From assembly GCA_019695185.1 (NCBI GenBank), contig JAIBAN010000040.1:1-64000 (forward strand): a DNA stretch of 64,000 bases, given 5' to 3'. The notes beneath the pieces were generated by a model. It saw only the letters and a list, made by a program, of their open reading frames with translations, was not told the DNA's origin and ran no database searches. This document shows positions 1-64,000 of this stretch, one piece after another. This stretch comes from Blastocatellia bacterium (GTDB lineage Bacteria > Acidobacteriota > Blastocatellia > Chloracidobacteriales > Chloracidobacteriaceae). Numbering within the stretch: the stretch's first letter is position 1; every line of letters starts with the position of its first letter. Both the position numbers and the translations under genes were made by a program.

Positions 1-1
1 A

Positions 2-1153
2 CTCCCGCCCATGCTGCCCGATACACTGCCCGAAGCTGAAGACGAGGCGCTGATTGTCTATACTTCCGGCACCACCGGGGCACCCAAAGGAGTGGTCCTC
101 ACGCAAGCCAATCTGGTGGCGGATGCCCATACGTTGGCTGTTTGGAATCAGATAGAACCGAGCCAGCGCATGATGTGTGTGCTGCCCATCCATCACGTCA
201 ATGGGCTGGTGGTGACCCTCATCACACCAATGTATGCCGGAGCCTCAACGGTTCTCAATACACGTTTTTACACTGAAACCTTCTGGGCCCGGATTGCCGC
301 TGAAAATGTTCGCATTGTCAGCGTGGTCCCAACCTTGCTGGCTTTTCTGTTGGAACGCCCGGAATTCATGAAGCAGCAGGACGTTACCTGTCTATCGCAT
401 ATTATCTGCGGTGCCGGCCCTCTAACAGTGGAACTGGGAAAAGCTTTCGAAGATACCTTTGGGATTCGTATTTTGCACGGCTACGGGCTGAGTGAAACCA
501 CGTGCTATTCTTCCATGCTGCCGTTGGAATTGACCCCTGAGGAACATGCCCACTGGATGCGTGACTTTGGCTTTCCTTCGATTGGAGTGGCGTTGCCCGG
601 TTGTGAAATGGCCATCCATGACCTGAATGGCACGCCCGTGGCTCCCCTGGTGCGGGGCGAAATCGTAATTTGTGGCCCCACGGTCATGACGGGATATTTC
701 AACCGCCCGGAAGCCAATGAAGCGGCTTTTACCTATGGATGGTTTCGGAGTGGCGACGAAGGTTTTTTCACCTGCAACGAAGTCGGTAGGGCATTTTATT
801 TCATCACAGGCCGAATCAAGGAATTGATTATTCGGGGCGGGATTAATCTTTCCCCCTTCGAAATTGATGAAGTGCTGAACCAGATTCCCGGTATCAAATG
901 CGGCTTGGCCGTGGGATTTGAAAACTTTTGGTATGGCGAGGAAGTTGGGGCCTATATTGTTGCTCAGGAAGGGGCTGTTCTGGATGATGCGACAATTTTG
1001 GCCGAGGCCCGCAAACACCTGCCTTTTCACAAATCACCCAAAGTCGTGGTGCGGGGGACGGAAATTCCGGTCACGTCCACTGGTAAATATCAGCGAAACA
1101 AGCTCAAACCGCTGTTTGAGGCGTATCGGCAGGAACAATTCAAGGAGCGCTAG
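2..1153 (+). CDS. AMP-dependent acyl-CoA synthetase/ligase, 5'-truncated by the window
   Basis: The frame is open to the left edge, so this is the C-terminal part of a longer enzyme; the ATG at 11 is internal. It shows the ANL adenylate-forming motifs in order: YTSGTTGAPKG (phosphate loop), GYGLSETT, the hinge-side block WFRSGDEGFF then ITGRIKELIIRGG, and the C-terminal catalytic lysine context TSTGKYQRNK. The family activates a carboxylate as acyl-AMP and transfers it to CoA; fatty or aryl acid specificity cannot be read from the fragment. A long-chain acyl-CoA ligase is the likeliest reading. It stops at a TAG and is followed by terminator-like hairpins, so it is probably the last gene of its transcript. 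Confidence 0.9.
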   Translation, partial: LPPMLPDTLPEAEDEALIVYTSGTTGAPKGVVLTQANLVADAHTLAVWNQIEPSQRMMCVLPIHHVNGLVVTLITPMYAGASTVLNTRFYTETFWARIAAENVRIVSVVPTLLAFLLERPEFMKQQDVTCLSHIICGAGPLTVELGKAFEDTFGIRILHGYGLSETTCYSSMLPLELTPEEHAHWMRDFGFPSIGVALPGCEMAIHDLNGTPVAPLVRGEIVICGPTVMTGYFNRPEANEAAFTYGWFRSGDEGFFTCNEVGRAFYFITGRIKELIIRGGINLSPFEIDEVLNQIPGIKCGLAVGFENFWYGEEVGAYIVAQEGAVLDDATILAEARKHLPFHKSPKVVVRGTEIPVTSTGKYQRNKLKPLFEAYRQEQFKER

Positions 1154-1161
1154 GAGTAAGG

Positions 1162-1202
1162 CTCCGTTGCGGTGTTTTCAAAAGAGCCGGAGAGGTTTTT
1201 TT
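1162..1202 (+). terminator. Possible intrinsic terminator after the acyl-CoA synthetase
   Basis: Weak CTCCG/CGGAG stem (1162-1166 with 1188-1192, about 21-nt loop) is followed three bases later by a run of seven T at 1196-1202. It starts 9 bp after the stop codon of the synthetase. The short stem makes this a moderate call. Confidence 0.4.
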
Positions 1203-1221
1203 GAATTGTTTTGTGAAAAGA

Positions 1222-1255
1222 AAATGCCTTGCAAATGAAAATTTGCAAGGCATTT
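1222..1255. terminator. 15-bp perfect hairpin with GAAA loop between convergent genes
   Basis: Arms 1222-1236 and 1241-1255 are perfect reverse complements with a GAAA tetraloop. The hairpin lies between the ends of two converging genes. On the minus strand the stem is followed by a short T-rich stretch (TTCTTTTC), on the plus strand a T-run comes about 10 nt later, so it probably ends the cold-shock transcript and may act in both directions. Confidence 0.7.
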
Positions 1256-1293
1256 GGAAGCAAGTTTTTTGTGAAACAAATTAGTTTATTAAA

Positions 1294-1497
1294 CTAGATT
1301 TTCACAACGTTTTCAGCTTGCGGTCCTTTTGGTCCATTGGTGATTTCAAATTCAACCATTTGACCTTCAGCAAGGGATTTGTAGCCTTCTTCCTGAATGG
1401 CTGAATAGTGAACAAACACATCGCTTCCGCTCGGTTGTTCGATAAATCCATATCCTTTGCTGTTGTTGAACCACTTGACTTTTCCTGTTGTCCGCAT
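1294..1497 (-). CDS. Cold-shock protein (CspA family), 67 aa
   Basis: Single OB-fold cold-shock domain covering the whole protein. RNP1-type motif KGYGFI and RNP2-type motif VFVHYSAI are intact, preceded by GKVKWFNNS. Such proteins bind single-stranded RNA or DNA and act as RNA chaperones in the cytoplasm. The ATG at 1497 was chosen because an AGGAGGAG ribosome site lies 8 nt upstream and the length matches the family (65-70 aa). The frame stays open 51 codons further upstream, but that stretch reads as leader rather than protein. A long untranslated leader would be typical for this family. It converges on the acyl-CoA synthetase and shares a terminator hairpin with it. Confidence 0.93.
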
Positions 1498-1635
1498 GGG
1501 GAACACTCCTCCTAGATTTCGGTAAAACATTTTTGTTTGAACGTGGTATGTCCCGCTGAACGATTGACACGAACCGCCGCCGAAAATTCTCTCTCGACAT
1601 CCAACTGAACACCACGCATAACACAAATAAAAAAG

Positions 1636-1674
1636 CCGCTTTTTGAGCAAATAATTATTTGCTGTTAGAAGCGG
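1636..1674 (-). promoter_or_regulatory. Long palindrome with T-run upstream of the cold-shock gene
   Basis: A perfect 16-bp palindrome, GCAAATAATTATTTGC (1647-1662), is nested inside CCGCTT/AAGCGG arms (1636-1641, 1669-1674). Read on the minus strand the outer stem is followed by CTTTTTTATTT, the form of an intrinsic terminator. It sits about 140 bp upstream of the cold-shock start codon, so it may be an attenuator in its leader, the terminator of an upstream transcript, or an operator. Confidence 0.45.
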
Positions 1675-2040
1675 TCATTCTTGCATATTATTGGGGTACA
1701 AATTCGGACTGCCTTACGAAAAAAACTCTTGGAAGAAGACGTGTTTGAGCACGAGACTGCGCGAGAGTACAGGAAGGTCTTGAGACTGTCAAGTAGATTT
1801 ACACTAAAAAATGAATCCCCATGAGACTGCCCTGAGACAACGCGGTGCGTCATTAAGTTGTTTGCAGTCCTTTATTTACCTGGGTGAGCAGATTGTGGGA
1901 TGGGCAAGGGGGGAGGCGTGAGAACCCGGTGCAACCGTAACGCAAGTGGCAGTTTTTTTCGGTCAGAAATAAGTAAGGAGTTGTCCGGCAACCCTTGGAT
2001 CATGATTGGGGTGCAACGTGCAACTCCTTGAAAATAAAGG
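1675..2040. other. Gene-free stretch with an inverted repeat near its end
   Basis: No convincing gene on either strand; the short frames here lack family resemblance and ribosome sites. The only structure seen is AAGGAGTTG (1975-1983) with CAACTCCTT (2021-2029), with partial inner pairing. It lies just past the stop of the minus-strand gene that follows and could be its transcript-end hairpin. Confidence 0.5.
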
Positions 2041-2316
2041 TTAGCCCTTTTTCTTGTCACGCGGGGGATCCTGGCGTGGAGGATCCTGGCGTGGCGGCGG
2101 GTCCCGGCGCGGCGGGTCGGGTCGTTTTTCCTCTCTGAAAATGTATTTTTCCTCTTTGTGACCTCGGTCCTGCTCTCTGTCTTTGTTTTTTCCTTGATCT
2201 TCCGCCAAAGCTACAGTTGGTTGCGACAGGGCATAAAGTGGTGTGACACCGCCAAAACACAGCCAGCCGAAAAGTAACCCAACCACAAGTTGTTTTGAAA
2301 AAATTCTAATTTTCAT
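2041..2316 (-). CDS. Small secreted protein with proline-rich charged tail
   Basis: About 91 residues. The N-terminus is a signal peptide (MKIRIF, then a hydrophobic core VVGLLFGWLCFGGV, cleavage region ALA/ALS). The mature part is very hydrophilic, rich in D, E, K and R, and ends in repeated RQDPP units and KKKG, so it is probably disordered. Starts at 2325 (GTG), 2322 (ATG) and 2316 (ATG) are all possible; 2316 is preferred because CAGGTG lies 6 nt upstream. No family is recognised and no function can be given; export across the inner membrane is the only supported property. Confidence 0.6.
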   Translation of the reverse strand: MKIRIFSKQLVVGLLFGWLCFGGVTPLYALSQPTVALAEDQGKNKDREQDRGHKEEKYIFREEKRPDPPRRDPPPRQDPPRQDPPRDKKKG

Positions 2317-2354
2317 AAGCATCACCTGATGGAACGGTGTGAGAGATGCGTCTT

Positions 2355-2382
2355 ACCATAACAAATGTTGTGCCGAAAACAA
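2355..2382 (-). promoter_or_regulatory. Possible sigma70-type promoter for the small secreted protein
   Basis: On the minus strand TTGTTT (2382-2377) and TATGGT (2360-2355) are separated by 16 bp, about 40 bp upstream of the start codon. Consensus match is only partial. Confidence 0.3.
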
Positions 2383-2645
2383 AAATCCAAATAAAAAAAT
2401 TTGATTTTTCGCTAAGATTCCTTTTTTCTTTCGGATAAGAGCCGAAACAGGCGAGAAAGTTTCACGATTTTTGCGAGGACCGCTGTTTGGAACTTCATCA
2501 CGGTACACGATTTGGAATGGAGTCAAGCTTCCCTACACGAATTCCGGCACAAAGGAAACCAATCGCAGGCATTTTGCTTTCCAGGTGCCAAAACATATCC
2601 GTGCGCCTGTACGGAACCCGGATGTTTCGGTAAACTCCCCTGGTT
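2383..2645. other. AT-rich divergent spacer without a gene
   Basis: Lies between the leftward small secreted protein and the rightward cytochrome gene. Short open frames here show no protein-like features. Probably holds the promoters of both neighbours. Confidence 0.4.
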
Positions 2646-3071
2646 GTGAAAAGGTCATTTTCCGAGTGCCAGCCACATGCTTTCTTTCGACGGGGCGCAG
2701 CATGGTTGCTGTGGTGGTCAGCGGTAGTGAACGGAGCCTGCACCGACGACCCCAAATCATTGCAACCGCCGCCGCCGCCGGCTCCACACGTCCAAATTGT
2801 GCGTGTCCCGGCAGCGTTGCATGAAGTTCCGCCGGGCCTCGGCGACGTTTTTCAATTGCGTTGCGCCTCCTGTCATGGGGTTGATGGGCGAACCGGCTCT
2901 GGGGGTAACATTTTTACTGCGCAGCGCCGAACTGCAAAAAATTGGCAGCGGTTTCTGCGCAATCCGCAACATGTGCATCCTGGCAGTAAAATGCCTCCGG
3001 TTGAGGGATTGACGGATGATGAATATCGCCAATTTGGCGAATGGTTATCAAAAGTGACCAGGCGGAATTGA
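2646..3071 (+). CDS. Small c-type cytochrome, probable lipoprotein
   Basis: 141 residues. A single heme-attachment motif CASCH (residues 73-77) and a later SKMPP (Met116) give the His/Met ligand pair of a class I cytochrome c, carrying one electron in the periplasm. The N-terminus has RR, then a tryptophan-rich hydrophobic core and a lipobox-like VNGAC (Cys32), so it is probably membrane-anchored by lipid. A proline run (39-47) links the anchor to the heme domain. GTG at 2646 was chosen because it supplies the basic region before the core; no strong ribosome site is visible. It is about 80 bp upstream of another lipoprotein on the same strand. Redox partners are not evident. Confidence 0.75.
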   Translation: MKRSFSECQPHAFFRRGAAWLLWWSAVVNGACTDDPKSLQPPPPPAPHVQIVRVPAALHEVPPGLGDVFQLRCASCHGVDGRTGSGGNIFTAQRRTAKNWQRFLRNPQHVHPGSKMPPVEGLTDDEYRQFGEWLSKVTRRN

Positions 3072-3149
3072 TGAACCAGCCAATTCATCCAAGACCGGCA
3101 AAACTTCGACTTTTCCAAAACTGAACCCGTGCCTGTAAGGAGTTCTTTC

Positions 3150-4166
3150 ATGCGTTTTATCACTTCATGCGCCATTTTATTTTTCTCATTCACCCTGTGT
3201 GCGGCTTTATTGGGTTGTGCCGGAACTGAAACCAATGCAGGGAACCTGCCGCAACCGGCAGCCACCACCGCCAACCCGGTTGACGATGAAGATGCACAGT
3301 TAAAAAAGCCTTCCGGGTTTGATGCGGACCGGGCATTTGACCATGTGCGCAAACAAGTCGAGTTTGGCCCCCGTCCATCGGGCTCAAAGGCCAATGAACA
3401 GACTCGTGCTTACTTACAGCAGCAGTTGCAGAGCTATGGGTTGAAGGTCACAGTTGATGAGTTTGTGGCCCACACCCCTTCGCCCCGGTATCCAACGATT
3501 AACATGGCGAATGTAGTTGGCGAATTGCCGGGGACGACGGATGATGTGATCATCATTGCCAGCCATTTCGACACAAAGCTGTTTGATAACTTGCGGTTTG
3601 TCGGAGCCAACGACGGCGGTTCCAGCACTGCCTGTCTGCTTGAAATTGCCCGTGTCCTGGGACTCAAAAAAAATGCAGCCGACCGCAAAATACCCCAAAC
3701 CATCTGGTTTGCTTTCTTTGATGGCGAGGAAGCCGTGGTCAATTGGTTTAGCAACGACCATACCTACGGTTCCCGCCACATGGTCGAATCCTTAACGGCC
3801 AAAGGCCAGAAGCAAAAGATCAAAGCCATGATTTTACTGGACATGATTGGGGACCGGGAACTGGCAATCCCCAAGGAAGGACAATCATCCGGGTGGCTGG
3901 TGGAAACCATTTGGAATACCGGACGCAAATTGGGTTATGAAGCCAATTTTCCCTTGGCAAATCATTATGTGGAGGACGACCACATCGAATTTTTACGGGC
4001 CGGGATTCCTGCCTGTGACCTGATTGATTTCAATTACGGTGGTCCCACGAACCCCTACTGGCATAACGACCAGGACACGGCTGACAAACTCAGCCCGCAA
4101 AGCCTCAAGATTGTGGGCGACACGATTCTCAAATCATTACCCAAAATTTCTGCCCAGGTTCACTGA
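3150..4166 (+). CDS. Glutaminyl-peptide cyclotransferase-like M28 lipoprotein
   Basis: 338 residues. A lipoprotein signal ends at LLGC (Cys23). The catalytic domain is of the M28 zinc fold in its glutaminyl-cyclase branch: GANDGGSS carries the Asp ligand, FFDGEEA the Glu pair, and YWHNDQDT the His ligand. FFDGEEA followed by YGSRH closely matches the block I recall from animal glutaminyl cyclase, so N-terminal pyroglutamate formation on exported peptides is more likely than peptidase activity. The ATG at 3150 has AAGGAG 7 nt upstream; a GTG at 3129 would place that site inside the gene. Expected location: periplasmic face of a membrane. An ordinary M28 aminopeptidase is the alternative. Confidence 0.85.
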   Translation: MRFITSCAILFFSFTLCAALLGCAGTETNAGNLPQPAATTANPVDDEDAQLKKPSGFDADRAFDHVRKQVEFGPRPSGSKANEQTRAYLQQQLQSYGLKVTVDEFVAHTPSPRYPTINMANVVGELPGTTDDVIIIASHFDTKLFDNLRFVGANDGGSSTACLLEIARVLGLKKNAADRKIPQTIWFAFFDGEEAVVNWFSNDHTYGSRHMVESLTAKGQKQKIKAMILLDMIGDRELAIPKEGQSSGWLVETIWNTGRKLGYEANFPLANHYVEDDHIEFLRAGIPACDLIDFNYGGPTNPYWHNDQDTADKLSPQSLKIVGDTILKSLPKISAQVH

Positions 4167-4215
4167 TTTTTGAGCGCCTGTCTGGCCAGAAAACAAAAAC
4201 ATTGAAATCTCAACC

Positions 4216-4260
4216 GGCATTTTTCAATCCGAATGGAATCATTCCACATTGAAAAATGCC
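4216..4260 (+). promoter_or_regulatory. Nested inverted repeat in the rapZ leader
   Basis: Arms GGCATTTTTCAAT (4216-4228) and ATTGAAAAATGCC (4248-4260) are perfect 13-bp complements, with an inner GGAAT/ATTCC pair (4235-4245). It ends 30 nt before the rapZ ATG. It could be a terminator remnant of the upstream gene, an operator, or an RNA hairpin in the rapZ leader. Confidence 0.55.
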
Positions 4261-4290
4261 TTGTTTCATTTGCAAAACACCTCACAACCT

Positions 4291-5160
4291 ATGAATCACC
4301 TTCTCATCATCACAGGGCTTAGTGGTTCAGGCAAACATTCGGTCTTCAAAGTGCTGGAAGATATGGGGTATTTCTGCGTTGACAATCTTCCAGTAAAATT
4401 GCTGCCAACCTTTGTGGACTTATGTCAGCGTTCGGGAGAGACACTGGAACACGCCGCAGTGGTGGTGGATGTGCGGGAACCATCCTTTACGGAAACGTTC
4501 CCGGAAATTTTCCGCGCCTTGAAAAACCAGTACTCCCACTTGCAACTGGTTTTTGTCGAAGCCTCGGATGCCGTTTTAACCCGGCGGTTCAGCGAAACCC
4601 GGCGACCTCACCCCATGAGTTCCCGTTCCGGAAAAAAACGAAACTTGCAGGAAGCCATCGGCTCTGAACGGGCGTTGCTTGACCCCATCCGGGAACTGGC
4701 TTCAGTGGTGGTAGATACCTCAGCCCAAACGGTTCACACCTTGCGGCAGTTGCTGGTGGATGTGCTGCATCCGGAAGGCGAGCGCCCCAAGATGCAGGTT
4801 ACGGTTATGAGTTTCGGCTTCAAGCACGGCCTGCCAACAGAATCGGATTTGATTTTTGATGTGCGTTTTCTGGTCAATCCATATTTTGTGCCGGAACTGC
4901 GGGAGCAAACCGGAAAACAAAAACCGGTGGTGGATTTTCTCAAACAGAACGAGGAAGTGCTCGAAACCCAAAAAAGGTTTGAAGACCTGCTGGGTTTTGT
5001 CGTCCCGCGCTATGCCCGCGAAGGTCGCAGCTATTTAACGCTGTGCGTTGGCTGTACCGGTGGGAAGCACCGTTCGGTCATGATGGCCGAAGTTTTAGGG
5101 AAATACATCAAAAAACTGGGATTCCCGGTCCGGGTCAAACATCGGGACATTGAGAAATGA
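4291..5160 (+). CDS. rapZ: RapZ-family nucleotide-binding/RNase adapter protein
   Basis: 289 residues, matching the family (about 285). N-terminal P-loop kinase-like fold with Walker A GLSGSGKHS (residues 9-17) and the family block FCVDNLPVKLLP. The C-terminal domain ends with the diagnostic GCTGGKHRSV. In enterobacteria the protein binds small RNAs and directs RNase E to GlmY/GlmZ, tuning amino-sugar synthesis; in distant phyla only nucleotide and probably RNA or metabolite binding can be assumed. ATG 4291 is chosen over an in-frame TTG at 4249, which lies in a hairpin arm and would add 14 unconserved residues. No ribosome site is obvious. The usual hprK or PTS neighbours are absent. Confidence 0.93.
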   Translation: MNHLLIITGLSGSGKHSVFKVLEDMGYFCVDNLPVKLLPTFVDLCQRSGETLEHAAVVVDVREPSFTETFPEIFRALKNQYSHLQLVFVEASDAVLTRRFSETRRPHPMSSRSGKKRNLQEAIGSERALLDPIRELASVVVDTSAQTVHTLRQLLVDVLHPEGERPKMQVTVMSFGFKHGLPTESDLIFDVRFLVNPYFVPELREQTGKQKPVVDFLKQNEEVLETQKRFEDLLGFVVPRYAREGRSYLTLCVGCTGGKHRSVMMAEVLGKYIKKLGFPVRVKHRDIEK

Positions 5161-5237
5161 GGAACTGAGGACCAATCCAAGGACTGAGGACTGAGGACTG
5201 AGGACTGAGGACTGAAGGCAAAACCAGTTCTCGGTCC
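5161..5237. repeat. Heptamer array GGACTGA with degenerate inverted arm
   Basis: Five exact GGACTGA units at 5181-5215, a decayed one at 5161, and a short degenerate reverse arm at 5225-5237. It begins directly after the rapZ stop and ends 2 bp before the stop of the converging CYTH gene. Confidence 0.9.
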
Positions 5238-5238
5238 T

Positions 5239-5823
5239 TTAAGCTTCAAAAACAAGGTCTTCCAGAGGCTTCCCGGCAGCCACACAACGGGCGTGCTGGA
5301 GGGCAATATAGGATTCCGTACAACGTTTGCCGGGTTCGACTGCAAGTCTGGCCAGGATGTGGGTCAGAACCTGAGCTTCGCCTTCCAGTTCCACCAGATT
5401 TCCCAAGGGGGATTCATCGCGCATTAAAAGCAGGCTTTGTTCGGTTTGCGGATTGGTCAGACGAAAAGTGGTGCGGAATTTCTGGTACCGGAAAAAAGGT
5501 TTGAATCCCAACCGTTCAAAAATCAGGCGGGTGATTTCAGGGGCGGTGACTTCGGTTTCCAACTCCTCGCGGGTTTTGAATTCACTCGCCTGAGGGGTAA
5601 GCGGGGAACCTTTGAACGTGACGATGGCCTTTCCTTCGGCAAGCCGCAGGCGAAGCGCCGATTTTTGGGTGCGCAAGGCTCCGTCAGAGGTATCAAACAT
5701 CCAGTTGTCTTCGAAATGGCGTGGTTGCAGGACTTCAAAGAGAAATCCGATTTCTTTCAGATTTTGGGTAAAAAGGTCGAAATCATCACAAAAAATTTTC
5801 AACTCGGTTTCAATATTGGCCAT
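5239..5823 (-). CDS. CYTH-domain protein (CyaB/thiamine-triphosphatase superfamily)
   Basis: 194 residues forming one CYTH tunnel-fold domain. The N-terminal signature ETELKI (E-x-E-x-K) is present, followed by ALRLRL and IVTFKG, which place acidic and basic side chains in the tunnel for a metal and triphosphate. Members act as class IV adenylate cyclases, thiamine-triphosphatases or tripolyphosphatases, and which one cannot be decided here. It is cytoplasmic. The ATG at 5823 has no clear ribosome site. Both ends of the gene lie next to heptamer repeats. It converges on rapZ. Confidence 0.85.
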   Translation of the reverse strand: MANIETELKIFCDDFDLFTQNLKEIGFLFEVLQPRHFEDNWMFDTSDGALRTQKSALRLRLAEGKAIVTFKGSPLTPQASEFKTREELETEVTAPEITRLIFERLGFKPFFRYQKFRTTFRLTNPQTEQSLLLMRDESPLGNLVELEGEAQVLTHILARLAVEPGKRCTESYIALQHARCVAAGKPLEDLVFEA

Positions 5824-5887
5824 AGTGAAAGTGCCCGTGGTTGGGATTCAGGGATTACCTGTTTCTGAACTTATCACAAGTCAGGTG

Positions 5888-5994
5888 GCAGGGTTCAGGG
5901 CTTTTGAATTGAGAATTGAGAATTGAGAATTGAAAACCGGTTCAGGGCCTTGATTTTTTAGATATTCGAAAACCCTGAACCCTGAACCCTGAAC
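5888..5994. repeat. Composite inverted element with two heptamer families
   Basis: GGGTTCAGGG arm (5891-5900), four GAATTGA units (5906-5933), a second TTCAGGG at 5941, then an AACCCTG arm of three units (5971-5994). The outer arms are inverted; the GAATTGA array sits inside. It lies between two leftward genes and ends 3 bp before the stop of the kinase gene. Confidence 0.85.
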
Positions 5995-5997
5995 GCA

Positions 5998-8160
5998 TCA
6001 CTTTCCGGTTTCACGAAACAGTTCCGGCAACCCTTCACCGTTAGCCTGTCGCACTTTGAGATAAATCAGGGCTTGGGCAATATAGGCAATTGGTGCGGTA
6101 AAAATGACCACCACGCTGCTGAGTGCAATGCCAAAAAAGCTGACCAGCAGCCCGATGACTGCATCCGCATTTGGAAAGCCACGGGAAAGCTGGCGCAGGG
6201 AAAGCCAAATCAAGGCAAAATTCAGAATCAGCGCACCCACCCGGATAATGCTGGCGAGGGTAATGTTCTTGCGGTAAAAGGGTTTGAACCGCTGTGTGAG
6301 TTCATGTGAACGGTCGGCAGCGGCTTCCCCTGAGAGTCCTTCCACCAGGAGCGGCAGAAATGGCAGGGTCTGGTATTGTCTGGCCTTTTTGGATGAAAAG
6401 GAAAGTGCCATCATGAGGGCGGTCAGACTATCAAGCACACCTGCGGAATCGGCGTAAACCTGCCGGGCGGCGGGGTCAAACCGGCTCCAGACCAGGGCGA
6501 CAAAAAAGGACCCCAAAGCAATGATACTGGTTGGGAGCCAGTAGTCGGGCAGCACGCGGAGCACTTTCCGCACCAGTCTTCCCAAACCCGAAGCCACCTC
6601 CACGGGGCTTGAGGGAGTTGCCAGCGTCTGCATCACCAGCGGAACAAAGGCCGGCAAGGTAAGATATTTGGCCAGGAAAAAGACAAACCAGATGACACCA
6701 ACCAGCAAAGTATTGAGGAGCAGGCCAAACATGTTGGGGATAACGGTGGTAAGGGAACTTCTGGTTGCCATGGAAAGAAAGGAAATTCCCACCAGAATCT
6801 CCGGAATCAGAAACAGCAGGGAAAGCCGGACAAACGCTCCCGGCTGTGCGTTGTAAACGGAAATAATCCGTTGGAGCAAAGTTGTTTCATCCTCGGCATT
6901 GGCGCGGAATGTTTCGGCAAACGCTGCGGCACTGGCAAAGCGCCGGTTGGGATTCTTTTCCAGCGTCCGGTTGACGACTTCCTCAACTTCGAAAGGCACA
7001 TCAGGTCGGAGTTTGCGCAGCGAAGGGACCAAGTTATGCTGATGATAGCCAATCAGTTGATTGAGATTTCCCTGAAACGGCGGTTTCCCGGCCAACATTT
7101 CATAAACAATCACGCCGAGGCTGTAAATATCCGTGCGATAGTCAACCGGTGCGCCTTGGCATTGTTCGGGAGACATATAAGTTGGCGTTCCCATCACGGT
7201 TCCAAGCCGGGTGAGTTCTCCTCCCTCGGTAAAATCAAGTTGATTTTCATCAGTCCGGACCTTTTCCTGAAGGCAGGTGGTGGCTTCCGTGGCGACGGCG
7301 GGCGGAAACAGGTTGCCGGTCCGGTCCTGGGTGCGGTTTTCCAAAAGCCGATGGGGGGTGACCTCCGGTTCAGCAGAGCCGGAAAGCAACTTGGCAATCC
7401 CAAAATCCAGCACTTTGACATGATAGCCGCCGCGTCCGTCTGGTTCGAGCCAGATATTGTCCGGTTTCAAATCCCGATGGATGATGTTTTGCTCGTGAGC
7501 TTTCTCAATGGCCAGACAGGTTTGCTCCAAAATGTCGGCCACCAGACTGATGGGGAGCTGTTGTTTCTCCGCCAGGAGCTTTTTCAGCGTGGTGCCATCC
7601 AGATATTCCATCACGAGGTAGGCCACCGGCTGCCCATGAAGGGCCGTCAGGCCAAAGTCGGTCACATTGACAACATTCGGGTGGCGGAGCCGTCCGGCGG
7701 CTTCGGCTTCGCGGCGAAACCGTTCGACAAATTCCCGTTGGTGGGCAAATTCCGGCGAAATCACTTTCAGAGCAACCAACCGCTTGGTATGCAAATGGGT
7801 TGCTTGATACACTGCGCCCATTCCACCCCGCCCCAATTGACGGTCAATCCGGTATTTTTCATCCAGCGTTTCGCCTACCAAGTCAAGCAGACCAAAAGGC
7901 CGACCAAAGGCGGCAGGTAGCTGTTTGTCCGGCTGAGGAGCAGCCAGCGCCAATGGCAGGTCTGCTGCAATTTGGTCATGGAGGTGGTGAAAAAAACCGC
8001 TCTCCGGGTGGTCATGTCCGAGCAGCAGGGCGACTTCGCGGCGCAGTTCCTGGTCCCCCGAACAGGCTTCCTCCAGAAACCGTCCACGGGTTTGCGGGGC
8101 ATGGTCAAGGGCCGCGTTAAATACTTCCTGGACTTGGCGATGGCGTTCCTGCGCGTTCAT
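5998..8160 (-). CDS. Membrane Ser/Thr protein kinase (Hanks type)
   Basis: 720 residues. A short N-terminal helical region is followed by a complete kinase domain (about 103-420): glycine loop LGRGGMG, ATP lysine Lys132 (ALKV), catalytic loop HRDLKPDN (Asp229), DFG at 251-253, and MSPEQ in the activation segment. An insert of about 60 residues separates DFG from the activation segment. The last 270 residues contain several hydrophobic membrane spans, with loops too long for a simple anchor. The gene lies about 190 bp downstream of an ECF-like sigma factor on the same strand, a pairing repeatedly seen in Acidobacteriota and Planctomycetes. Substrates are unknown; phosphorylation of the sigma factor or of regulators is an inference. 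Confidence 0.9.
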   Translation of the reverse strand: MNAQERHRQVQEVFNAALDHAPQTRGRFLEEACSGDQELRREVALLLGHDHPESGFFHHLHDQIAADLPLALAAPQPDKQLPAAFGRPFGLLDLVGETLDEKYRIDRQLGRGGMGAVYQATHLHTKRLVALKVISPEFAHQREFVERFRREAEAAGRLRHPNVVNVTDFGLTALHGQPVAYLVMEYLDGTTLKKLLAEKQQLPISLVADILEQTCLAIEKAHEQNIIHRDLKPDNIWLEPDGRGGYHVKVLDFGIAKLLSGSAEPEVTPHRLLENRTQDRTGNLFPPAVATEATTCLQEKVRTDENQLDFTEGGELTRLGTVMGTPTYMSPEQCQGAPVDYRTDIYSLGVIVYEMLAGKPPFQGNLNQLIGYHQHNLVPSLRKLRPDVPFEVEEVVNRTLEKNPNRRFASAAAFAETFRANAEDETTLLQRIISVYNAQPGAFVRLSLLFLIPEILVGISFLSMATRSSLTTVIPNMFGLLLNTLLVGVIWFVFFLAKYLTLPAFVPLVMQTLATPSSPVEVASGLGRLVRKVLRVLPDYWLPTSIIALGSFFVALVWSRFDPAARQVYADSAGVLDSLTALMMALSFSSKKARQYQTLPFLPLLVEGLSGEAAADRSHELTQRFKPFYRKNITLASIIRVGALILNFALIWLSLRQLSRGFPNADAVIGLLVSFFGIALSSVVVIFTAPIAYIAQALIYLKVRQANGEGLPELFRETGK

Positions 8161-8351
8161 AGGGTTTTCTCCGGTACTTGGAAATCGGAACCAGTCCAGA
8201 GGACCGAATCAGAAGTGAAGGCTCGGGGATTTTCATCCAATCCAATCAGGGTGTGCCGTTTCAATGGGGCGCACCCAGCCCGCAGCCCTCAACTCCCGGT
8301 CCTCAAAAAGGCTCTCTATTTCTACAAGTCGGAAAAAGGCCAGCGGATCCA

Positions 8352-8963
8352 TCACGGCGTTTGAGTGGGAGCCAACTGACAACGAATCCAGGCTTTGGCA
8401 TGGCGTTCCTTGCGTTCCACGGTGGCCCGGCTGATACCCACCACTTCGGCAATTTCATCAACCGTCAGGCCGCCAAAAAAATGCAGGTCAATGATGCGGG
8501 CCTGTTCCGGGTCAAGAGTTTCCAGCCGTTGCAGGCATTCACCCAGGGCCAGTGTGTCAACATTTTGCCCCGGAATGGCAATAGTGACGGCTGAAAAAGA
8601 AACCTGCTCCTGCCCACCGCCGTGCATTTCGGCGGCTTGGTAACGCCAGTGGTCTATTAGAATGCGGCGCATTTCACGGGCGGCAATTGCCATAAAATGA
8701 GCCCGGTCCTTCCATTCGACGTTTTTTTCATCCACCAGATTGAGATATGCCTGCTGGACCAGCGCGGTCGCTCCCAAGGTCGGGTCACCGCTTTGTTTTT
8801 GATGGCGAAAGGCAATGTTGCGGGCCATTCGGCGGAGTTCTTCATAAACCAGGGGAATCAGTTGATGAAATGCCGCGACATCATTTTCCTGTCGCCATTG
8901 CAACAGGAGGCGGGTGACCGTACCTGTTCGGAGCGATGAGTGGGGGAGGCTGAAATCCGTCAT
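8352..8963 (-). CDS. ECF-like RNA polymerase sigma factor (TIGR02999-type)
   Basis: About 203 residues. Region 2 is seen in LVYEELRRMARN and HFMAIAAREMRRILIDHWR, and region 4 in the helix-turn-helix LTVDEIAEVVGISRATVERKERHAKAW near the C-terminus. The internal block GATALVQQAYLNLVDE is characteristic of the ECF-like family common in Acidobacteriota and Planctomycetes. It directs core polymerase to a dedicated promoter set, which cannot be named here. ATG 8963 is used; the frame continues 12 codons upstream but without a ribosome site. Regulation is probably through the adjacent Ser/Thr kinase instead of a classical anti-sigma factor, since none is encoded nearby. Confidence 0.88.
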   Translation of the reverse strand: MTDFSLPHSSLRTGTVTRLLLQWRQENDVAAFHQLIPLVYEELRRMARNIAFRHQKQSGDPTLGATALVQQAYLNLVDEKNVEWKDRAHFMAIAAREMRRILIDHWRYQAAEMHGGGQEQVSFSAVTIAIPGQNVDTLALGECLQRLETLDPEQARIIDLHFFGGLTVDEIAEVVGISRATVERKERHAKAWIRCQLAPTQTP

Positions 8964-9007
8964 GGCATTGTCTCTTTCCCGACAACGACCAAAGCACAAC
9001 CGGGGGC

Positions 9008-9478
9008 TCAGGCGTTTCTGATCAGAAACGTCAGGTTCCGCAACTGGTCCAGGCTTTCCTGCAATTCGCTGAGAAACACCTGGTCCGGAACGGTTTCCTG
9101 TTCCCGTTCGTCCAGGAGTATTTTGAGCAACAGCGCGGTTCCTTCGACAGCCTCGTAAAATTCCTCAAACAGCGGGGCGACGGAATCCGAATCAGCGTAA
9201 ATCCATTTTTGTTGCCAATGCTCACCGACAAATTCAAGAGTCAAACGTTGAATCATATCGTCGGAATAGCGGGCTGAACGCACAACCGCAGAGGATTCGA
9301 AACTGTTGTCAGCCATTTTGAAGAGCAGCAGTTCCCCGACCGGAACCGGATGGCGGGTCATGACGGAAACCCCATTGCGGGCAACCATATCTGTGACGGT
9401 GTGTTCCTCAACCATGTTACAAGCTTCAGCGTCGTACCGTTCAAGGATGACATCCATGACCTGAGCAAGTCGTTTCAT
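9008..9478 (-). CDS. PilZ-like domain protein, unknown function
   Basis: About 156 residues. The N-terminal half contains a beta-rich stretch (VSVMTRHPVPVGELLLF, then VVRSARYSDD and LTLEFVG) that resembles a PilZ-like barrel, but the c-di-GMP arginine motif RxxxR and DxSxxG are not seen. The C-terminal half is helical and acidic with leucine-rich heptads. ATG 9478 is chosen; a TTG at 9529 is an alternative adding 17 residues. It ends 45 bp before the sigma factor start on the same strand and may be cotranscribed. A diverged PilZ-fold regulator is the best guess; confidence in the fold is low, confidence that it is a gene is good. Confidence 0.6.
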   Translation of the reverse strand: MKRLAQVMDVILERYDAEACNMVEEHTVTDMVARNGVSVMTRHPVPVGELLLFKMADNSFESSAVVRSARYSDDMIQRLTLEFVGEHWQQKWIYADSDSVAPLFEEFYEAVEGTALLLKILLDEREQETVPDQVFLSELQESLDQLRNLTFLIRNA

Positions 9479-9699
9479 AGAACCTGTAAATACCTTTCCA
9501 AGTTGGTTTTTGGTGGGTGGATTGGACAAATGAGGTGGAAATTTCGACCAGGAGTTTGCCGTAAAACCTCCCCATTTTAATACAGTGCTTGGGAAATACC
9601 ATCGAAATGAAAGATTCCGGTTGCTTTTCTTCGCGGTGACAGCCGTGTATAAAGACTGTGACGAGCCAAGGTTTTGACAACTGAAAAAGGAAAACAGCT

Positions 9700-10626
9700 A
9701 TGAAAATTCTAGTTACCGGCGGTGCGGGGTTCATCGGCTCGCATCTGGTTGATGCTTTTGTGGCCGCCGGCCATGAGGTTTTTGTGGTGGACAATCTCTC
9801 CACCGGATTTCGTGCCAACATCAACCCGTCCGCGACTTTTATCGAAGCCGATATCCGGGACGACCGCATCAAAGAGGTTGTGGCCGAGGTGGCTCCCGAT
9901 GTCATCAGCCATCAAGCTGCCCAGATTGATGTGCGGATTTCGGTCAACAACCCATGCCTGGATGCCCAAATCAACATTGTAGGCTCCCTCAACCTGCTTG
10001 AAGCCGCCCGTGAGGCTGGAGTCAAACGGGTCATGTTTGCCTCAACCGGAGGCGCGATTTACGGCGAACAGGATTATTTTCCGGCAGACGAAGCCCATCC
10101 GACCCGCCCGCTGTCGCCTTATGGCATTGCCAAACTGGCGGTTGAAAAATACCTGGATTATTACCGCTGGGTTTATGGGGTGCAGACATCGGTGCTGCGT
10201 TATGCCAATGTCTATGGCCCCCGACAGAATCCGCATGGTGAAGCCGGTGTGGTGGCCATTTTTTGCGAGCGGATGTGTGCCGGAACTCCTCTGGTTATCA
10301 ACGGTGACGGCGAGCAGACCCGCGATTATGTTTATGTGGGGGATGTGGTGCGGGCGAACCTGACTGCACTGGCTGACGCGGAAAGCGATGTTTATAACGT
10401 CGGCACCGCCATTGAAACCAACGTCAACCAAATCTTTCACCATCTGCGCGAAGCCGCCGGACTTGACCTGGAAGAAAACCACGGACCGGCCAAGCTGGGC
10501 GAACAACGCCGGAGTGTCATCACCGCCCGCCGTCTGGCCGAAAAATTCAACTGGCAACCGGAAACCGACTTGGCCACCGGTCTGCGCCACACCTTTGAGT
10601 TTTTCCGGCAGAAAATTGAGAATTGA
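9700..10626 (+). CDS. NAD-dependent UDP-sugar epimerase (GalE-like)
   Basis: 308 residues of the extended short-chain dehydrogenase family. Cofactor loop TGGAGFIG at the N-terminus, then VVDNLSTG, a catalytic SPYGIAKLAVEKYL (YxxxK), and the sugar-nucleotide region YGPRQNPHGEAGVVAIF. This combination is typical of UDP-glucose/UDP-GlcNAc 4-epimerases, supplying sugars for surface polysaccharide. GalE, WbpP-like or dehydratase relatives cannot be separated by eye. AAGGAAAAC lies upstream of the ATG. The C-terminus (residues QKIEN) and the TGA stop are read from the first units of a GAATTGA array, so the original end has been replaced or shortened. Confidence 0.9.
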   Translation: MKILVTGGAGFIGSHLVDAFVAAGHEVFVVDNLSTGFRANINPSATFIEADIRDDRIKEVVAEVAPDVISHQAAQIDVRISVNNPCLDAQINIVGSLNLLEAAREAGVKRVMFASTGGAIYGEQDYFPADEAHPTRPLSPYGIAKLAVEKYLDYYRWVYGVQTSVLRYANVYGPRQNPHGEAGVVAIFCERMCAGTPLVINGDGEQTRDYVYVGDVVRANLTALADAESDVYNVGTAIETNVNQIFHHLREAAGLDLEENHGPAKLGEQRRSVITARRLAEKFNWQPETDLATGLRHTFEFFRQKIEN

Positions 10627-10847
10627 GAATTGAGAATTGAGAATTGAGAATTGAAATCCTGTTTGAGAAAAGATTGTGTCCGAAAACAAACTGTGCTGAA
10701 AGAGATGAGGGGCAAAATCCTCAATCCTCAATGGCGTTGTTGCACAATTAACTGCCGATTTTTGAGCAAGTTGCATGGGTAAAAAGCTCGAAAACAAGCA
10801 AGAAAACCTTCAGCAATTCTCAATTCTCAATTCTCAATTCTCAATTC
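10613..10847. repeat. Inverted GAATTGA heptamer pair between convergent genes
   Basis: Left arm: a decayed unit plus five exact GAATTGA (10620-10654). Right arm: nearly five TCAATTC units (10814-10847). Spacer about 160 bp with no gene. The stop codons of both converging genes lie inside the arms. Confidence 0.93.
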
Positions 10848-13800
10848 AAAAGCTCACTTTCAACCCAAATTGAATCACCCGTGGGTCACCTGCCGAGGTA
10901 ATGGACCCAAATCCCGGCGTTCCCAGCACCACATTGGGAGCACCCAAGGGCGGAGTGTTGGTCAGGTTGAAAACTTCCGTCCGAAATTCCGCCTGCACCT
11001 GTCCGGTGATGGCAGTTCGTTTGATGAGGCTCATGTCCAGGTTGCGGAAATTCGGTCCCCGAACCGGGTTCCGTGAACTGGTTCCCAGCATAAATTGCGG
11101 AGTCGGGGCAAACGCCGCCGTGTTGAAAAACCGGGCGACAGTTTGCTGGTTGCCAGGCAAATCCACTTTTCCCAGCCGCAGCGGGCGCTGAATGCCAAAA
11201 CCCGCAAAGGCGTTCTGATTGGTGGCCTGGGTGACTGCCAGCGGAAGTCCGGATTGGGCGGTGGCAATGACCCCAAACTGCCAGCCTTGCGCCAGTTTTC
11301 CGGTCCAGCCCCGTGGGTTCCAGCGGTGGCCATTTCCCACCGGGATTTCCCAGGTAAAGCTGGTAACGAAGTTGTTGGGAATGTCTCCGCTGGAAACATC
11401 CCGCTCCAGCTTGCGGTTCAAGCTGTCAGCCACTGGTGCATTGGTCACCGGACCCGTCAAAATCGCCGCATCAAAAACCGAGGATGCTTCATCAATCAGT
11501 TTCGACCTCGTGTAGCTGACCAGCCACGCCACACCGTGGGAAAGCCTTTTTTCCACTTTTACCAACAGCGCATGGTAGTTGGAATTTCCGACATTGTTCC
11601 GGTACAGGCTGACGGTGGTGAAACGGGGAAACGGTTTGAGCAATTGCGCTCGTGAAATGGTCGTGTCACCCAGAGAGGAAGCGCGGGGAATTTGTCCGAA
11701 AAACGGATTGGGAACCCGCTGAAGCAACGCCGAGCCAAGTTTAAGCTGTTCCACAGTCAGTTGATTCAGATTGGTATCGGGAATTCCCAGATGGGTGATT
11801 TTTGAACCGACATAGGCCACTTCGACAACCAATCCGCTGAAAATTTCCCGTTGCAATGTCAGGTTCCATTGCTGAACTGAACCGGACCCCAGATTGCGCT
11901 CAACTCCAAAAACGCCTTGTCCAAGCCCTGCATCCGGTGTCAGGGCCAGCGGCGTGACCGTTGGTCCCTGAGCCAGCACGAAGGCTGGGCGGAGGTTATC
12001 GAGTGAACGCTCGGCAACCGTTTGGATAAAAGGGAATTGTGGAATGGTAAACGGCGTGGTGATGCCGCTCTGCTCAATCCAGGTCATGCCATACCCGGCC
12101 CGCACGGCGGTTTTTTCACCAATCCGGTAGGCAAGACCCAGCCGGGGAGCAAAATTCAGTTTTTCCAGGCTCCGGGCTGTTTCAGGAAATCCGTTGCGGC
12201 CCAGATAATCCAATTGCTGGGTCTGAAAGTTAAAAATGGCCCCCTGGTTGTCGGCTTCGGTCGAAGGGAAATTGAGGGTGTAACGCAACCCGGCATTCAC
12301 TGTCAGATTGTTGTGTACCCGCCAGTCATCCTGGAGGAACAGTTCCGCCAGATGCGCCCGTGGGCGGAGCTTTTTCGGCTGCACGTCAATCGAAAAGGTC
12401 TGAACCTGTCCGAGCAGAAAACTGGCCAGGGAAACCCCGGTTCCACTCACGCCGGGAAGGTCCGTAAACAGACTGCTGAACCGGAACTGCCCGGTCGGAG
12501 CCGGTGGTTGCAGCACATCCAGCCGCGCCCAGCGGAGGTCGCCTCCGAATTTGAGTGAATGGCTGCCCAAGAGCAGAGAAAACGTATCGGCCACCTGCGT
12601 GACATCGGTCCGAAAGATGGAATCAGTGTTGGTGGGCGGCCCCAGTTGCTGGAATCCGTCAATGACAAAGGTCGGCAGTTCGTTTTGAAAGGCTCCGTTG
12701 GCCGGAATTCCCGGCAAGTTCAGACTTTGCGAAGGCGGCATGGACAACAGTAATGCCTTCCGTTCAATTGAACGGCGGGTATAGCCCACCCGGAGTTCGT
12801 TGACCATGTGCGGGGAAAAGGTCTGCACATAGCCGGAGGCAAAGGACTGCCCCACCGTGGTCGTCGGTCCAGGCACCCCGCTGGCAATCTGGCCGCTGCC
12901 ATCCGGGAGCGGTGTCACTGGGCGGGAATTATCCCTGGCGCAGGAATAGCGGCCAAAAATCTGCGCCCCGGCGGAAAGCTGGTAGTCCAGGCGGACATCA
13001 AACTGGTTCTGGTTGGTTGATTCGTTCCCAATCCGGCGGAAATTGTTGGCCGTGCCGGGCGAGTTAGGCAGGGGATACCGTTGGAGCAACGCCACCGCCA
13101 CCGGGTCCAGCCGGGAAAGCGGAATCCGGTTGCCCGGAAACGGGTCGCGGGTGAAGCCTCCGCCGTTCTTGGCGCGGGTGGTGGCCGGGTCAAAGACAGA
13201 AACCGGATTGCTTCCGATGTTTTCGGTAAAGATGCCTTGTCGTTGGAGCGCCGTCGGTACGGTTGAAACCAGAACCCGGCCAAGCAACTGGCGGGTGCCC
13301 TGATAATCGGCGAAAAAATGGATTTTGCCTTTGCGGATAGGGCCACCCAAGACAAATCCGAACTGGTTGCGCCGAAAAACCGGCTTGCGACTGGTCGAAT
13401 TGGCAAACAGGTTGCGGGCATTCAGGGCTTCGTTGCGCAAAAACTCGAAAACGGTTCCGTGAAAGGCATCCGTTCCGGAGCGGGTCGTCAGATTGACCAC
13501 GCCGCCGTTAAACCGACCGAACTCGGCGGAAGGGCTGTTGGACTCGATTTTGAATTCCTGAATGGCATCCACCACCGGAAAAAAAGCCACCTGACCCGGT
13601 TCCGGCTGCAAGACCGAAATTCCGTCAAAAAGATATTCGTTGGTGCGGGGGCGTCCGCCGTTGATGCGGGGGAAGGCGGAACCGGGAGGCAGCGCCACCC
13701 CCGGAACCAGACCTGCCAGCGAAATGAACGTCCGTCCATTGAGTGGCAGGTCGGTAATGGTCTGCTGATTGATGACCTGCCCGACACTGCCGCTTTCACT

Positions 13801-14199
13801 GCGGAGGAGCGGGGCATCGGCTTTGACGGTGACAATTTCTTCGAGTGGTCCGGGTTCGAGCGCAACATCCAGCCGGATTCGTTCGCCTGTGCGGAGCTGC
13901 ACGCCTTCACGAGCCGACCTTTTCCAGCCCTGTGCTTCAACCGTGACAGTGTAGCGTCCCGGTTTGAGGTCGGTACAGACGTAAATCCCAGCCCGGTTGG
14001 CCTGACTTTGGCAGCGGCGCTGGGTCTGGATTTCGGTCAGGACGACGCTGGCATTGGGAACCGGCTGGCCAGCTTGGTCGGTCACGGTGCCGGTGGCTTC
14101 GCATTTGCCCACCTGTGCCCGGAGCGGCTGGGAAATCAAAGGAAACAGGGGCAATCCGCTCAATCCAAACAAAAAAAAGAAACAGAAGATTCGGAGCAT
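10846..14199 (-). CDS. TonB-dependent outer-membrane receptor, Oar/CarboxypepD-reg type
   Basis: 1117 residues. Signal peptide (1 to about 29, ending RAQ), a carboxypeptidase-regulatory-like Ig domain (about 34-120, ATGTVTDQAGQPVPNASVVL), a plug domain (TITDLPLNGRTF), then a long beta-barrel with many alternating strands. The last residue is Phe (KVSF), the usual barrel-end signal. No clear TonB box was identified. Such receptors take up large oligosaccharides or peptides across the outer membrane with TonB energy; the ligand is unknown. The ATG at 14199 starts at the signal peptide; the frame runs 49 codons further upstream through a palindromic repeat element, which I exclude. No ribosome site is visible. 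The TGA stop lies in the last unit of a heptamer arm. Confidence 0.92.
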   Translation of the reverse strand: MLRIFCFFFLFGLSGLPLFPLISQPLRAQVGKCEATGTVTDQAGQPVPNASVVLTEIQTQRRCQSQANRAGIYVCTDLKPGRYTVTVEAQGWKRSAREGVQLRTGERIRLDVALEPGPLEEIVTVKADAPLLRSESGSVGQVINQQTITDLPLNGRTFISLAGLVPGVALPPGSAFPRINGGRPRTNEYLFDGISVLQPEPGQVAFFPVVDAIQEFKIESNSPSAEFGRFNGGVVNLTTRSGTDAFHGTVFEFLRNEALNARNLFANSTSRKPVFRRNQFGFVLGGPIRKGKIHFFADYQGTRQLLGRVLVSTVPTALQRQGIFTENIGSNPVSVFDPATTRAKNGGGFTRDPFPGNRIPLSRLDPVAVALLQRYPLPNSPGTANNFRRIGNESTNQNQFDVRLDYQLSAGAQIFGRYSCARDNSRPVTPLPDGSGQIASGVPGPTTTVGQSFASGYVQTFSPHMVNELRVGYTRRSIERKALLLSMPPSQSLNLPGIPANGAFQNELPTFVIDGFQQLGPPTNTDSIFRTDVTQVADTFSLLLGSHSLKFGGDLRWARLDVLQPPAPTGQFRFSSLFTDLPGVSGTGVSLASFLLGQVQTFSIDVQPKKLRPRAHLAELFLQDDWRVHNNLTVNAGLRYTLNFPSTEADNQGAIFNFQTQQLDYLGRNGFPETARSLEKLNFAPRLGLAYRIGEKTAVRAGYGMTWIEQSGITTPFTIPQFPFIQTVAERSLDNLRPAFVLAQGPTVTPLALTPDAGLGQGVFGVERNLGSGSVQQWNLTLQREIFSGLVVEVAYVGSKITHLGIPDTNLNQLTVEQLKLGSALLQRVPNPFFGQIPRASSLGDTTISRAQLLKPFPRFTTVSLYRNNVGNSNYHALLVKVEKRLSHGVAWLVSYTRSKLIDEASSVFDAAILTGPVTNAPVADSLNRKLERDVSSGDIPNNFVTSFTWEIPVGNGHRWNPRGWTGKLAQGWQFGVIATAQSGLPLAVTQATNQNAFAGFGIQRPLRLGKVDLPGNQQTVARFFNTAAFAPTPQFMLGTSSRNPVRGPNFRNLDMSLIKRTAITGQVQAEFRTEVFNLTNTPPLGAPNVVLGTPGFGSITSAGDPRVIQFGLKVSF

Positions 14200-14595
14200 G
14201 GGTGCTACCGTATCATCCTGATTCCTGTTTTTGAAAATGGAATTTCCAAGCCCTGAAAGGGCGAAATATGATAGCCAGGGTGTGGAGCGCAGCGAAACCC
14301 CTGGAATGGAACGTCCCCAACCATTCTGCGCCCTGAAGGGGCGCATTCGGATTCACAAATGAAATGTGGCTAAACAGATTGTGCGAATGGAATGCGCTCC
14401 TGCCGGAGCGCGGGAATTATCCGACACTGGGCTCCAGGGGTTTCGCTCTGCTCCACACTCTGGCTACCAGATTACGCCCCTTCAGGGCTGGGAAATCCGG
14501 AGAAATTTGAGTTTGGAACCGCTCTCGCGCTATAGTGTGCGGCTTCTCTGTTGCGAGCAAAATCCAGAATTGTTTCTAAGGGAGTCAAACCAGCC
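14200..14595. repeat. Large imperfect palindromic element between receptor gene and miaB
   Basis: A segment at 14249-14305 (containing GCCCTGAAAGGGCG and a GGAGCGCAGCGAAACCCC core) recurs as an imperfect reverse complement at 14431-14489. Between them are a third GCCCTGAAGGGGC copy (14328-14344) and a GCGCTCC/GGAGCGC hairpin (14394-14411). No gene is seen. This is the same two-arm design as the heptamer elements but with a long unit. Confidence 0.85.
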
Positions 14596-15957
14596 GTGCG
14601 AGCCTGTGTTCTTACCTACGGGTGTCAGATGAACGAATACGACACCCATGCCATTCAATCCCAACTGGCCGGAATCGGCTATTCCTTCGTGGACCATGTA
14701 AAAGACGCCGATTTGGTGATTTTGAACACCTGCGCCGTGCGCGGCAAACCGGTGGACAAGGTGCGCTCCATGCTGGGCGACCTGCGCAAGGAAAAGAAGA
14801 AGCGCAACCTGACGGTGGGAATGATGGGCTGTCTGGCTCAACTGCCCGAAGGCCAGGAAATCGGGGCGAAATACGGGGTTGACATTATGCTCGGTCCGGG
14901 CGCGATTACCGAAATCGTCCCGGCCATCCAACGTGGGAAGTTCCAGAGTTACGAATTCAAGGCGGAACTGAATTTTTACACGCCGCCGCCGCCCAAAGAC
15001 CAACTAACGGCGCATGTGACCATCATGCGCGGCTGCAATCACAAATGCACCTACTGCATTGTGCCGACCACACGCGGCCCGGAGGTCTCGCGCACGCCTG
15101 CCGACATTATGGCCGAGGTCGAAACCCTGCGTGCGGCGGGCGTCCTGGAAGTCAGCCTGCTGGGGCAAAATGTAAACAGCTACGGGATGGACCACGGACG
15201 AAGCGAACACCGGCCCGTCCTGGACGGTTTTCCTTCCTTCGCCGAACTCTTGCGGATGGTCGGCAATGCAGGCATTCCACGGGTGCGGTTTATCACGAGC
15301 CATCCGATGAATTTTTCAGAGGATATTGTCTACACAATGGCCGAAACGCCTGCGATTTGCCGCTACATTCACCTGCCGGTGCAATCGGGCTCCAACCGGG
15401 TGCTCAAGCGCATGGCGCGCGAATACACCCGCGAATTCTATCTGGAACGGGTCCGGCTGATTCGGGAACTACTCCCTGATGCGACCATGACGACTGACAT
15501 CATCGTCGGATTTCCAGGCGAAACCGAAGCGGACTTCCAGGAAACCCTGTCGCTCTATGAGGAAGTCGGCTATGACATGGCTTATATGTTCATTTACTCC
15601 GAACGCGAAGGCACGCCGGCGGCAAAGCACTTTGACGACATGCCCCACGAAGTCAAAGTGGACCGCCTGATGCGCCTCATCGAAAAACAAAAGGAATGGA
15701 GCTGGAAGCTGAATCGGAGTTGGGTAGGCCGCGAAGTTGAAGTTCTCGTCAAAGGCAAAGCCTCAGAAGAAGGTTTCATGCAAGGGCACACCCGTGGCAA
15801 CCACACAATCGTGGTGCCGCAAAGTCTGGCTCCGAAACCGGGTTTGTACCGGGCGACAGTGACCCATGCCACGCCGCACATGCTCTATGGCGAGAGCGCT
15901 GAAGTCTCCGCCCGCAGTGTTGCTGCCCGGCTGGAAGTTTTGGGCGCGGAAGCCTAA
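14596..15957 (+). CDS. miaB: tRNA-2-methylthio-N6-dimethylallyladenosine synthase MiaB
   Basis: 453 residues. Radical-SAM methylthiotransferase with the three N-terminal cluster cysteines Cys10 ([10 protein letters not shown]), Cys46 (NTCAVR) and Cys79 (MGCLAQ), the SAM cluster motif [10 protein letters not shown] (147, 151, 154), and a C-terminal TRAM domain. It adds a methylthio group to i6A37 of tRNAs. The start is GTG 14596, preceded by AAGGGAG 11 nt upstream; the protein then begins RACVLTYGC as in the family, whereas an upstream TTG at 14551 would add 15 residues covering that ribosome site. The gene follows a palindromic repeat element. Confidence 0.95.
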
Positions 15958-16102
15958 GCTGCACTGGATTGGAGGCATTCCCCATGCCTTTTCCAAGCCG
16001 CACCCAACGTCCATTTCCTTGGAAATTGGCTGAAAAGCCGGTGGCGGCAAACCGGAATCAGTTCTTCCGAGTGCCTGACAGGCTTTTTATGAAAGGAATC
16101 GT

Positions 16103-16486
16103 ATGTCATCCTCATCCATCTGGCTCCAGTTTTTGAGTGCGAATCTCTCCTATTTCCCGTTTTTGCTGGTGTATCTGATTGGCATACTGATTTGTGTGAT
16201 GCGGTGGAAACTGCATCCCCGTGTTTCACTCTATTCCCTGATTGCCTTCGGGCTGTTTTTGATTTCCTGGTTTATCAATATCACTGCCTCTTTTATCCTT
16301 TTTCGCATGGCTATGACCGGCGGAGCCCCGCGCGATTGGGCTGTCTTGCAGGGACTCAGCCGGTTGGTGACCACCGGGTTGAGTCTGGTCAGTTGGACGC
16401 TCCTCATCATTACCAATTTTTACCTGCGCCAGCCGGAGGCGGTGGCTCCAGTCCCCGGACAGTATCAATACCCGCCCAAATGGTAG
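16103..16486 (+). CDS. Small membrane protein with three helices
   Basis: 127 residues, unrecognised. Three hydrophobic segments are seen at about residues 15-33, 43-68 and 88-107, followed by a short proline-rich C-terminal tail. AAAGGAA lies 4 nt before the ATG. It stands alone between miaB and the TPR-CHAT gene, on the same strand as both. No motif suggests transport or catalysis; inner-membrane location is the only supported inference. Confidence 0.7.
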   Translation: MSSSSIWLQFLSANLSYFPFLLVYLIGILICVMRWKLHPRVSLYSLIAFGLFLISWFINITASFILFRMAMTGGAPRDWAVLQGLSRLVTTGLSLVSWTLLIITNFYLRQPEAVAPVPGQYQYPPKW

Positions 16487-16535
16487 GGGGAAGAGCTGTT
16501 TCCTCACTTTTCAGTGTCTTCAATCCGAAAATTGT

Positions 16536-16578
16536 TAAAAAATGAGTAGAACTACTCATAAAAAATGAGTAGTTCTAC
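16536..16578 (+). promoter_or_regulatory. Direct-repeat operator candidate upstream of TPR-CHAT gene
   Basis: AAAAATGAGTAG occurs twice with identical first halves, 23 bp apart (ATGAGTAG at 16542 and 16565). The first copy completes a palindrome ATGAGTAG-AA-CTACTCAT (16542-16559); the second continues TTCTAC. The pair is about 95-130 bp upstream of the start codon and spaced by about two helical turns, as expected for a dimeric regulator. Confidence 0.55.
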
Positions 16579-16671
16579 GGATGCGGCCTGTCAGCGGACT
16601 CGGTTACAATTTTCATCTCACAATTGCTTCTTTCAGATGAAAATCAGTCATCTGTCAACAGGACCCTGTAT

Positions 16672-19600
16672 ATGAAAACCTACTCAACTCTGCTCACCCG
16701 CCTTGGGTTCGGATGCTGCCTTCTTTTATTTCCTGCTGTTCCCCTCGGTGCAACCTCCGTACAGGAGGCCAACCCCAGTGCTTCCGCCACAATGGAATGG
16801 ACCGTCGGAAAAACCGTTGAACATTCCTTGCAGCCGGGGGAAAGCCGGCAATTCCCCATTTCAATGGCCAAAGACCAGTATCTCAACCTCTTGGTTGAAC
16901 AAAAGGGGGCCAATGTGACGGTCATCCTGACCGGCCCGGAAGGGAAGGAACTTCAGACCGTCAATTCTGTGGCTGGAAAAACCGGCACCGAACAGCTTTT
17001 GTTTATTAGCGAGGTGGAGGGCACCTATCGGATTGACATCAAATCGCTGGAAAAAACCACCGGTGCCTTTGCCCTGACGCTCAAGGCACTGCGTCCGGCG
17101 ACTCCGCAGGACCGGGGTATGCTTGAGGCCCGAAAACTGTTCGCCCAGTCAAGAGAATTCCATAAGAAAGGACAATATGACCAGGCTCTGGCACTTGCAC
17201 AGCAAGCCCTGGCCGTGCAGGAGAAAACTCTTGGCTCCGACCATCCGGAGGTGGCCGCATCGCTTCAAACCATTGCCGAGCTTTACCGGGTGAAAGGTGA
17301 TTTCAGCCAGCCGGAGGCACTGTTGTTGCGGGCGCTGGCGATTCAGGAAAAAGCGTTGGGGCCGGAACATACGGTTGTTGCCACCACTTTGAACACACTG
17401 GCGATTTTCTACAGCACGAAAGGGGAACTGACGAAAGCGGAACACCTCTATCAGCGTGCTCTGGCCATGCGGGAAAAACTGCTGGGAGCAGACCATCCGC
17501 AGGTGGGCGGAGTGCTCACGAATCTGGGACTCTTGTACAAGGACAAAGATGAACTGCCCAAGGCGGAACAATGTTACCTCAAGGCGTTGGCTATCCTGGA
17601 GAAGAGCATAGGGCCGGAAAGCCTGGAAAGTGTTGTGGCCAGCCTGAATTTAGGGAATTTATACATTGCCATGAGCGACTATCCCAAAGCCGAGCTTGCT
17701 TTACAGCGAGCGTTGCGCATCCGGGAGAAGGCACTGGGACCCAATCACCCTGATTTGGCTTACCCACTTGTCAGTCTGGGATTGGTTGCCAAACTCAAAG
17801 GTGAATTTGGCAAAGCCGAACCCTTGTACCGCAGGGCGCTGGCCATCCTGGAAAAAGCATTGGGACCCACCCATCCAAATGTGGCAAGCATCCTCAATAA
17901 CCTGGCCAGTTTGTACCATGCGATGGGGGAAACAGCCAAAGAGCTGGAGCTGCACCAGCGGGCCTTGGAAATCCGGGAAAAAGCACTGGGGCCAAACAAC
18001 CGGGATGTGGCGCAATCGTTGCACAATCTGGGGGCCTTCTTTATGGGAGAAGGCGAATACACCAAGGCCGAACCTCTTTTTGAACGGGCCCTGGCGATTC
18101 TGGAAAAGTTGCCAAGCGTCAGCCAATTGGATGTATCCCAGCCCCTGACCTATCTGGGCGAATTGTATTGTCTCAAAGGGGAACCAGCCAAAGCGGAACC
18201 GGTGCTGCTGCGGGCGCTGGCCATCCGGGAAGCATCCCTGGGGAAAATTCACCCGGATGTGGCTGAAATTCTTTACTATCTGGGGCACCTGTACCGATCC
18301 AAAGCAAACCTGGAACAGGCGGTGGCGATGTATACACGGGCCGGAGAGGTACGGGAGGGCGTTTGGCAGCGGAATCTGGTTACCGGTTCCGAGCGGGAAA
18401 AACTGCTCTATTTGAATTTGAACAATATCGAACTGGACCAAACCGTTTCGTTTCACCAGCAAACGGCTCCACAAAATATACCGGCGGCAACGACGGCGCT
18501 GACCTGCATTTTGCGACGGAAGGGACGCAGCCTGGAGGCCATGACCGATTCCATAGCCCTGCTGCGCAGTCGGGCCACGGCAGCCGACCAAAAGTTGCTG
18601 GATGAACTGGCCGAAGCCAAAGGACGGTTATCCCAACTGACCCTGGCCGGTCCCGGCAGGGCAGGGGCAGAAACCCATCAGACACGCCTCAAAGAATCCC
18701 AGGAACTGGTGGAAAAACTGGAGGAAGCGGTCAGTCTGAAAAGTGCTGAATTCAGCGCCCAGGTCAAAAAGCCAGCCGTGACGGTGCCTGCCATTACCAA
18801 AGCGCTCCCGACAGGTTCGGCCTTGGTTGAATTCGTGGTGTATCGCCCTTTTGACCCGGTTGCAGGCACCTTTGGAAAATCCCGGTATGCAGCCTATACC
18901 CTCACCACCAAGGGGGAAATCAGGACCGTGGATTTAGGGGAAACTGAGGATACCGACCACAAAGTACAGGCATTTCGGGTGCTCCTCCGCGACCGCCAAA
19001 CCAATCTGGAAAAAAAGGTAAAGGTTGAAGGGCGGGCTTTGGATGAACTCATCATGCGGCCCGTGCGAAAACAGTTGGGCGGCATCCGGCGGCTGTTTCT
19101 TTCCCCCGATGGCGCTTTGAACCTGATTCCTTTTGATGCCCTGGTGGATGAAAAAAACCGGTTTCTGGTCGAGGGCTATGAACTCTCCTACCTGACCAGC
19201 GGGCGGGACCTGCTCCGCCTCCAGGTCAGGGTTGGTCACCATTCCACACCACTGGTCATGGCGGACCCGGATTTTGCCGAAGGTGCTGGTCCCGAGCTTG
19301 GCGGAATCCAATTTCACACACTTGCCCGGCTTAAAGGAACTGCCGGTGAAGCACTGGCTATCAAGGAACAGTTTCAGACCGCCACGGTTCAAACCGGGAA
19401 AGAGGCCAGCAAGTCCAACTTGCTGGCGGTGAACGGGCCGGAATTTCTGCATCTGGCCACGCACGGATTTTTCATTGGAACTGAAGCGGAATCTGCCCCC
19501 GCCGCACCTGGCACTGGTGAAAAACAACGGATATTGCTCAAACCCTCGGAGACCGAATCAATTGCCCTTTTGCAATTGGTCAAGGCTCCACTGCTGCGGT

Positions 19601-20085
19601 CGGGTCTGCTTTTGGCCGGGGCGAACGCCGGAACCAAGGAGGAAAACCCTGGAATTCTGACGGCTTTGGAAGTTGCCGGGCTTAATCTGTGGGGGACTGA
19701 ACTAGTGGTTCTGTCAGCTTGTGATACCGGAGTTGGCGAAGTGAAGAACGGGGAAGGGGTCTATGGATTGCGGCGGGCGCTGGTCCTGGCCGGGTCCGAA
19801 ACCCAGATGATGAGCCTCTGGCCCATCAGTGACGAAGCCACCCGCGAGTTGATGACAACCTATTACCAGTTACTCAAAGCTGGAATTGACCGAAACCGCG
19901 CCCTGCGGGCGGTCCAACTCGGCTTTCTTTATGGCAGCAAAGTGGATTTTTCCAATGTGCCAGCCAGTCTGGCCCGACTGGAAGCCGGAAGCCCCGCAAA
20001 ATCCGCTGGAAAACATTCACATCCGTACTTCTGGGCGGCTTTCATTCAATCGGGGGAATGGAAAAAACTGACTGTTGAGCAATAA
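16672..20085 (+). CDS. Exported TPR-CHAT protein (caspase-like peptidase)
   Basis: 1137 residues. A signal peptide (1-26) is followed by a beta-rich domain (about 40-140) that resembles a bacterial pre-peptidase C-terminal fold, then about ten 42-residue kinesin-light-chain-type TPRs (about 160-570, each with KAEPLYxRALAIxEKALGPxHP spacing), a helical linker and a C-terminal CHAT domain. The CHAT His/Cys dyad is intact: His931 in HLATHG and Cys1017 in LSACDTG, with a final HPYFWAAFI block. CHAT domains are caspase-fold peptidases; TPRs usually hold the substrate or activator. Gasdermin or CRISPR partners are not present here. ATG 16672 has AGGA 9 nt upstream and opens the signal peptide. Confidence 0.92.
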   Translation: MKTYSTLLTRLGFGCCLLLFPAVPLGATSVQEANPSASATMEWTVGKTVEHSLQPGESRQFPISMAKDQYLNLLVEQKGANVTVILTGPEGKELQTVNSVAGKTGTEQLLFISEVEGTYRIDIKSLEKTTGAFALTLKALRPATPQDRGMLEARKLFAQSREFHKKGQYDQALALAQQALAVQEKTLGSDHPEVAASLQTIAELYRVKGDFSQPEALLLRALAIQEKALGPEHTVVATTLNTLAIFYSTKGELTKAEHLYQRALAMREKLLGADHPQVGGVLTNLGLLYKDKDELPKAEQCYLKALAILEKSIGPESLESVVASLNLGNLYIAMSDYPKAELALQRALRIREKALGPNHPDLAYPLVSLGLVAKLKGEFGKAEPLYRRALAILEKALGPTHPNVASILNNLASLYHAMGETAKELELHQRALEIREKALGPNNRDVAQSLHNLGAFFMGEGEYTKAEPLFERALAILEKLPSVSQLDVSQPLTYLGELYCLKGEPAKAEPVLLRALAIREASLGKIHPDVAEILYYLGHLYRSKANLEQAVAMYTRAGEVREGVWQRNLVTGSEREKLLYLNLNNIELDQTVSFHQQTAPQNIPAATTALTCILRRKGRSLEAMTDSIALLRSRATAADQKLLDELAEAKGRLSQLTLAGPGRAGAETHQTRLKESQELVEKLEEAVSLKSAEFSAQVKKPAVTVPAITKALPTGSALVEFVVYRPFDPVAGTFGKSRYAAYTLTTKGEIRTVDLGETEDTDHKVQAFRVLLRDRQTNLEKKVKVEGRALDELIMRPVRKQLGGIRRLFLSPDGALNLIPFDALVDEKNRFLVEGYELSYLTSGRDLLRLQVRVGHHSTPLVMADPDFAEGAGPELGGIQFHTLARLKGTAGEALAIKEQFQTATVQTGKEASKSNLLAVNGPEFLHLATHGFFIGTEAESAPAAPGTGEKQRILLKPSETESIALLQLVKAPLLRSGLLLAGANAGTKEENPGILTALEVAGLNLWGTELVVLSACDTGVGEVKNGEGVYGLRRALVLAGSETQMMSLWPISDEATRELMTTYYQLLKAGIDRNRALRAVQLGFLYGSKVDFSNVPASLARLEAGSPAKSAGKHSHPYFWAAFIQSGEWKKLTVEQ

Positions 20086-20176
20086 GACCAGGGTTGATTG
20101 GCCAGCCGTTGAACCAGTCCGCCAAGTAATGGCACAATCGTTCCATCAAACTATAAAAATCTCACGTTGGGATATT

Positions 20177-20237
20177 TTGACAAAACAGGTTGGCCTTCCT
20201 ACTTCTACCGGAGCACCCAATCTCCTTGTTTTGTCAA
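20177..20237 (+). promoter_or_regulatory. Inverted repeat upstream of the propeller kinase
   Basis: TTGACAAAACA (20177-20187) and TGTTTTGTCAA (20227-20237) are 11-bp perfect complements with further partial pairing inside (GGTTGG/CCAATC). Located about 80 bp upstream of the propeller-kinase start; could be a leader hairpin or operator. Confidence 0.4.
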
Positions 20238-20315
20238 TTCAGATAACACAATTTGGTTGTTGCGTTGGCAGTTTTCTTAAACCAGGGAAACCCGGACAGT
20301 TTCAGGATGTGAGGC

Positions 20316-23300
20316 ATGGGCAAGGTCGTTGGTCCCGCTCGCGGCTTGGTGGGTTTTTTCTGTCTGGCAGTGTCGTTGACGCTGGCTTGGCCGTTGTGTG
20401 CCTGGGGCCTGGACCCCAACAAAACCCTCACGCAGTACGTTCGGCGGGTTTGGAATACCAACGACGGCTTGCCGGTGATGGCAATCTTTTCTCTGCTCCA
20501 GCAACGCAACGGCTATCTGTGGTTGGGTACCCACGAAGGATTGGTCCGCTTTGACGGTGTTCGGGTCAAGGTTTTTGACCTGACCAACACGCCTGCCATC
20601 ACCAACAACCGGATTACCGCACTCTGTGAAACCCAGGATGGAACGATTTGGATTGGCTGCGGAGCAGAGGGCATGTTTTCCAGTGCCCGCACCCGTGGCG
20701 GCGGCCTGGTACGGTACAAAAATGGAGTTTTTTCCCGCCTTGACGCCCGCGATGGCCTGACTGACGACATTATCAAATTCATGCAGGAGGACCGGCAGGG
20801 AAATCTCTGGATTGCCACCAGCCAGGGCGCACTGAAATATGAAAATGGCCGGTTTGAGGCCGTTACCGTAGCTCAGGGACTGCCTGACAACGATTGTACT
20901 TCGCTGGCCATGGACCAACAGGGTGGCGTCTGGATTGGCACCCAAAATGGTTTGGCCCACTGGTTTGCAAAGGAATGCCAAATCTTTACGACCGCTCACG
21001 GATTGCCGGATAACACGGTGCTGTCGCTGCTGGTGGATTCCCAAAACCGCGTCTGGGCTGGTACGAAAAACGGCTTTGCCTGTTTTGAAAATGGCCAATG
21101 GCGGTCGTTTTCACAAAAAAACGGTGCCCTGACCGGTCGGGTCAGTTCGTTTCTGGAAGACCGGGACGGCAATCTCTGGATTGGGGGCTATCCGGTTGGG
21201 TTGTGCCGGTACCGCCAGGGTGTGTTCCAGAGTTATGCCGAAAAAGACGGCATCTCCTCACATGTTTTGACGGCTAGAGAAGGGCGCGAAGGCGAACTGT
21301 GGGTCGGCACCGGGCGCGGGCTGTTTCAGTTTCGGGACGGGAAATTTACTTCTGTTTCCGTCGAAGAAGGGCTTTCAAATCAATTTACCTATCCAATTTT
21401 GGAGGACCGTTCCAGAGCCCTGTGGATTGGAACGCTCGATGGACTCAACCGACTGGACCATGGTGTGCTGACTCGTTTCACTCAGGCAGACGGTTTGGCG
21501 GGCAAATCAGCCCTTTCTCTGTGTCAAACCCAGGATGGCGATTTGTGGATTGGTTCGGAAAACGGCATCAGCCGCTACAGCCAGGGCAAATTTTTTCAGT
21601 ATCCACCCGGCAACGGACTGGCCAGCGGATATGTGCGGGCTATTTTTGAAGACACCCAAACGGGGTGCCTGTGGATTGGCGTCGGCAACGGTTTGACCCG
21701 GTTTCAAAACGGTCAGTTCCATGAAGTCACGAAAGCCGACGGCTATCAGGGGGAGCTGGTGCTTTCGGTTCTGCGGGACCGTCAGGGCGTCATCTGGTTT
21801 GGCAACAACAACGGTCTGGACTGTTTGCAAAACGGGAAATTTCGCCATTTTGGGTTAGCTGATGGCTTGCCTGACCTCAGTATCAAGCTCGTCTTTGAAG
21901 ATTCAAAAGGAACCTTGTGGCTGAGTTCGCCCAGCGGCTTACACCGCTTTGTGAATGGCAAAATTTCCAGCGTGACCACCCGGCATGGCCTTTTTGATAC
22001 ACCCAGTTCGGCCTTTGAGGACGCCCAGGGCTGGCTGTGGATGGGCTGTAACAAAGGAATTTTTCGGCTGCGCCGGGCGGAACTGGAAGCCGTTGTCGAA
22101 GGGCGGGGCAGTCAGGTTGCCTGCACGGTTTTCGGACCGGCGGATGGCATGAAAGAGCGGGAATGCAACGGAGGCCGCCAGCCTGCCGGATGTGCCACCC
22201 GGACGGGCGAAATCTGGTTTCCCACCGGCAACGGGGCTGTCCGGATTGACCCGACCCGGTTGCAACTGAATCAGGTGGTTCCCCCGGTGGTGATGGAGGA
22301 AATTCTGCTGGACGAGCAGGTACAGCCTGCCGGTGAATGGATAACCGTCAATCCGGGGCAACGGAATTTGGAAGTTCATTATTCAGCTCTCAGTTTTCTG
22401 ATACCGGAGCGAGTGCTGTTCCGCTATCGGCTGGAAGGTTTTGACCAGCAATGGATAGAGGCCGGAACCCGACGAACCGCCTATTATTCAAACCTGCCTC
22501 CTGGCGAATACACGTTGCAGGTCAGAGCCTGCAATGACGATGGGCTTTGGAACGAGGCCGGGGCCACCCTCCGGTTGCGGGTCATTGCGCCGTGGTGGCG
22601 GCGCTGGTGGGCGTTTGGTCTGTATGGTGTTCTGGCCGGGGTTCTGATTCTGGCCGGGATACGGTTCCAAACAGAGGCACTTCAGCGGCGCAACCGGTTG
22701 TTGGAGGAAAAAATCCGCGAACGCACCAGCGAAGTCACCCTCCAACGGGATGAAATCGAGCGGCAAAAATCCGTGCTTGACCGCCAACACGCCGAACTGG
22801 CTGAAAACATGGAAAAACTGAAATCGGCAAAACTGGATGTCGAGCGCAAAAACGAAGCCCTGGAACGGGTCAATGCCGAATTGATTGTCTCACAACAACA
22901 GGCGGACCGGATTTTTTCGGCGCTGGCTGAAGCCCTGCCGGGGACGGTCCTCGAAGGAAAATACCGCCTGGAGGAAAAAATCGGTGCTGGTGGCTTTGGC
23001 GTTGTCTTTCAGGCCACACATCTGGTGCTGAACCGTCCGATTGCGGTCAAAGTCTTCAAGCCAAGCCCCGGAAATGACTCGGCTGAAGCCGTGGAACGGT
23101 TTATCCGCGAAGGGCGGTCTGCTTCGCGGCTGACGCACCCCAACGCAATTCACATTTTTGATTCGGGAATTTCCTCAGAAGGGATTGCCTATCTGGTGAT
23201 GGAACTGCTCCAGGGGCGTTCCCTGGCGGATGAACTGGCCATGACCCCGATTTTATCGCAACGGCGGATGGTCGGAATCGTGGTTCCGGTCTGCGAGGCG

Positions 23301-24032
23301 CTGGCCGAAGCCCATCGTTTGGGCATTATTCACCGTGATATCAAACCCGAAAACATTTACCTGACCCAGACTTCCGAAGGTGAAACCGTCAAAGTGGTGG
23401 ATTTCGGGATTGCCAAAATGCTGGGTGATGAAATCAGCGGCGACCTGGGAAAATTGACCGGCACCGGCAGGCTGGTCGGAACACCGTTTTATATGGCACC
23501 GGAGCGGCTGGAAGGCGGCAGTTATGACGGACGTTCGGATGTCTATAGCCTGGGCATCGTCATGTTTGAAATGCTCTGCGGTCAAAAGCCCTTCCGCTTA
23601 CAGGAAGGCAGCGGGTTGGTCAGCCTCGTATTGGCGCATTTGCAGGAGATTCCGCCTCGTCCCCGCAATCTCAACCCGCAGATTGCTCCCGGCATCGAAT
23701 CGCTCATGCTGCGTGCGCTGGAGAAAGACCCGGCCAAACGTCTGACGGCATCCGAGTTGGGAACTTCCCTGGTGACGGCGCTCGGTTTATTATCTGCTGC
23801 GGTGGCCGATGCCGTGTCCGACGCTATACCCTCTTTGCTCCAGTCGAAAGTGGAGGACCTGCCAACCAGTGACTTGGCTTCTTTCCACATCTCCACGCTT
23901 GAAACCACTGAGATTCGAGTTGAGCGAACCAATCCGCCTGAACGACTGGCCACGCAAATGCAACGTGAAATTCCCAAGACGGAAAACCGGGAGTTACCCA
24001 GCGTGAAAATAGGACTGAGGACTGAGGACTGA
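20316..24032 (+). CDS. Propeller sensor fused to a Ser/Thr protein kinase
   Basis: 1238 residues. Signal sequence (1 to about 36), about 14 two-component-regulator propeller repeats (about 40-680, repeated LWIGT-type strands), a Y_Y_Y Ig-like domain (about 685-757), one membrane helix (about 758-783), a coiled coil (about 784-880), then a complete Hanks kinase (about 880-1150): GAGGFG, AVKVF, HRDIKPEN, DFG and APE all present. Propeller plus Y_Y_Y normally feeds a histidine kinase, as in Bacteroides hybrid sensors; here the output is Ser/Thr phosphorylation. A periplasmic glycan-like ligand is plausible but unproven. The last residues GLRTED and the TGA come from a GGACTGA array, so the original tail has been altered. 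Confidence 0.93.
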   Translation: MGKVVGPARGLVGFFCLAVSLTLAWPLCAWGLDPNKTLTQYVRRVWNTNDGLPVMAIFSLLQQRNGYLWLGTHEGLVRFDGVRVKVFDLTNTPAITNNRITALCETQDGTIWIGCGAEGMFSSARTRGGGLVRYKNGVFSRLDARDGLTDDIIKFMQEDRQGNLWIATSQGALKYENGRFEAVTVAQGLPDNDCTSLAMDQQGGVWIGTQNGLAHWFAKECQIFTTAHGLPDNTVLSLLVDSQNRVWAGTKNGFACFENGQWRSFSQKNGALTGRVSSFLEDRDGNLWIGGYPVGLCRYRQGVFQSYAEKDGISSHVLTAREGREGELWVGTGRGLFQFRDGKFTSVSVEEGLSNQFTYPILEDRSRALWIGTLDGLNRLDHGVLTRFTQADGLAGKSALSLCQTQDGDLWIGSENGISRYSQGKFFQYPPGNGLASGYVRAIFEDTQTGCLWIGVGNGLTRFQNGQFHEVTKADGYQGELVLSVLRDRQGVIWFGNNNGLDCLQNGKFRHFGLADGLPDLSIKLVFEDSKGTLWLSSPSGLHRFVNGKISSVTTRHGLFDTPSSAFEDAQGWLWMGCNKGIFRLRRAELEAVVEGRGSQVACTVFGPADGMKERECNGGRQPAGCATRTGEIWFPTGNGAVRIDPTRLQLNQVVPPVVMEEILLDEQVQPAGEWITVNPGQRNLEVHYSALSFLIPERVLFRYRLEGFDQQWIEAGTRRTAYYSNLPPGEYTLQVRACNDDGLWNEAGATLRLRVIAPWWRRWWAFGLYGVLAGVLILAGIRFQTEALQRRNRLLEEKIRERTSEVTLQRDEIERQKSVLDRQHAELAENMEKLKSAKLDVERKNEALERVNAELIVSQQQADRIFSALAEALPGTVLEGKYRLEEKIGAGGFGVVFQATHLVLNRPIAVKVFKPSPGNDSAEAVERFIREGRSASRLTHPNAIHIFDSGISSEGIAYLVMELLQGRSLADELAMTPILSQRRMVGIVVPVCEALAEAHRLGIIHRDIKPENIYLTQTSEGETVKVVDFGIAKMLGDEISGDLGKLTGTGRLVGTPFYMAPERLEGGSYDGRSDVYSLGIVMFEMLCGQKPFRLQEGSGLVSLVLAHLQEIPPRPRNLNPQIAPGIESLMLRALEKDPAKRLTASELGTSLVTALGLLSAAVADAVSDAIPSLLQSKVEDLPTSDLASFHISTLETTEIRVERTNPPERLATQMQREIPKTENRELPSVKIGLRTED

Positions 24033-24221
24033 GGACTGAGGACTGAGGACTGAGGACTGAGTGAATCATCAAACCAGGCTTCATAGCTAAGTTATTTTTG
24101 AACTTTGCTTTTTTCAGATACGGGATTGGATTTTTACTCAGTCCTCAGTCCTCAGTCCTCAGTCCTGATTTGGTCCTCAGTCCTGATTTGGTCCTCAGTC
24201 CTGATTTGGTCTTCAGTCCTG
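24012..24221. repeat. Inverted GGACTGA pair with an 18-bp higher-order repeat
   Basis: Left arm: seven exact GGACTGA units (24012-24060). Right arm: four TCAGTCC units (24138-24165), then a larger unit, TGATTTGGTCCTCAGTCC, repeated about three times (24166-24221). The left arm holds the stop of the propeller kinase; the right arm ends 12 bp before the SemiSWEET start. Confidence 0.93.
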
Positions 24222-24232
24222 ATTAAAAAGAT

Positions 24233-24505
24233 ATGCCAACACCTACCGTTGAGTTTATGGGGTTCACCGCTGCTTTATTGACCACCTCGTCGTTTTTTCC
24301 ACAGTTGCTCAAAACCTGGCGCACCGGGGGACAGGACCTTTCCTACCCGATGTTGGGGCTTTTCCTGAGTGGCGTGCTGTTGTGGCTGCTCTACGGAATT
24401 GTGTTGCAGTCCTGGCCCATCATTTTGGCCAATGGAGCGACAGCCATCCAGGTCTTTGCCATACTGGTACTGAAATACCGGAACCGGTCTGTGAGTGAAT
24501 CCTGA
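24233..24505 (+). CDS. SemiSWEET family sugar transporter
   Basis: 90 residues with three transmembrane helices (about 7-25, 38-58, 64-83), the size and shape of a SemiSWEET half-transporter, which dimerises to carry sugars passively across the inner membrane. The first helix has the family's FFPQLLKTWRT, including the hinge proline and glutamine. The ATG lies 11 bp after a heptamer array and no ribosome site is visible, which makes translation initiation unusual. It follows the propeller kinase on the same strand; a link between sugar sensing and uptake is only suggestive. Confidence 0.85.
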   Translation: MPTPTVEFMGFTAALLTTSSFFPQLLKTWRTGGQDLSYPMLGLFLSGVLLWLLYGIVLQSWPIILANGATAIQVFAILVLKYRNRSVSES

Positions 24506-24537
24506 ATTCCAGACCCGGCAGGCTTCCGGCCATTTTG

Positions 24538-24600
24538 GTTCATGGTAAATGGTGAAAAGTCAGAATTGAGAACCATTCACCATCTACCATGTACCATTTC
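24538..24600. repeat. Inverted element with ATGGTRA-type units
   Basis: TTCATGGTAAATGGTGAAAA at 24538-24557 faces ACCATTCACCATCTACCATGTACCATTT at 24572-24599 (written as ACC ATN heptads, partly diverged). Same two-arm design as the other heptamer elements; lies between convergent genes. Confidence 0.7.
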
Positions 24601-24629
24601 AACTCCAAACGGAACTGCTGCGCAGGGGG

Positions 24630-26660
24630 CTACTGACGCTTGATAATGAAAGACCCGTCGCTGTCATCCTGTCCCAGGTTTCCGGCTCGGTCGCGGGCCA
24701 CCACCCGAACGCGGGCATTTTTGCTTTTGGCCTGATTGGCAGGCAGCACGATGGTAAAGCTCCGGTCTGCACCAGACAAACCGCTGGCCAAAACAACAGG
24801 GAAGGTGGTGCCTCCGTCGGTTGAAAGCAACAGGTCATGGCTCGCCAGCCCGCCTTCGTCCGCAGCTTCCCACCGGATGGTGAGACTGGAGTTGGTAACC
24901 ACTTTTTCACCTCCGTTGGGAGAAAGCACCCGCACTGTCGGGGCTGTTTTGTCAACTGCCACAACCCTGAAATCACCATCGGAGGTATCGGAACCGGTTT
25001 TTCCGGAAGTATCGGTTGCCGTGACCCGAATCCGCCCGGTGGCCGTCACCAGATTGGCCGGGAGTTTTGCTTCAAAACTGGTGGTGTTGCCGGGAAGTCC
25101 GGCCACCAGTGACGTTTGGAACGTCGCTCCGCCATCAACCGAAAGGTCAACCGTGTGGCTGCTGAGGCCCCGGTCATCAGTTGAGTTCCAATTGACTTGC
25201 AGGGTTCCGCCCTGCGCCACGGATTCCCCGCCGTTGGGCGATTTCACCACCACCGTGGGAGGCATGTCGGTTTGCGTGGGAGTGGTAATCGAGAAATCCG
25301 TATCGGACTGGTCGGAACCTGTCAGACCGCTGGCGTCCGTGGCTGTTACCCGCAACCGTGCCCTGGTCGCTGTCACCTCGGCAGGCAACCGGACGGTGAA
25401 ACTCGATGCCGTGCCCGGCAGCCCATCGGCCAGTGACCGGGAAAAGGTGGTGCCGCCGTCGGTTGAAAGGTCAATTTTGTGAGAAGCAATGCCTTTGTCA
25501 GAGCTTGAACGCCAGGCTGCCGCCAGGGAAGCCCCGGCTTCAAACCGTTCCCCACCATTGGGTGATGTCACCGAAACCGTGGGAGCCGCAGCCATAGCGC
25601 TGTCCAGATCAAATTGGGCGATATTTTCCGACGGATTGCCATAATTGGTATAAAGCCGGATTTGTCCGTTGGGACCCACCCCGGCTCCCAGGTCGCCGAC
25701 TCCGGCACGGGATGCAGTCAAATCCGTGCCGTTCTGGTCCGCCAAAATGATTTTATCAAGCTGGGTCGGCCAGTTGACGCCATCGGAAGAAATGCCACGG
25801 GCGTGATAGAAGTGCAGATACATGGCATAGAGGTAATATTGATTCCCTTTTTTGACAACGGTTGGGTCATGAAACCCAGGGTAGAGTTTTTTGAAATTCC
25901 CCCAGGTCAAGCCATCCTTGGAGGTGGTCAGAAAAAGGTCGCTGGGGTCGCGGCTGTCTTTGAGATTGCCGGAAAAGATACCGCCAAATCCGCCGTCCGC
26001 CGTCCGGTAAAACGAACCATGCCCAGCCAGCATAAAGGGGCTTGAGGTATCAAACGGAGACACGTCAATGCGGATGCCCGGTTCCTCGGTAAAGGTCACC
26101 CCGTCCTTTGAAATCGCGCTCCGGATATGGTGGTGAGGCGCAGCCCCCTGGGGTACCTGGTCCGAAGTGCGGTAATACATCCGGAACTGGCCGTCATCCA
26201 GCCGGACCACGCTGGGACCGCCAAAAATATAGGTGCGGTCCGTCGGATTGGATGAACCGCTGAGAATTACGCCCTTGACGGTCCAGGTGGCGGCGTCAAG
26301 GGAATCGGCATAGCGAATGTCGTCTTTGCCCGGTCCCAGCGACTTGCTGAAATACATGCGGAAGGTTCCATTATCGAGGCGAATGACGTTGGGCATCAGC
26401 CGCACCGCTTTTTCATTGTCATTGCCGGCGTTGGGGCCAATGCCAATGTTCTTGATTTTCCAGGTTTCCACCGGAGTCAGATTTCCCCCAGGGTCTGATT
26501 GCATATAGGCGGCGGAACCGCTCAGGAACAAGGTGCAGAGGGCCACGCAGCCCAGCCAGACCAGGGTTTTGCGAAACCAGGGGAAGTGATGGGGGGAATG
26601 AAAAATCCGATTGAAACGGGTTGGTTTGAAACACAGGTTTTTTGACATTTGGGATTCCAT
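24630..26660 (-). CDS. Secreted propeller protein with three SPNGGE Ig-like modules
   Basis: 676 residues. Long basic N-region, one hydrophobic signal segment (about 26-46), then a five-bladed-propeller-like domain of the glycosyl-hydrolase 43/DUF1861-like type (about 60-345; repeated IRLDNGTFRMYFS and VRLDDGQFRMYYR strands). The C-terminal half consists of three about 100-residue beta modules (about 358, 460 and 570 onward), each opening with SPNGGE and containing DLSTDGGTTF and RVRVTATD. Glycosidase catalytic residues cannot be assigned with confidence, so sugar binding or structural adhesion is as likely as hydrolysis. AGAGGAG lies 11 nt before the ATG. One of these modules recurs in the exoprotein at 50785-53538. 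Confidence 0.8.
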   Translation of the reverse strand: MESQMSKNLCFKPTRFNRIFHSPHHFPWFRKTLVWLGCVALCTLFLSGSAAYMQSDPGGNLTPVETWKIKNIGIGPNAGNDNEKAVRLMPNVIRLDNGTFRMYFSKSLGPGKDDIRYADSLDAATWTVKGVILSGSSNPTDRTYIFGGPSVVRLDDGQFRMYYRTSDQVPQGAAPHHHIRSAISKDGVTFTEEPGIRIDVSPFDTSSPFMLAGHGSFYRTADGGFGGIFSGNLKDSRDPSDLFLTTSKDGLTWGNFKKLYPGFHDPTVVKKGNQYYLYAMYLHFYHARGISSDGVNWPTQLDKIILADQNGTDLTASRAGVGDLGAGVGPNGQIRLYTNYGNPSENIAQFDLDSAMAAAPTVSVTSPNGGERFEAGASLAAAWRSSSDKGIASHKIDLSTDGGTTFSRSLADGLPGTASSFTVRLPAEVTATRARLRVTATDASGLTGSDQSDTDFSITTPTQTDMPPTVVVKSPNGGESVAQGGTLQVNWNSTDDRGLSSHTVDLSVDGGATFQTSLVAGLPGNTTSFEAKLPANLVTATGRIRVTATDTSGKTGSDTSDGDFRVVAVDKTAPTVRVLSPNGGEKVVTNSSLTIRWEAADEGGLASHDLLLSTDGGTTFPVVLASGLSGADRSFTIVLPANQAKSKNARVRVVARDRAGNLGQDDSDGSFIIKRQ

Positions 26661-26871
26661 AACAGCATTGTCTCCTCTGAATTTTGGCAACACGACTCCC
26701 CGGACGGTCCTGTGGCAGGCCATCGGAAAACTATCGGTTGGTTTTTCTGATGTACCGGAGACAACGAAGGCGACTTCCCGATTTGGTCACCTTGGAAAAA
26801 AATCAGGGTTGGGCAGACCGACCTGCATTGAGAATTGCTTTTCTTTTGGGGAATCTATTGGGGAAAAAGCT

Positions 26872-27072
26872 TTAGTTTTGCGGGAAAGAGGTGGGCCGGG
26901 AAGCCTCAGCCGAGGACTCACCATCCAGGATGCGATGGGCGAGGGCGAGTTGCTCCTCCAGGCAAGGCACACAAATTCCGGACGTACCCTTGATGGTGCT
27001 TTTTGAACAGGTTTGTCCGCACCAGGCACATTTCACATCAAACAGCGCAGGTTCTGGTTGGTCCGGTAACAA
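26872..27072 (-). CDS. Small zinc-ribbon protein
   Basis: 66 residues. Two CxxC pairs, CAWCGQ and CVPCLEE, spaced as in a short zinc ribbon, are followed by a helical end (LALAHRILDGES). The TTG start has GAGG about 9 nt upstream; there is no in-frame ATG. Similar tiny ribbon proteins are widespread and uncharacterised. It lies between the exoprotein start and the histidine-kinase end, both on the same strand. Function unknown; metal binding is the only inference. Confidence 0.55.
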   Translation of the reverse strand: MLPDQPEPALFDVKCAWCGQTCSKSTIKGTSGICVPCLEEQLALAHRILDGESSAEASRPTSFPQN

Positions 27073-27177
27073 GAGTGTAATCCTCGTTCCATTGAGTGTG
27101 TTTCGTACCGGAAACAGGGGCAGATAGATTATTTTTCGGGGAATAAACGGCAGAATAGCAAAAGCCGGAGGGAAAAA

Positions 27178-28695
27178 CTACCTGCCGGGCGGATTTGCTG
27201 AATCTTCCTCAGCCTGCGCCCGCAAGGGCAAAATCACATGAAACGTGGAACCTTGGTTTTTGCCGACTGACTCGGCCCAGATTTTGCCCTGATGGCATTC
27301 GACATAGCTTTTCGCAATGGACAGCCCCAGTCCGGTTCCCCGTGCCAGGTACTGATATTTGCCCGACGTATGATAAAGCGGGTCTTCGTTGAGATAGAAC
27401 TTTTCAAAAATCTTTTCGATTTCAGCGGGTTCAATACCAATTCCGCTGTCGGTCACGGCAATCCGGACTGTTTCGCCGTTGCGGGCGGCAGTGACCTGAA
27501 TGGTTCCTTCGTCAGGCGTAAATTTGATGGCGTTTTGAATCAGATTGAGCATAACCAGATGAATTTTTTCCCGGTCAGCCCGAAGTTCCAAGGTGGCGGG
27601 AACCTGAAGGTCGAGACACTGCCGCCGCTTTTCGAGAAACAAAGACATATCCGAACTGATTTGGCGCAGCAGGTCGGCAAAATCAAAGTCGGTAACCTTC
27701 AGTTTCAGGTGGCCTTCGTTGATTTTGAGCATTTCCAGAATATCTTCGACCGTCATGGTGAGGCGGTCCACCACATGCTGACAGGCTTCGAGCGATTTCT
27801 TCTGGGTATCGGAGAGCGAACCAAAGAATTGATTGAGCAACGCCTCGTTGTATCCTTTGATGACCGTCAAAGGTGTACGCATTTCGTGCGAGGTGACAAT
27901 CAGAAAATTGGTTTTCATCTGATTCAGTTCAGACAGGGTGCGGGTGACTTCCTGTTCGCGGTGGTAGAGCTTTTCCAGATTGGCGCGGGCGGCTTCCAGT
28001 TCGGCGGTCTGTTTGCCGATATGGGAGGTGAAATCCTGGGCCATGTGGATGGTCCGGTGAAAGCTGGCCCGGACCCGTTCAGCGATGCGAGCCGAGCCGA
28101 CAATCGGGAACAGAAAGGCAATCATGAAGATGATTTTGGCTGCCTCAATACCCCAATGAACTTGATGATGTTCAATAAAATCCAAATAACAGATGAGGGC
28201 TATGTAAGAGCACAAGCTTCCCACCGCAAACCAGGCTGCCCGTTTGACGGTGGTTGCCGTTTGGTCTGTGCCGCGTGCCACAGCCATGAGAAAAAGCCAG
28301 CTTTTTTCCCCGCCGGAGCAGTAAACCCCATAGGTGAAAATGGCCACTTCCAAAATCAGAAAGAAATCGCCCAGGTGAATACGGGTAATTCTTCGAAAAA
28401 AAAGCAACAGCAGAATCCAGGTAAGCGCCGTGTACCCAAATCCCACCAGGGCAAAAGACAGACCGCCGGCGAAGGTTGATTCTCCCAGGAGATAGTAATT
28501 ATGCAGAATGATAGAGATGGAGAGAAACGTGTAGCCGGCCAGTCGCAGCAAGGGAATGAAAAAGACGTTCAGCCGATAAGCCCGCTCGTTTTTTTTCTGT
28601 TGGGCCTGAAGCGAATCCAGTTCAATCCCGAAGGCCGAGATAGTCTGCGAGATTGCCTGTGCATTGTTTGGCGGTTCTGAGGTTTCCTGGGCCAA
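27178..28695 (-). CDS. Membrane sensor histidine kinase
   Basis: 505 residues. N-terminal region with about six transmembrane helices (about 45-215), a coiled coil (about 225-258), a HisKA dimerisation domain with the phospho-acceptor His at about 268 (SHEMRTPL), and a HATPase domain with NLIQNAIKFTP (N box), DSGIGI (G1) and GTGLGLSI (G2). It autophosphorylates on His and passes phosphate to a response regulator that is not encoded nearby. No periplasmic domain of note is seen, so the signal may be intramembrane. The TTG start at 28695 is strongly supported by GGGAGG 6 nt upstream. A TTCAGGG array lies just upstream of the ribosome site. Confidence 0.93.
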   Translation of the reverse strand: MAQETSEPPNNAQAISQTISAFGIELDSLQAQQKKNERAYRLNVFFIPLLRLAGYTFLSISIILHNYYLLGESTFAGGLSFALVGFGYTALTWILLLLFFRRITRIHLGDFFLILEVAIFTYGVYCSGGEKSWLFLMAVARGTDQTATTVKRAAWFAVGSLCSYIALICYLDFIEHHQVHWGIEAAKIIFMIAFLFPIVGSARIAERVRASFHRTIHMAQDFTSHIGKQTAELEAARANLEKLYHREQEVTRTLSELNQMKTNFLIVTSHEMRTPLTVIKGYNEALLNQFFGSLSDTQKKSLEACQHVVDRLTMTVEDILEMLKINEGHLKLKVTDFDFADLLRQISSDMSLFLEKRRQCLDLQVPATLELRADREKIHLVMLNLIQNAIKFTPDEGTIQVTAARNGETVRIAVTDSGIGIEPAEIEKIFEKFYLNEDPLYHTSGKYQYLARGTGLGLSIAKSYVECHQGKIWAESVGKNQGSTFHVILPLRAQAEEDSANPPGR

Positions 28696-28715
28696 GGCGC
28701 ACCTCCCGAAAAGAG

Positions 28716-28771
28716 GTCAGGGTTCAGGGTTCAGGGTTCAGGGTTCAGGGTTCAGGGTTCAGGATTCAGGG
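28716..28771 (+). repeat. TTCAGGG heptamer array (8 units)
   Basis: Eight tandem TTCAGGG units, one with a substitution. It starts about 20 bp upstream of the histidine-kinase start. No CCCTGAA partner arm is present; the adjoining repeat is a 9-bp array instead. Confidence 0.92.
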
Positions 28772-28802
28772 TCTTTTGAATTGAGAGTTGAGAGTTGTAT
28801 TT

Positions 28803-28883
28803 GACTCCCAAGACTCCCAAGACTCCCAAGACTCCCAAGACTCCCAAGACTCCCAAGACTCCCAAGACTCCCAAGACTCCCAA
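28803..28883 (+). repeat. GACTCCCAA nonamer array (9 units)
   Basis: Nine exact tandem copies of a 9-bp unit, the only array here whose period is not 7. It ends about 11 bp past the stop of the leftward Bmp-type gene. Confidence 0.93.
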
Positions 28884-28894
28884 GACCTTGCCCC

Positions 28895-29899
28895 CTACTT
28901 TGCCATTGCATCCGTGACTTTGATTTCACCCTTGATGATTTTCGTGCGGGCTGTTTCAACTTCATCCAAAATGGTCTTTGGAATCAGTTTTTCATTGTAC
29001 GAATCCAAAGCGTAGGCAATGCCGTCATTTTGCAGGCCGTAGGAATGAATGCCCCCTGAGAACTTCCGTTCAACGGTTTCCTTGACAATGCTGTAAACAG
29101 CCGTGTCCACCCGTTTGACCATGCTGGTCAGAACCCGGCCCGGCTTGACCCAGTTCTGGTTGGAGTCGCACCCGATGGCCAGTTTCCCGGTGTCCTGGGC
29201 GGCGTCAAACACGCCAAGACCGGAATTTCCGGCTGCCTGAAACACCACGTCCGCCCCGGCGTCAATCTGGGCTTTGGCCAGTTCCTTGCCTTTGCCGGGA
29301 TTGTTCCAGGCGGCGTCGGTGTAGCCGACAAAGTTTTCCTTGACCTCAATTTTCGGGTCAATGTAGTGCGCGCCTTCTTCGTAGCCCTTGGCAAATTTCC
29401 GAATCAACGGGATGTCCATCCCGCCGACAAAGCCGACTTTCCCGGTTTTGGAGGTGCGGGCGGCAATCATTCCGACCAGAAAACAGCCCTCATGTTCGCG
29501 GAACACGAGTGAGGCCACGTTGGGCAACTCAATCACCCCGTCAATAATGGCAAATTTGAGATTGGGATAATCCTTGGCAACCTGCTCCATAATCGGTGCC
29601 TGGGCAAAACCGACCCCGATAATCAAATCATAGCCCCGTTCGGCAAAAGCCCGCATCGAGGGTTCGAGCGAGGTTGGCTCCCCTGGCTCAACGTCGCGCA
29701 AAACAATCGGCAGGTCTTTTTTGGCCCGTTTGACCCCCTCGTTGGCAGCGGCATTGAACGACTTGTCGTCTTTCCCACCGATGTCAAACACGATTCCGAC
29801 TTTGATTTTGCCGCTTTCATCGGCTTTGGGACCGGATTGACAGGCCATTCCGGCAAAGGTCAGGCAGACAAGCAGGAGCGCAAGGAGTTTGGTTTTCAT
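28895..29899 (-). CDS. Bmp/PnrA-family substrate-binding lipoprotein
   Basis: 334 residues. Lipoprotein signal ending AGMAC, then the two-lobed periplasmic-binding fold of the basic-membrane-protein family: VGIVFDIGGKDDKSFN at the start, LIIGVGFAQ, VGFVGGMD, and a late GADVVFQAAGNSG block. Relatives (PnrA, BmpA) bind purine nucleosides and feed an ABC transporter; no permease genes are nearby. The ATG at 29899 is preceded by only one base before a GGACTGA/TCAGTCC array, leaving no room for a ribosome site. The upstream open frame is just array sequence (SVLSPQS repeats). Confidence 0.9.
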   Translation of the reverse strand: MKTKLLALLLVCLTFAGMACQSGPKADESGKIKVGIVFDIGGKDDKSFNAAANEGVKRAKKDLPIVLRDVEPGEPTSLEPSMRAFAERGYDLIIGVGFAQAPIMEQVAKDYPNLKFAIIDGVIELPNVASLVFREHEGCFLVGMIAARTSKTGKVGFVGGMDIPLIRKFAKGYEEGAHYIDPKIEVKENFVGYTDAAWNNPGKGKELAKAQIDAGADVVFQAAGNSGLGVFDAAQDTGKLAIGCDSNQNWVKPGRVLTSMVKRVDTAVYSIVKETVERKFSGGIHSYGLQNDGIAYALDSYNEKLIPKTILDEVETARTKIIKGEIKVTDAMAK

Positions 29900-29900
29900 A

Positions 29901-30125
29901 GGACTGAGGACTGAGGACTGAGGACTGAGGACTGAGGACCATTCAGGACTGAGGACTGAGGACTGAGGATTGAGGACTGAGGCCGAAAGGATGAGGGAAT
30001 CCCCAAATTCATATCTGAAAAAAGCAAAAGGGTATAACATTTCAGATTTTCCGCTTGATTTGGTTTTCCGCTCAGTCCTCAGTCCTCAGTCCTCAGTCCT
30101 TGTCATGTCCTCAGTCCTCAGTCCT
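29901..30125. repeat. Inverted GGACTGA pair
   Basis: Left arm 29901-29980: two blocks of five units separated by a short degenerate piece. Right arm 30072-30125: about six TCAGTCC units in two blocks. Spacer about 90 bp. The left arm abuts the start codon of the Bmp-type gene; the right arm ends 7 bp from the stop of the inositol-phosphate synthase. Confidence 0.93.
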
Positions 30126-30131
30126 TTCAAA

Positions 30132-31469
30132 TCAGTCGTAATACTCTTTGCCCAGGTGGGTGATGAGTTCTTCCCCACGCAGGTCGCGGAGCGTGTTTTT
30201 CAACTTCATCAACTGAATGAAGATGTCATGTTCCGGATACAGCTCCGGTGCCGTCATCGGGCTCTTGAAATAGAAACTCAGCCATTCCTGGATGCCCTTC
30301 ATGCCGACGCGCTGGGCCAGGTCCAGGAACAAAGCGAGGTCAAGCACCAGCGGGGCCGCCAGAATCGAGTCGCGGCAGAGGAAGTTGACTTTAATCTGCA
30401 TTGGGTAACCCAGCCAGCCCACGATGTCGATGTTGTCCCAACCTTCCTTGTTGTCACCGCGCGGTGGGTAGTAGTTGATGCGGACCACGTGCGAAAAATC
30501 CTTGTACAGTTCGGGATACAATTCCGGCTGAAGGATATATTCCAGCACCGAAAGTTTTGATTCTTCCTTGGTTTTGAAGGATTCCGGGTCGTCGAGCACT
30601 TCACCGTCGCGGTTGCCCAGAATATTGGTCGAATACCAGCCGCTGAGACCCAGCATCCGGGATTTGAGGCCCGGAGCAATCAGCGTCTTCATAAAGGTCT
30701 GGCCGGTTTTGAAGTCTTTGCCGCAAATCGGCACGTTCATTTCCTGCGCCAGTTGTTGAATGGCCGGGAGGTCAACCGTCAGATTGGGAGCGCCGTTGGC
30801 AAACGGCACGCCGCATTTGAGCGCGGCATAGGCATAGAGCATTGAGGGGGCAATGCTCGGATGATTGGCCTTCATGGCCTTTTCCAGGTTTTTGACTGTG
30901 GCATGGGTGTTGCCCGGTTGCAGAAACACTTCCGTCGAAGCGCACCAGACCATCACCAGCCGCGTGCATTTGTTTTTCTTCTTGAAGTTTTCAATGTCGG
31001 CAATCAATTGCTGGGCCAGTTCCAGCTTGTTGTCAGCCTTTTTGATGTGGGTTCCGTTGAGGCGTTTGACATAGTGTTGGTCAAAGGCAGCCGGCATGGG
31101 CTTCAGCTTGGAAAGCGCCGGTTTCAGCTCATCCAGCAGGGAGCGTTCCAGCACACCGGCATGGACGGCGGCTTCATAGGCGTTTTCTTCAAAAATATCC
31201 CACGCCCCGAACACCAAATCATCGAGGTTGGCCAACGGCACAAAATCCTTGATTTTCGGGTTGCGGTTTTCGGTCCGTTTGCCCAGGCGGATGGAAGCCA
31301 TCTGGGTGAGCGAGCCGATAGGCTGGGCCAATCCCCGGCGAATTGCTTCGACGCCGGCCACAAAAGTCGTGCTCACGGCACCCAGGCCAACGAGCAGGAC
31401 GCCCAATTTTCCTTTCGGAGGGGCAATTTCAGCGCCGCCCCCGGTCTTCTTGCTGGTTGTATCCGTCAT
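30132..31469 (-). CDS. ino1: Inositol-3-phosphate synthase
   Basis: 445 residues, the length of bacterial myo-inositol-1-phosphate synthases. N-terminal NAD-binding GLGAVSTTFVAG and C-terminal conserved blocks (CGKDFKTGQTFMKT, GWYSTNILGNRDG) are present. The enzyme converts glucose 6-phosphate to inositol 3-phosphate in an NAD-dependent, redox-neutral reaction, the first step to phosphatidylinositol or other inositol compounds. AAGGAGA lies 5 nt before the ATG at 31469. The frame open upstream is heptamer sequence. Flanked on both sides by heptamer pairs. Confidence 0.94.
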   Translation of the reverse strand: MTDTTSKKTGGGAEIAPPKGKLGVLLVGLGAVSTTFVAGVEAIRRGLAQPIGSLTQMASIRLGKRTENRNPKIKDFVPLANLDDLVFGAWDIFEENAYEAAVHAGVLERSLLDELKPALSKLKPMPAAFDQHYVKRLNGTHIKKADNKLELAQQLIADIENFKKKNKCTRLVMVWCASTEVFLQPGNTHATVKNLEKAMKANHPSIAPSMLYAYAALKCGVPFANGAPNLTVDLPAIQQLAQEMNVPICGKDFKTGQTFMKTLIAPGLKSRMLGLSGWYSTNILGNRDGEVLDDPESFKTKEESKLSVLEYILQPELYPELYKDFSHVVRINYYPPRGDNKEGWDNIDIVGWLGYPMQIKVNFLCRDSILAAPLVLDLALFLDLAQRVGMKGIQEWLSFYFKSPMTAPELYPEHDIFIQLMKLKNTLRDLRGEELITHLGKEYYD

Positions 31470-31486
31470 GTCTCTCCTTCTTGTAA

Positions 31487-31613
31487 GGACTGAGGGCTGA
31501 GGACTGAGGACTGAGGCTTGAGATTTGAATGACGATTTGCAAATCTGAAACCCAATGTGGATTCCACAGCACAAGCAAAAATCACTCAGTCCTCAGTCCT
31601 CAGTCCTCAGTCC
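31487..31613. repeat. Inverted GGACTGA pair
   Basis: Left arm 31487-31521 (five units, two diverged), spacer about 65 bp, right arm 31586-31613 (four exact TCAGTCC). It sits between the hydrolase stop and the ribosome site of the synthase gene. Confidence 0.93.
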
Positions 31614-31630
31614 TCTTCTTCCCCAGACGC

Positions 31631-32260
31631 TTACCGTACATTTTCTTTCAGCCACGTGGTGGCCATTTCAAGTTCAACTGATAATTGCTCAATATGATCC
31701 GTAAAAAAGTGGTCGGCGTCAGCCACCATGCTGAATCCTTTGGGATCAACACAGGATTCCATCAAAGCCCGGACCCTGGGACCCAGGCCAAACTCGTCAT
31801 GTTCGCCCTGAACCGTCCATTTCGGAAGGGTGACTGTCCGTAAAAAATCAAAATCAAAGTGTTTGAGGGGCATTCCGACAGCGAGCAATCCCTTGACCTG
31901 CGGTTCCTCCAGCGCGGCATTGAACCCCACCCAGGAACCAAAGGAAAACCCGCCCACACAGAGCGGTCCGCCGGGCCGTTCCTGTTTCAGAAACTCCAGC
32001 CCGGTCCGGGCGTCGGCCCGTTCTCCGATTCCGCTGTCATAACTGCCGTCGCTTTCCCCCGCCCCGCGAAAATTGAGGCGCAGCACGTCAAAACCGGCGT
32101 TGAGAAACGCCCGCACAAGGCGGACCACCACGCGATTGTGCATGGTTCCGCCATGCACCGGATGAGGGTGGCACACCAGCGCAGCCCCTCCGTTGGGGCG
32201 GGACGATTCGTCAAAAATGGCTTCCAGTTTTCCGGCGGGACCTGTGAGGAACAGTTTCAT
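31631..32260 (-). CDS. Alpha/beta hydrolase (COG2945-type)
   Basis: 209 residues, a short alpha/beta-hydrolase without a lid. CHPHPVHGGTMHN near the start is the family's oxyanion region, GGFSFGSW carries the nucleophile Ser, QGEHDEF the likely acid, and ADHFF the catalytic His. Such proteins are esterase-like with unknown substrates. The ATG at 32260 is directly abutted by GTTTCGG units, so no ribosome site is visible. A heptamer pair also lies after its stop. Confidence 0.88.
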   Translation of the reverse strand: MKLFLTGPAGKLEAIFDESSRPNGGAALVCHPHPVHGGTMHNRVVVRLVRAFLNAGFDVLRLNFRGAGESDGSYDSGIGERADARTGLEFLKQERPGGPLCVGGFSFGSWVGFNAALEEPQVKGLLAVGMPLKHFDFDFLRTVTLPKWTVQGEHDEFGLGPRVRALMESCVDPKGFSMVADADHFFTDHIEQLSVELEMATTWLKENVR

Positions 32261-32375
32261 GTTTCGGGTTTCGGGTTTCGGGTTCAGAGTTCAGCAGTTT
32301 CGATTTTTGGCTTGAATCCTTCAAAATAATATTCAATCCAAACAAGGTTTTGACACCCTGAACCCTGAACCCTGA
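32261..32375. repeat. Inverted element, GTTTCGG/GGTTCAG arm and CCCTGAA arm
   Basis: Left arm starts with three GTTTCGG units directly at the hydrolase start codon and changes to GGTTCAG (32261-32287). Right arm ACCCTGA, three units (32355-32375), ends just before the stop of the next gene. The two arms belong partly to different sub-families. Confidence 0.8.
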
Positions 32376-32378
32376 GCG

Positions 32379-32621
32379 TTACGCTTCCAGAATCTTGGCT
32401 TCGTAGATGGCGTTGGCACCAGTGCCGCCGGAAACCTTGATGGTTTTTCCCTGGTGGGCGCTGACATCCAGCAGATTGGCTTCCTGTTGCAGATGAATCG
32501 GGTTGACATAGAGCGTGTAAACTTTGCCTTCAACCGTGATTTCATTGGGCCCGGTAACCGTGCCGATAACGGTTGAATACTGCAACATCGTTGATTTTGG
32601 TTTCTTTTTATCGAACAGCAT
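32379..32621 (-). CDS. Small conserved-looking protein, unknown function
   Basis: 80 residues. A basic N-terminus (DKKKPK) is followed by beta-strand-like stretches (STVIGTVTGPNEITVEGKVYTLYV) and a compact C-terminus. The ATG at 32621 has AAGGA 6 nt upstream, good support for a real gene. No family recognised. It could form a small beta barrel. It is followed by the hydrolase on the same strand. Confidence 0.6.
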   Translation of the reverse strand: MLFDKKKPKSTMLQYSTVIGTVTGPNEITVEGKVYTLYVNPIHLQQEANLLDVSAHQGKTIKVSGGTGANAIYEAKILEA

Positions 32622-32698
32622 AGAAGTCCTTCCAAACGAATAAGGCACCAGCAATCTGTCGTTTCTGGTGCTCCGGCCAGCCCTGCGAGCGGTCTGGC

Positions 32699-32887
32699 CT
32701 AAGCCGTTTCATCCTTGACGAGTTGAATGATGCAGACCCGGTCCAGGTTTATCAGGCGACCCCCGTCAACCGCAATCCAGCGCGCTTTGGACAACATCAT
32801 CCCCAGCGCATCAACGTTATCAACTTCCATATCAAGGCGAACCTGAATCGGATTCGATTCGCCCGCAAACCAAATGTTGAGAATCAT
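32699..32887 (-). CDS. Small beta-rich protein, unknown function
   Basis: 62 residues with an alternating pattern (NIWFAGESNPIQVRLDM, then ARWIAVDGGRLINLDRV and IIQLV), acidic overall. GGCAGG lies upstream of the ATG. It is followed 77 bp later by another small protein on the same strand, so the two may be coexpressed. No family recognised. Confidence 0.5.
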   Translation of the reverse strand: MILNIWFAGESNPIQVRLDMEVDNVDALGMMLSKARWIAVDGGRLINLDRVCIIQLVKDETA

Positions 32888-33205
32888 GAGAAGCCTGCCT
32901 GTACGAGTGTGAGTAGCGCGAACAAAGGGTAAAGCTCCGTGTGAACAGCCGGACTCCCAGATATACCACTTCGCTTCCGGAGCGGCAAGCCGGTACGGAA
33001 CCCAACCCGATGAGAAGAGAGATTTTCAATTCCAATTGAAAAAACAGGTTGAGGGCAAAGGCGGTTGATTTTGGGCTTGCCCTGACCCTTTGGCCCGCAC
33101 TAGGATGGAAAATCCTGATTGTTTCCGAAAAATCCGGTTCTCGCTCCTTGGCAAGGAAAAGATACAGCTTTTCCAATCCTTTCTAACAATCCGGAAGGTA
33201 CGTTC
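32888..33205. other. Divergent promoter region with a 9-bp palindrome
   Basis: No gene. It separates a leftward small gene from a rightward peptidase gene and holds the perfect inverted repeat TTTTCAATT-CC-AATTGAAAA (33023-33042), a good operator-like site. GGAAGG near 33192 is the ribosome site of the peptidase. Confidence 0.5.
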
Positions 33206-35686
33206 GTGGCCTCATCTTTTCGCACGTTTGTTTGTTGGTATCTCTTTCTGGCAATGGTTGGGTCCGGTTTCACTGCCCGCTTACAGGCACAACAGCCTGC
33301 TCCACCGGGAGGAGGAACCGGTTTGCCGGCCACCGTGGCCGGAGGCGACCCGTTGCTGGTACCGAATTCCAACCTGGTGTTGGAACATATTCGAGCCTTG
33401 ACCGCGCCCCGGATGGAAGGCCGGCGGGCCGGAAGCGCCGGTGACCGGTTGTCGGCGGCCTATACGGCGGAACAGTTCCGCCGGGCCGGGTTGCTGCCGG
33501 TCGGTGACAACAACACATTTTTTCAAGCGTTTGATTTTCCTTCCTGGCAGGCGGTTCCGGTGACCGGATTAAGCCGCATCGAAACCGGAAACAACAAAAA
33601 ATCCTATTCCTGTGAATGGCAAAACAGTTTTACCGGCAAGGACTTTCGCCCCGTTCCGCATTCCGGGCAGGGCAGCCTGACGGCTGAAGTTGTGTTTGTC
33701 GGGTATGGCCTGGAAGAGCCGGAATTGAAACTGAATGATTATGCCGGGGTCAATGTGCAGGGAAAAATCGTGCTGCTGCTCATGGGGGACGGTTTGCTGC
33801 CTGCCGGAGCCCGCCGCAGTCAGTCGCCAATCGCCACCGCCAAAGCCCACGGAGCCAAAGCCTGTTTGCTGGCCTATCCCTTTACCGGAATGGAAATTCC
33901 CGACACCTTCAGCCCGCCTTTGGTTGAACTGAACCAGTCGGACCGCGCTGCGGGGCTGCCGGTACTGGCCATCCGGAATTCAGTCCGCGACGAATTGCTG
34001 GCCGGACGGGGCACGCTGGCCAACCTCCAAGCCAATCTGAGCCTGGGAAAATCGCAATCAGTGGCAACCGGCATCACCTTTCAATTGGATTTGCGGGTGC
34101 AGACCGATGCCGCCGCCCGCAGCCTGAACGTGGTGGCCATGCTGCCCGGAACTGACCCGGCTTTGAAGGATGAAACGCTGGTGTTGGTGACCTATCGTGA
34201 CGGATATGGGACGGATGCGGAAGGCAGACCCTGTCTGGGGGCCAACGACAATGCCTCCGGGGTGGCCGTGATGTTGGAAACCGCCCGCCTGCTGGCTCAA
34301 ACCAAGCCGGCCCGGTCTATTTTGTTTTTAGCTTATGGAGCGGAGGCCGGACGTTCGCTCACTCACCAAACTCCGCCCGGACTGACGAATTTTTTGGCGC
34401 ACCCAACCGTTCCGCTGGGGCGTGTGGCTGCTGTTTTTCAATTTGACCGGCTGGGGTTGAATTCACCCGAACGGGTTGCGCTCGACAATGTCACCCTTTT
34501 CCCGGAACTCTTTTTGACGATTCGGGCCGGGTTGCCCGAACTGAGTGCCACGCTCGTGACGGGCAGTGTGACCCCACAGACTGCGGGCTGGCCGCAGGGG
34601 GTTCCGGTGTACCGGTTGACCCAGCCTTCTGACGGGATGAGTGACCGGCGTGAACTGGCGCGCCCCGTACTCTATCCAACCGAAGACACCCCGGACCGGC
34701 TCCGGTTGGACACCTTGCGTGTGTACACTGGCGTCCTGACGCGCATCACCGACTATCTGGCCAAATTTTCAACCGGCCCCTTGGTTTCGCCCTACCGCGA
34801 GCATGTCGAAGCACTGTATCGCACCACCACCGTTGATTTTATGCCGACCTTGCGGGCGGATTTTTATCGCCGGGCGGCTTCGGTCCGGCGGGATTATGTG
34901 ACAGACGTGCTAACCTATGTGCCGGTGATTGAAGGGAAAAAACTCACCTCAAGTGAGAAACGGCGGCGGTTGCAGGAGGAATTTGCCGAACTGCGGGAAA
35001 ATCTGGCTGATTTTCGCAGCCGGTTTCGCCCGGTCACTTTGGCGGATTTCAATTTTCGGGCACCGGCTACCAGTCTTGCTGCCGACAATCAGGTTGGGGT
35101 CTGGCTGGGATTGGATTTGGCTTCGATTCTGCCCGATGATAATCCGGCAGTGACCGTAGCAGAATTGAAAGCCAACGGATTGCAGCTTTTGACGGTGACT
35201 GACCAGAGTGCCCGCCTGCTGGCCACAGATAGCGGTTTGGGGCTGGTGCAATCAGCCCAGGGGCAGGGGATTTGGGTGCTCTATGACGACCGGGATGCCA
35301 AACGCCGCCTGAAAACCCTTCCGCTGCTGACCAAACCGGTGGCCGTGGTGGATGAAAGTCTTGCTGATGATGAACTGAAAGCGGCTGCCGAAGCCGGACA
35401 TTTGATTGTTTTGGTGCCACCGACCGGGGCCGCCAGTCCGACTAAAGAAAAAAATACGTCGAAAACGCCGGATGCAGCTTTTGTGGAACGTCTCGGGCAC
35501 GTGCTGGAAACGGTTGGGACCGAACATGTGGTGGTGAGCGCCCCACCCGTCAATCTGGCCAATGCCTGTGTGACCGAACTGGCCAAAAAACAGGTGACGC
35601 CGACTGCGTTGACTCAGATTTTTGGCGGAAACTTCGCCCGGTTTGTTGCTTCCGTCATAGGCGAGCCAGTTGGGTCGGGGCGTTAA
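33206..35686 (+). CDS. Secreted PA-M28 peptidase-like protein with degenerate active site
   Basis: 826 residues. Signal peptide to about 29 (ends LQAQ); PA domain (about 160-270, GYGLEEPELKLNDYAG); M28 fold (about 310-520) with the recognisable GANDNASGVA. However, the usual metal-binding HxD is YRD here, and the expected GEE motif is YGAEAG, so two canonical zinc ligands or the general base are missing. The C-terminal part (about 530-826) resembles a worn M19/amidohydrolase barrel, ending in IFGGNFARF. The protein is probably not an active peptidase and may bind peptides instead. GTG 33206 has GGAAGG 8 nt upstream. Confidence 0.85.
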   Translation: MASSFRTFVCWYLFLAMVGSGFTARLQAQQPAPPGGGTGLPATVAGGDPLLVPNSNLVLEHIRALTAPRMEGRRAGSAGDRLSAAYTAEQFRRAGLLPVGDNNTFFQAFDFPSWQAVPVTGLSRIETGNNKKSYSCEWQNSFTGKDFRPVPHSGQGSLTAEVVFVGYGLEEPELKLNDYAGVNVQGKIVLLLMGDGLLPAGARRSQSPIATAKAHGAKACLLAYPFTGMEIPDTFSPPLVELNQSDRAAGLPVLAIRNSVRDELLAGRGTLANLQANLSLGKSQSVATGITFQLDLRVQTDAAARSLNVVAMLPGTDPALKDETLVLVTYRDGYGTDAEGRPCLGANDNASGVAVMLETARLLAQTKPARSILFLAYGAEAGRSLTHQTPPGLTNFLAHPTVPLGRVAAVFQFDRLGLNSPERVALDNVTLFPELFLTIRAGLPELSATLVTGSVTPQTAGWPQGVPVYRLTQPSDGMSDRRELARPVLYPTEDTPDRLRLDTLRVYTGVLTRITDYLAKFSTGPLVSPYREHVEALYRTTTVDFMPTLRADFYRRAASVRRDYVTDVLTYVPVIEGKKLTSSEKRRRLQEEFAELRENLADFRSRFRPVTLADFNFRAPATSLAADNQVGVWLGLDLASILPDDNPAVTVAELKANGLQLLTVTDQSARLLATDSGLGLVQSAQGQGIWVLYDDRDAKRRLKTLPLLTKPVAVVDESLADDELKAAAEAGHLIVLVPPTGAASPTKEKNTSKTPDAAFVERLGHVLETVGTEHVVVSAPPVNLANACVTELAKKQVTPTALTQIFGGNFARFVASVIGEPVGSGR

Positions 35687-35699
35687 AATGGTTCTTATC

Positions 35700-35787
35700 C
35701 GCGAAGGACACGAAGAAACACAAAGAAAAACCAGGAAAAGCCCGGTTTCTTTTTCTTTCTGCGTGGTTCTTTGTGTCCTTCGTGGGT
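35700..35787. repeat. Inverted element with GAAGGACACGAAG-type arms
   Basis: CGAAGGACACGAAGAAACAC (35702-35721) faces a reverse copy GTTCTTTGTGTCCTTCG (35766-35782), about 40 bp apart, extended by A-rich and T-rich flanks. Between two converging genes. Confidence 0.85.
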
Positions 35788-35799
35788 AAAAAAGACTTC

Positions 35800-37476
35800 T
35801 TATCGTTTATGCAGGATGGCGGTCATGGCTTCTGGCTCCAATGACCGGTTGGCATAATCGAGTGCGGTTTCACCTGCCGAGTCTGTGGCTTGAACCCTGG
35901 CCCCGTGAGCCAAAAGGTAAGCCGCGATTTCCTTTTCACCATTGCGGGCTGCATACATGAGTGAGGTTTCGCCTGCTTCATTGGCCGTGTTGACCTGTTC
36001 ACCTTTTTCCACCAGCATTTTCACAATTTCAGGCGAGCCTTTGACTACAGCCCGGATGAGCAATGTGTAGCCAGCCTTGACCGGTTCGTTGACCTGGGCC
36101 CAGTGCGCCAGCAGGAGCCTGACCATGTCCACGTTTTTGTGGGCAATCGCCAGACCGAGCGGAGTTGTATCCGCGCTTTCCACTTCAGGATTCGGAGAAA
36201 CCTGCATTTCCAACAGGAACTGCACCACCGGCAGGTTCTCCTGGTCAACTGCCCGCAGCAGGGTTTCATAGCCGCACAACCGGACATCGGCTCCTTTGGC
36301 AATCAGTTGCCGCAGCAGAAGCAGGGAACTTTCCCCGTCCTGGGATACGGCATAATACAGGGGAGATTTTCCTTTTTGATTGACGGCGTTGGGGTTGGCA
36401 CCTCGTTCGAGCAGCAGATTGACAATCGAACCGGCATCCGTGGCCCGCGATTGTTCGGCCAGGAGGAGCGCCGTTTGGAACTCGCGGTCCGTGAGATTGA
36501 CGTTGGCTCCTTGTTCGCACAGCAGATTCACCAGTTCAAAATCGCCGTTTTCGGCGGCATACATCAAGGCGGTTCGGCCCAGCCAGTCGGCTGTATTTGG
36601 GTTGGCTCCCTGTTGCAGCAACAACCGGCAGAGTTCAATGGTTTTGTGTGGTTCGTTTCCTCCTTTGGAACGGGCTGCCAGCACAAGCGGGGTGAACTTG
36701 AAATCATCCTGTGCGTTGACGTTGGCCTTGGCCCGGACGAGCATTTCCGCTGTGTGGAGATGGTTCAAATCAGCGGCAATCAGCAGGGGTGTCCGACCAT
36801 CTTTGTTTTTGACTTCCAGACTTGCCCCGGCTTCGAGCAGGGCCTGAAGGGATTGTGCCCGGCCCCGCTCGGCAGCCGCCAAAATCGCGGCGGGCTGATT
36901 GGGTGAAGTTCCCAACCGCAGGGCCATGCGGACACAATCCGGATTGTCAATGGTTTGGACCAGTGACGGGAGCAGGGTGATGCCATAAAGGAGAATCCCA
37001 CAACCCAGGCTCACCAGCAGGGTAAACAGAACAGTGGCAATGCTGCTCAATCCGTGCAACGTCCGTTCACCGGTTTGCGGGGAAGCCTGATTGAGCCGCC
37101 ACACAACCAGTGCCATGGTTCCGGCCCAAAACACAAAAGCCCATTGGAAATGGGGGAATGTCATGAGCATGGCAAACGGAACCAGCACCACATTGAGCAA
37201 CCCAAGGCCAACCAACAGCGGCAAGGTCGGGTGAACCCGTTCCAACCGGGTAAAGAGGGTGCGAAATTCATCCAACGCGGCAAACGGACTTACCGGCTCG
37301 GCCAACGCGGCAAACCGAGGCGCGGAAACGGTTGCCCCGGCCTGTCGGGTGGCCTGTTGGACCAGGGCGGTGACATCATTGCAACGCGAACAGGTATTGC
37401 TGGCGGGGTCAAAACAGTCGGTTTGATGACAGATTTCACAACGAATGGGCAGTGATTCGGCTTTAATCTGAATCAT
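35800..37476 (-). CDS. Ankyrin-repeat membrane protein with N-terminal zinc ribbon
   Basis: 558 residues. CxxC pairs at Cys13/Cys16 and Cys29/Cys32 form a likely zinc ribbon; two or three membrane helices follow (about 95-140 and 155-185); residues about 200-558 are about ten ankyrin repeats (GRTPLLIAAD, GRTALMYAAENG, GETSLMYAARNG). The repeats bind a protein partner; on which side of the membrane is not certain, although a cytoplasmic zinc ribbon would put the repeats in the periplasm if the helix number is odd. AGGAGG 6 nt before the ATG at 37476 makes the start firm. Divergent from the aminotransferase gene. Confidence 0.88.
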   Translation of the reverse strand: MIQIKAESLPIRCEICHQTDCFDPASNTCSRCNDVTALVQQATRQAGATVSAPRFAALAEPVSPFAALDEFRTLFTRLERVHPTLPLLVGLGLLNVVLVPFAMLMTFPHFQWAFVFWAGTMALVVWRLNQASPQTGERTLHGLSSIATVLFTLLVSLGCGILLYGITLLPSLVQTIDNPDCVRMALRLGTSPNQPAAILAAAERGRAQSLQALLEAGASLEVKNKDGRTPLLIAADLNHLHTAEMLVRAKANVNAQDDFKFTPLVLAARSKGGNEPHKTIELCRLLLQQGANPNTADWLGRTALMYAAENGDFELVNLLCEQGANVNLTDREFQTALLLAEQSRATDAGSIVNLLLERGANPNAVNQKGKSPLYYAVSQDGESSLLLLRQLIAKGADVRLCGYETLLRAVDQENLPVVQFLLEMQVSPNPEVESADTTPLGLAIAHKNVDMVRLLLAHWAQVNEPVKAGYTLLIRAVVKGSPEIVKMLVEKGEQVNTANEAGETSLMYAARNGEKEIAAYLLAHGARVQATDSAGETALDYANRSLEPEAMTAILHKR

Positions 37477-37569
37477 GCGGAGCCTCCTGCGGAACGTGCT
37501 TGCGGATGGCGGTGACAACAAGCCGGGAAAATTGTTGAAGACCGAATTTACTTCTTTTGGGCAGACCAT

Positions 37570-37717
37570 TATACTCGCCGTCTCAATCCACCGAACAATT
37601 TTTTTCAATCCGAATTGCCAGGGGCAGCGGCTTTGGCCCTTGTTCCGTCAAGCGGAAATTTCCAGTCTGCGAAAGAAGTCAGCACCACTTGCTCAAGCGA
37701 GTGGGGCTTTGTTTTTT
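37570..37717 (+). ncRNA. Candidate structured small RNA or hisC-like leader
   Basis: A TATACT box (37570-37575) could start a transcript near 37582. Within it are AGGGGC/GCCCTT pairing, a TTCCG/CGGAA hairpin (37643-37657) and a final terminator stem. No coding frame or ribosome site is seen. It ends about 140 bp before the aminotransferase start, so it could be a free small RNA or a leader with attenuation. Confidence 0.45.
37683..37717 (+). terminator. Strong intrinsic terminator
   Basis: CCACTTGCT (37685-37693), loop CA, AGCGAGTGG (37696-37704) with one G-T mismatch, extended by AGC/GCT, then GTTTTTT to 37717. No plus-strand coding gene precedes it. Confidence 0.75.
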
Positions 37718-37855
37718 GGGATGGGCCGGCTGCTCCGGCGGGCGAACCTGATTTGGCCTAAATTTTCAAGATCACGCGTGGTTTCCAAAGGGAAAAGGGA
37801 ATCCTCAAGGCCCTTTGGCTGAATTTTTGAGGAAGTCAGAGATGGTACCGACGTG

Positions 37856-38857
37856 ATGACGGAAACGATTCTGGACCTGAGCGGAATCGAGAACGTGTAT
37901 CCTCCAGCGCCAGTTGTGACGGAATCACTGGTGCAGGTCATGTTGAGCGGTTTCGCTGACCGGACTCCTGCCAACCTGCGCATGGCTTTGGCTGGCTATA
38001 CCAAACTGCCGGTGGAGAGCATCTTTGTGGACGCCGGCGAAGACGCTCTGGTCAAGCGTCTGTTCAGCCGCTTGTTGTCGCCGGGCGGAGCCATTGCGGC
38101 TCCGGAACCATCTTTGGGAACCTATCGCTGCTGGGCTGAAATGGCCGGAATAGAGGTTTTCGACACCGGGCGGGCCGATGATTTCAGCATTCTCACAGAA
38201 GTTATCCAAACTGTGGCGGACGAACCCCGGCTGCAATTGATTTTTCTGGCCAGCCCAAACAATCCTACCGGAACGCTGATTCCGCCGGACAACATCGAGG
38301 CGATTCTGCGCCTTGGCAAATTGACCGTGGTGGACGAATCCTATTTTGAATTTTCACGCTCAACCTGTATGCCGCTGCTGCAAAAATATTCGAATCTGCT
38401 GATCTTGCGGGGATTCAAATGGGCGGCGCTCGCAGGCCATCAGATTGCCTATGGCCTTGCTGCTCCGGAAGTGGTGACACGCTTGCAGGCGGGATTTCAG
38501 GCTGAAGCCATTTCCCCAATGGGAATTGCGGCTGCAATTGCTTCGCTGGAGGACCGGGGTTTTTTAGTGGAAAACGTTCGGCGACTGGTTTTTGAACGGG
38601 AGCGTCTCTTTCAGGCCCTCAGCCGGATTCCCGGTGTGGTGCCGTTTGTTTCTCAAACCAATTTTCTCTTTTGCCGGTTTCCCGGACGCAGTGGGAAACA
38701 GGTGGCCTCCGCCCTGTTCAAAAATGGTGTCAAGGTTCGTCATTACCCGGCTCCTGAATATCGGGACGGGGTACGGATTCGGGTTGGATTGCCCCAGGAA
38801 TCAGACCGCCTTTTGGAGGCTCTGGCCTTGACTCTCAACGGTGATGCGCATTTCTGA
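37856..38857 (+). CDS. Class I/II aminotransferase, histidinol-phosphate aminotransferase-like
   Basis: 333 residues, PLP fold type I. SPNNPTG and DESYFEF (cofactor-ring Asp region) are present, the Schiff-base lysine lies in RGFKWAALAG, and a late RIRVGLP supplies the carboxylate-binding Arg. Length and order fit the HisC/CobD branch. No histidine-pathway gene is adjacent, so it may serve another amino acid. The start is ATG 37856; a GTG three bases earlier is possible and neither has a good ribosome site. A structured leader with a terminator lies upstream. Confidence 0.85.
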   Translation: MTETILDLSGIENVYPPAPVVTESLVQVMLSGFADRTPANLRMALAGYTKLPVESIFVDAGEDALVKRLFSRLLSPGGAIAAPEPSLGTYRCWAEMAGIEVFDTGRADDFSILTEVIQTVADEPRLQLIFLASPNNPTGTLIPPDNIEAILRLGKLTVVDESYFEFSRSTCMPLLQKYSNLLILRGFKWAALAGHQIAYGLAAPEVVTRLQAGFQAEAISPMGIAAAIASLEDRGFLVENVRRLVFERERLFQALSRIPGVVPFVSQTNFLFCRFPGRSGKQVASALFKNGVKVRHYPAPEYRDGVRIRVGLPQESDRLLEALALTLNGDAHF

Positions 38858-38870
38858 ACGTTCGGGCATG

Positions 38871-39000
38871 AGAGTTTGAGTTTTGAGTTCCGGGTTTTGA
38901 GTTTTGAGTGAAAAATTCTTGCCCTGATGTGGTGAAACCTTAAATCTCAAACCCCAAAACCTCATTTCCTGGATGGTTTTCCACCTCAAAACTTAAAACT
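38871..39000. repeat. Inverted TTTTGAG-type element
   Basis: Left arm of GAGTTTT units (38871-38909, partly diverged), right arm as CTCAAAMCC pieces (38945-38960) and CCTCAAAACTTAAAAC (38983-38998). Occupies the gap after the aminotransferase stop. Nothing else is seen in 38858-39168. Confidence 0.8.
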
Positions 39001-39168
39001 TTTGCTGCAACCCTGAGCCCCGGTCATCGGTTCATGTGTTTCCTGAACTGCCCAACTCGCACAAACGAAACAAACTTTTTCTCTTGGCCTGACATCCGAA
39101 ACGGCAGAATTAAACAACTGTTTCAAACATTCGTTTTGTTTTTCGGAGAACCCGGAAAGGAAGGTTTT

Positions 39169-39741
39169 ATGTTGCACACTCCATTTGATTTTGGTTTGAA
39201 AAGCCGCCGTTGGATTGGAAAACTGGCCTGGAGCAGCCTGGTCTGTGCCGTTTTGTTATTGGCAACAGTTCCCCTGCAAGCCAAAACCCAGGACGCCGAA
39301 CTGTACGAAAAAGTCCGCAAAACGCTGGTGACGCTGCCGCGTTATTCGGTTTTTGACAATCTGGAATATAAAATTGAGAACGGAGCGGTGACCTTGCTGG
39401 GGCAGGTGCGCAACGCCTCGCTGCATGATGACGCCGAAAGGTCGGTCAAACGGATAAAAGGGGTAACTTCGGTGACCAACAATATTGAAATCCTGCCGGT
39501 TGGCAGAAATGATGACCAAATCCGCCGTGAAGCCTTCAGCCGGGTCTATAGCGGGATTTTGGCACGTTATAAAATTCAGGCGGTTCCACCCATTCACATC
39601 ATTGTCAAAAACGGACATCTGACGCTTGCCGGAGTGGTGGCCACCAAAGCGGAAAGCAATTTTGCCGAAATCCAGGCCAAGCAGGTGACGTTTGCTTTTT
39701 CCGTGACCAATCGGCTGGCGATTGAGGAAGAGAGCAAGTAA
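39169..39741 (+). CDS. Exported protein with two BON domains
   Basis: 190 residues. A signal peptide with a long basic N-region (1-41, cleaved after LQA) precedes two BON domains (about 45-112 and 118-185): GAVTLLGQV with VTSVTNNIEI in the first, HLTLAGVV in the second. BON domains bind phospholipid or contact membranes, as in OsmY, and help periplasmic stability. ATG 39169 has GGAAGG 4 nt upstream. It stands alone between repeat elements. Confidence 0.88.
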   Translation: MLHTPFDFGLKSRRWIGKLAWSSLVCAVLLLATVPLQAKTQDAELYEKVRKTLVTLPRYSVFDNLEYKIENGAVTLLGQVRNASLHDDAERSVKRIKGVTSVTNNIEILPVGRNDDQIRREAFSRVYSGILARYKIQAVPPIHIIVKNGHLTLAGVVATKAESNFAEIQAKQVTFAFSVTNRLAIEEESK

Positions 39742-39746
39742 ATCAG

Positions 39747-39899
39747 CCATTTGCGATTTGCCATTTGCGATTTGCAATTTTTCATTTGCAACTGACGATT
39801 GCCAATTGTGATTTTGCTCGCCAAGCAGGTTCACCGCTGAGTTCTCAAAACGGTTTTCCCCTTTTCAATCGCAAATCGCAAATGGCAAATCGCAAATGG
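39747..39899. repeat. Inverted element with TTTGCSA heptads
   Basis: Left arm of alternating TTTGCGA and TTTGCCA (39748-39806), right arm of TCGCAAA and TGGCAAA (39866-39899). Spacer about 60 bp. It fills the gap between two converging genes, ending 2 bp from the stop of the hybrid kinase. Confidence 0.93.
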
Positions 39900-39901
39900 T
39901 A

Positions 39902-42900
39902 CTATCTTTGGCTGTCAACCTGCTTGAACACTCGTTCCAGGATTCGTTGCAGGTCTTCAAACCGGTACGGTTTTTCCAATACCTGATCGAAGTGGTGTGG
40001 TTGGCGTTTGAGTTCTTCAATGTGACTGGCCGTAATGGCAAGGATGGGGGGGTGTTGGTTGTTTTCGTCCTGGCGAATCAAACTGGCGGCCTCGGTTCCG
40101 TCCATCACCGGCATTTGGCAATCCATCACAATCAAGTGGTATTCATTTTGCCGGGCAGCTTCGACTGCCTCCCGGCCATTGGACACCATCGTCACACGGA
40201 ATCCGAGTTTGGTGAATTGGCCCCGCAGGATTTTTTGGTTGACCACATTATCCTCGGCAATCAACACCGATAACCCTGTGGGAATTGATTCGGTTGATTG
40301 GTCCTGCACGGCGGATGGCCGCACCGGTTTGCTTGCCAGCGGAGCGCCCGGTGCCGGAAGCACCACAGTAAAACTGGTTCCGACTCCCACCCGGCTCCGC
40401 ACCGAGACATTTCCTCCATGAGCCGCCACAATCCGTTTGACAATCGAGAGCCCCAACCCCACCCCGGCTTTCTTCTTCTGTGAGTCTGCCTGCCAGTAAG
40501 GGTCGAACAAAAAAGGAATGGATTCAGCCGGAATACCGGCACCGTTATCGTTTACGGAAACCAAAACGAATGATTGTCCGGCTTCAATGCCTTCACCAGC
40601 TTTGGTCCAGGCATGAACGCCAATGGCTCCGCCCACCGGGGTAAATTTAATGGCATTGGAAAGCAGATTGGAAAAGACCCGTTCGAGTTTGGCGCTGTCG
40701 CCGAAAATTGCAGGCAGGCCGGCCTCAACCTGACAGGTGAGCCTGATTCCGTTGGCCGCCGCCGCCACCTGGGTTGAGGCTACGACTTCCTGCAAGAGGG
40801 AGGGCAGGTCCATGATTTTTCGGTCAAGCGAGGTTTCCTGGTTTTCCGTCCGATACACATCCAGCATTTCATTGACCATGCGGACGATTTTTTCAATATT
40901 GCGTTCGGAAACCTTTAGCAAATCCGTCAGTGCATCGTTTTTTTGGCTCCGTTCCTGATACAGCAATTCCAAGGCAGTTGAAACCACGGTGAGCGGTGAT
41001 TTCAAATCATGGACGAGCATGGCCGTGAATTTGGCTTTCAGTTCGTCAAGTTCCCTGAGTTTGAGATTGGCTTGTTCCAATTCGGCATTTTTGACCCGGA
41101 TTTCGTTTTCGGAGGCTGCCCGCTGCCGGTTTTCCTGCTCGGCAGCTTCGGCCTTGATGCGGGCGACTTCCGATTCACGGTGAGCCAGTTCGGCTGCAAA
41201 GCGGGCTTGCTGCAAGAGGGTTTGTTCTTTCAGCCGTGCCGCCTGAACGGCAAACCCGCCATAAACCAGTCCGGCCAGTCCGACCAGATACAGCCCATAA
41301 GCCCACCAGGTGCGCCAGGGCGGCGGCAGGATGCGAATGGTCAGGATTGCCGGTTGTTGGGACCAGTATCCGTCGTGGTTGGCTCCTTTGACTTCAAATT
41401 GGTACTGGCCTGGGTCAAGATTGGCATAGGTTACCTCGGTTTGATTACCTTGATTGATCCAATTGGAGTGAAAATCCAGCAACCGGCAGGCATAGCGGTT
41501 GTGCCTGGGGGCGGTAAAATCCAAGGCTGCAAAGGAAATAGTGAAGGAGGTTTCCTGATACGGCAGAACCACTTCGGTTTGGTTGCCGGTTTGGGAAAAA
41601 ATCGGATAGCTGCGTTCCAGGGTTTTGAAGCCGGTCAGAAAGATGGGGGGAGTGGTCGCGTTGTCACGGATGGTTTCCGGATAGAAAGAATTGAGTCCGT
41701 TGGGGCCGCCAAAAAAGATTTCCCCGTCTCGGCACTGGAGCACCGCCCGCCGGTTGAATTCCAGTCCTTGTAATCCATCACTCAGCCCAAAGGTGCGAAA
41801 TTGGTTGGTGGCAGGCGTGTAGCGTACAATTCCGGCGTCAGTGCTCAGCCACAGGTTGAGGGCGCGGTCCTCCACAACCGCGTAAGCCAAGTCACTCGGC
41901 AAACCCTGTTTGGTTGTGATATGCGTAAAGGTCTGCTGTTCCCGTTCAAACCGATGAACTCCGGCTCCTTTGGTTGCGACCCAGAGTTTTCCGGCGTGAT
42001 CTTCAAAAAAATGGCAAACGTAGATTCCTTTCGGATTGGCGGCACCAAATGTTCGATGGTCATAGCGGACAAACTGGCTGGACTTCAAATCGAATTGGAT
42101 GGCGATGCCTTCTCCGCCAATCCAGAGAAATCCGAACCGGTCCTGAAACAAAGCCTGCACCTGATCCGCCGGTGGAGTTGCCGGGTTTCCCACCGCATCG
42201 GTAAATGCCTGGAACCTTTTCCGGTCAGGGCTGATTTGGCCAATGCCGGCACCATAACTGAACCAGAGGTTTCCGCTTGTATCCTCACACAAAGCCGTGA
42301 TCGGTTTTTGTTCTTCAAGGGGATAGAGAGTAATCAGTCCCATTTGGGGGTTCAGGGTGCCCAAGCCATAGGTGCCTCCCACCCAGATTGTGCCCTGTCG
42401 ATCAACCAGCACAGCCGATGATTCGGCGGTTTTCAACAGCGTTCTGCCTGCCAGTTGCAGTTCAAAACGGGTGATGTGCCCGGTCTGGCGATCCAGCCGG
42501 TTGAATCCGCCAAACTGGGTGGTAATCCAAACCTGACCGGCGGCATCCTCACTCATTGCCCGGATAAAGTTATTACTTAACGAAGTGACCTGATGCGGGT
42601 CATGCTGAAACAAACGAAAGCGGTTGAGGAACGGAGACAACCGGCTGATGCCATAGCTCGTGTCGCCAATCCATAACGTTTCCGAGCGATCCACCCACAG
42701 TACGGTCGGATAGGCTCCGGCCAGACCGTTGGGCTGACTGGGATCAAACGGAAGGTGGATGAGGTTGCCGGAGTCAAGGTCCAACCGGTCCAGGCCGAAG
42801 CTGCCAATGGCTATCCACAGGAAGTGCCCGGCAACCAGCTTCAGGTCCAAAACCTGATTTCCGCCCAGGCTGCCCGCTGCGTTCGTCGGATTGTGGTGGT

Positions 42901-43702
42901 ACACTGTGGTCACGCGCTGCAACCGGGTGTCAATTTCCGTCAGCCCGCGATAGAAATCAGCCACAAACAACTTGCCGGATGGATGAAAGACCACTCGCGT
43001 AATGAACAGAAAATCAGCGTGGGAAGCTGCTTCGGCGGGTGTAAAAAGAGTGATTTGAGGTTGCCCCGGTTTCAGAAAATAGAGTGCCGGTCCGCTTCCC
43101 ATCCACAGCGTGCTCGCCCCATCAAATGTCAAACAGGTGATTGCATTGCCCTGAGACGCAGCCGGCAAGGGAAAAAAACTGAACGTCTGCCGGTCGGCAT
43201 CCAGTTTTAAGAGCCCTGTTTGCCCTCCCAGCCACAGATTGCCAAGGCTGTCTTCCGTGATGGCAAACACCGACTGATGACTGAATTCAGCAGTGGGAAA
43301 AGGCAAAGGAATCTGGGAAAAGGTGTCGGTCGCGCGATTGTAACGGTTTAACCCATGATTGGAGGTTCCGGCCCACAAGGTCCCCTTCCGGTCTTCAAAC
43401 AGGGACACAACCGTGTTTGCCGAAATGGTGCCGGCTTGGGCCGGGTCATGGCGGTAGGTGCGCACACTGACCCCGTCGTAGCGATTGAGGCCGTCTTCCG
43501 TTCCAATCCAGAGGAAACCCAACTGGTCCTGATACATTGCCCGAATCGCATTGTTGGAAAGTCCATGTGTTTGATTGAGATATTCAAATTTGTAGGATTG
43601 TATCGGCTGGTTTTGACACCACGCGGGAGTGCCCACGGCAAGCCAAGGGCCAAGTATTCCGAATAAAATTGAAAGGCAACAGGCCGGGACAATGTGCTTC
43701 AT
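39902..43702 (-). CDS. Hybrid propeller two-component sensor (HTCS-like)
   Basis: 1266 residues. Signal sequence (1 to about 30), about 14 propeller repeats, Y_Y_Y domain (about 710-790), one membrane helix (about 797-818), a coiled coil, HisKA with phospho-His near 898 (LVHDLKSPL), HATPase (NAIKFTP, GVGLGLSI), then a receiver domain with IAEDN and phospho-Asp in VMDCQMPVMDG near 1194. It lacks the AraC-type DNA-binding end found in Bacteroides HTCS proteins, so phosphate presumably moves on to a separate partner or the receiver controls the kinase. ATG 43702 is chosen; a GTG at 43726 is possible. Sister of the propeller-Ser/Thr kinase at 20316-24032. Confidence 0.95.
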   Translation of the reverse strand: MKHIVPACCLSILFGILGPWLAVGTPAWCQNQPIQSYKFEYLNQTHGLSNNAIRAMYQDQLGFLWIGTEDGLNRYDGVSVRTYRHDPAQAGTISANTVVSLFEDRKGTLWAGTSNHGLNRYNRATDTFSQIPLPFPTAEFSHQSVFAITEDSLGNLWLGGQTGLLKLDADRQTFSFFPLPAASQGNAITCLTFDGASTLWMGSGPALYFLKPGQPQITLFTPAEAASHADFLFITRVVFHPSGKLFVADFYRGLTEIDTRLQRVTTVYHHNPTNAAGSLGGNQVLDLKLVAGHFLWIAIGSFGLDRLDLDSGNLIHLPFDPSQPNGLAGAYPTVLWVDRSETLWIGDTSYGISRLSPFLNRFRLFQHDPHQVTSLSNNFIRAMSEDAAGQVWITTQFGGFNRLDRQTGHITRFELQLAGRTLLKTAESSAVLVDRQGTIWVGGTYGLGTLNPQMGLITLYPLEEQKPITALCEDTSGNLWFSYGAGIGQISPDRKRFQAFTDAVGNPATPPADQVQALFQDRFGFLWIGGEGIAIQFDLKSSQFVRYDHRTFGAANPKGIYVCHFFEDHAGKLWVATKGAGVHRFEREQQTFTHITTKQGLPSDLAYAVVEDRALNLWLSTDAGIVRYTPATNQFRTFGLSDGLQGLEFNRRAVLQCRDGEIFFGGPNGLNSFYPETIRDNATTPPIFLTGFKTLERSYPIFSQTGNQTEVVLPYQETSFTISFAALDFTAPRHNRYACRLLDFHSNWINQGNQTEVTYANLDPGQYQFEVKGANHDGYWSQQPAILTIRILPPPWRTWWAYGLYLVGLAGLVYGGFAVQAARLKEQTLLQQARFAAELAHRESEVARIKAEAAEQENRQRAASENEIRVKNAELEQANLKLRELDELKAKFTAMLVHDLKSPLTVVSTALELLYQERSQKNDALTDLLKVSERNIEKIVRMVNEMLDVYRTENQETSLDRKIMDLPSLLQEVVASTQVAAAANGIRLTCQVEAGLPAIFGDSAKLERVFSNLLSNAIKFTPVGGAIGVHAWTKAGEGIEAGQSFVLVSVNDNGAGIPAESIPFLFDPYWQADSQKKKAGVGLGLSIVKRIVAAHGGNVSVRSRVGVGTSFTVVLPAPGAPLASKPVRPSAVQDQSTESIPTGLSVLIAEDNVVNQKILRGQFTKLGFRVTMVSNGREAVEAARQNEYHLIVMDCQMPVMDGTEAASLIRQDENNQHPPILAITASHIEELKRQPHHFDQVLEKPYRFEDLQRILERVFKQVDSQR

Positions 43703-43806
43703 TATTCTGTAAGCCAAGCCTTGCACCCAATGGGAAATGTACGTGAGAAAGATAGTAAAGAACGTTAAGAGGGAAGTGTTGTGAAAGTATTATGTAGGGA
43801 AGCCCT

Positions 43807-43868
43807 GGGAGTCTGGGAAGTCAAAACCCTGACAAGGTGACAAGGATTTCCTGACTTCCCCGACTCCC
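43807..43868. repeat. Inverted element GGGAGTCTGGGAAGTCA
   Basis: 17-bp arm 43807-43823 and its reverse complement with one mismatch at 43852-43868; loop about 28 bp. Single arms instead of tandem units. Confidence 0.8.
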
Positions 43869-43965
43869 TCAATCAAACCACTGATGAATTGAACAAGCCT
43901 CTGCGGTGAGAAAAATTTTTCAATGTGTTCCAATGTTGTGTGGTCCGATTTAGCCTCCCCAGGCT

Positions 43966-44922
43966 TTACAATGTGGTGACAAGATCGGCATCCACATTGC
44001 CGCCGGAAATGATGATGCCAATTCGTTTGCCGGAGCAGGGCACCTTGTGGGCCAGTAAGGCGGCGGTGGCAACCGCTCCGGTCGGTTCGACCAGGATTTT
44101 CATTCGATAGAGAAAGAACCGCATGGCAGCCCGGATTTCCTCCTCGGTGACAAGCAGAATTCCCTCCACGTGTTGTTGCAGGACGGGAAATGTCAATTCG
44201 CCGGGAGCCTGGGTTCGCATTCCATCGGCAATGGTCTCCGGGACGGGAATTGTGACCCGTTCCCCCTTTTGAAAAGAGAGGAATGTGTCGTTGGCGGTTT
44301 CCGCTTCAACCCCATAGATGTGCATCCGGGGATTTTTCTGTTTGGCCGCAACTGAACATCCGCTCAACAACCCGCCGCCACCCACCGGTGCCAACAGCAC
44401 ATCCAGGTTTTCCACTTCTTCAAGCAGTTCCAGGGCTGCGGTTGCCTGGCCTGCCATAATCCGGAAATCGTCAAACGGAGGAACCAGGACCAGCCCACGG
44501 GTTTCAGCCAGTTCCCGTGCAATGGCTTCGCGGTCTTCCCGTACCCGGTCGTAGCTGATGACTTCCGCGCCATAGTGGGCGGTTGCTTCAACTTTTGAGC
44601 GCGGAGCGTCATGCGGCATGACAATGGTGGCTTTGATACCCAGGTCACGGGCGGCAATGGCAACCCCCTGGGCATGGTTACCGGAGGAAAACGCCACCAC
44701 GCCACGGGCTTGTTCAGCAGGTGAAAGCGAAGTCAGGCAACTCATCCCGCCCCGGACTTTAAAGGAGCCGCCCCGCTGGAAATTTTCGCATTTGAAGAAA
44801 ATTTCGTTGCCGGTCCGGGCATTCAGGGTTTGCGAAGTCAGCACCGGGGTCCGGTGGACCCGGCTGCCAATCCGTTCGCGGGCAGCCAGAATATGTTCAA
44901 ATGAAAAGGTTTCAGTTGGCAT
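43966..44922 (-). CDS. Threonine ammonia-lyase / serine racemase-type PLP enzyme
   Basis: 318 residues, PLP fold type II. Lys55 in GGSFKVRGG forms the Schiff base; SSGNHAQG and GGGGLLSG hold the cofactor; a late ISGGN completes the family pattern. There is no C-terminal ACT regulatory domain, so it is the short catabolic/TdcB-like or serine-racemase form, giving 2-oxobutanoate and ammonia from threonine, or acting on serine. ATG 44922 begins directly after a GAGTTTT array with only a CCCCATC spacer and no ribosome site. The longer open frame upstream is translated array. Confidence 0.9.
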   Translation of the reverse strand: MPTETFSFEHILAARERIGSRVHRTPVLTSQTLNARTGNEIFFKCENFQRGGSFKVRGGMSCLTSLSPAEQARGVVAFSSGNHAQGVAIAARDLGIKATIVMPHDAPRSKVEATAHYGAEVISYDRVREDREAIARELAETRGLVLVPPFDDFRIMAGQATAALELLEEVENLDVLLAPVGGGGLLSGCSVAAKQKNPRMHIYGVEAETANDTFLSFQKGERVTIPVPETIADGMRTQAPGELTFPVLQQHVEGILLVTEEEIRAAMRFFLYRMKILVEPTGAVATAALLAHKVPCSGKRIGIIISGGNVDADLVTTL

Positions 44923-44936
44923 GATGGGGAAGCTTT

Positions 44937-45083
44937 GAGTTTTGAGTTTTGAGTTTTGAGTTTTGAGTTTTGAGTTTTGAGTTTTGAGTTTTGAGTGAAA
45001 AAACCAAAACCACGAAATACGGGGAATTACTCCCGGTGACTTCGTGGCTTTCAGAGGTTCAAACTGAACAACGCAAAACTCAA
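44937..45083. repeat. GAGTTTT heptamer array with single inverted copy
   Basis: Eight exact GAGTTTT units (44937-44992), then after about 80 bp one CAAAACTCAA (45074-45083). The right arm has shrunk to one unit. Nothing else recognisable lies in 44923-45316 apart from this and the next element. Confidence 0.92.
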
Positions 45084-45225
45084 TGGTCAGGACAGGCGGT
45101 TGGCGCTCCGGGCGTGGCAAGTAACTTCACTGAGTTTGACCGGTTTGGTATCGGGCACCACATCATCACCCAACACAGTTCCTGACGGTCTGTTTGTACT
45201 CCATCTGGGGCTGGTTCGTCAAAAT

Positions 45226-45313
45226 CATTTGCCATTTGCGATTTGCCAATACTCAGGAAAAAATTTCGCCAAACAAATTCCATCCCACAATCGCAAATGG
45301 CAAATGGCAAATG
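45226..45313. repeat. Inverted element with TTTGCSA heptads
   Basis: Left arm CATTTGCCATTTGCGATTTG (45226-45245) and right arm of TCGCAAA/TGGCAAA (45288-45313), about 40 bp apart. It ends 3 bp before the stop of the ARPP-1-like gene. Same family as 39747-39899. Confidence 0.9.
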
Positions 45314-45316
45314 TCT

Positions 45317-46300
45317 TCAGTTCATTCCATTGGCAAAGGCAGAACGGGCAAACAGTGAAACATAAGCGGTTTCACCGGCGGCTGTCACCATCTGGCCCGC
45401 AAAGTTGGCACTGACCAGCGTCAGCAACCGCAGGTCGGCAAACTGTTCCTCTTCGGTTGTGGTAAATGTTTCATTGGTCAGACCGGCGGCATTTTCCCGC
45501 CAGACCTGGCGGCGTTGCTGGCGAACCTGCGTGAGCGAGGCCCGGATTTCAGCCAGTGTCGTTCCCGGCAGGCTCGGCGGATTGAGCGTCCAGCCGCTAT
45601 GCTGTTCCTGGCACATGGCTGCCGTGCCATAACAAAAACAGACCAGCGGCATCCAGACTTCCTTGAAATAGGCGGCAGTGGGGGCGATTTCAACACCGAC
45701 CAGCCGGTCTTCCAGAAAGAAGAGCGCGCCGGTTTGCCCCTCAAGCAACTCAAACCGGCTTTGATATTGGTTCAGATAGGCCCGTTTGCGACTGATGAGT
45801 TGCTCCAGATGGCCACGTTGTTCCAAATTGAAACTGGTACAGAGGTTCCGGATTTCCTCCCACAATTTGCCGTAGTATTTCACGCCGCGCAGTTCCAGCG
45901 CCTTTTCCCGTAATTGCAGCGGCAACACAAAAAACCACTGGTTTTTCTCAACCAGGTACCCGCCCTGGGCCTGTTGCACACAACAGGCATCTTCAAACAT
46001 CACCTTCTGCCCGGCTCCCAAAAAGGCCGAACGGCACAGGCAGTGATTTTGGGCTTTGTCCTGAATGTACCCCATGTGCAAAGGGATAATCACCACACCG
46101 CTTTCGACGGCACAGGCCAGTTCCATGTTTCCGTAGCCACGGACCTGAGAGAGTTTCAAGCCCGATTGCGGTCCGACAAATCTGGTTCCCCGGTCCGGTC
46201 CGAAAATGGGAACCACCGCCAGGGGGCCGGAAACCTGTGCCTCACCCGTGCGGAAGGATTTCAGTTCAAACGGTGTTTGGGCTAATCCACCCAGGTCCAT
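45317..46300 (-). CDS. ARPP-1-like domain protein, overlapping vWA gene
   Basis: 327 residues. The N-terminal part (about 20-180) follows the order of ARPP-1 domains: a GPLAVVPIFGP strand, a conserved mid block QDKAQNHCLCRS (compare the AKQN block of the family) and a late ACCVQQ in place of the family's SCVEQG. The C-terminal part is helical with Arg-rich QQRRQVW. No signal peptide, so cytoplasmic. Its ATG lies 19 bp inside the end of the upstream vWA gene, with AAAGGAA upstream, so the two are translationally coupled. ARPP-1 domains occur beside ADP-ribosyl or conflict systems by repute, but the function is unknown. Family call is by eye, moderate. Confidence 0.7.
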   Translation of the reverse strand: MDLGGLAQTPFELKSFRTGEAQVSGPLAVVPIFGPDRGTRFVGPQSGLKLSQVRGYGNMELACAVESGVVIIPLHMGYIQDKAQNHCLCRSAFLGAGQKVMFEDACCVQQAQGGYLVEKNQWFFVLPLQLREKALELRGVKYYGKLWEEIRNLCTSFNLEQRGHLEQLISRKRAYLNQYQSRFELLEGQTGALFFLEDRLVGVEIAPTAAYFKEVWMPLVCFCYGTAAMCQEQHSGWTLNPPSLPGTTLAEIRASLTQVRQQRRQVWRENAAGLTNETFTTTEEEQFADLRLLTLVSANFAGQMVTAAGETAYVSLFARSAFANGMN

Positions 46301-47637
46301 AACGGAAGTTCCTTTCTGAGCTGCTCCAGCTCGTGCTGCCAATGGTTTTTCAGGCTGGACCGGCCATGTGGTCCGCGTGCCAGTGCCCAGAGGGTTTCAA
46401 TCAGGGATTTGAATTCCTGTTCATGCCAAAAGGTCAAATGCGGCAGGTTGGGAGCCGGGCGGCGTAACCCAAGGTCATCGGAATGGGAAAAAGCACTGTG
46501 ACAAAACACCACTGGGGTGGTGAACCCGGCATTTTGCAGAGCTTTGGTCACCCCCGCCAGGTCACCCTGGTCCGAGTTTTCATAGCCGTCCGTAATCACA
46601 ATCACAATATCAGGGTCTGATTCGAAAGCTGACAGGACCGCCCCGGCGAGGTCGGTTGCTCCCTGCGGGTCGGGAAGGGCTTCCTGACTGCCGACAGTGA
46701 TGGTTTTGGCTGTCGGACAAAGGGCTTCAAGCACGCTTTGAAAGGCTACGGATTGGGAAATACAGCAAAATTCACGGTCTCCGTAGCCACGGGTCGAAGC
46801 CGAGGCATCAAGGACAATCACCGGATTTCCCTCAAACCGAGGCAACCCCGCCGCCGCCCGGCGCACACAGGCATCGGCTGTTTCAAGCAGTTCCTGATTG
46901 ACACCGCCCCGATAAAGCTGCCCGAGCGCGGCTGAAATATCGCCCCGGTTGGCTGGTGTGACGGTGGCGGGTAACTGGAACGGAGGCTGCCAGACCTGCC
47001 GGTTCAAACGATGTGCCACTTGATGAAGCGTGCGGACGACCGGAGCGGCATCCCAAAAGCGGAATAAAAAGGGTAATGCCAGGGCCGCCCGCGTCGGGTC
47101 TTTGGCCAATCGCCTGACTTCCGCCGGCCAGGCATTGAAATCGGCTCCGGTGGCAACCCGTTTGGCAACGCCTCGGACAGTGTTTTTTCCCAGGGCATGC
47201 TCCAGGCAATCGGCCAAAGCGGGACGACGGCACACCACCAAATCTTCAAACCCAGGGTGATTGAGCGTCCAGGCCAGAATGGTCCGGGTAACCTGGGCAT
47301 AATTGACCCGAAGCCGCCGCAGGGTCAGAAAGACAGTCAAGACCGTCTCCGGTTCCAGGGTTCCCGCCAGCAGGGAGGTCATTCGCCCCAGCACCAAACG
47401 GCTGGCCTGGGTTTGACCAGTCCAGGGGTTTTTGAGCAGGGTCAGCAGAATCCGGGCCTGTTGCCAGGGGTGAATCCCGGCTGCCAGCCCGGTCAGGGCA
47501 TACAGTTCGGCATCCTCCTGAAACAATTGCTGGTGCAGTGTTTCGTCATCCCAGACCGGAGCCTGCCCGTCTCGTTTGAGAGTAAGCGGTTCATTCCGGG
47601 TTCGCACATGCTGAAGAAATTGGGAAAATAGTGGCAT
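46282..47637 (-). CDS. vWA-domain protein with N-terminal helical region
   Basis: 451 residues. The first 260 are mostly alpha-helical and repeat-like, recalling TROVE or HEAT folds. The C-terminal 180 form a von Willebrand A domain with an intact MIDAS: DASAS (Asp277), Thr328 in GATDLAG and Asp350 in ITDGYEN. A Ro60-like (TROVE-vWA) RNA-binding architecture is one reading; a vWA chaperone partner in a conflict system is another. The gene overlaps the ARPP-1-like gene by 19 bp and is therefore cotranscribed with it. No Y-RNA-like sequence was found nearby. A heptamer pair lies immediately upstream. Confidence 0.8.
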   Translation of the reverse strand: MPLFSQFLQHVRTRNEPLTLKRDGQAPVWDDETLHQQLFQEDAELYALTGLAAGIHPWQQARILLTLLKNPWTGQTQASRLVLGRMTSLLAGTLEPETVLTVFLTLRRLRVNYAQVTRTILAWTLNHPGFEDLVVCRRPALADCLEHALGKNTVRGVAKRVATGADFNAWPAEVRRLAKDPTRAALALPFLFRFWDAAPVVRTLHQVAHRLNRQVWQPPFQLPATVTPANRGDISAALGQLYRGGVNQELLETADACVRRAAAGLPRFEGNPVIVLDASASTRGYGDREFCCISQSVAFQSVLEALCPTAKTITVGSQEALPDPQGATDLAGAVLSAFESDPDIVIVITDGYENSDQGDLAGVTKALQNAGFTTPVVFCHSAFSHSDDLGLRRPAPNLPHLTFWHEQEFKSLIETLWALARGPHGRSSLKNHWQHELEQLRKELPLWTWVD

Positions 47638-47651
47638 AGCTCAAGTGCTGA

Positions 47652-47730
47652 GGACTGAGGACTGAGGACTGAGTTAGATTCCAGATTGTGCTGGTTTTTA
47701 TCTCGGTCCTCAGTCCTCAGTCCTCAGTCC
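47652..47730. repeat. Inverted GGACTGA pair
   Basis: Left arm three GGACTGA (47652-47672), right arm four TCAGTCC-type units (47703-47730), spacer 30 bp, the shortest here. The stop of the ketopantoate-reductase gene is inside the right arm. Confidence 0.93.
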
Positions 47731-48738
47731 TTTGTGGGCAACCAGAGATTTGAGTGCCGGTAATTGAAAACGCCCAGGGCCGCTTTTTTCCTGCACGCAC
47801 TGGTGAACACTTTCCAGCAGGGTTGAATTGTAAGGAGTCGGGATACCCAGTTGTTGACCCAGCTTCACAATTTCCCCGTTGAGAAAATCCACTTCGGTAA
47901 CGGTTCGCCCCAGCCGCAAATCCTGATAGGTGGAAGGGTAAGACCGTTCCTCCTCAGGAATTTCCTGGTTGGTTCCGGGCCGATGGGCAGAAATCATCCG
48001 GTCAATTTGCTGACGCACATCATAGGTTCCGGTGGGGTCGGAAAAATCAATTCCGGCAGCCTCGGCAACCTGCATCCCTTCGGCGGATACCTGCCGCATA
48101 AATTCGACGTTTTCCGGCAGGCTCAGGGCCTTTTGCAGCCACAATCCCTGCAAGGCAAGCGTCGCGTTGTTGATATTGGACAACAGCTTGCCCCACTTGA
48201 GGTTCATCACCTGGGCGTGCTCCACCGAACGAAATCCAATCAGCCGGGCATCGGCGGTGAGTTTTGCGGTGATTGCATCCGTTCCCTGGGGATACAGACC
48301 AAAGACAACCTGGTCCATGATGGTGCGGCGAACCCGTCCGGGGCCGAGGTAATTTCCATTGAAATTGACCAGGGCCGAATACACCGTCTGAAACCGTTCT
48401 GCCAGCCAAGACTCGTTCCGGACTCCGTTTTGAAAGGAGACAATCGGCGTTTTGGAGGGAAACCAGTTTCCCAGCGTTTCAATGGCTTCAGCGGTTTGGG
48501 GTGATTTCACCGCCAACAGGATGACATCGCCCGGCAGGGGGGAAATGGCAGTCACATCGTCCGTTGCCGGAACCGGAAGCGTCAGGGTTTCCCCAATCCG
48601 TTCCAAAATCAAACCATGTTGCCGGATGGCCTGCACATGGTCGGTTCTGCCAATCAAAACCACGGATTTGCCAGCGTAATGGAGCAGCCCTCCGTAGCAA
48701 CTGCCGACTGCACCGGCACCATAAATTATGTAGCGCAT
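47710..48738 (-). CDS. panE: 2-dehydropantoate 2-reductase (ketopantoate reductase)
   Basis: 342 residues. N-terminal NADP-binding YGAGAVGS, mid catalytic Lys region NLKWGKLLSNINNA, and C-terminal helical domain with a conserved Glu in GTVTEVDFLNGE-type context (here RTVTEVDFLNGEI). It reduces 2-dehydropantoate to pantoate for coenzyme A. No other pantothenate gene is near. The end (KGLRTED and stop) is read from the TCAGTCC arm, so the original C-terminus was altered. No ribosome site before the ATG at 48738; a GGGTTCA array starts 16 bp upstream. Confidence 0.92.
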   Translation of the reverse strand: MRYIIYGAGAVGSCYGGLLHYAGKSVVLIGRTDHVQAIRQHGLILERIGETLTLPVPATDDVTAISPLPGDVILLAVKSPQTAEAIETLGNWFPSKTPIVSFQNGVRNESWLAERFQTVYSALVNFNGNYLGPGRVRRTIMDQVVFGLYPQGTDAITAKLTADARLIGFRSVEHAQVMNLKWGKLLSNINNATLALQGLWLQKALSLPENVEFMRQVSAEGMQVAEAAGIDFSDPTGTYDVRQQIDRMISAHRPGTNQEIPEEERSYPSTYQDLRLGRTVTEVDFLNGEIVKLGQQLGIPTPYNSTLLESVHQCVQEKSGPGRFQLPALKSLVAHKGLRTED

Positions 48739-48754
48739 AGAAAAACAGGGCCTG

Positions 48755-48943
48755 GGGTTCAGGGTTCAGGGTTCAGGGTTCAGGGTTGAGGGTTCAGGGT
48801 TGAGGGTTGAGGGTTCAGGGTTCAGGGTTTTCGAAACCCAGAGACTCAAAAATTTGAATTGGTTTTAACTCAAAATTCAAAACTCAAAAACCAGACCTCA
48901 GACCCTAGACCCTAGACCCCAGACCCTGGACCCTGGACCCTGA
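48755..48943. repeat. Inverted GGGTTCA / AGACCCT-type element
   Basis: Left arm of ten GGGTTCA or GGGTTGA units (48755-48824), right arm of six GACCCTR-type units (48901-48943). The right arm is a diverged version; the end and stop codon of the O-antigen-ligase-like gene are read from it. Confidence 0.9.
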
Positions 48944-50580
48944 ATTCGCAGAATTGCCAGTGAAAGCCCCACCATCAGCCACAGGACCATGACGACTTCG
49001 CCATCACCAAAATTAAAATGAACAATCGAACTGGTGGCAAATCCGGTCAGCCCACCCAAGGTGCCCAAAATCACTCCCTGATAGGGAATTGCAGTCCTGG
49101 TCTGATTGGCGGCATCCGAATGGGGAAAAACGTAATTTCTCCAGAGCGTGTGCCACAACCGCCACATCATCCAGAGATAGGCACAGAGCGCGGGCAGCCC
49201 CCACCACACCGCAACCTGTAAATAGGTGTTGTGAAAATGTCCGGGCGGCAATTGGCCGTTGCCCCACAAACCCCACTCCTTGCCGTGGATTTTGTCACTG
49301 TTTTTACCAATTCCCAGCCACGGATGACGCTCAATGAGCTGCATTCCCTCCTGCCAGACCACCAACCGCCAGAAGGCGCTGCCTTCGCGGGTATCAGTCA
49401 GGGAAATATTCCGCAGGGAATAGGCCGTGGCCACACCTCCGATGGAAACCGCCAAAGCCGCTGCCAGCAAGCCCGCCGCCAACAGGCGGGGAATTTGTCC
49501 GGCCCGCCAGCAGGCAACCAGCATGAGGGACACTGAAACCGCCAGACCAATCATCAGGGCACGGGTCATGGTACACCACAAGGCCCCCACCAGCAGAACC
49601 ACCGAAATGGACAAAAACCAGGATAAGTGCCGGGAAACCCAAGCCGGGAATACTTCCCGCCGGTCGGTCTCCGCACTTTGGTCCGTCACGTTCCGGGTCT
49701 TTCGGGAAAACATCACCGTCAGCCAACACCCAATGGCCAGCGAAGCAATCAGTTGGAGCACTTCGGCATAGGTGGCATAGTGGTTGTAAAAACCTTTGGC
49801 CCGAAAATCATGCGCCCGTGCTTCCTGGGCTCCCAGTCGTGCGACTCCTTGCAGGGTGGTGGCAGCCGCTTCTTCCTGAGCATTTTTTTCTTTTTTCTTG
49901 CCGGTATGGTTGATGGGCTTGGTGATGGCACCCCGGCGGATTTCGGTCTGAAGCACGTCTTCGCCCCGCCTGATGGTCAATTTGATAAATGACCCAGGGT
50001 CGCCTGTATCCGCTGCCTTGGAAAGGTCCTCCAGGGAATTGAGCGGAACTCCGTCCATTTTTTGAATGACATCGCCGGGTAGAACCTGGGCGCGGGGGAA
50101 GGGACTGTGGGGGGCGAAATTGGTCACCCGCACGCCATCCCCTTCAAATCGCTGGAACAGTGTGAAAATACAATTGACCTGACAGGATGCAACCAAAAGC
50201 AACGCCAGTGTCACTGCCCAGCCAATGGTCCGGGTGCGGGCGGCAACCAGGTAAACCACGCCCAGAAAAGCGACCCCGCGCATTCCGTCAAGACTCAGAC
50301 GCGGTTCGTAGGAAAGCAGCGATGACAGCAGGCACAAACCCAAAAAGAGCAGCATGGGAATGTCTGCCGGGTTTCGGGAAAGCCCCCATTTGCGAGTCAG
50401 CAGACATTGGCCCAGCCAGCAAAAGACCGCCAGCACAAAGCTTCCCTGAGCCGCTGCAATTGAATGCGGAGCAGTCACAATGCAGAGCAACAAGGAAAAA
50501 CTGGTGGCTGCTTCGAACCATTCGGGCCAACGGGTGGTGTGGGGAATGGTTTCCGGTAAAGCCAGAGATGTACTTGCCAA
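48898..50580 (-). CDS. O-antigen ligase-like membrane protein with PDZ insert
   Basis: About 560 residues, ten or more transmembrane helices, with the WaaL/Wzy-like block (MQLIERHPWLGIGKNSD ... GHFHNTYLQ) near residue 420. Such proteins join or polymerise surface polysaccharide in the periplasm. About 65 residues (about 153-217, starting FAPHSPFPRAQVLPGDVIQK) form a PDZ domain in a periplasmic loop, which I do not recall in WaaL. TTG 50580 follows GGAAGG at good distance; TTG 50631 is an alternative and no ATG is available. The C-terminal tail (GPGSRVWGLGSRV) comes from a repeat arm. Confidence 0.85.
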   Translation of the reverse strand: MASTSLALPETIPHTTRWPEWFEAATSFSLLLCIVTAPHSIAAAQGSFVLAVFCWLGQCLLTRKWGLSRNPADIPMLLFLGLCLLSSLLSYEPRLSLDGMRGVAFLGVVYLVAARTRTIGWAVTLALLLVASCQVNCIFTLFQRFEGDGVRVTNFAPHSPFPRAQVLPGDVIQKMDGVPLNSLEDLSKAADTGDPGSFIKLTIRRGEDVLQTEIRRGAITKPINHTGKKKEKNAQEEAAATTLQGVARLGAQEARAHDFRAKGFYNHYATYAEVLQLIASLAIGCWLTVMFSRKTRNVTDQSAETDRREVFPAWVSRHLSWFLSISVVLLVGALWCTMTRALMIGLAVSVSLMLVACWRAGQIPRLLAAGLLAAALAVSIGGVATAYSLRNISLTDTREGSAFWRLVVWQEGMQLIERHPWLGIGKNSDKIHGKEWGLWGNGQLPPGHFHNTYLQVAVWWGLPALCAYLWMMWRLWHTLWRNYVFPHSDAANQTRTAIPYQGVILGTLGGLTGFATSSIVHFNFGDGEVVMVLWLMVGLSLAILRIQGPGSRVWGLGSRV

Positions 50581-50668
50581 AGTGATGGTCCTTCCGGGAT
50601 TGACTGAAGTGAGCCTTGAGAACAATGCCAAGCCTATTCATTCACCCCGCCTCTGACAAGCTCTTTTC

Positions 50669-50695
50669 AAAAAAATGGAGCCGGCAGTCGGCTCC
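50669..50695 (-). terminator. Intrinsic terminator after the VPS10-like gene
   Basis: GGAGCCG (50677-50683), loop GCAGT, CGGCTCC (50689-50695). On the minus strand the stem is followed by ATTTTTTT (50669-50676). It ends transcripts from the leftward exoprotein gene. Confidence 0.8.
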
Positions 50696-50733
50696 AGGTT
50701 TGGGGTTGTGCCTTTTTTTAACCATGAAGCAGG

Positions 50734-50774
50734 CAAAAGGAATGAGGACTCAGCCTTCGGCCCCATTCCTTTTG
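50734..50774 (-). terminator. Additional 11-bp hairpin downstream of the VPS10-like gene
   Basis: CAAAAGGAATG (50734-50744) and CATTCCTTTTG (50764-50774), perfect complements with 19-nt loop, starting 10 bp after the stop codon. T-rich 3' arm end but no long T-run; works perhaps together with the terminator at 50669-50695. Confidence 0.5.
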
Positions 50775-50784
50775 AAAAAGCAGT

Positions 50785-53538
50785 TTATGGCTTCCTGATT
50801 TTGAAATTTCCGTCACTTGTATCCACCCCGGTTTTGCCTGTGGCGTCAGTTGCCGTGACTCGGACGCGGGCCTTTTGGGTTTTGACCGAGGCAGTCGGAA
50901 TGGTATAGGAAAAGGTTTGGGCAGTGCCGGGCAAACCGGTTGCCACAGCGGTTGGGAAAGTCGTTCCTCCATCCAGGGAAACCGCGATGTCGTGCCGGGC
51001 AATCTCCACGTCGTCAGTGGACTGCCATTCAATTTTCAGAACCGTTCCGGTATTGAATTTTTCCCCGCCGTTGGGAGAAAGAAGTTTGACAGTCGGAGGA
51101 GTCACATCCGGCTTGGTGCTTTTCAGTTCGTAGGCACCACGTCCATAGGTTGCCGCCAGTATCGAGCCATTGGGCCGGGTGAGCAGCATGGTTACAATCA
51201 CCGGAGGGATTCCCAGGTTGAACGTTTCCCAGGTATTGCCACCGCCTGTAGACCGGAACACTCCAATGTCGGTTCCCACATAAAGTGTTTCGGGGTTGGC
51301 CGGGTCAAGCAGCAACGTATTGGTCGGAATATTGGGCAGGTTGCCGCTGATATCGGTCCAGGTCGTGCCACTGTCAATTGTGCGGAACACATGGCCGCTG
51401 CCGTATCCGGAAACCGTCAGATAGGCGGTTTCAGGTTTGCTTGGATGAACCACCAGACTCTTGATAGTCCGGTTGGGAAGGTCACCTGTGATGTCGCGCC
51501 AATTGCCACCCCCATCGTTGGTGGTCATGACCCGGCCTTGGCGGGAGCCGGTATAAATCACTTTTGAATTCGAACGGGAAACCCCGATGGTGCTCAAAAC
51601 GTCGGAACCAAAGCTGGAGGCTGCCCCTTTGGTGAGGTCCAGCATGCCGCCCGGTGCCGTCCACCGGGTCCCCCGGTCAGTGCTGATAAACAGTCGCCAA
51701 GTCCCGAAATAGAGCGTGGAATCCGCTCCATTTCCAGTAAAGGGCGGGTAAAAGGCAACTCTGGGAAAGGTGGCAGGTTCTCCAAAGGTGACATTTGACC
51801 CAATTGACCGTTCAAAGACATCGCCATTTTCACGATAGCGTGAAATGGAAGAGTAAATGTAGGTGGTGTAAACAATTGAAGGATCCACTGGGTCAACGAC
51901 ACAGTTTCCGCCGTCACCTCCGGCAAAATCCTTCCACGGTTCGGTCAGGCTGCGCCGCCGGAGGGTTCCCGTATCCTGGGTTCCCCCATACAAAAAAGCA
52001 GGGTTGCCGGGATGGGCCGCCAATCCGATAAACTGAGCCAGTGACAGGCTTTGATTGAGTGATTGAAAGGTTTTTCCACCATCTTCAGTGAGGTTCAAAC
52101 CACCGTCATTGGCAATCAAAAACCGATTGGAATTGGCGGGGTCAAACGCCAGGGAATGTTGGTCGACATGAGCCGTGGAGCCAAAACGGGGAGGATCAAA
52201 ATAGCCATCCAGGTCAAATCCGCGCGTCAGGTTGCTCCAGGTTTTCCCTGCATCCGTGCTCTTAAAAACATCTCTCGTTCCAATATACATCACATTGACG
52301 TTGACTGGGTCCACTGCCACATAGGAATTGTAGCCAAATTGCCCCGTATCAACCTGACCGGCTAGGTCCTGACTTGCCCAGGTCTGGCCGCCATCGGTAC
52401 TCGTCATCAGGCGATAATCCTCCACCCTTGAGAGCGTCCCTCCGGTGAGCAGGCAAATTCGTCGCGGTTCTGCCGGGGACATCCCAATTTTAAGGTCACG
52501 GGTGGTTAAAGTGGTGGTCACGTTGCCATAGGGTGAGGGTAAAGCGACGGCCCAGGTTTCGCCCCCGTCAGTGGATTTGTACAATCCAGGCGGCAGATTT
52601 TTTCCCCGGTCGCCCAGGATGAGGCCCAGATACAGGGTGCGGCCATCAAGCGGGTCCCGGTTGAGGTCGGTACAAGACCCGGTGGCTGTTTTGCGCCAAT
52701 TGACCCCCCCGTCGGTGGAAAGAAAAAAACCGCTCACAAAAAACACATTGCGCATGGTTTCGACATAACTTCTTTGCGCCAGATAAACCCGATTGGAGTC
52801 AAGCGGGTCCACCAACAGGCCCGTAGTCAGACCTGGGCTCGGCAAGGTCCCGTTGCTGACCCGTTTCCAGCTTTGCCCGGCATCGGTTGATTTGAGCACT
52901 CCAGTCCCTGCCTGGAAGCCATTTCCATCTCCCATTCCAGCATAGACGATTGACGGGTTCCCTGGGGCAAAAGCGAGCGCTCCCACCGTCAAATCCACCT
53001 GGTCATCAGAAACGGGGACAAAGGCCTGCCCCCGGTCAGTTGAGCGCCAGATACCGCCGCTGGCAGTTCCCAGCAGAACAATGTTGGGGTCGGCAGGTGA
53101 GAAGGTAACAGTGTTGATGCGCCCGCTGGTGGTTCCCCAGTTTGCAGCATAAAAAGACTCGGTTGGGGTCGGTCCCTGTGAAACCCAGGCTTGTTCCGCC
53201 TGGGGTGAAAAGCGGGGCAGGGGGCGTGCCTCCCAGGCTTTGTGTCGTGCGTCGGGCGGAAGTTCCTGAAACGGATAGAGTCGCTCAAACGCAAATGATT
53301 GGGTGCGGGCTTCCACATTTTCTTCAAATTCATGTTCGTTTGGTTCCCTGACCGGAGGATGGTTCGGCTGACGCAGATGTTTGGACTGTTTGCGAAAGCC
53401 CGGTCTGACCGTTTTGGCTTTTTTTGATGGTTTGCGCCCCTGGCTGGCCGCCACGGCTGGAAAAGAGCCTGAGATAAGGTTGAACAGTAACAATAGGCAG
53501 GTGAAAAGCGTTCCACAGTGTTTTGGCTGCAATTTCAT
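50785..53538 (-). CDS. Secreted VPS10/sortilin-type Asp-box propeller protein with SPNGGE module
   Basis: 917 residues. Signal peptide (1 to about 32), a basic linker, a large ten-bladed-propeller-like domain (about 110-800) with many Asp boxes (STDRGQAF, STDAGQSW, STDGGETW, SGTTW), the hallmark of sortilin or sialidase-like repeats, then one C-terminal beta module starting LLSPNGGE. No glycosidase residues are evident; cell-surface binding or a xyloglucanase-like role are possible. The ATG at 53538 follows AGAGG 12 nt upstream; ATG 53565 is an alternative adding nine residues. Its end is served by two terminator hairpins. Confidence 0.85.
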   Translation of the reverse strand: MKLQPKHCGTLFTCLLLLFNLISGSFPAVAASQGRKPSKKAKTVRPGFRKQSKHLRQPNHPPVREPNEHEFEENVEARTQSFAFERLYPFQELPPDARHKAWEARPLPRFSPQAEQAWVSQGPTPTESFYAANWGTTSGRINTVTFSPADPNIVLLGTASGGIWRSTDRGQAFVPVSDDQVDLTVGALAFAPGNPSIVYAGMGDGNGFQAGTGVLKSTDAGQSWKRVSNGTLPSPGLTTGLLVDPLDSNRVYLAQRSYVETMRNVFFVSGFFLSTDGGVNWRKTATGSCTDLNRDPLDGRTLYLGLILGDRGKNLPPGLYKSTDGGETWAVALPSPYGNVTTTLTTRDLKIGMSPAEPRRICLLTGGTLSRVEDYRLMTSTDGGQTWASQDLAGQVDTGQFGYNSYVAVDPVNVNVMYIGTRDVFKSTDAGKTWSNLTRGFDLDGYFDPPRFGSTAHVDQHSLAFDPANSNRFLIANDGGLNLTEDGGKTFQSLNQSLSLAQFIGLAAHPGNPAFLYGGTQDTGTLRRRSLTEPWKDFAGGDGGNCVVDPVDPSIVYTTYIYSSISRYRENGDVFERSIGSNVTFGEPATFPRVAFYPPFTGNGADSTLYFGTWRLFISTDRGTRWTAPGGMLDLTKGAASSFGSDVLSTIGVSRSNSKVIYTGSRQGRVMTTNDGGGNWRDITGDLPNRTIKSLVVHPSKPETAYLTVSGYGSGHVFRTIDSGTTWTDISGNLPNIPTNTLLLDPANPETLYVGTDIGVFRSTGGGNTWETFNLGIPPVIVTMLLTRPNGSILAATYGRGAYELKSTKPDVTPPTVKLLSPNGGEKFNTGTVLKIEWQSTDDVEIARHDIAVSLDGGTTFPTAVATGLPGTAQTFSYTIPTASVKTQKARVRVTATDATGKTGVDTSDGNFKIRKP

Positions 53539-53743
53539 AAAATATTGACACCTCTGCAAAGACATAGGTCCGGTTTTTTTGTTGAAAGCACCGGCTCAGG
53601 CTGACAGTGGGCACAGGTGCCCTTGTATCACCGCAGTGACAGGAGAAGTTGAGCCGGTTTGAGCTTTGAAGGGGAACGCGGAAAAAAAGAAATCAAATTG
53701 TCAAAAGAGAAAATGAAGCAGGGCGAGGCAGGGAGGGAAGTTT

Positions 53744-53806
53744 GGGGTGTGGCCACGATTGCCACACCCCATGAAAAACCGCTGGGCGGCTTCCCGCTGA
53801 AAGCGG
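53744..53806 (-). terminator. Two hairpins after ligA
   Basis: GGGGTGTGGC/GCCACACCCC (53744-53753, 53761-53770), a perfect 10-bp stem, and a CCGCT/AGCGG hairpin (53794-53806). A TTTTT tract at 53774-53778 on the minus strand lies between them. They follow the ligA stop within 75 bp, so at least one is probably its terminator. Confidence 0.5.
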
Positions 53807-53814
53807 AAAAAAGG

Positions 53815-56124
<2,310 letters not shown>

Positions 56125-56152
56125 TCATTTTTTCACTTCACATCAGTCCCAT

Positions 56153-56234
56153 GTCAGTACCGCCTGCGGGAGCAGATGGATTTTCCCAAATAATTTCTTA
56201 CACCACGCCGCCCGCTCGTGCAGGCGGTACTGAC
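56153..56234. repeat. Inverted element GTCAGTACCGCCTGC
   Basis: 15-bp perfect arms at 56153-56167 and 56220-56234, extended imperfectly inward by about 6 bp. It lies in the divergent spacer before the DUF4139-like gene, whose ribosome site follows the right arm. Confidence 0.85.
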
Positions 56235-56257
56235 TTTTCAAGCAAAGGAAACCAGCT

Positions 56258-57961
56258 ATGCGACTGCAATCTTTGTGCGCGGTGGTGTTGACTGCCGCAC
56301 TTTCAGGCGGAACCATTTCCGGTCAGGTACCGCAACCGGCCTCCAAAACCACCGCCATCGCGGCTTTCAAAAACGGACTTGGCTTTTTTGTGAAACAGGG
56401 GCGGGCAACCGTGCAGGACGGCTGGGCGCTGACAACGCCCTTGCCGAGTGCAACGCTGGGTACGCTCTGGCTTTCAACGACGGAACCGGGTACCGCAATT
56501 GAAGAGGTCATCGCCACCCAAAAGACCCAAGCCTCACCTCGTCCCGTGTCATCCGTGGCGGGGTTGTTGGCCGCCAACGCCGGTCAAACGATTACCATTC
56601 AGGTGGGAGACAAATCCATTACCGGCGAACTGTTTGCTTTCCCCACCGAAAAACCAAACCCAGACCCGATTCCTTTTGACCGAACCGGGGAAACCATGTA
56701 CCCCACGCCATACCTGACGGTTGTGCCGGGGACAACCGTCAGTCCGGCTCCGGTCTATCCGGATATGTTAATGCTGAAAGTCAACGGAGCCCTGACCGCC
56801 TTTCACATGGGCGAAATCAAATCGTTCACCTTTCCGCAAAATCCCAAAATGTCGCTGGATGTGTTTGAAACCACCAAACATCTGAAATTCAAAGTCAAAG
56901 GGGCCAAGGATTCGGTCGGAACCGTGACGGCCTATCTGCAAAAGGGATTTGGCTGGACGCCTTCGTATCTGGTGGCGCTCAAGGACGAAAAGACCGCAAC
57001 CATCACCATGCAGGCGGTGCTCGTCAATGACGTGGAGGATGTGGTTGACGGTGAAGTGTCGTTTGTCGTGGGCTATCCGAATTTTGCCTTTTCCAACGTG
57101 CCTTCGCCCATGAGCGGCAGGCAGTCGCTGGCGCAGTTTTTGCAATTGCTCCAGCAAAGTCGGTCATCCGGCAGTCTGGATGCCCTGTCAAATGCCGTCA
57201 TCACCCAACAGGCCATGTCGTACCGCAACACGAGCGAGGTAACGGACGGCTCCGGATTCAACACGACGGCTTCGGATATGAGCGGAACCAGTGAAGAGGA
57301 CCTGTTCCTCTACAAACGCGAACACGTCATGCTCAAGCGCGGCGAACGTGCCACCTACCCGGTTTTTTCCGGAACGGTTGGCTATGAGCATATTTATACC
57401 TGGGACATTCCTGACACGTCGCGGGTGGATATTTACGGACAGTCACGGGGTTCCTATGACCGGACCGGGATGGATAATCCGGGCGACAAAGTCTGGCATT
57501 CGGTCCGGCTCAAAAATGCGACCGATGTTCCCTGGACGACCGCCCCGGCACTGGTCCTGACGGGCGAAAAACCGCTGGCGCAGGACACCCTGGGTTACAC
57601 GCCCAAAGGCGCGACCACGGATGTCAAATTGACGGTGGCAACGGATGTCCGGGTGGATAAAAACGAACTGGAAATCGAACGCCAGCCGGATATCAAACGA
57701 TGGGCAGGCCGGGTCTATGACAGTGTGACGGTGGAAGGAACGCTCAAGGTGAAAAATTACAAATCCCGCCCCGTTACCCTGTGCGTTCAGAAATTGCTGG
57801 TGGGGGAAGTGGGTCTGGTTGCCGAGAAAGGCACGGCGGAACGCCTGGCAGTTTCAATTCAATCGGTCAACCCAACCTCCCGCATCAAGTGGGAACTGCC
57901 TTTGGCTGCCGGAGAGGAAAAAACGGTGACCTACAAATACAAGGTTTTTGTGGCCCATTGA
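56258..57961 (+). CDS. Exported DUF4139-like protein
   Basis: 567 residues. Signal peptide (1-22), then a beta-rich protein in which GWTPSYLVAL and VLVNDVEDVVDGEVSFVVGYPN match the DUF4139/mucoidy-inhibitor-like core; a late GEEKTVTYKYKVFV closes the domain. No catalytic pattern is seen. AAAGGAAACC lies upstream of the ATG. Probably a periplasmic or surface beta-structured protein of unknown role. Divergent from ligA and preceded by a palindromic element. Confidence 0.75.
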   Translation: MRLQSLCAVVLTAALSGGTISGQVPQPASKTTAIAAFKNGLGFFVKQGRATVQDGWALTTPLPSATLGTLWLSTTEPGTAIEEVIATQKTQASPRPVSSVAGLLAANAGQTITIQVGDKSITGELFAFPTEKPNPDPIPFDRTGETMYPTPYLTVVPGTTVSPAPVYPDMLMLKVNGALTAFHMGEIKSFTFPQNPKMSLDVFETTKHLKFKVKGAKDSVGTVTAYLQKGFGWTPSYLVALKDEKTATITMQAVLVNDVEDVVDGEVSFVVGYPNFAFSNVPSPMSGRQSLAQFLQLLQQSRSSGSLDALSNAVITQQAMSYRNTSEVTDGSGFNTTASDMSGTSEEDLFLYKREHVMLKRGERATYPVFSGTVGYEHIYTWDIPDTSRVDIYGQSRGSYDRTGMDNPGDKVWHSVRLKNATDVPWTTAPALVLTGEKPLAQDTLGYTPKGATTDVKLTVATDVRVDKNELEIERQPDIKRWAGRVYDSVTVEGTLKVKNYKSRPVTLCVQKLLVGEVGLVAEKGTAERLAVSIQSVNPTSRIKWELPLAAGEEKTVTYKYKVFVAH

Positions 57962-57976
57962 GCTGGTGTTTGAAAA

Positions 57977-58109
57977 TTTGGAGTGCGGCGACTTGTCGCC
58001 GCTTTGGTTGATGGCGACTTGTCGCCATCACTTGGGAAAAAGCACAAAAAGCAGAATTCTGCCGCCTTGTCGCTGAAACACGAAGCGGCAACAATCGAGG
58101 CACTCCAAA
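57977..58109. repeat. Inverted element with GGCGACTTGTCGCC cores
   Basis: Ends TTTGGAGTGC (57977-57986) and GCACTCCAAA (58100-58109) are exact complements. Inside are two copies of the palindrome GGCGACTTGTCGCC (57987-58000, 58013-58026) and a third, decayed one near 58061. Between converging genes. Confidence 0.9.
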
Positions 58110-58180
58110 AACCTGTTTCAAAACACTTTCGGTACCTGCGGGCATTCAGCAAAAGGAAATAAACCTGCTGGCGTTTGGTT

Positions 58181-58819
58181 TTACTGAATCCATTTCCTTA
58201 AATCATTGGCAAGGGAGCCAAAACCGTTGGGAAAATTCTGTTCCAGAATGGAGATGTCCTGAGCCAGTCGGGTCGCTTCCCGAATTGCAATTTTGGTTTC
58301 AAAGGGAAGGGAAGGGCGGTCGGTTCCGTAAACCAAATGTTTTAGCTGCTTGCGATTGTATGGCTTTTGTTTTTTGTCTTTGGCATTAAACCAAGCTGTT
58401 TCAGTTTTGTTCATACCATCCTTTGTATTGCATAGGTACCACGCTTCGACTGCGGGAATGGCAAGCCCGACCGCAAAATTGAATGGAATTTGATTGTAGC
58501 GCAGGTTAAGCCGTTCCTTGATTTCCTGGAGGTTTTCCCGAACCTGACATAAGCGACAGTCGTCATCTTTTTGAAGGGGATGTTCAGGCAAGTGCATGGA
58601 AGTATCGTCAGAATCCACAACGAAAATCAGCCCACATGCTTCTGTCGAGTAATAAAGTTTTCGAGTTACGACTTCAACTTGGTTAAGAACAGCAGAAACA
58701 CCTCGCCCGTCGCGCAGTCGAACCGGTTCAACCTCAATTTCAACTTCCAGCACGGCTTCGGCCAGGATTTTAACGGCAGCTTCGTCAGCAGGTGATTCGC
58801 TCAAAATTCCGATTCTCAT
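58181..58819 (-). CDS. TOPRIM-like nuclease partner (DUF4276-type), probable defence gene
   Basis: 212 residues. Starts RIGILSESPADEAAV, in the position of the TOPRIM glutamate (EGxxD/E), followed by LIFVVDSDDTS (the DxD) and AVGLAIPAVEAWYL, a pattern of the DUF4276/DUF4435 TOPRIM relatives. These are expected to cut nucleic acid when triggered by an ATPase. Its ATG overlaps the stop of the upstream ATPase gene by 4 bp (ATGA), so the two are one unit. The exact family cannot be fixed by eye. No signal peptide; cytoplasmic. Confidence 0.75.
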   Translation of the reverse strand: MRIGILSESPADEAAVKILAEAVLEVEIEVEPVRLRDGRGVSAVLNQVEVVTRKLYYSTEACGLIFVVDSDDTSMHLPEHPLQKDDDCRLCQVRENLQEIKERLNLRYNQIPFNFAVGLAIPAVEAWYLCNTKDGMNKTETAWFNAKDKKQKPYNRKQLKHLVYGTDRPSLPFETKIAIREATRLAQDISILEQNFPNGFGSLANDLRKWIQ

Positions 58820-59838
58820 GGCGTTGCCGGGACACCTCCCAACACACCGGAGTACCAAGCTTCACCTAGCGGGGCATCGCCTAAGATCTCGTCAACGTCC
58901 ATCCGGTCGGTAAGGCGGGAAAACGTTGCTTCAATTCCATGCTTTTCAGCAATCACGATTTCTTCGGGATGGTCTTTGAATAAGTCGAGAAAATAGGGTG
59001 AATGGGTAGTCACTACAACTTGAATAGGCTTTCGTGATTCGCCAACTAATTCAGGATAGCTCAAGCGGTAAAGGGCGTCTTGCACTTCACGCAACATGCG
59101 GGGATGGATGGCACGTTCGGGCTCCTCAATACCAATTACAGGAGGTTGATCAGGTAAGTAGGCTAATGCGACTAAACCAAAAGTTAAAAGAGTTCCTTCA
59201 GAGAGCAATTTGAACGGAATTGTAAATTTTCCTTCCCGCGTTCGCATTGAAATTGAGCGGACCCCAGTTGCTTCTGTATCAAAAGAAATTCGATCAAACT
59301 CTGGATAGATTCGACACATTTCGGCTTGAAATGCTTCAAATCTATCCTCATGGCGATTCCGTAAGTTGTCTAAAACAGTTGGCAAACCAAATCCGTCTTC
59401 TGCCAAAGATTGAACCTTGTCAATGGGTGTCGGTACCGCAAGTTGGCTTGAAACAAATGAAAATACTCTGGTTGCTTCAAAAAATAATCTTACAAGGCGT
59501 CTTTGTGGATCATGTTTATCCAGAGGAGGGAAGGAGTAGATTGAACTAATCCCTTGAGGTTTGCCCAAACGCTCAAAATAAATAAAGTCATCCACCCACT
59601 TTTCAGGGATAAACTCTGGGTTGTCTAAATAATATTTTATCGAAATATCTTCTGCTGAAGGGAGCCCAATTGATTTATCATCGGCATACTTCATATCCAT
59701 TACTGTCTTCCATTGCAGAGCCCTCAAAGCCGTACTCTTACCACTTCCATTCGGACCAACAAGTAATGTAAAACGCCCTAATGGCAGTTCTGTATCCCGC
59801 AGACATTTGTAATTTTTGAATTCAATCGAAGTAAGCAT
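58816..59838 (-). CDS. AAA ATPase (OLD/RecF/SMC-like), probable defence gene
   Basis: 340 residues. Walker A GPNGSGKST (28-36), an ABC-like signature LLSEGTLLTFGL, Walker B VIGIEEPERAIHP and the switch His in VTTHSPYF all present, as in AAA_15/AAA_21 ATPases of abortive-infection systems. The gene is visibly more AT-rich than its neighbours, especially in its first half (59200-59830), suggesting transfer. It forms an ATGA-overlapping pair with a TOPRIM-like gene, as in OLD, PARIS and AbiL-type systems, where the ATPase senses phage and the partner acts. ATG 59838 is chosen; no strong ribosome site is seen. The trigger is unknown. Confidence 0.88.
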   Translation of the reverse strand: MLTSIEFKNYKCLRDTELPLGRFTLLVGPNGSGKSTALRALQWKTVMDMKYADDKSIGLPSAEDISIKYYLDNPEFIPEKWVDDFIYFERLGKPQGISSIYSFPPLDKHDPQRRLVRLFFEATRVFSFVSSQLAVPTPIDKVQSLAEDGFGLPTVLDNLRNRHEDRFEAFQAEMCRIYPEFDRISFDTEATGVRSISMRTREGKFTIPFKLLSEGTLLTFGLVALAYLPDQPPVIGIEEPERAIHPRMLREVQDALYRLSYPELVGESRKPIQVVVTTHSPYFLDLFKDHPEEIVIAEKHGIEATFSRLTDRMDVDEILGDAPLGEAWYSGVLGGVPATP

Positions 59839-60251
59839 AACCAACACCAAATCTTTACTTTCCAAGCAGTTGCTCAACCACTTGCAATGCGGCGGATTGG
59901 CCCGCAAGGTTGCATGGGCTGACTGCTGTTTGCAGAATTTCCAAAGACACCTGGGGAAAAAACTTGCCTTTGTTCAGCGGGCAGGTAGCTGCCGTGCTGA
60001 AGTGCCAATACCTGAATCCTGGTATTGAGCGTGTAATGCCGGATTAAGGCGTTCCTTGTCAGTGAGAACCGACTTATACACAGGTGAATACAGGTATTTT
60101 GCTTGATTTACCCGCCACTGCCAAGGGAATCCGCCTTTTCCAAAAACAGCAACGGCACGAAACCCTTTTGCAAGTGTTTCGTGCCGTCGAAATTGAGAGT
60201 CTGGACTTTGAAATCCAGACAAAACACGGCTCAAACCAGAGTTGGAGAAAT
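59839..60251. other. Gene-free stretch with four successive hairpins
   Basis: No gene recognised. Stems: TTCAGC-GGCAG/CTGCC-GCTGAA (59973-60001), CAATACC/GGTATTG (60006-60027), CGGCACGAAAC/GTTTCGTGCCG (60153-60186) and GTCTGGA/TCCAGAC (60199-60220). It lies upstream of the ATPase gene and may be a structured RNA or remnants of palindromic elements. Confidence 0.5.
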
Positions 60252-60279
60252 TCAGTCCTCAGTCCTCAGTCCTCAGTCC
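60252..60279 (-). repeat. TCAGTCC heptamer array, single arm
   Basis: Four exact TCAGTCC units ending 5 bp before the malate-dehydrogenase stop. No GGACTGA partner is present within 300 bp, an unpaired member of the family. Confidence 0.92.
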
Positions 60280-60284
60280 TGGCT

Positions 60285-61211
60285 TTAGAGTTTCAGCAAA
60301 TCAACCAGTTCCTGCACGGCATTGGCCGATTTCTGGAGCGCGGCGCGTTCTTCTTCGAGCAGGTTGATTTCGATAATCTGTTCCACGCCGTTGGAGCCAA
60401 GTTTGACCGGCACGCCGATGAACAGGCCGTGGTAGCCGTATTCGCCTTCGAGCAGGGCAGCGCAGGGCAGAATTTTCTTCTTGTCCTTGAGAATCGCTTC
60501 AATCATTTCAACCGTGGCCGAGGCCGGAGCATACCAGGCTGAGGTGTTGAGCAGTTTGACCACTTCGGCACCGCCGTTGCGGGTCCGGTTGTTGATGGCT
60601 TCGATGGTTTCCGCCGGCAGCAGGTCCGGAATCGGAATCCCGGCGCAGGTCGAATAGCGTGGCAGGGGCACCATGGTGTCGCCGTGTCCGCCCAGCACAA
60701 AGGCGGTCACGTTTTCGACCGACACATTGAGGGCTTCGGCGAGGAAAAACCGCATCCGGGCCGAATCCAGCACGCCGGCCATTCCCATCACGCGGTTGCG
60801 CGGGAAACCGGAAACTTTATGAGCCACGGTACACATGGCATCCAGCGGATTCGACACGATGATGAGAATCGCGTTCGGTGAATATTTGGCAACCTGTTCG
60901 GTCACATCGCGGACGATTTTTTTGTTGACTTCAACCAGGTCGTCGCGGCTCATGCCGGGCTGGCGCGGTTTGCCCGACGTAATCACAACGATGTCGGAAT
61001 CTGCGGAATCGGCATAGGTGGTGGCTCCCGTCAGATGGGCGTCGTAGCCTTCGACCGGGGCCATTTCATTCATGTCGAGGGCTTTGCCCTGGGGCAGCCC
61101 TTCGATGATGTCAACCAACACGACATCGGCCAATTCTTTCAACGCAACCAATTCGGCGACCGTCGCGCCGACGTTTCCGGCTCCGACGACCGTAACTTTT
61201 TTACGACCCAT
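60285..61211 (-). CDS. mdh: Malate dehydrogenase (LDH-like)
   Basis: 308 residues. NAD loop [10 protein letters not shown] at the N-terminus, substrate Arg in KPRQPGMSR, Asn in VSNPLDAM, and catalytic His in [19 protein letters not shown] with Arg after the Pro/Lys marks malate rather than lactate specificity. It interconverts malate and oxaloacetate in the TCA cycle. AAGGAC lies 12 nt before the ATG, somewhat far. Flanked by a heptamer arm at the end and by a GTTTGGG pair before the start. Confidence 0.95.
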
Positions 61212-61597
61212 AAAGATAAATGTCCTTCCCTGTATTTGGAATGATAATTCCCCGGCAGTCGGGTTTGAGGTTTGGAGTTTGGGGTTTGGATTGTAAGGTC
61301 GTCGTTTTTCTCAATTTAGGATTTGCAGGGAAACGCAAAGGCAATTATTCCGGATAAACCCAGACCCCAAACCCCAAACCCCAAACCCGACAACGGGTTG
61401 AAATGCGGCGCAAGCATACGTGCCGTCTGTGATTTTGGCAACAGTTGCGGTACATTGTGGGTGGCTCGCCGTCTGCCACCGGAAACCCGGTTTTCAGCCT
61501 GGTCCACCATTCTTTTTCGGATTGTTACCCCCAACCTTTGGCATCCGCAGCTATGGTATCGGTTCCTTGGACTTGGACCCACATCACAGGGAGGATT
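61212..61597. other. Divergent spacer with a GTTTGGG inverted pair
   Basis: No gene. It holds the inverted element detailed in the next entry and, at its end, AGGGAGG (61588-61594), the ribosome site of the rightward propeller sensor. Confidence 0.6.
61258..61391. repeat. Inverted GTTTGGG pair
   Basis: Left arm GTCGGGTTTGAGGTTTGG and onward (61258-61289, four units), right arm of CCCCAAA units ending CCCGAC (61365-61391). The outermost GTCGGGTTT/AAACCCGAC ends match exactly. Confidence 0.93.
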
Positions 61598-64000
61598 TTG
61601 ATACGCACGGTTTTGGTGTGGCTGGTCTGGAGTGTCTGGGGCAGCGGGCTGGCAGCGCAAACCCCGGCCCCACCGGTCCCACCGGCTGACATTGCCGATG
61701 TGGCCTCGCCTTTTTTCCGGGTGTATTCGGATAAGGATGGATTACCGCAGAACACCCTCCAGACCATGACCCTGGATAAAAAGGGGTATTTATGGGTCGG
61801 AACCCTGGATGGTGCGGCGTACTACAATGGCCGGAACTGGACCAAGGTCACTATGCCGGAGGGGGCGGCCTCCAACATTGTCAATTTTATCAAGCGACTG
61901 AGGAATGGAGACTTGTGGTTTGCCACCGATGGCGGCGGGCTGCATCGTTTGAACCAGGAGACCGGTGGCTGGACCACGTTTGATGCAGGCGGCAGACAAT
62001 ATGGCACCTTCACCGCCATGACCGAACTGGCTTCCGAAGGCCCGGTCCCGCAGATTGTCTGTGCCACCCGGCGTGGATACGTCCTGCGGGGGAGCCCGGA
62101 CGACCTCAAGTTGCTGAACGTTCCTCTCAACGATGAGGATTTTGTTGCCACTGCGTTGGAAACCACGGCTCCCAATGGCGAAAAAACGCTGTGGCTGGGC
62201 AGCCGGAAAGGAAAAGTGTTTCGTCTGCGGGCCGGAGCCTGGAATATTTTTGTGATTCAGCCCGCCAAGCCCGACGGCGAGGGCGTGCAGCAACTCCTTC
62301 CGCAACTGGGGAAACCCGGCGCATCCCCCTGGATTGTGGCTTTTCACAGTTTGTGGCTCCTCATTGAGGACACTATTCAAAAATTCGGCGGGCCGGCTGA
62401 ACTGGAGGCAGCGGGGGTTACCTCCGTGCTCGAAATGCCAACCCCGCAGGGTGATGTCATTCAATGGCTGGGCACGGACAGCGGCCTGTTTCAATCGTAC
62501 CGGGGAAAATGGCGGCATTTTACGACCCGTTCGGGGTTGCCGCATAATTTTGTCTATACCATTCTGGAAACAAACCAGACTGCGGCCACGGGGCAGACCC
62601 TCTGGATTGGGACACTCGGTGGGCTGGCCCGGCTGGAAAGCGGAAAATGGTGTTCCATCAACACGGCGTCAGGCATTGACAACCATTTTGTGTTGTCGTT
62701 GTGCGAAACCCGCAATCCGGCTGGTGACCCGGTTGAATGGATTGGAACCTATGGCGGGGATACCGGTGGGGTTTGGAAATATGAACAGGGTCGGTGGGAA
62801 AATTTCAGCCGCCGTTCCGGTCTGCCCAACAATGTTGTGTGGACCATTTTGGAAACAACCGCTGCCACCGGCATCCGAACCATGTGGTTTGGCACCAACG
62901 GCGGGTTGTCCTCCTTGTGCAATGGGGTATGGCGGCATTATTCACAAAAAGACGGACTCCCCACCAATTCCATTTTGAGTCTGGCGGAAACCAAATCAGC
63001 CACGGGCGACAGTATTTTGTGGATTTCCACTTTTAACGGGCTGGTCAAACTGGAGCAGGGGCAGTTTACAGTTTTCAAAACCGAGCAGGGGTTGGTTTCA
63101 AACGCAACCCAGTCGGTGCTGGCCACCAAAGATGCTACTGGGAACGATGTTTTGTGGGTGGGGACAATCAACGGGCTGTCCCGGTTTGAGTCCGGCCAGT
63201 GGACCAATTTCACCAGGGACAACGGGCTGGTTCACAATCAAGTGCTCAGTATGCGGGAAACCACGTCTGGAACGGGCCGCCGGTTTCTGTGGGTTGGCAC
63301 ACGCGGAGGGGCTTCGCGGCTGGACCTGCAAGCCGGAACCTGGCGCAATTTTACTGAAACCACCGAAGTGGCTCTGCCCAACAACACGGTTTATCAAATT
63401 CGCCAGGATGCCCGCCATCATATCTATTTATCTACGAATAAAGGAATTATCCGGCTGGCCCCGCTTGATGAGGCGGGTGACCGGTTTGAGGTCTTCCGCT
63501 TTGGATTGGAAGACGGTTTGCCCAGCAATGAATGCAACCGGGGGGCTTCGCTGGTGGACAGTCAGGGGCGCATCTGGTTTGGGACCATTGCCGGAGCCGC
63601 CATCTTTGACCCGCGCAGCGAAATCACCGACCGGGCGAGCAAACCGCTCTATGTGGAAAATGCTGTGGTGGTCGGACGGGAAGGCCGCTTGACCCCGTTG
63701 GCTTCATTGTCCTACCAACAAAACCATGTCTCGTTTGAATATGCCCTGCTTTCCTATTTCCGCGAAACGGAAACCGAGTATCAAACCCAGTTGGCCGGCC
63801 TGGACCCGGCTCCCTCGGCCTGGAGCTCTGTTTCCAAAAAAGAATATTTGAACTTGGGGGAAGGGGATTACATCTTTCGAGTCTGGGGCAGGGATTACGC
63901 CGGGAACATCACGGGGCCGGTGGATTTTGCTTTTTCGGTCAGACCGGCCCCCTGGCGGACCTGGTGGGCCTATGGGTTGTATATTCTGGGGTTGGGCGTT
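61598..64000 (+). CDS. Propeller sensor protein, 3'-truncated by the window
   Basis: 801 codons to the right edge with no stop. Signal peptide (1-21, ends GLAAQ), then about 14 propeller repeats (LWVGTLDGA, LWIGTLGG, LWVGTINGLS and similar), a Y_Y_Y-like domain (about 690-785) and the first part of a membrane helix (WRTWWAYGLYILGLGV) at the edge. The output domain is outside. WRTWWAYGLY is the same as in the hybrid sensor at 39902-43702. The TTG at 61598 has AGGGAGG only 3 nt away, so the start is tentative; no ATG is near. The gene is divergent from mdh. Confidence 0.88.
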   Translation, partial: MIRTVLVWLVWSVWGSGLAAQTPAPPVPPADIADVASPFFRVYSDKDGLPQNTLQTMTLDKKGYLWVGTLDGAAYYNGRNWTKVTMPEGAASNIVNFIKRLRNGDLWFATDGGGLHRLNQETGGWTTFDAGGRQYGTFTAMTELASEGPVPQIVCATRRGYVLRGSPDDLKLLNVPLNDEDFVATALETTAPNGEKTLWLGSRKGKVFRLRAGAWNIFVIQPAKPDGEGVQQLLPQLGKPGASPWIVAFHSLWLLIEDTIQKFGGPAELEAAGVTSVLEMPTPQGDVIQWLGTDSGLFQSYRGKWRHFTTRSGLPHNFVYTILETNQTAATGQTLWIGTLGGLARLESGKWCSINTASGIDNHFVLSLCETRNPAGDPVEWIGTYGGDTGGVWKYEQGRWENFSRRSGLPNNVVWTILETTAATGIRTMWFGTNGGLSSLCNGVWRHYSQKDGLPTNSILSLAETKSATGDSILWISTFNGLVKLEQGQFTVFKTEQGLVSNATQSVLATKDATGNDVLWVGTINGLSRFESGQWTNFTRDNGLVHNQVLSMRETTSGTGRRFLWVGTRGGASRLDLQAGTWRNFTETTEVALPNNTVYQIRQDARHHIYLSTNKGIIRLAPLDEAGDRFEVFRFGLEDGLPSNECNRGASLVDSQGRIWFGTIAGAAIFDPRSEITDRASKPLYVENAVVVGREGRLTPLASLSYQQNHVSFEYALLSYFRETETEYQTQLAGLDPAPSAWSSVSKKEYLNLGEGDYIFRVWGRDYAGNITGPVDFAFSVRPAPWRTWWAYGLYILGLGV

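Follow-up and report, generated by a model that had tools for sequence, protein, structure and literature searches.

Results and Discussion

A two-gene locus on the minus strand

The window, by which we mean the whole stretch of 64,000 nucleotides analysed in this study, contains two overlapping genes on its minus strand: one at 58816..59838, which encodes a 340-residue ABC ATPase of the OLD/Rad50/PtuA type (AAA_21/AAA_15), and the other at 58181..58819, which encodes a 212-residue, TOPRIM-like putative nuclease (hereafter, the partner) that is distant from DUF4276/HEC-01B and starts with MRIGILSESPADEAA. An AAA ATPase with ABC-like motifs and a 212-residue partner overlapping by ATGA had been proposed in an earlier, sequence-only reading of this DNA; both open reading frames were indeed confirmed, and the motifs GPNGSGKS, SEGT, VIGIEEP, and TTHS were found in the ATPase. 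The ATGA at 58816..58819, also on the minus strand, holds the stop codon of the ATPase gene together with the ATG of the partner gene, and such an arrangement suggests that translation of the two genes may be coupled.

Upstream of the pair and on the same strand, a malate/lactate dehydrogenase gene is located at 60285-61211. On the side of the partner, a DUF4139-like gene (56258-57961) runs convergently with the pair, and beyond it are a DNA ligase gene and then that of a sortilin/BNR-repeat protein. Just past the partner gene, furthermore, the palindrome GGCGACTTGTCGCC appears twice, 26 nt apart, at 57987-58026, and a third, imperfect copy is present at 58061 (chance expectation, 0.01 at one mismatch or fewer).

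The ATPase

The Walker A motif GPNGSGKS (residues 28-35, 59734..59757), the ABC signature SEGT (residues 213-216, 59191..59202), and the Walker B acidic pair E238-E239 (59122..59127) are all encoded on the minus strand, as are the other segments described below. Across 72 aligned ATPases, G28, G33, K34, G215, and E238 were invariant, and S213 and E239 were kept in at least 90%; this alignment (A4) leaves out locus L071, in which the ATPase is broken, and loci L007, L010, L022, L035, L051, L056, and L060, which have no full ATPase reading. The C-terminal tail, LGEAWYSGVLGGVP (residues 324-337, 58828..58869), follows a consensus of LGxxWxSGxxGGxP with positions that are invariant or nearly so in the 72 proteins, among which L324, W328, G331, G334, G335, and P337 are strictly invariant. 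The least conserved stretch of the alignment is instead found at residues 51-110, and the segment 75-102 inside it (59533..59616), where the model has a pLDDT below 50, is a candidate sensor region.

The sequence matched AAA_21 (8.9e-26) and AAA_15 in Pfam, and the PADLOC families were ranked with HEC-01A (6.6e-35) at the top of 133, followed by MAD3, AriA, AbiLi, and Old. The predicted model, with a pLDDT of 88.5, was superposed on retron/Septu PtuA, SMC/Rad50 heads, and TsOLD chains with VIA Z scores of 17-20, and a Foldseek search gave E values of 2e-12 to 1e-10 for chains of the PtuA/retron, SMC/Rad50, and TsOLD types. The ATPase of the pair is hence an OLD/Rad50-type ABC ATPase.

The partner

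Among 81 aligned partner proteins, E8, D12, and E13 of the ESPADE motif (residues 8-13, 58781..58798, minus strand) and E125 in PAxEAW (58445..58447, minus strand) were present in all 81, but the relatives had been gathered with two search patterns holding ESPADE and EAW, and conservation at these motifs is thus partly selected. D69, H76, H80, C88, C91, and K160 lie outside both patterns, and their conservation owes nothing to the selection. Indeed, D69 of the DxD motif (residues 69-71, 58607..58615, minus strand), H76, C88, and C91 of the HxxxH...CRxC element (residues 76-91, 58547..58594, minus strand), and K160 (58340..58342, minus strand) were found in 81 of the 81 proteins, and H80 in 76. 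R89 was invariant as well, and D71 was kept in 75, with Asn in the other six.

According to two studies, active-site residues of OLD nucleases include the metal ligands E377/D381, D431/D433, and E480 in Thermus scotoductus OLD as well as K562 in Burkholderia pseudomallei OLD (PMC7049728 and PMC6755086). Because the acidic residues agree in order and spacing, E8/D12, D69/D71, E125, and K160 of the partner may correspond to these residues, with E8/D12 as proposed metal ligands, E125 as a proposed ligand of the second metal, and K160 as the proposed catalytic lysine. The sequence-only reading had noted SESPADE in place of EGxxE; the sequence is correct, but this is not a motif that has been lost: the acidic residues E8 and D12 are spaced i, i+4, just as in OLD TOPRIM domains, where E377/D381 of T. 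scotoductus OLD are an example (PMC7049728). Position 123, where OLD proteins have Ser/Thr of the second-metal S/T-x-E, is less supportive of kinship with OLD, being Ala in 75 of the 81 proteins and Ser in four. The HxxxH...CRxC element directly follows the DxD motif and is, judging from its residues, probably zinc-binding.

The partner was modelled with confidence (pLDDT of 93.9). In the VIA comparison, the top match was 2p62, an uncharacterised archaeal protein (Z 7.4), followed by the OLD TOPRIM domains 6nk8 (Z 7.0, 152 residues, rmsd 4.3) and 6p74 (Z 6.9, 127 residues, rmsd 3.9), and unrelated Rossmann-like folds scored Z 6.1 and lower. Foldseek found no match in the PDB at E of 0.001 or below, and a sequence search of the PDB with the partner family gave no convincing match. 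A TOPRIM fold of the partner has, therefore, moderate support from the model; the possibility raised earlier that structure prediction would reveal no such fold was not borne out, yet the OLD TOPRIM domains were matched only moderately (Z of about 7), which also weakens the assignment to OLD enzymes.

Relation to named systems

The closest named system is HEC-01, a PADLOC candidate made of HEC-01A and HEC-01B, with HEC-01A as the best match of the ATPase. We take HEC-01B to be DUF4276. For the partner, the likeness is uncertain: the window's protein reached HEC-01B at only E 0.024, 42 of the 81 family members reached one HEC-01B model at E of 1 or below (best, 1.6e-5), and the H/C element was not seen in any of 24 aligned DUF4276 proteins. 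DUF4276 (PF14103) itself scored 13.9 bits (E 0.064) on the window's partner against a gathering cut-off of 30.2 bits, so membership was rejected, and it matched one of the 81 members at E of 1 or below. When the profile of the partner family was compared with the 24 DUF4276 proteins in hhalign, the probability was 18% over 60 columns. From these weak scores, the partner is at most a distant relative of DUF4276/HEC-01B; no family in NCBIfam matched it.

PARIS (AriA/AriB), a class 4 OLD system characterised by cleavage of tRNA after an anti-restriction trigger, also has its ATPase and TOPRIM proteins on separate, adjacent genes, and a review (PMC10568477) describes class 4 as two domains on separate genes and expects more such systems. 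The window's ATPase resembles AriA (3.8e-26), which nonetheless ranks behind HEC-01A, but its partner had no match to AriB at E of 1 or below, nor was AriB among the 12 families matched by the 81-member alignment, and membership in PARIS was rejected. Structures of AriA/AriB were absent from the matches listed for the two predicted models, which bears neither for nor against this. In the same way, the ATPase resembles AbiLi (2.7e-21) and the partner has no match to AbiLii at E of 1 or below, so AbiL was rejected. MADS was rejected too: the ATPase resembles MAD3 (9.3e-33) and 10 of the 81 partners reached mad4 at E of 1 or below, but the ATPase scored 114 bits against a MAD3 cut-off of 420 (NF047739), and no MADS gene was found among the scanned window proteins. 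The earlier view that the pair does not clearly belong to any named system is supported.

OLD proteins of classes 1 and 2 (TsOLD and GajA) share the type of ABC ATPase with the pair (6p74, Z 18.1; phmmer, 1.3e-14) and have a TOPRIM active-site set comparable to that of the partner. Unlike those proteins, the pair is encoded by two genes instead of one, has a small partner with the extra H/C element, and comes without a UvrD-type helicase gene. According to PMC12796447, furthermore, the wider OLD family includes an archaeal member with a role in the cell cycle, namely Cran1, a class 5 OLD protein of Sulfolobales, which is conserved in its lineage in a fixed neighbourhood with no evident role in defence. 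Going by this description, Cran1 resembles the pair as an OLD-type enzyme that a lineage retains in one genomic setting, but it is archaeal and a single-gene fusion of ATPase and TOPRIM.

Searches of the literature for DUF4276, for HEC-01 with PADLOC, and for Toprim in Opitutaceae gave nothing, and an earlier description of the pair in a review of ABC-ATPase conflict systems is possible; for MADS, nothing relevant to the pair was among the matches listed. One paper on the Hma-embedded theme names HECs, with HEC-01 absent from the passages covered.

Pairing in relatives

A scan of public genomes gave 110 relatives of the partner, and the best 80 of the 110 were analysed, many from metagenome-assembled genomes (MAGs) and some from likely duplicate contigs of equal length (L003 and L020; L004 and L041). 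The ATPase gene lies directly upstream of the partner gene in 79 of these 80, and the near-obligate pairing is not due to chance, given that so many relatives share the arrangement. In the 79 pairs, the genes overlap by 4 nt, as in the window, in 47 and by 1 nt in five, and are separated by gaps of 1-266 nt in 27. The one exception, L008, has an intact partner (4208-4849) with no ATPase within 4.2 kb upstream and was excluded from the pair counts; this locus is from a MAG and could reflect a misjoin. In L071, also from a MAG, a broken ATPase is next to an intact partner.

Composition and occurrence outside Verrucomicrobiota

The sequence-only reading had described the first half of the ATPase gene as AT-rich and consistent with transfer. 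Indeed, GC content is 40.0% in the 5' half of the ATPase gene and 44.6% in the pair against 54.1% in the window, and no 1,658-bp stretch of the window, sampled in 100-bp steps, is lower in GC than the pair itself. The pair is also AT-richer than its flanks in all nine Acidobacteriota, all seven Planctomycetota, and the one Bipolaricaulota loci, and the differences between pair and flank in two loci with no assigned phylum were +0.012 and -0.034. The occurrence is patchy: the partner was found in four of 396 genomes of the window's phylum, with the window's own genome counted, and two genomes of this phylum carry broken relatives, one with an internal stop and the other with both genes interrupted. 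In the sister-genus genome G051, the pair was not found, and both flanking gene blocks were present there on separate contigs. Composition and patchy occurrence thus agree as signs compatible with transfer, and the composition together with the absence from the sister genus speaks for a recent acquisition of the pair in the window's genome. In the tree, and again in keeping with transfer, Acidobacteriota and Planctomycetota are intermixed on long branches, and the window's protein joins one of Pyrinomonadaceae in what was flagged as a possibly false join; its placement is unsure because of the long branches and the thin sampling outside Opitutaceae.

Ten proteins of the window were scanned, and none clearly indicated a defence locus, with some PADLOC matches being read as generic domains. 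Likewise, 18 loci outside Verrucomicrobiota contributed 120 neighbouring proteins, which were mostly housekeeping ones with no clear defence island. A defence-island setting was rejected: strong matches to PD-T4-6, mad6, C3a189, and MkoA and those to RTasHel and GajB were read as generic kinases and UvrD helicase, a reading backed by Pfam matches and made on a PADLOC list covering 25 of 60 families. By tblastn, furthermore, neither 72,556 plasmids nor 50,697 phages yielded a copy, and two pattern scans of IMG/VR hit no relative. A phage or plasmid home was hence rejected, although Acidobacteriota and Verrucomicrobiota are probably under-represented in the collections searched. Elsewhere in the window, an open reading frame at 35800-37608 (minus strand) matched PADLOC PDC-M72A (2.1e-51) as well as an ankyrin model.

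A possible mechanism

We consider, with a probability of roughly 0.55, that the pair is a split OLD-type nuclease gated by its ATPase, which arrived recently in the window's genome and most likely serves there in abortive or restrictive phage defence. The ATPase would dimerise in the manner of OLD/Rad50-type proteins, and binding or hydrolysis of ATP would hold or release the small, TOPRIM-like metal nuclease, which would be produced from the overlapping gene by translational coupling; the variable segment of the ATPase would then be the likely sensor. Upon a trigger, the partner might cut nucleic acid, one metal being held by E8/D69/D71 and the second by D12/E125; K160 would sit close to the scissile phosphate, and a structural or substrate-binding zinc site would be formed by the HxxxH...CRxC element. 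The housekeeping neighbours, the lack of plasmid, phage, or viral copies in the collections searched, and the near-core status in Opitutaceae described below argue against phage defence. Defence nonetheless appears the likeliest use of the window's copy.

Retention in Opitutaceae and alternative roles

Anti-phage behaviour of the whole family is not supported. In Opitutaceae, 163 of 252 genomes have the partner, nearly all of them as a single copy; in the same set of 252, DUF4276 was found in 16 (10 above the cut-off) and RecA in 239 (224 above the cut-off). A wider sample of Verrucomicrobiota gave the partner in 28 of 387 genomes, all of them within the Opitutaceae set and none outside it, and the 61 Verrucomicrobiota rows in the tree fall on one side of a branch (98/98). 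The pair has native GC content here, with differences from the flanks of at least -0.015 in 60 of 60 loci and a mean of +0.019. A gene that we read as an acyltransferase/AMP ligase is downstream of the pair in 49 of 57 Verrucomicrobiota loci, counting those that extend 2 kb or further on that side, but in none of seven Acidobacteriota, seven Planctomycetota, one Bipolaricaulota, and one unassigned loci. Close homologues in an unvarying housekeeping context had been named in the sequence-only reading as evidence against an anti-phage role, and this is largely the situation in Opitutaceae. In 16 close pairs, the dN/dS of the partner was below 1 throughout, as under purifying selection, namely 0.03-0.25 in 15 pairs of Opitutaceae and 0.31 in one of Acidobacteriota; one value for the ATPase was not computable. 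Also, distances of the partner, the ATPase, and the neighbouring gene were correlated in 37 loci (r of 0.56-0.66, with 0.57 for the partner and the neighbour). The high frequency, the fixed neighbour, the low dN/dS, and the correlated distances therefore point to long vertical retention in Opitutaceae, with the active site under selection.

It is thus conceivable, if somewhat doubtful, that the pair has a cellular job such as genome maintenance, RNA processing, or cell-cycle control, and that copies found beyond Opitutaceae are housekeeping genes spread by transfer. Such a role is favoured by all of the above, namely the frequency between those of DUF4276 and RecA, the kept neighbourhood, the native GC content, the dN/dS values, and the distances tracking those of the neighbouring gene, and Cran1 would be its precedent (PMC12796447). 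About a third of Opitutaceae, however, are without the pair, and these absences come in blocks (67 runs against a shuffled mean of 116, on the assumption that the genome order in the set tracks kinship); the partner has no match beyond the Opitutaceae set in the Verrucomicrobiota sample, and the pair is patchy, AT-rich, and sometimes broken elsewhere. Furthermore, divergence is faster in the ATPase than in the nuclease (mean distance of 0.44 vs 0.32), a pattern that a sensor exposed to changing pressure would be expected to show.

A toxin-antitoxin system, in which the TOPRIM-like protein is the toxin, the ATPase neutralises it, and the two are kept through addiction, is improbable. It would fit a small two-gene operon with an overlap and the description of AAA_21 in Pfam as a putative AbiEii toxin domain (type IV toxin-antitoxin), but the partner is intact with no ATPase in L008 and with a broken one in L071, albeit both in MAGs, and the invariant motifs of the ATPase as well as the long co-inheritance in Opitutaceae exceed what addiction needs. 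Still less credible is a partner acting as a metal-binding subunit of TOPRIM-like or Rossmann-like fold with no nuclease activity; the moderate fold scores, closely trailed by other alpha/beta folds, would allow it, but the full acidic set and the lysine, invariant in 81 of 81 proteins except for D71 (75), are hard to explain without catalysis.

Our best reading of the pair is a new clade of split OLD-type, ATPase-gated nucleases that is stably retained in Opitutaceae. The earlier proposal of an anti-phage candidate stands as to the pair of an ABC ATPase and a TOPRIM-like protein; as the family shows two behaviours, however, its defence reading is only partly supported, and the pair, being stable and common in one bacterial family, is possibly more than a phage-defence device. 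The Opitutaceae copies may have either a cellular or a permanent immune role, both of which fit the present data. More tentatively, and at less than even odds, the pair might found a class of its own among split OLD enzymes, distinguished by a TOPRIM nuclease that binds zinc; this class would have passed from a mobile pool of defence genes into the ancestor of Opitutaceae, where it became fixed as near-core genes for a cellular or permanent immune role, and would remain transferable elsewhere.

Pairs of an ATPase and a TOPRIM protein are commonly assigned to phage defence from their domains only. The family described here offers a natural comparison, in which one and the same pair, its active site apparently intact, has a foreign look and a patchy occurrence in some phyla but looks native and near-core in one family, and whether such nucleases can be converted to a permanent cellular task is a testable question in culturable Opitutaceae. 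A probable zinc-containing branch would also be added to the TOPRIM nucleases.

A second ATPase pair and a tandem heptamer

Of 58 genomes from the window's class, 23 have DUF4276. The window's genome itself has a second ATPase pair (G000:C185:38194-40214, locus L131), the partner of which passes the DUF4276 cut-off. Between genes of the window, furthermore, the heptamer TCAGTCC is repeated in tandem at 5180-5216, 24011-24167, 29900-30125, 31486-31615, 47648-47731, and 60252-60281, and the same tandem heptamer is present in L131 and in a stretch of a sister genome (L157).
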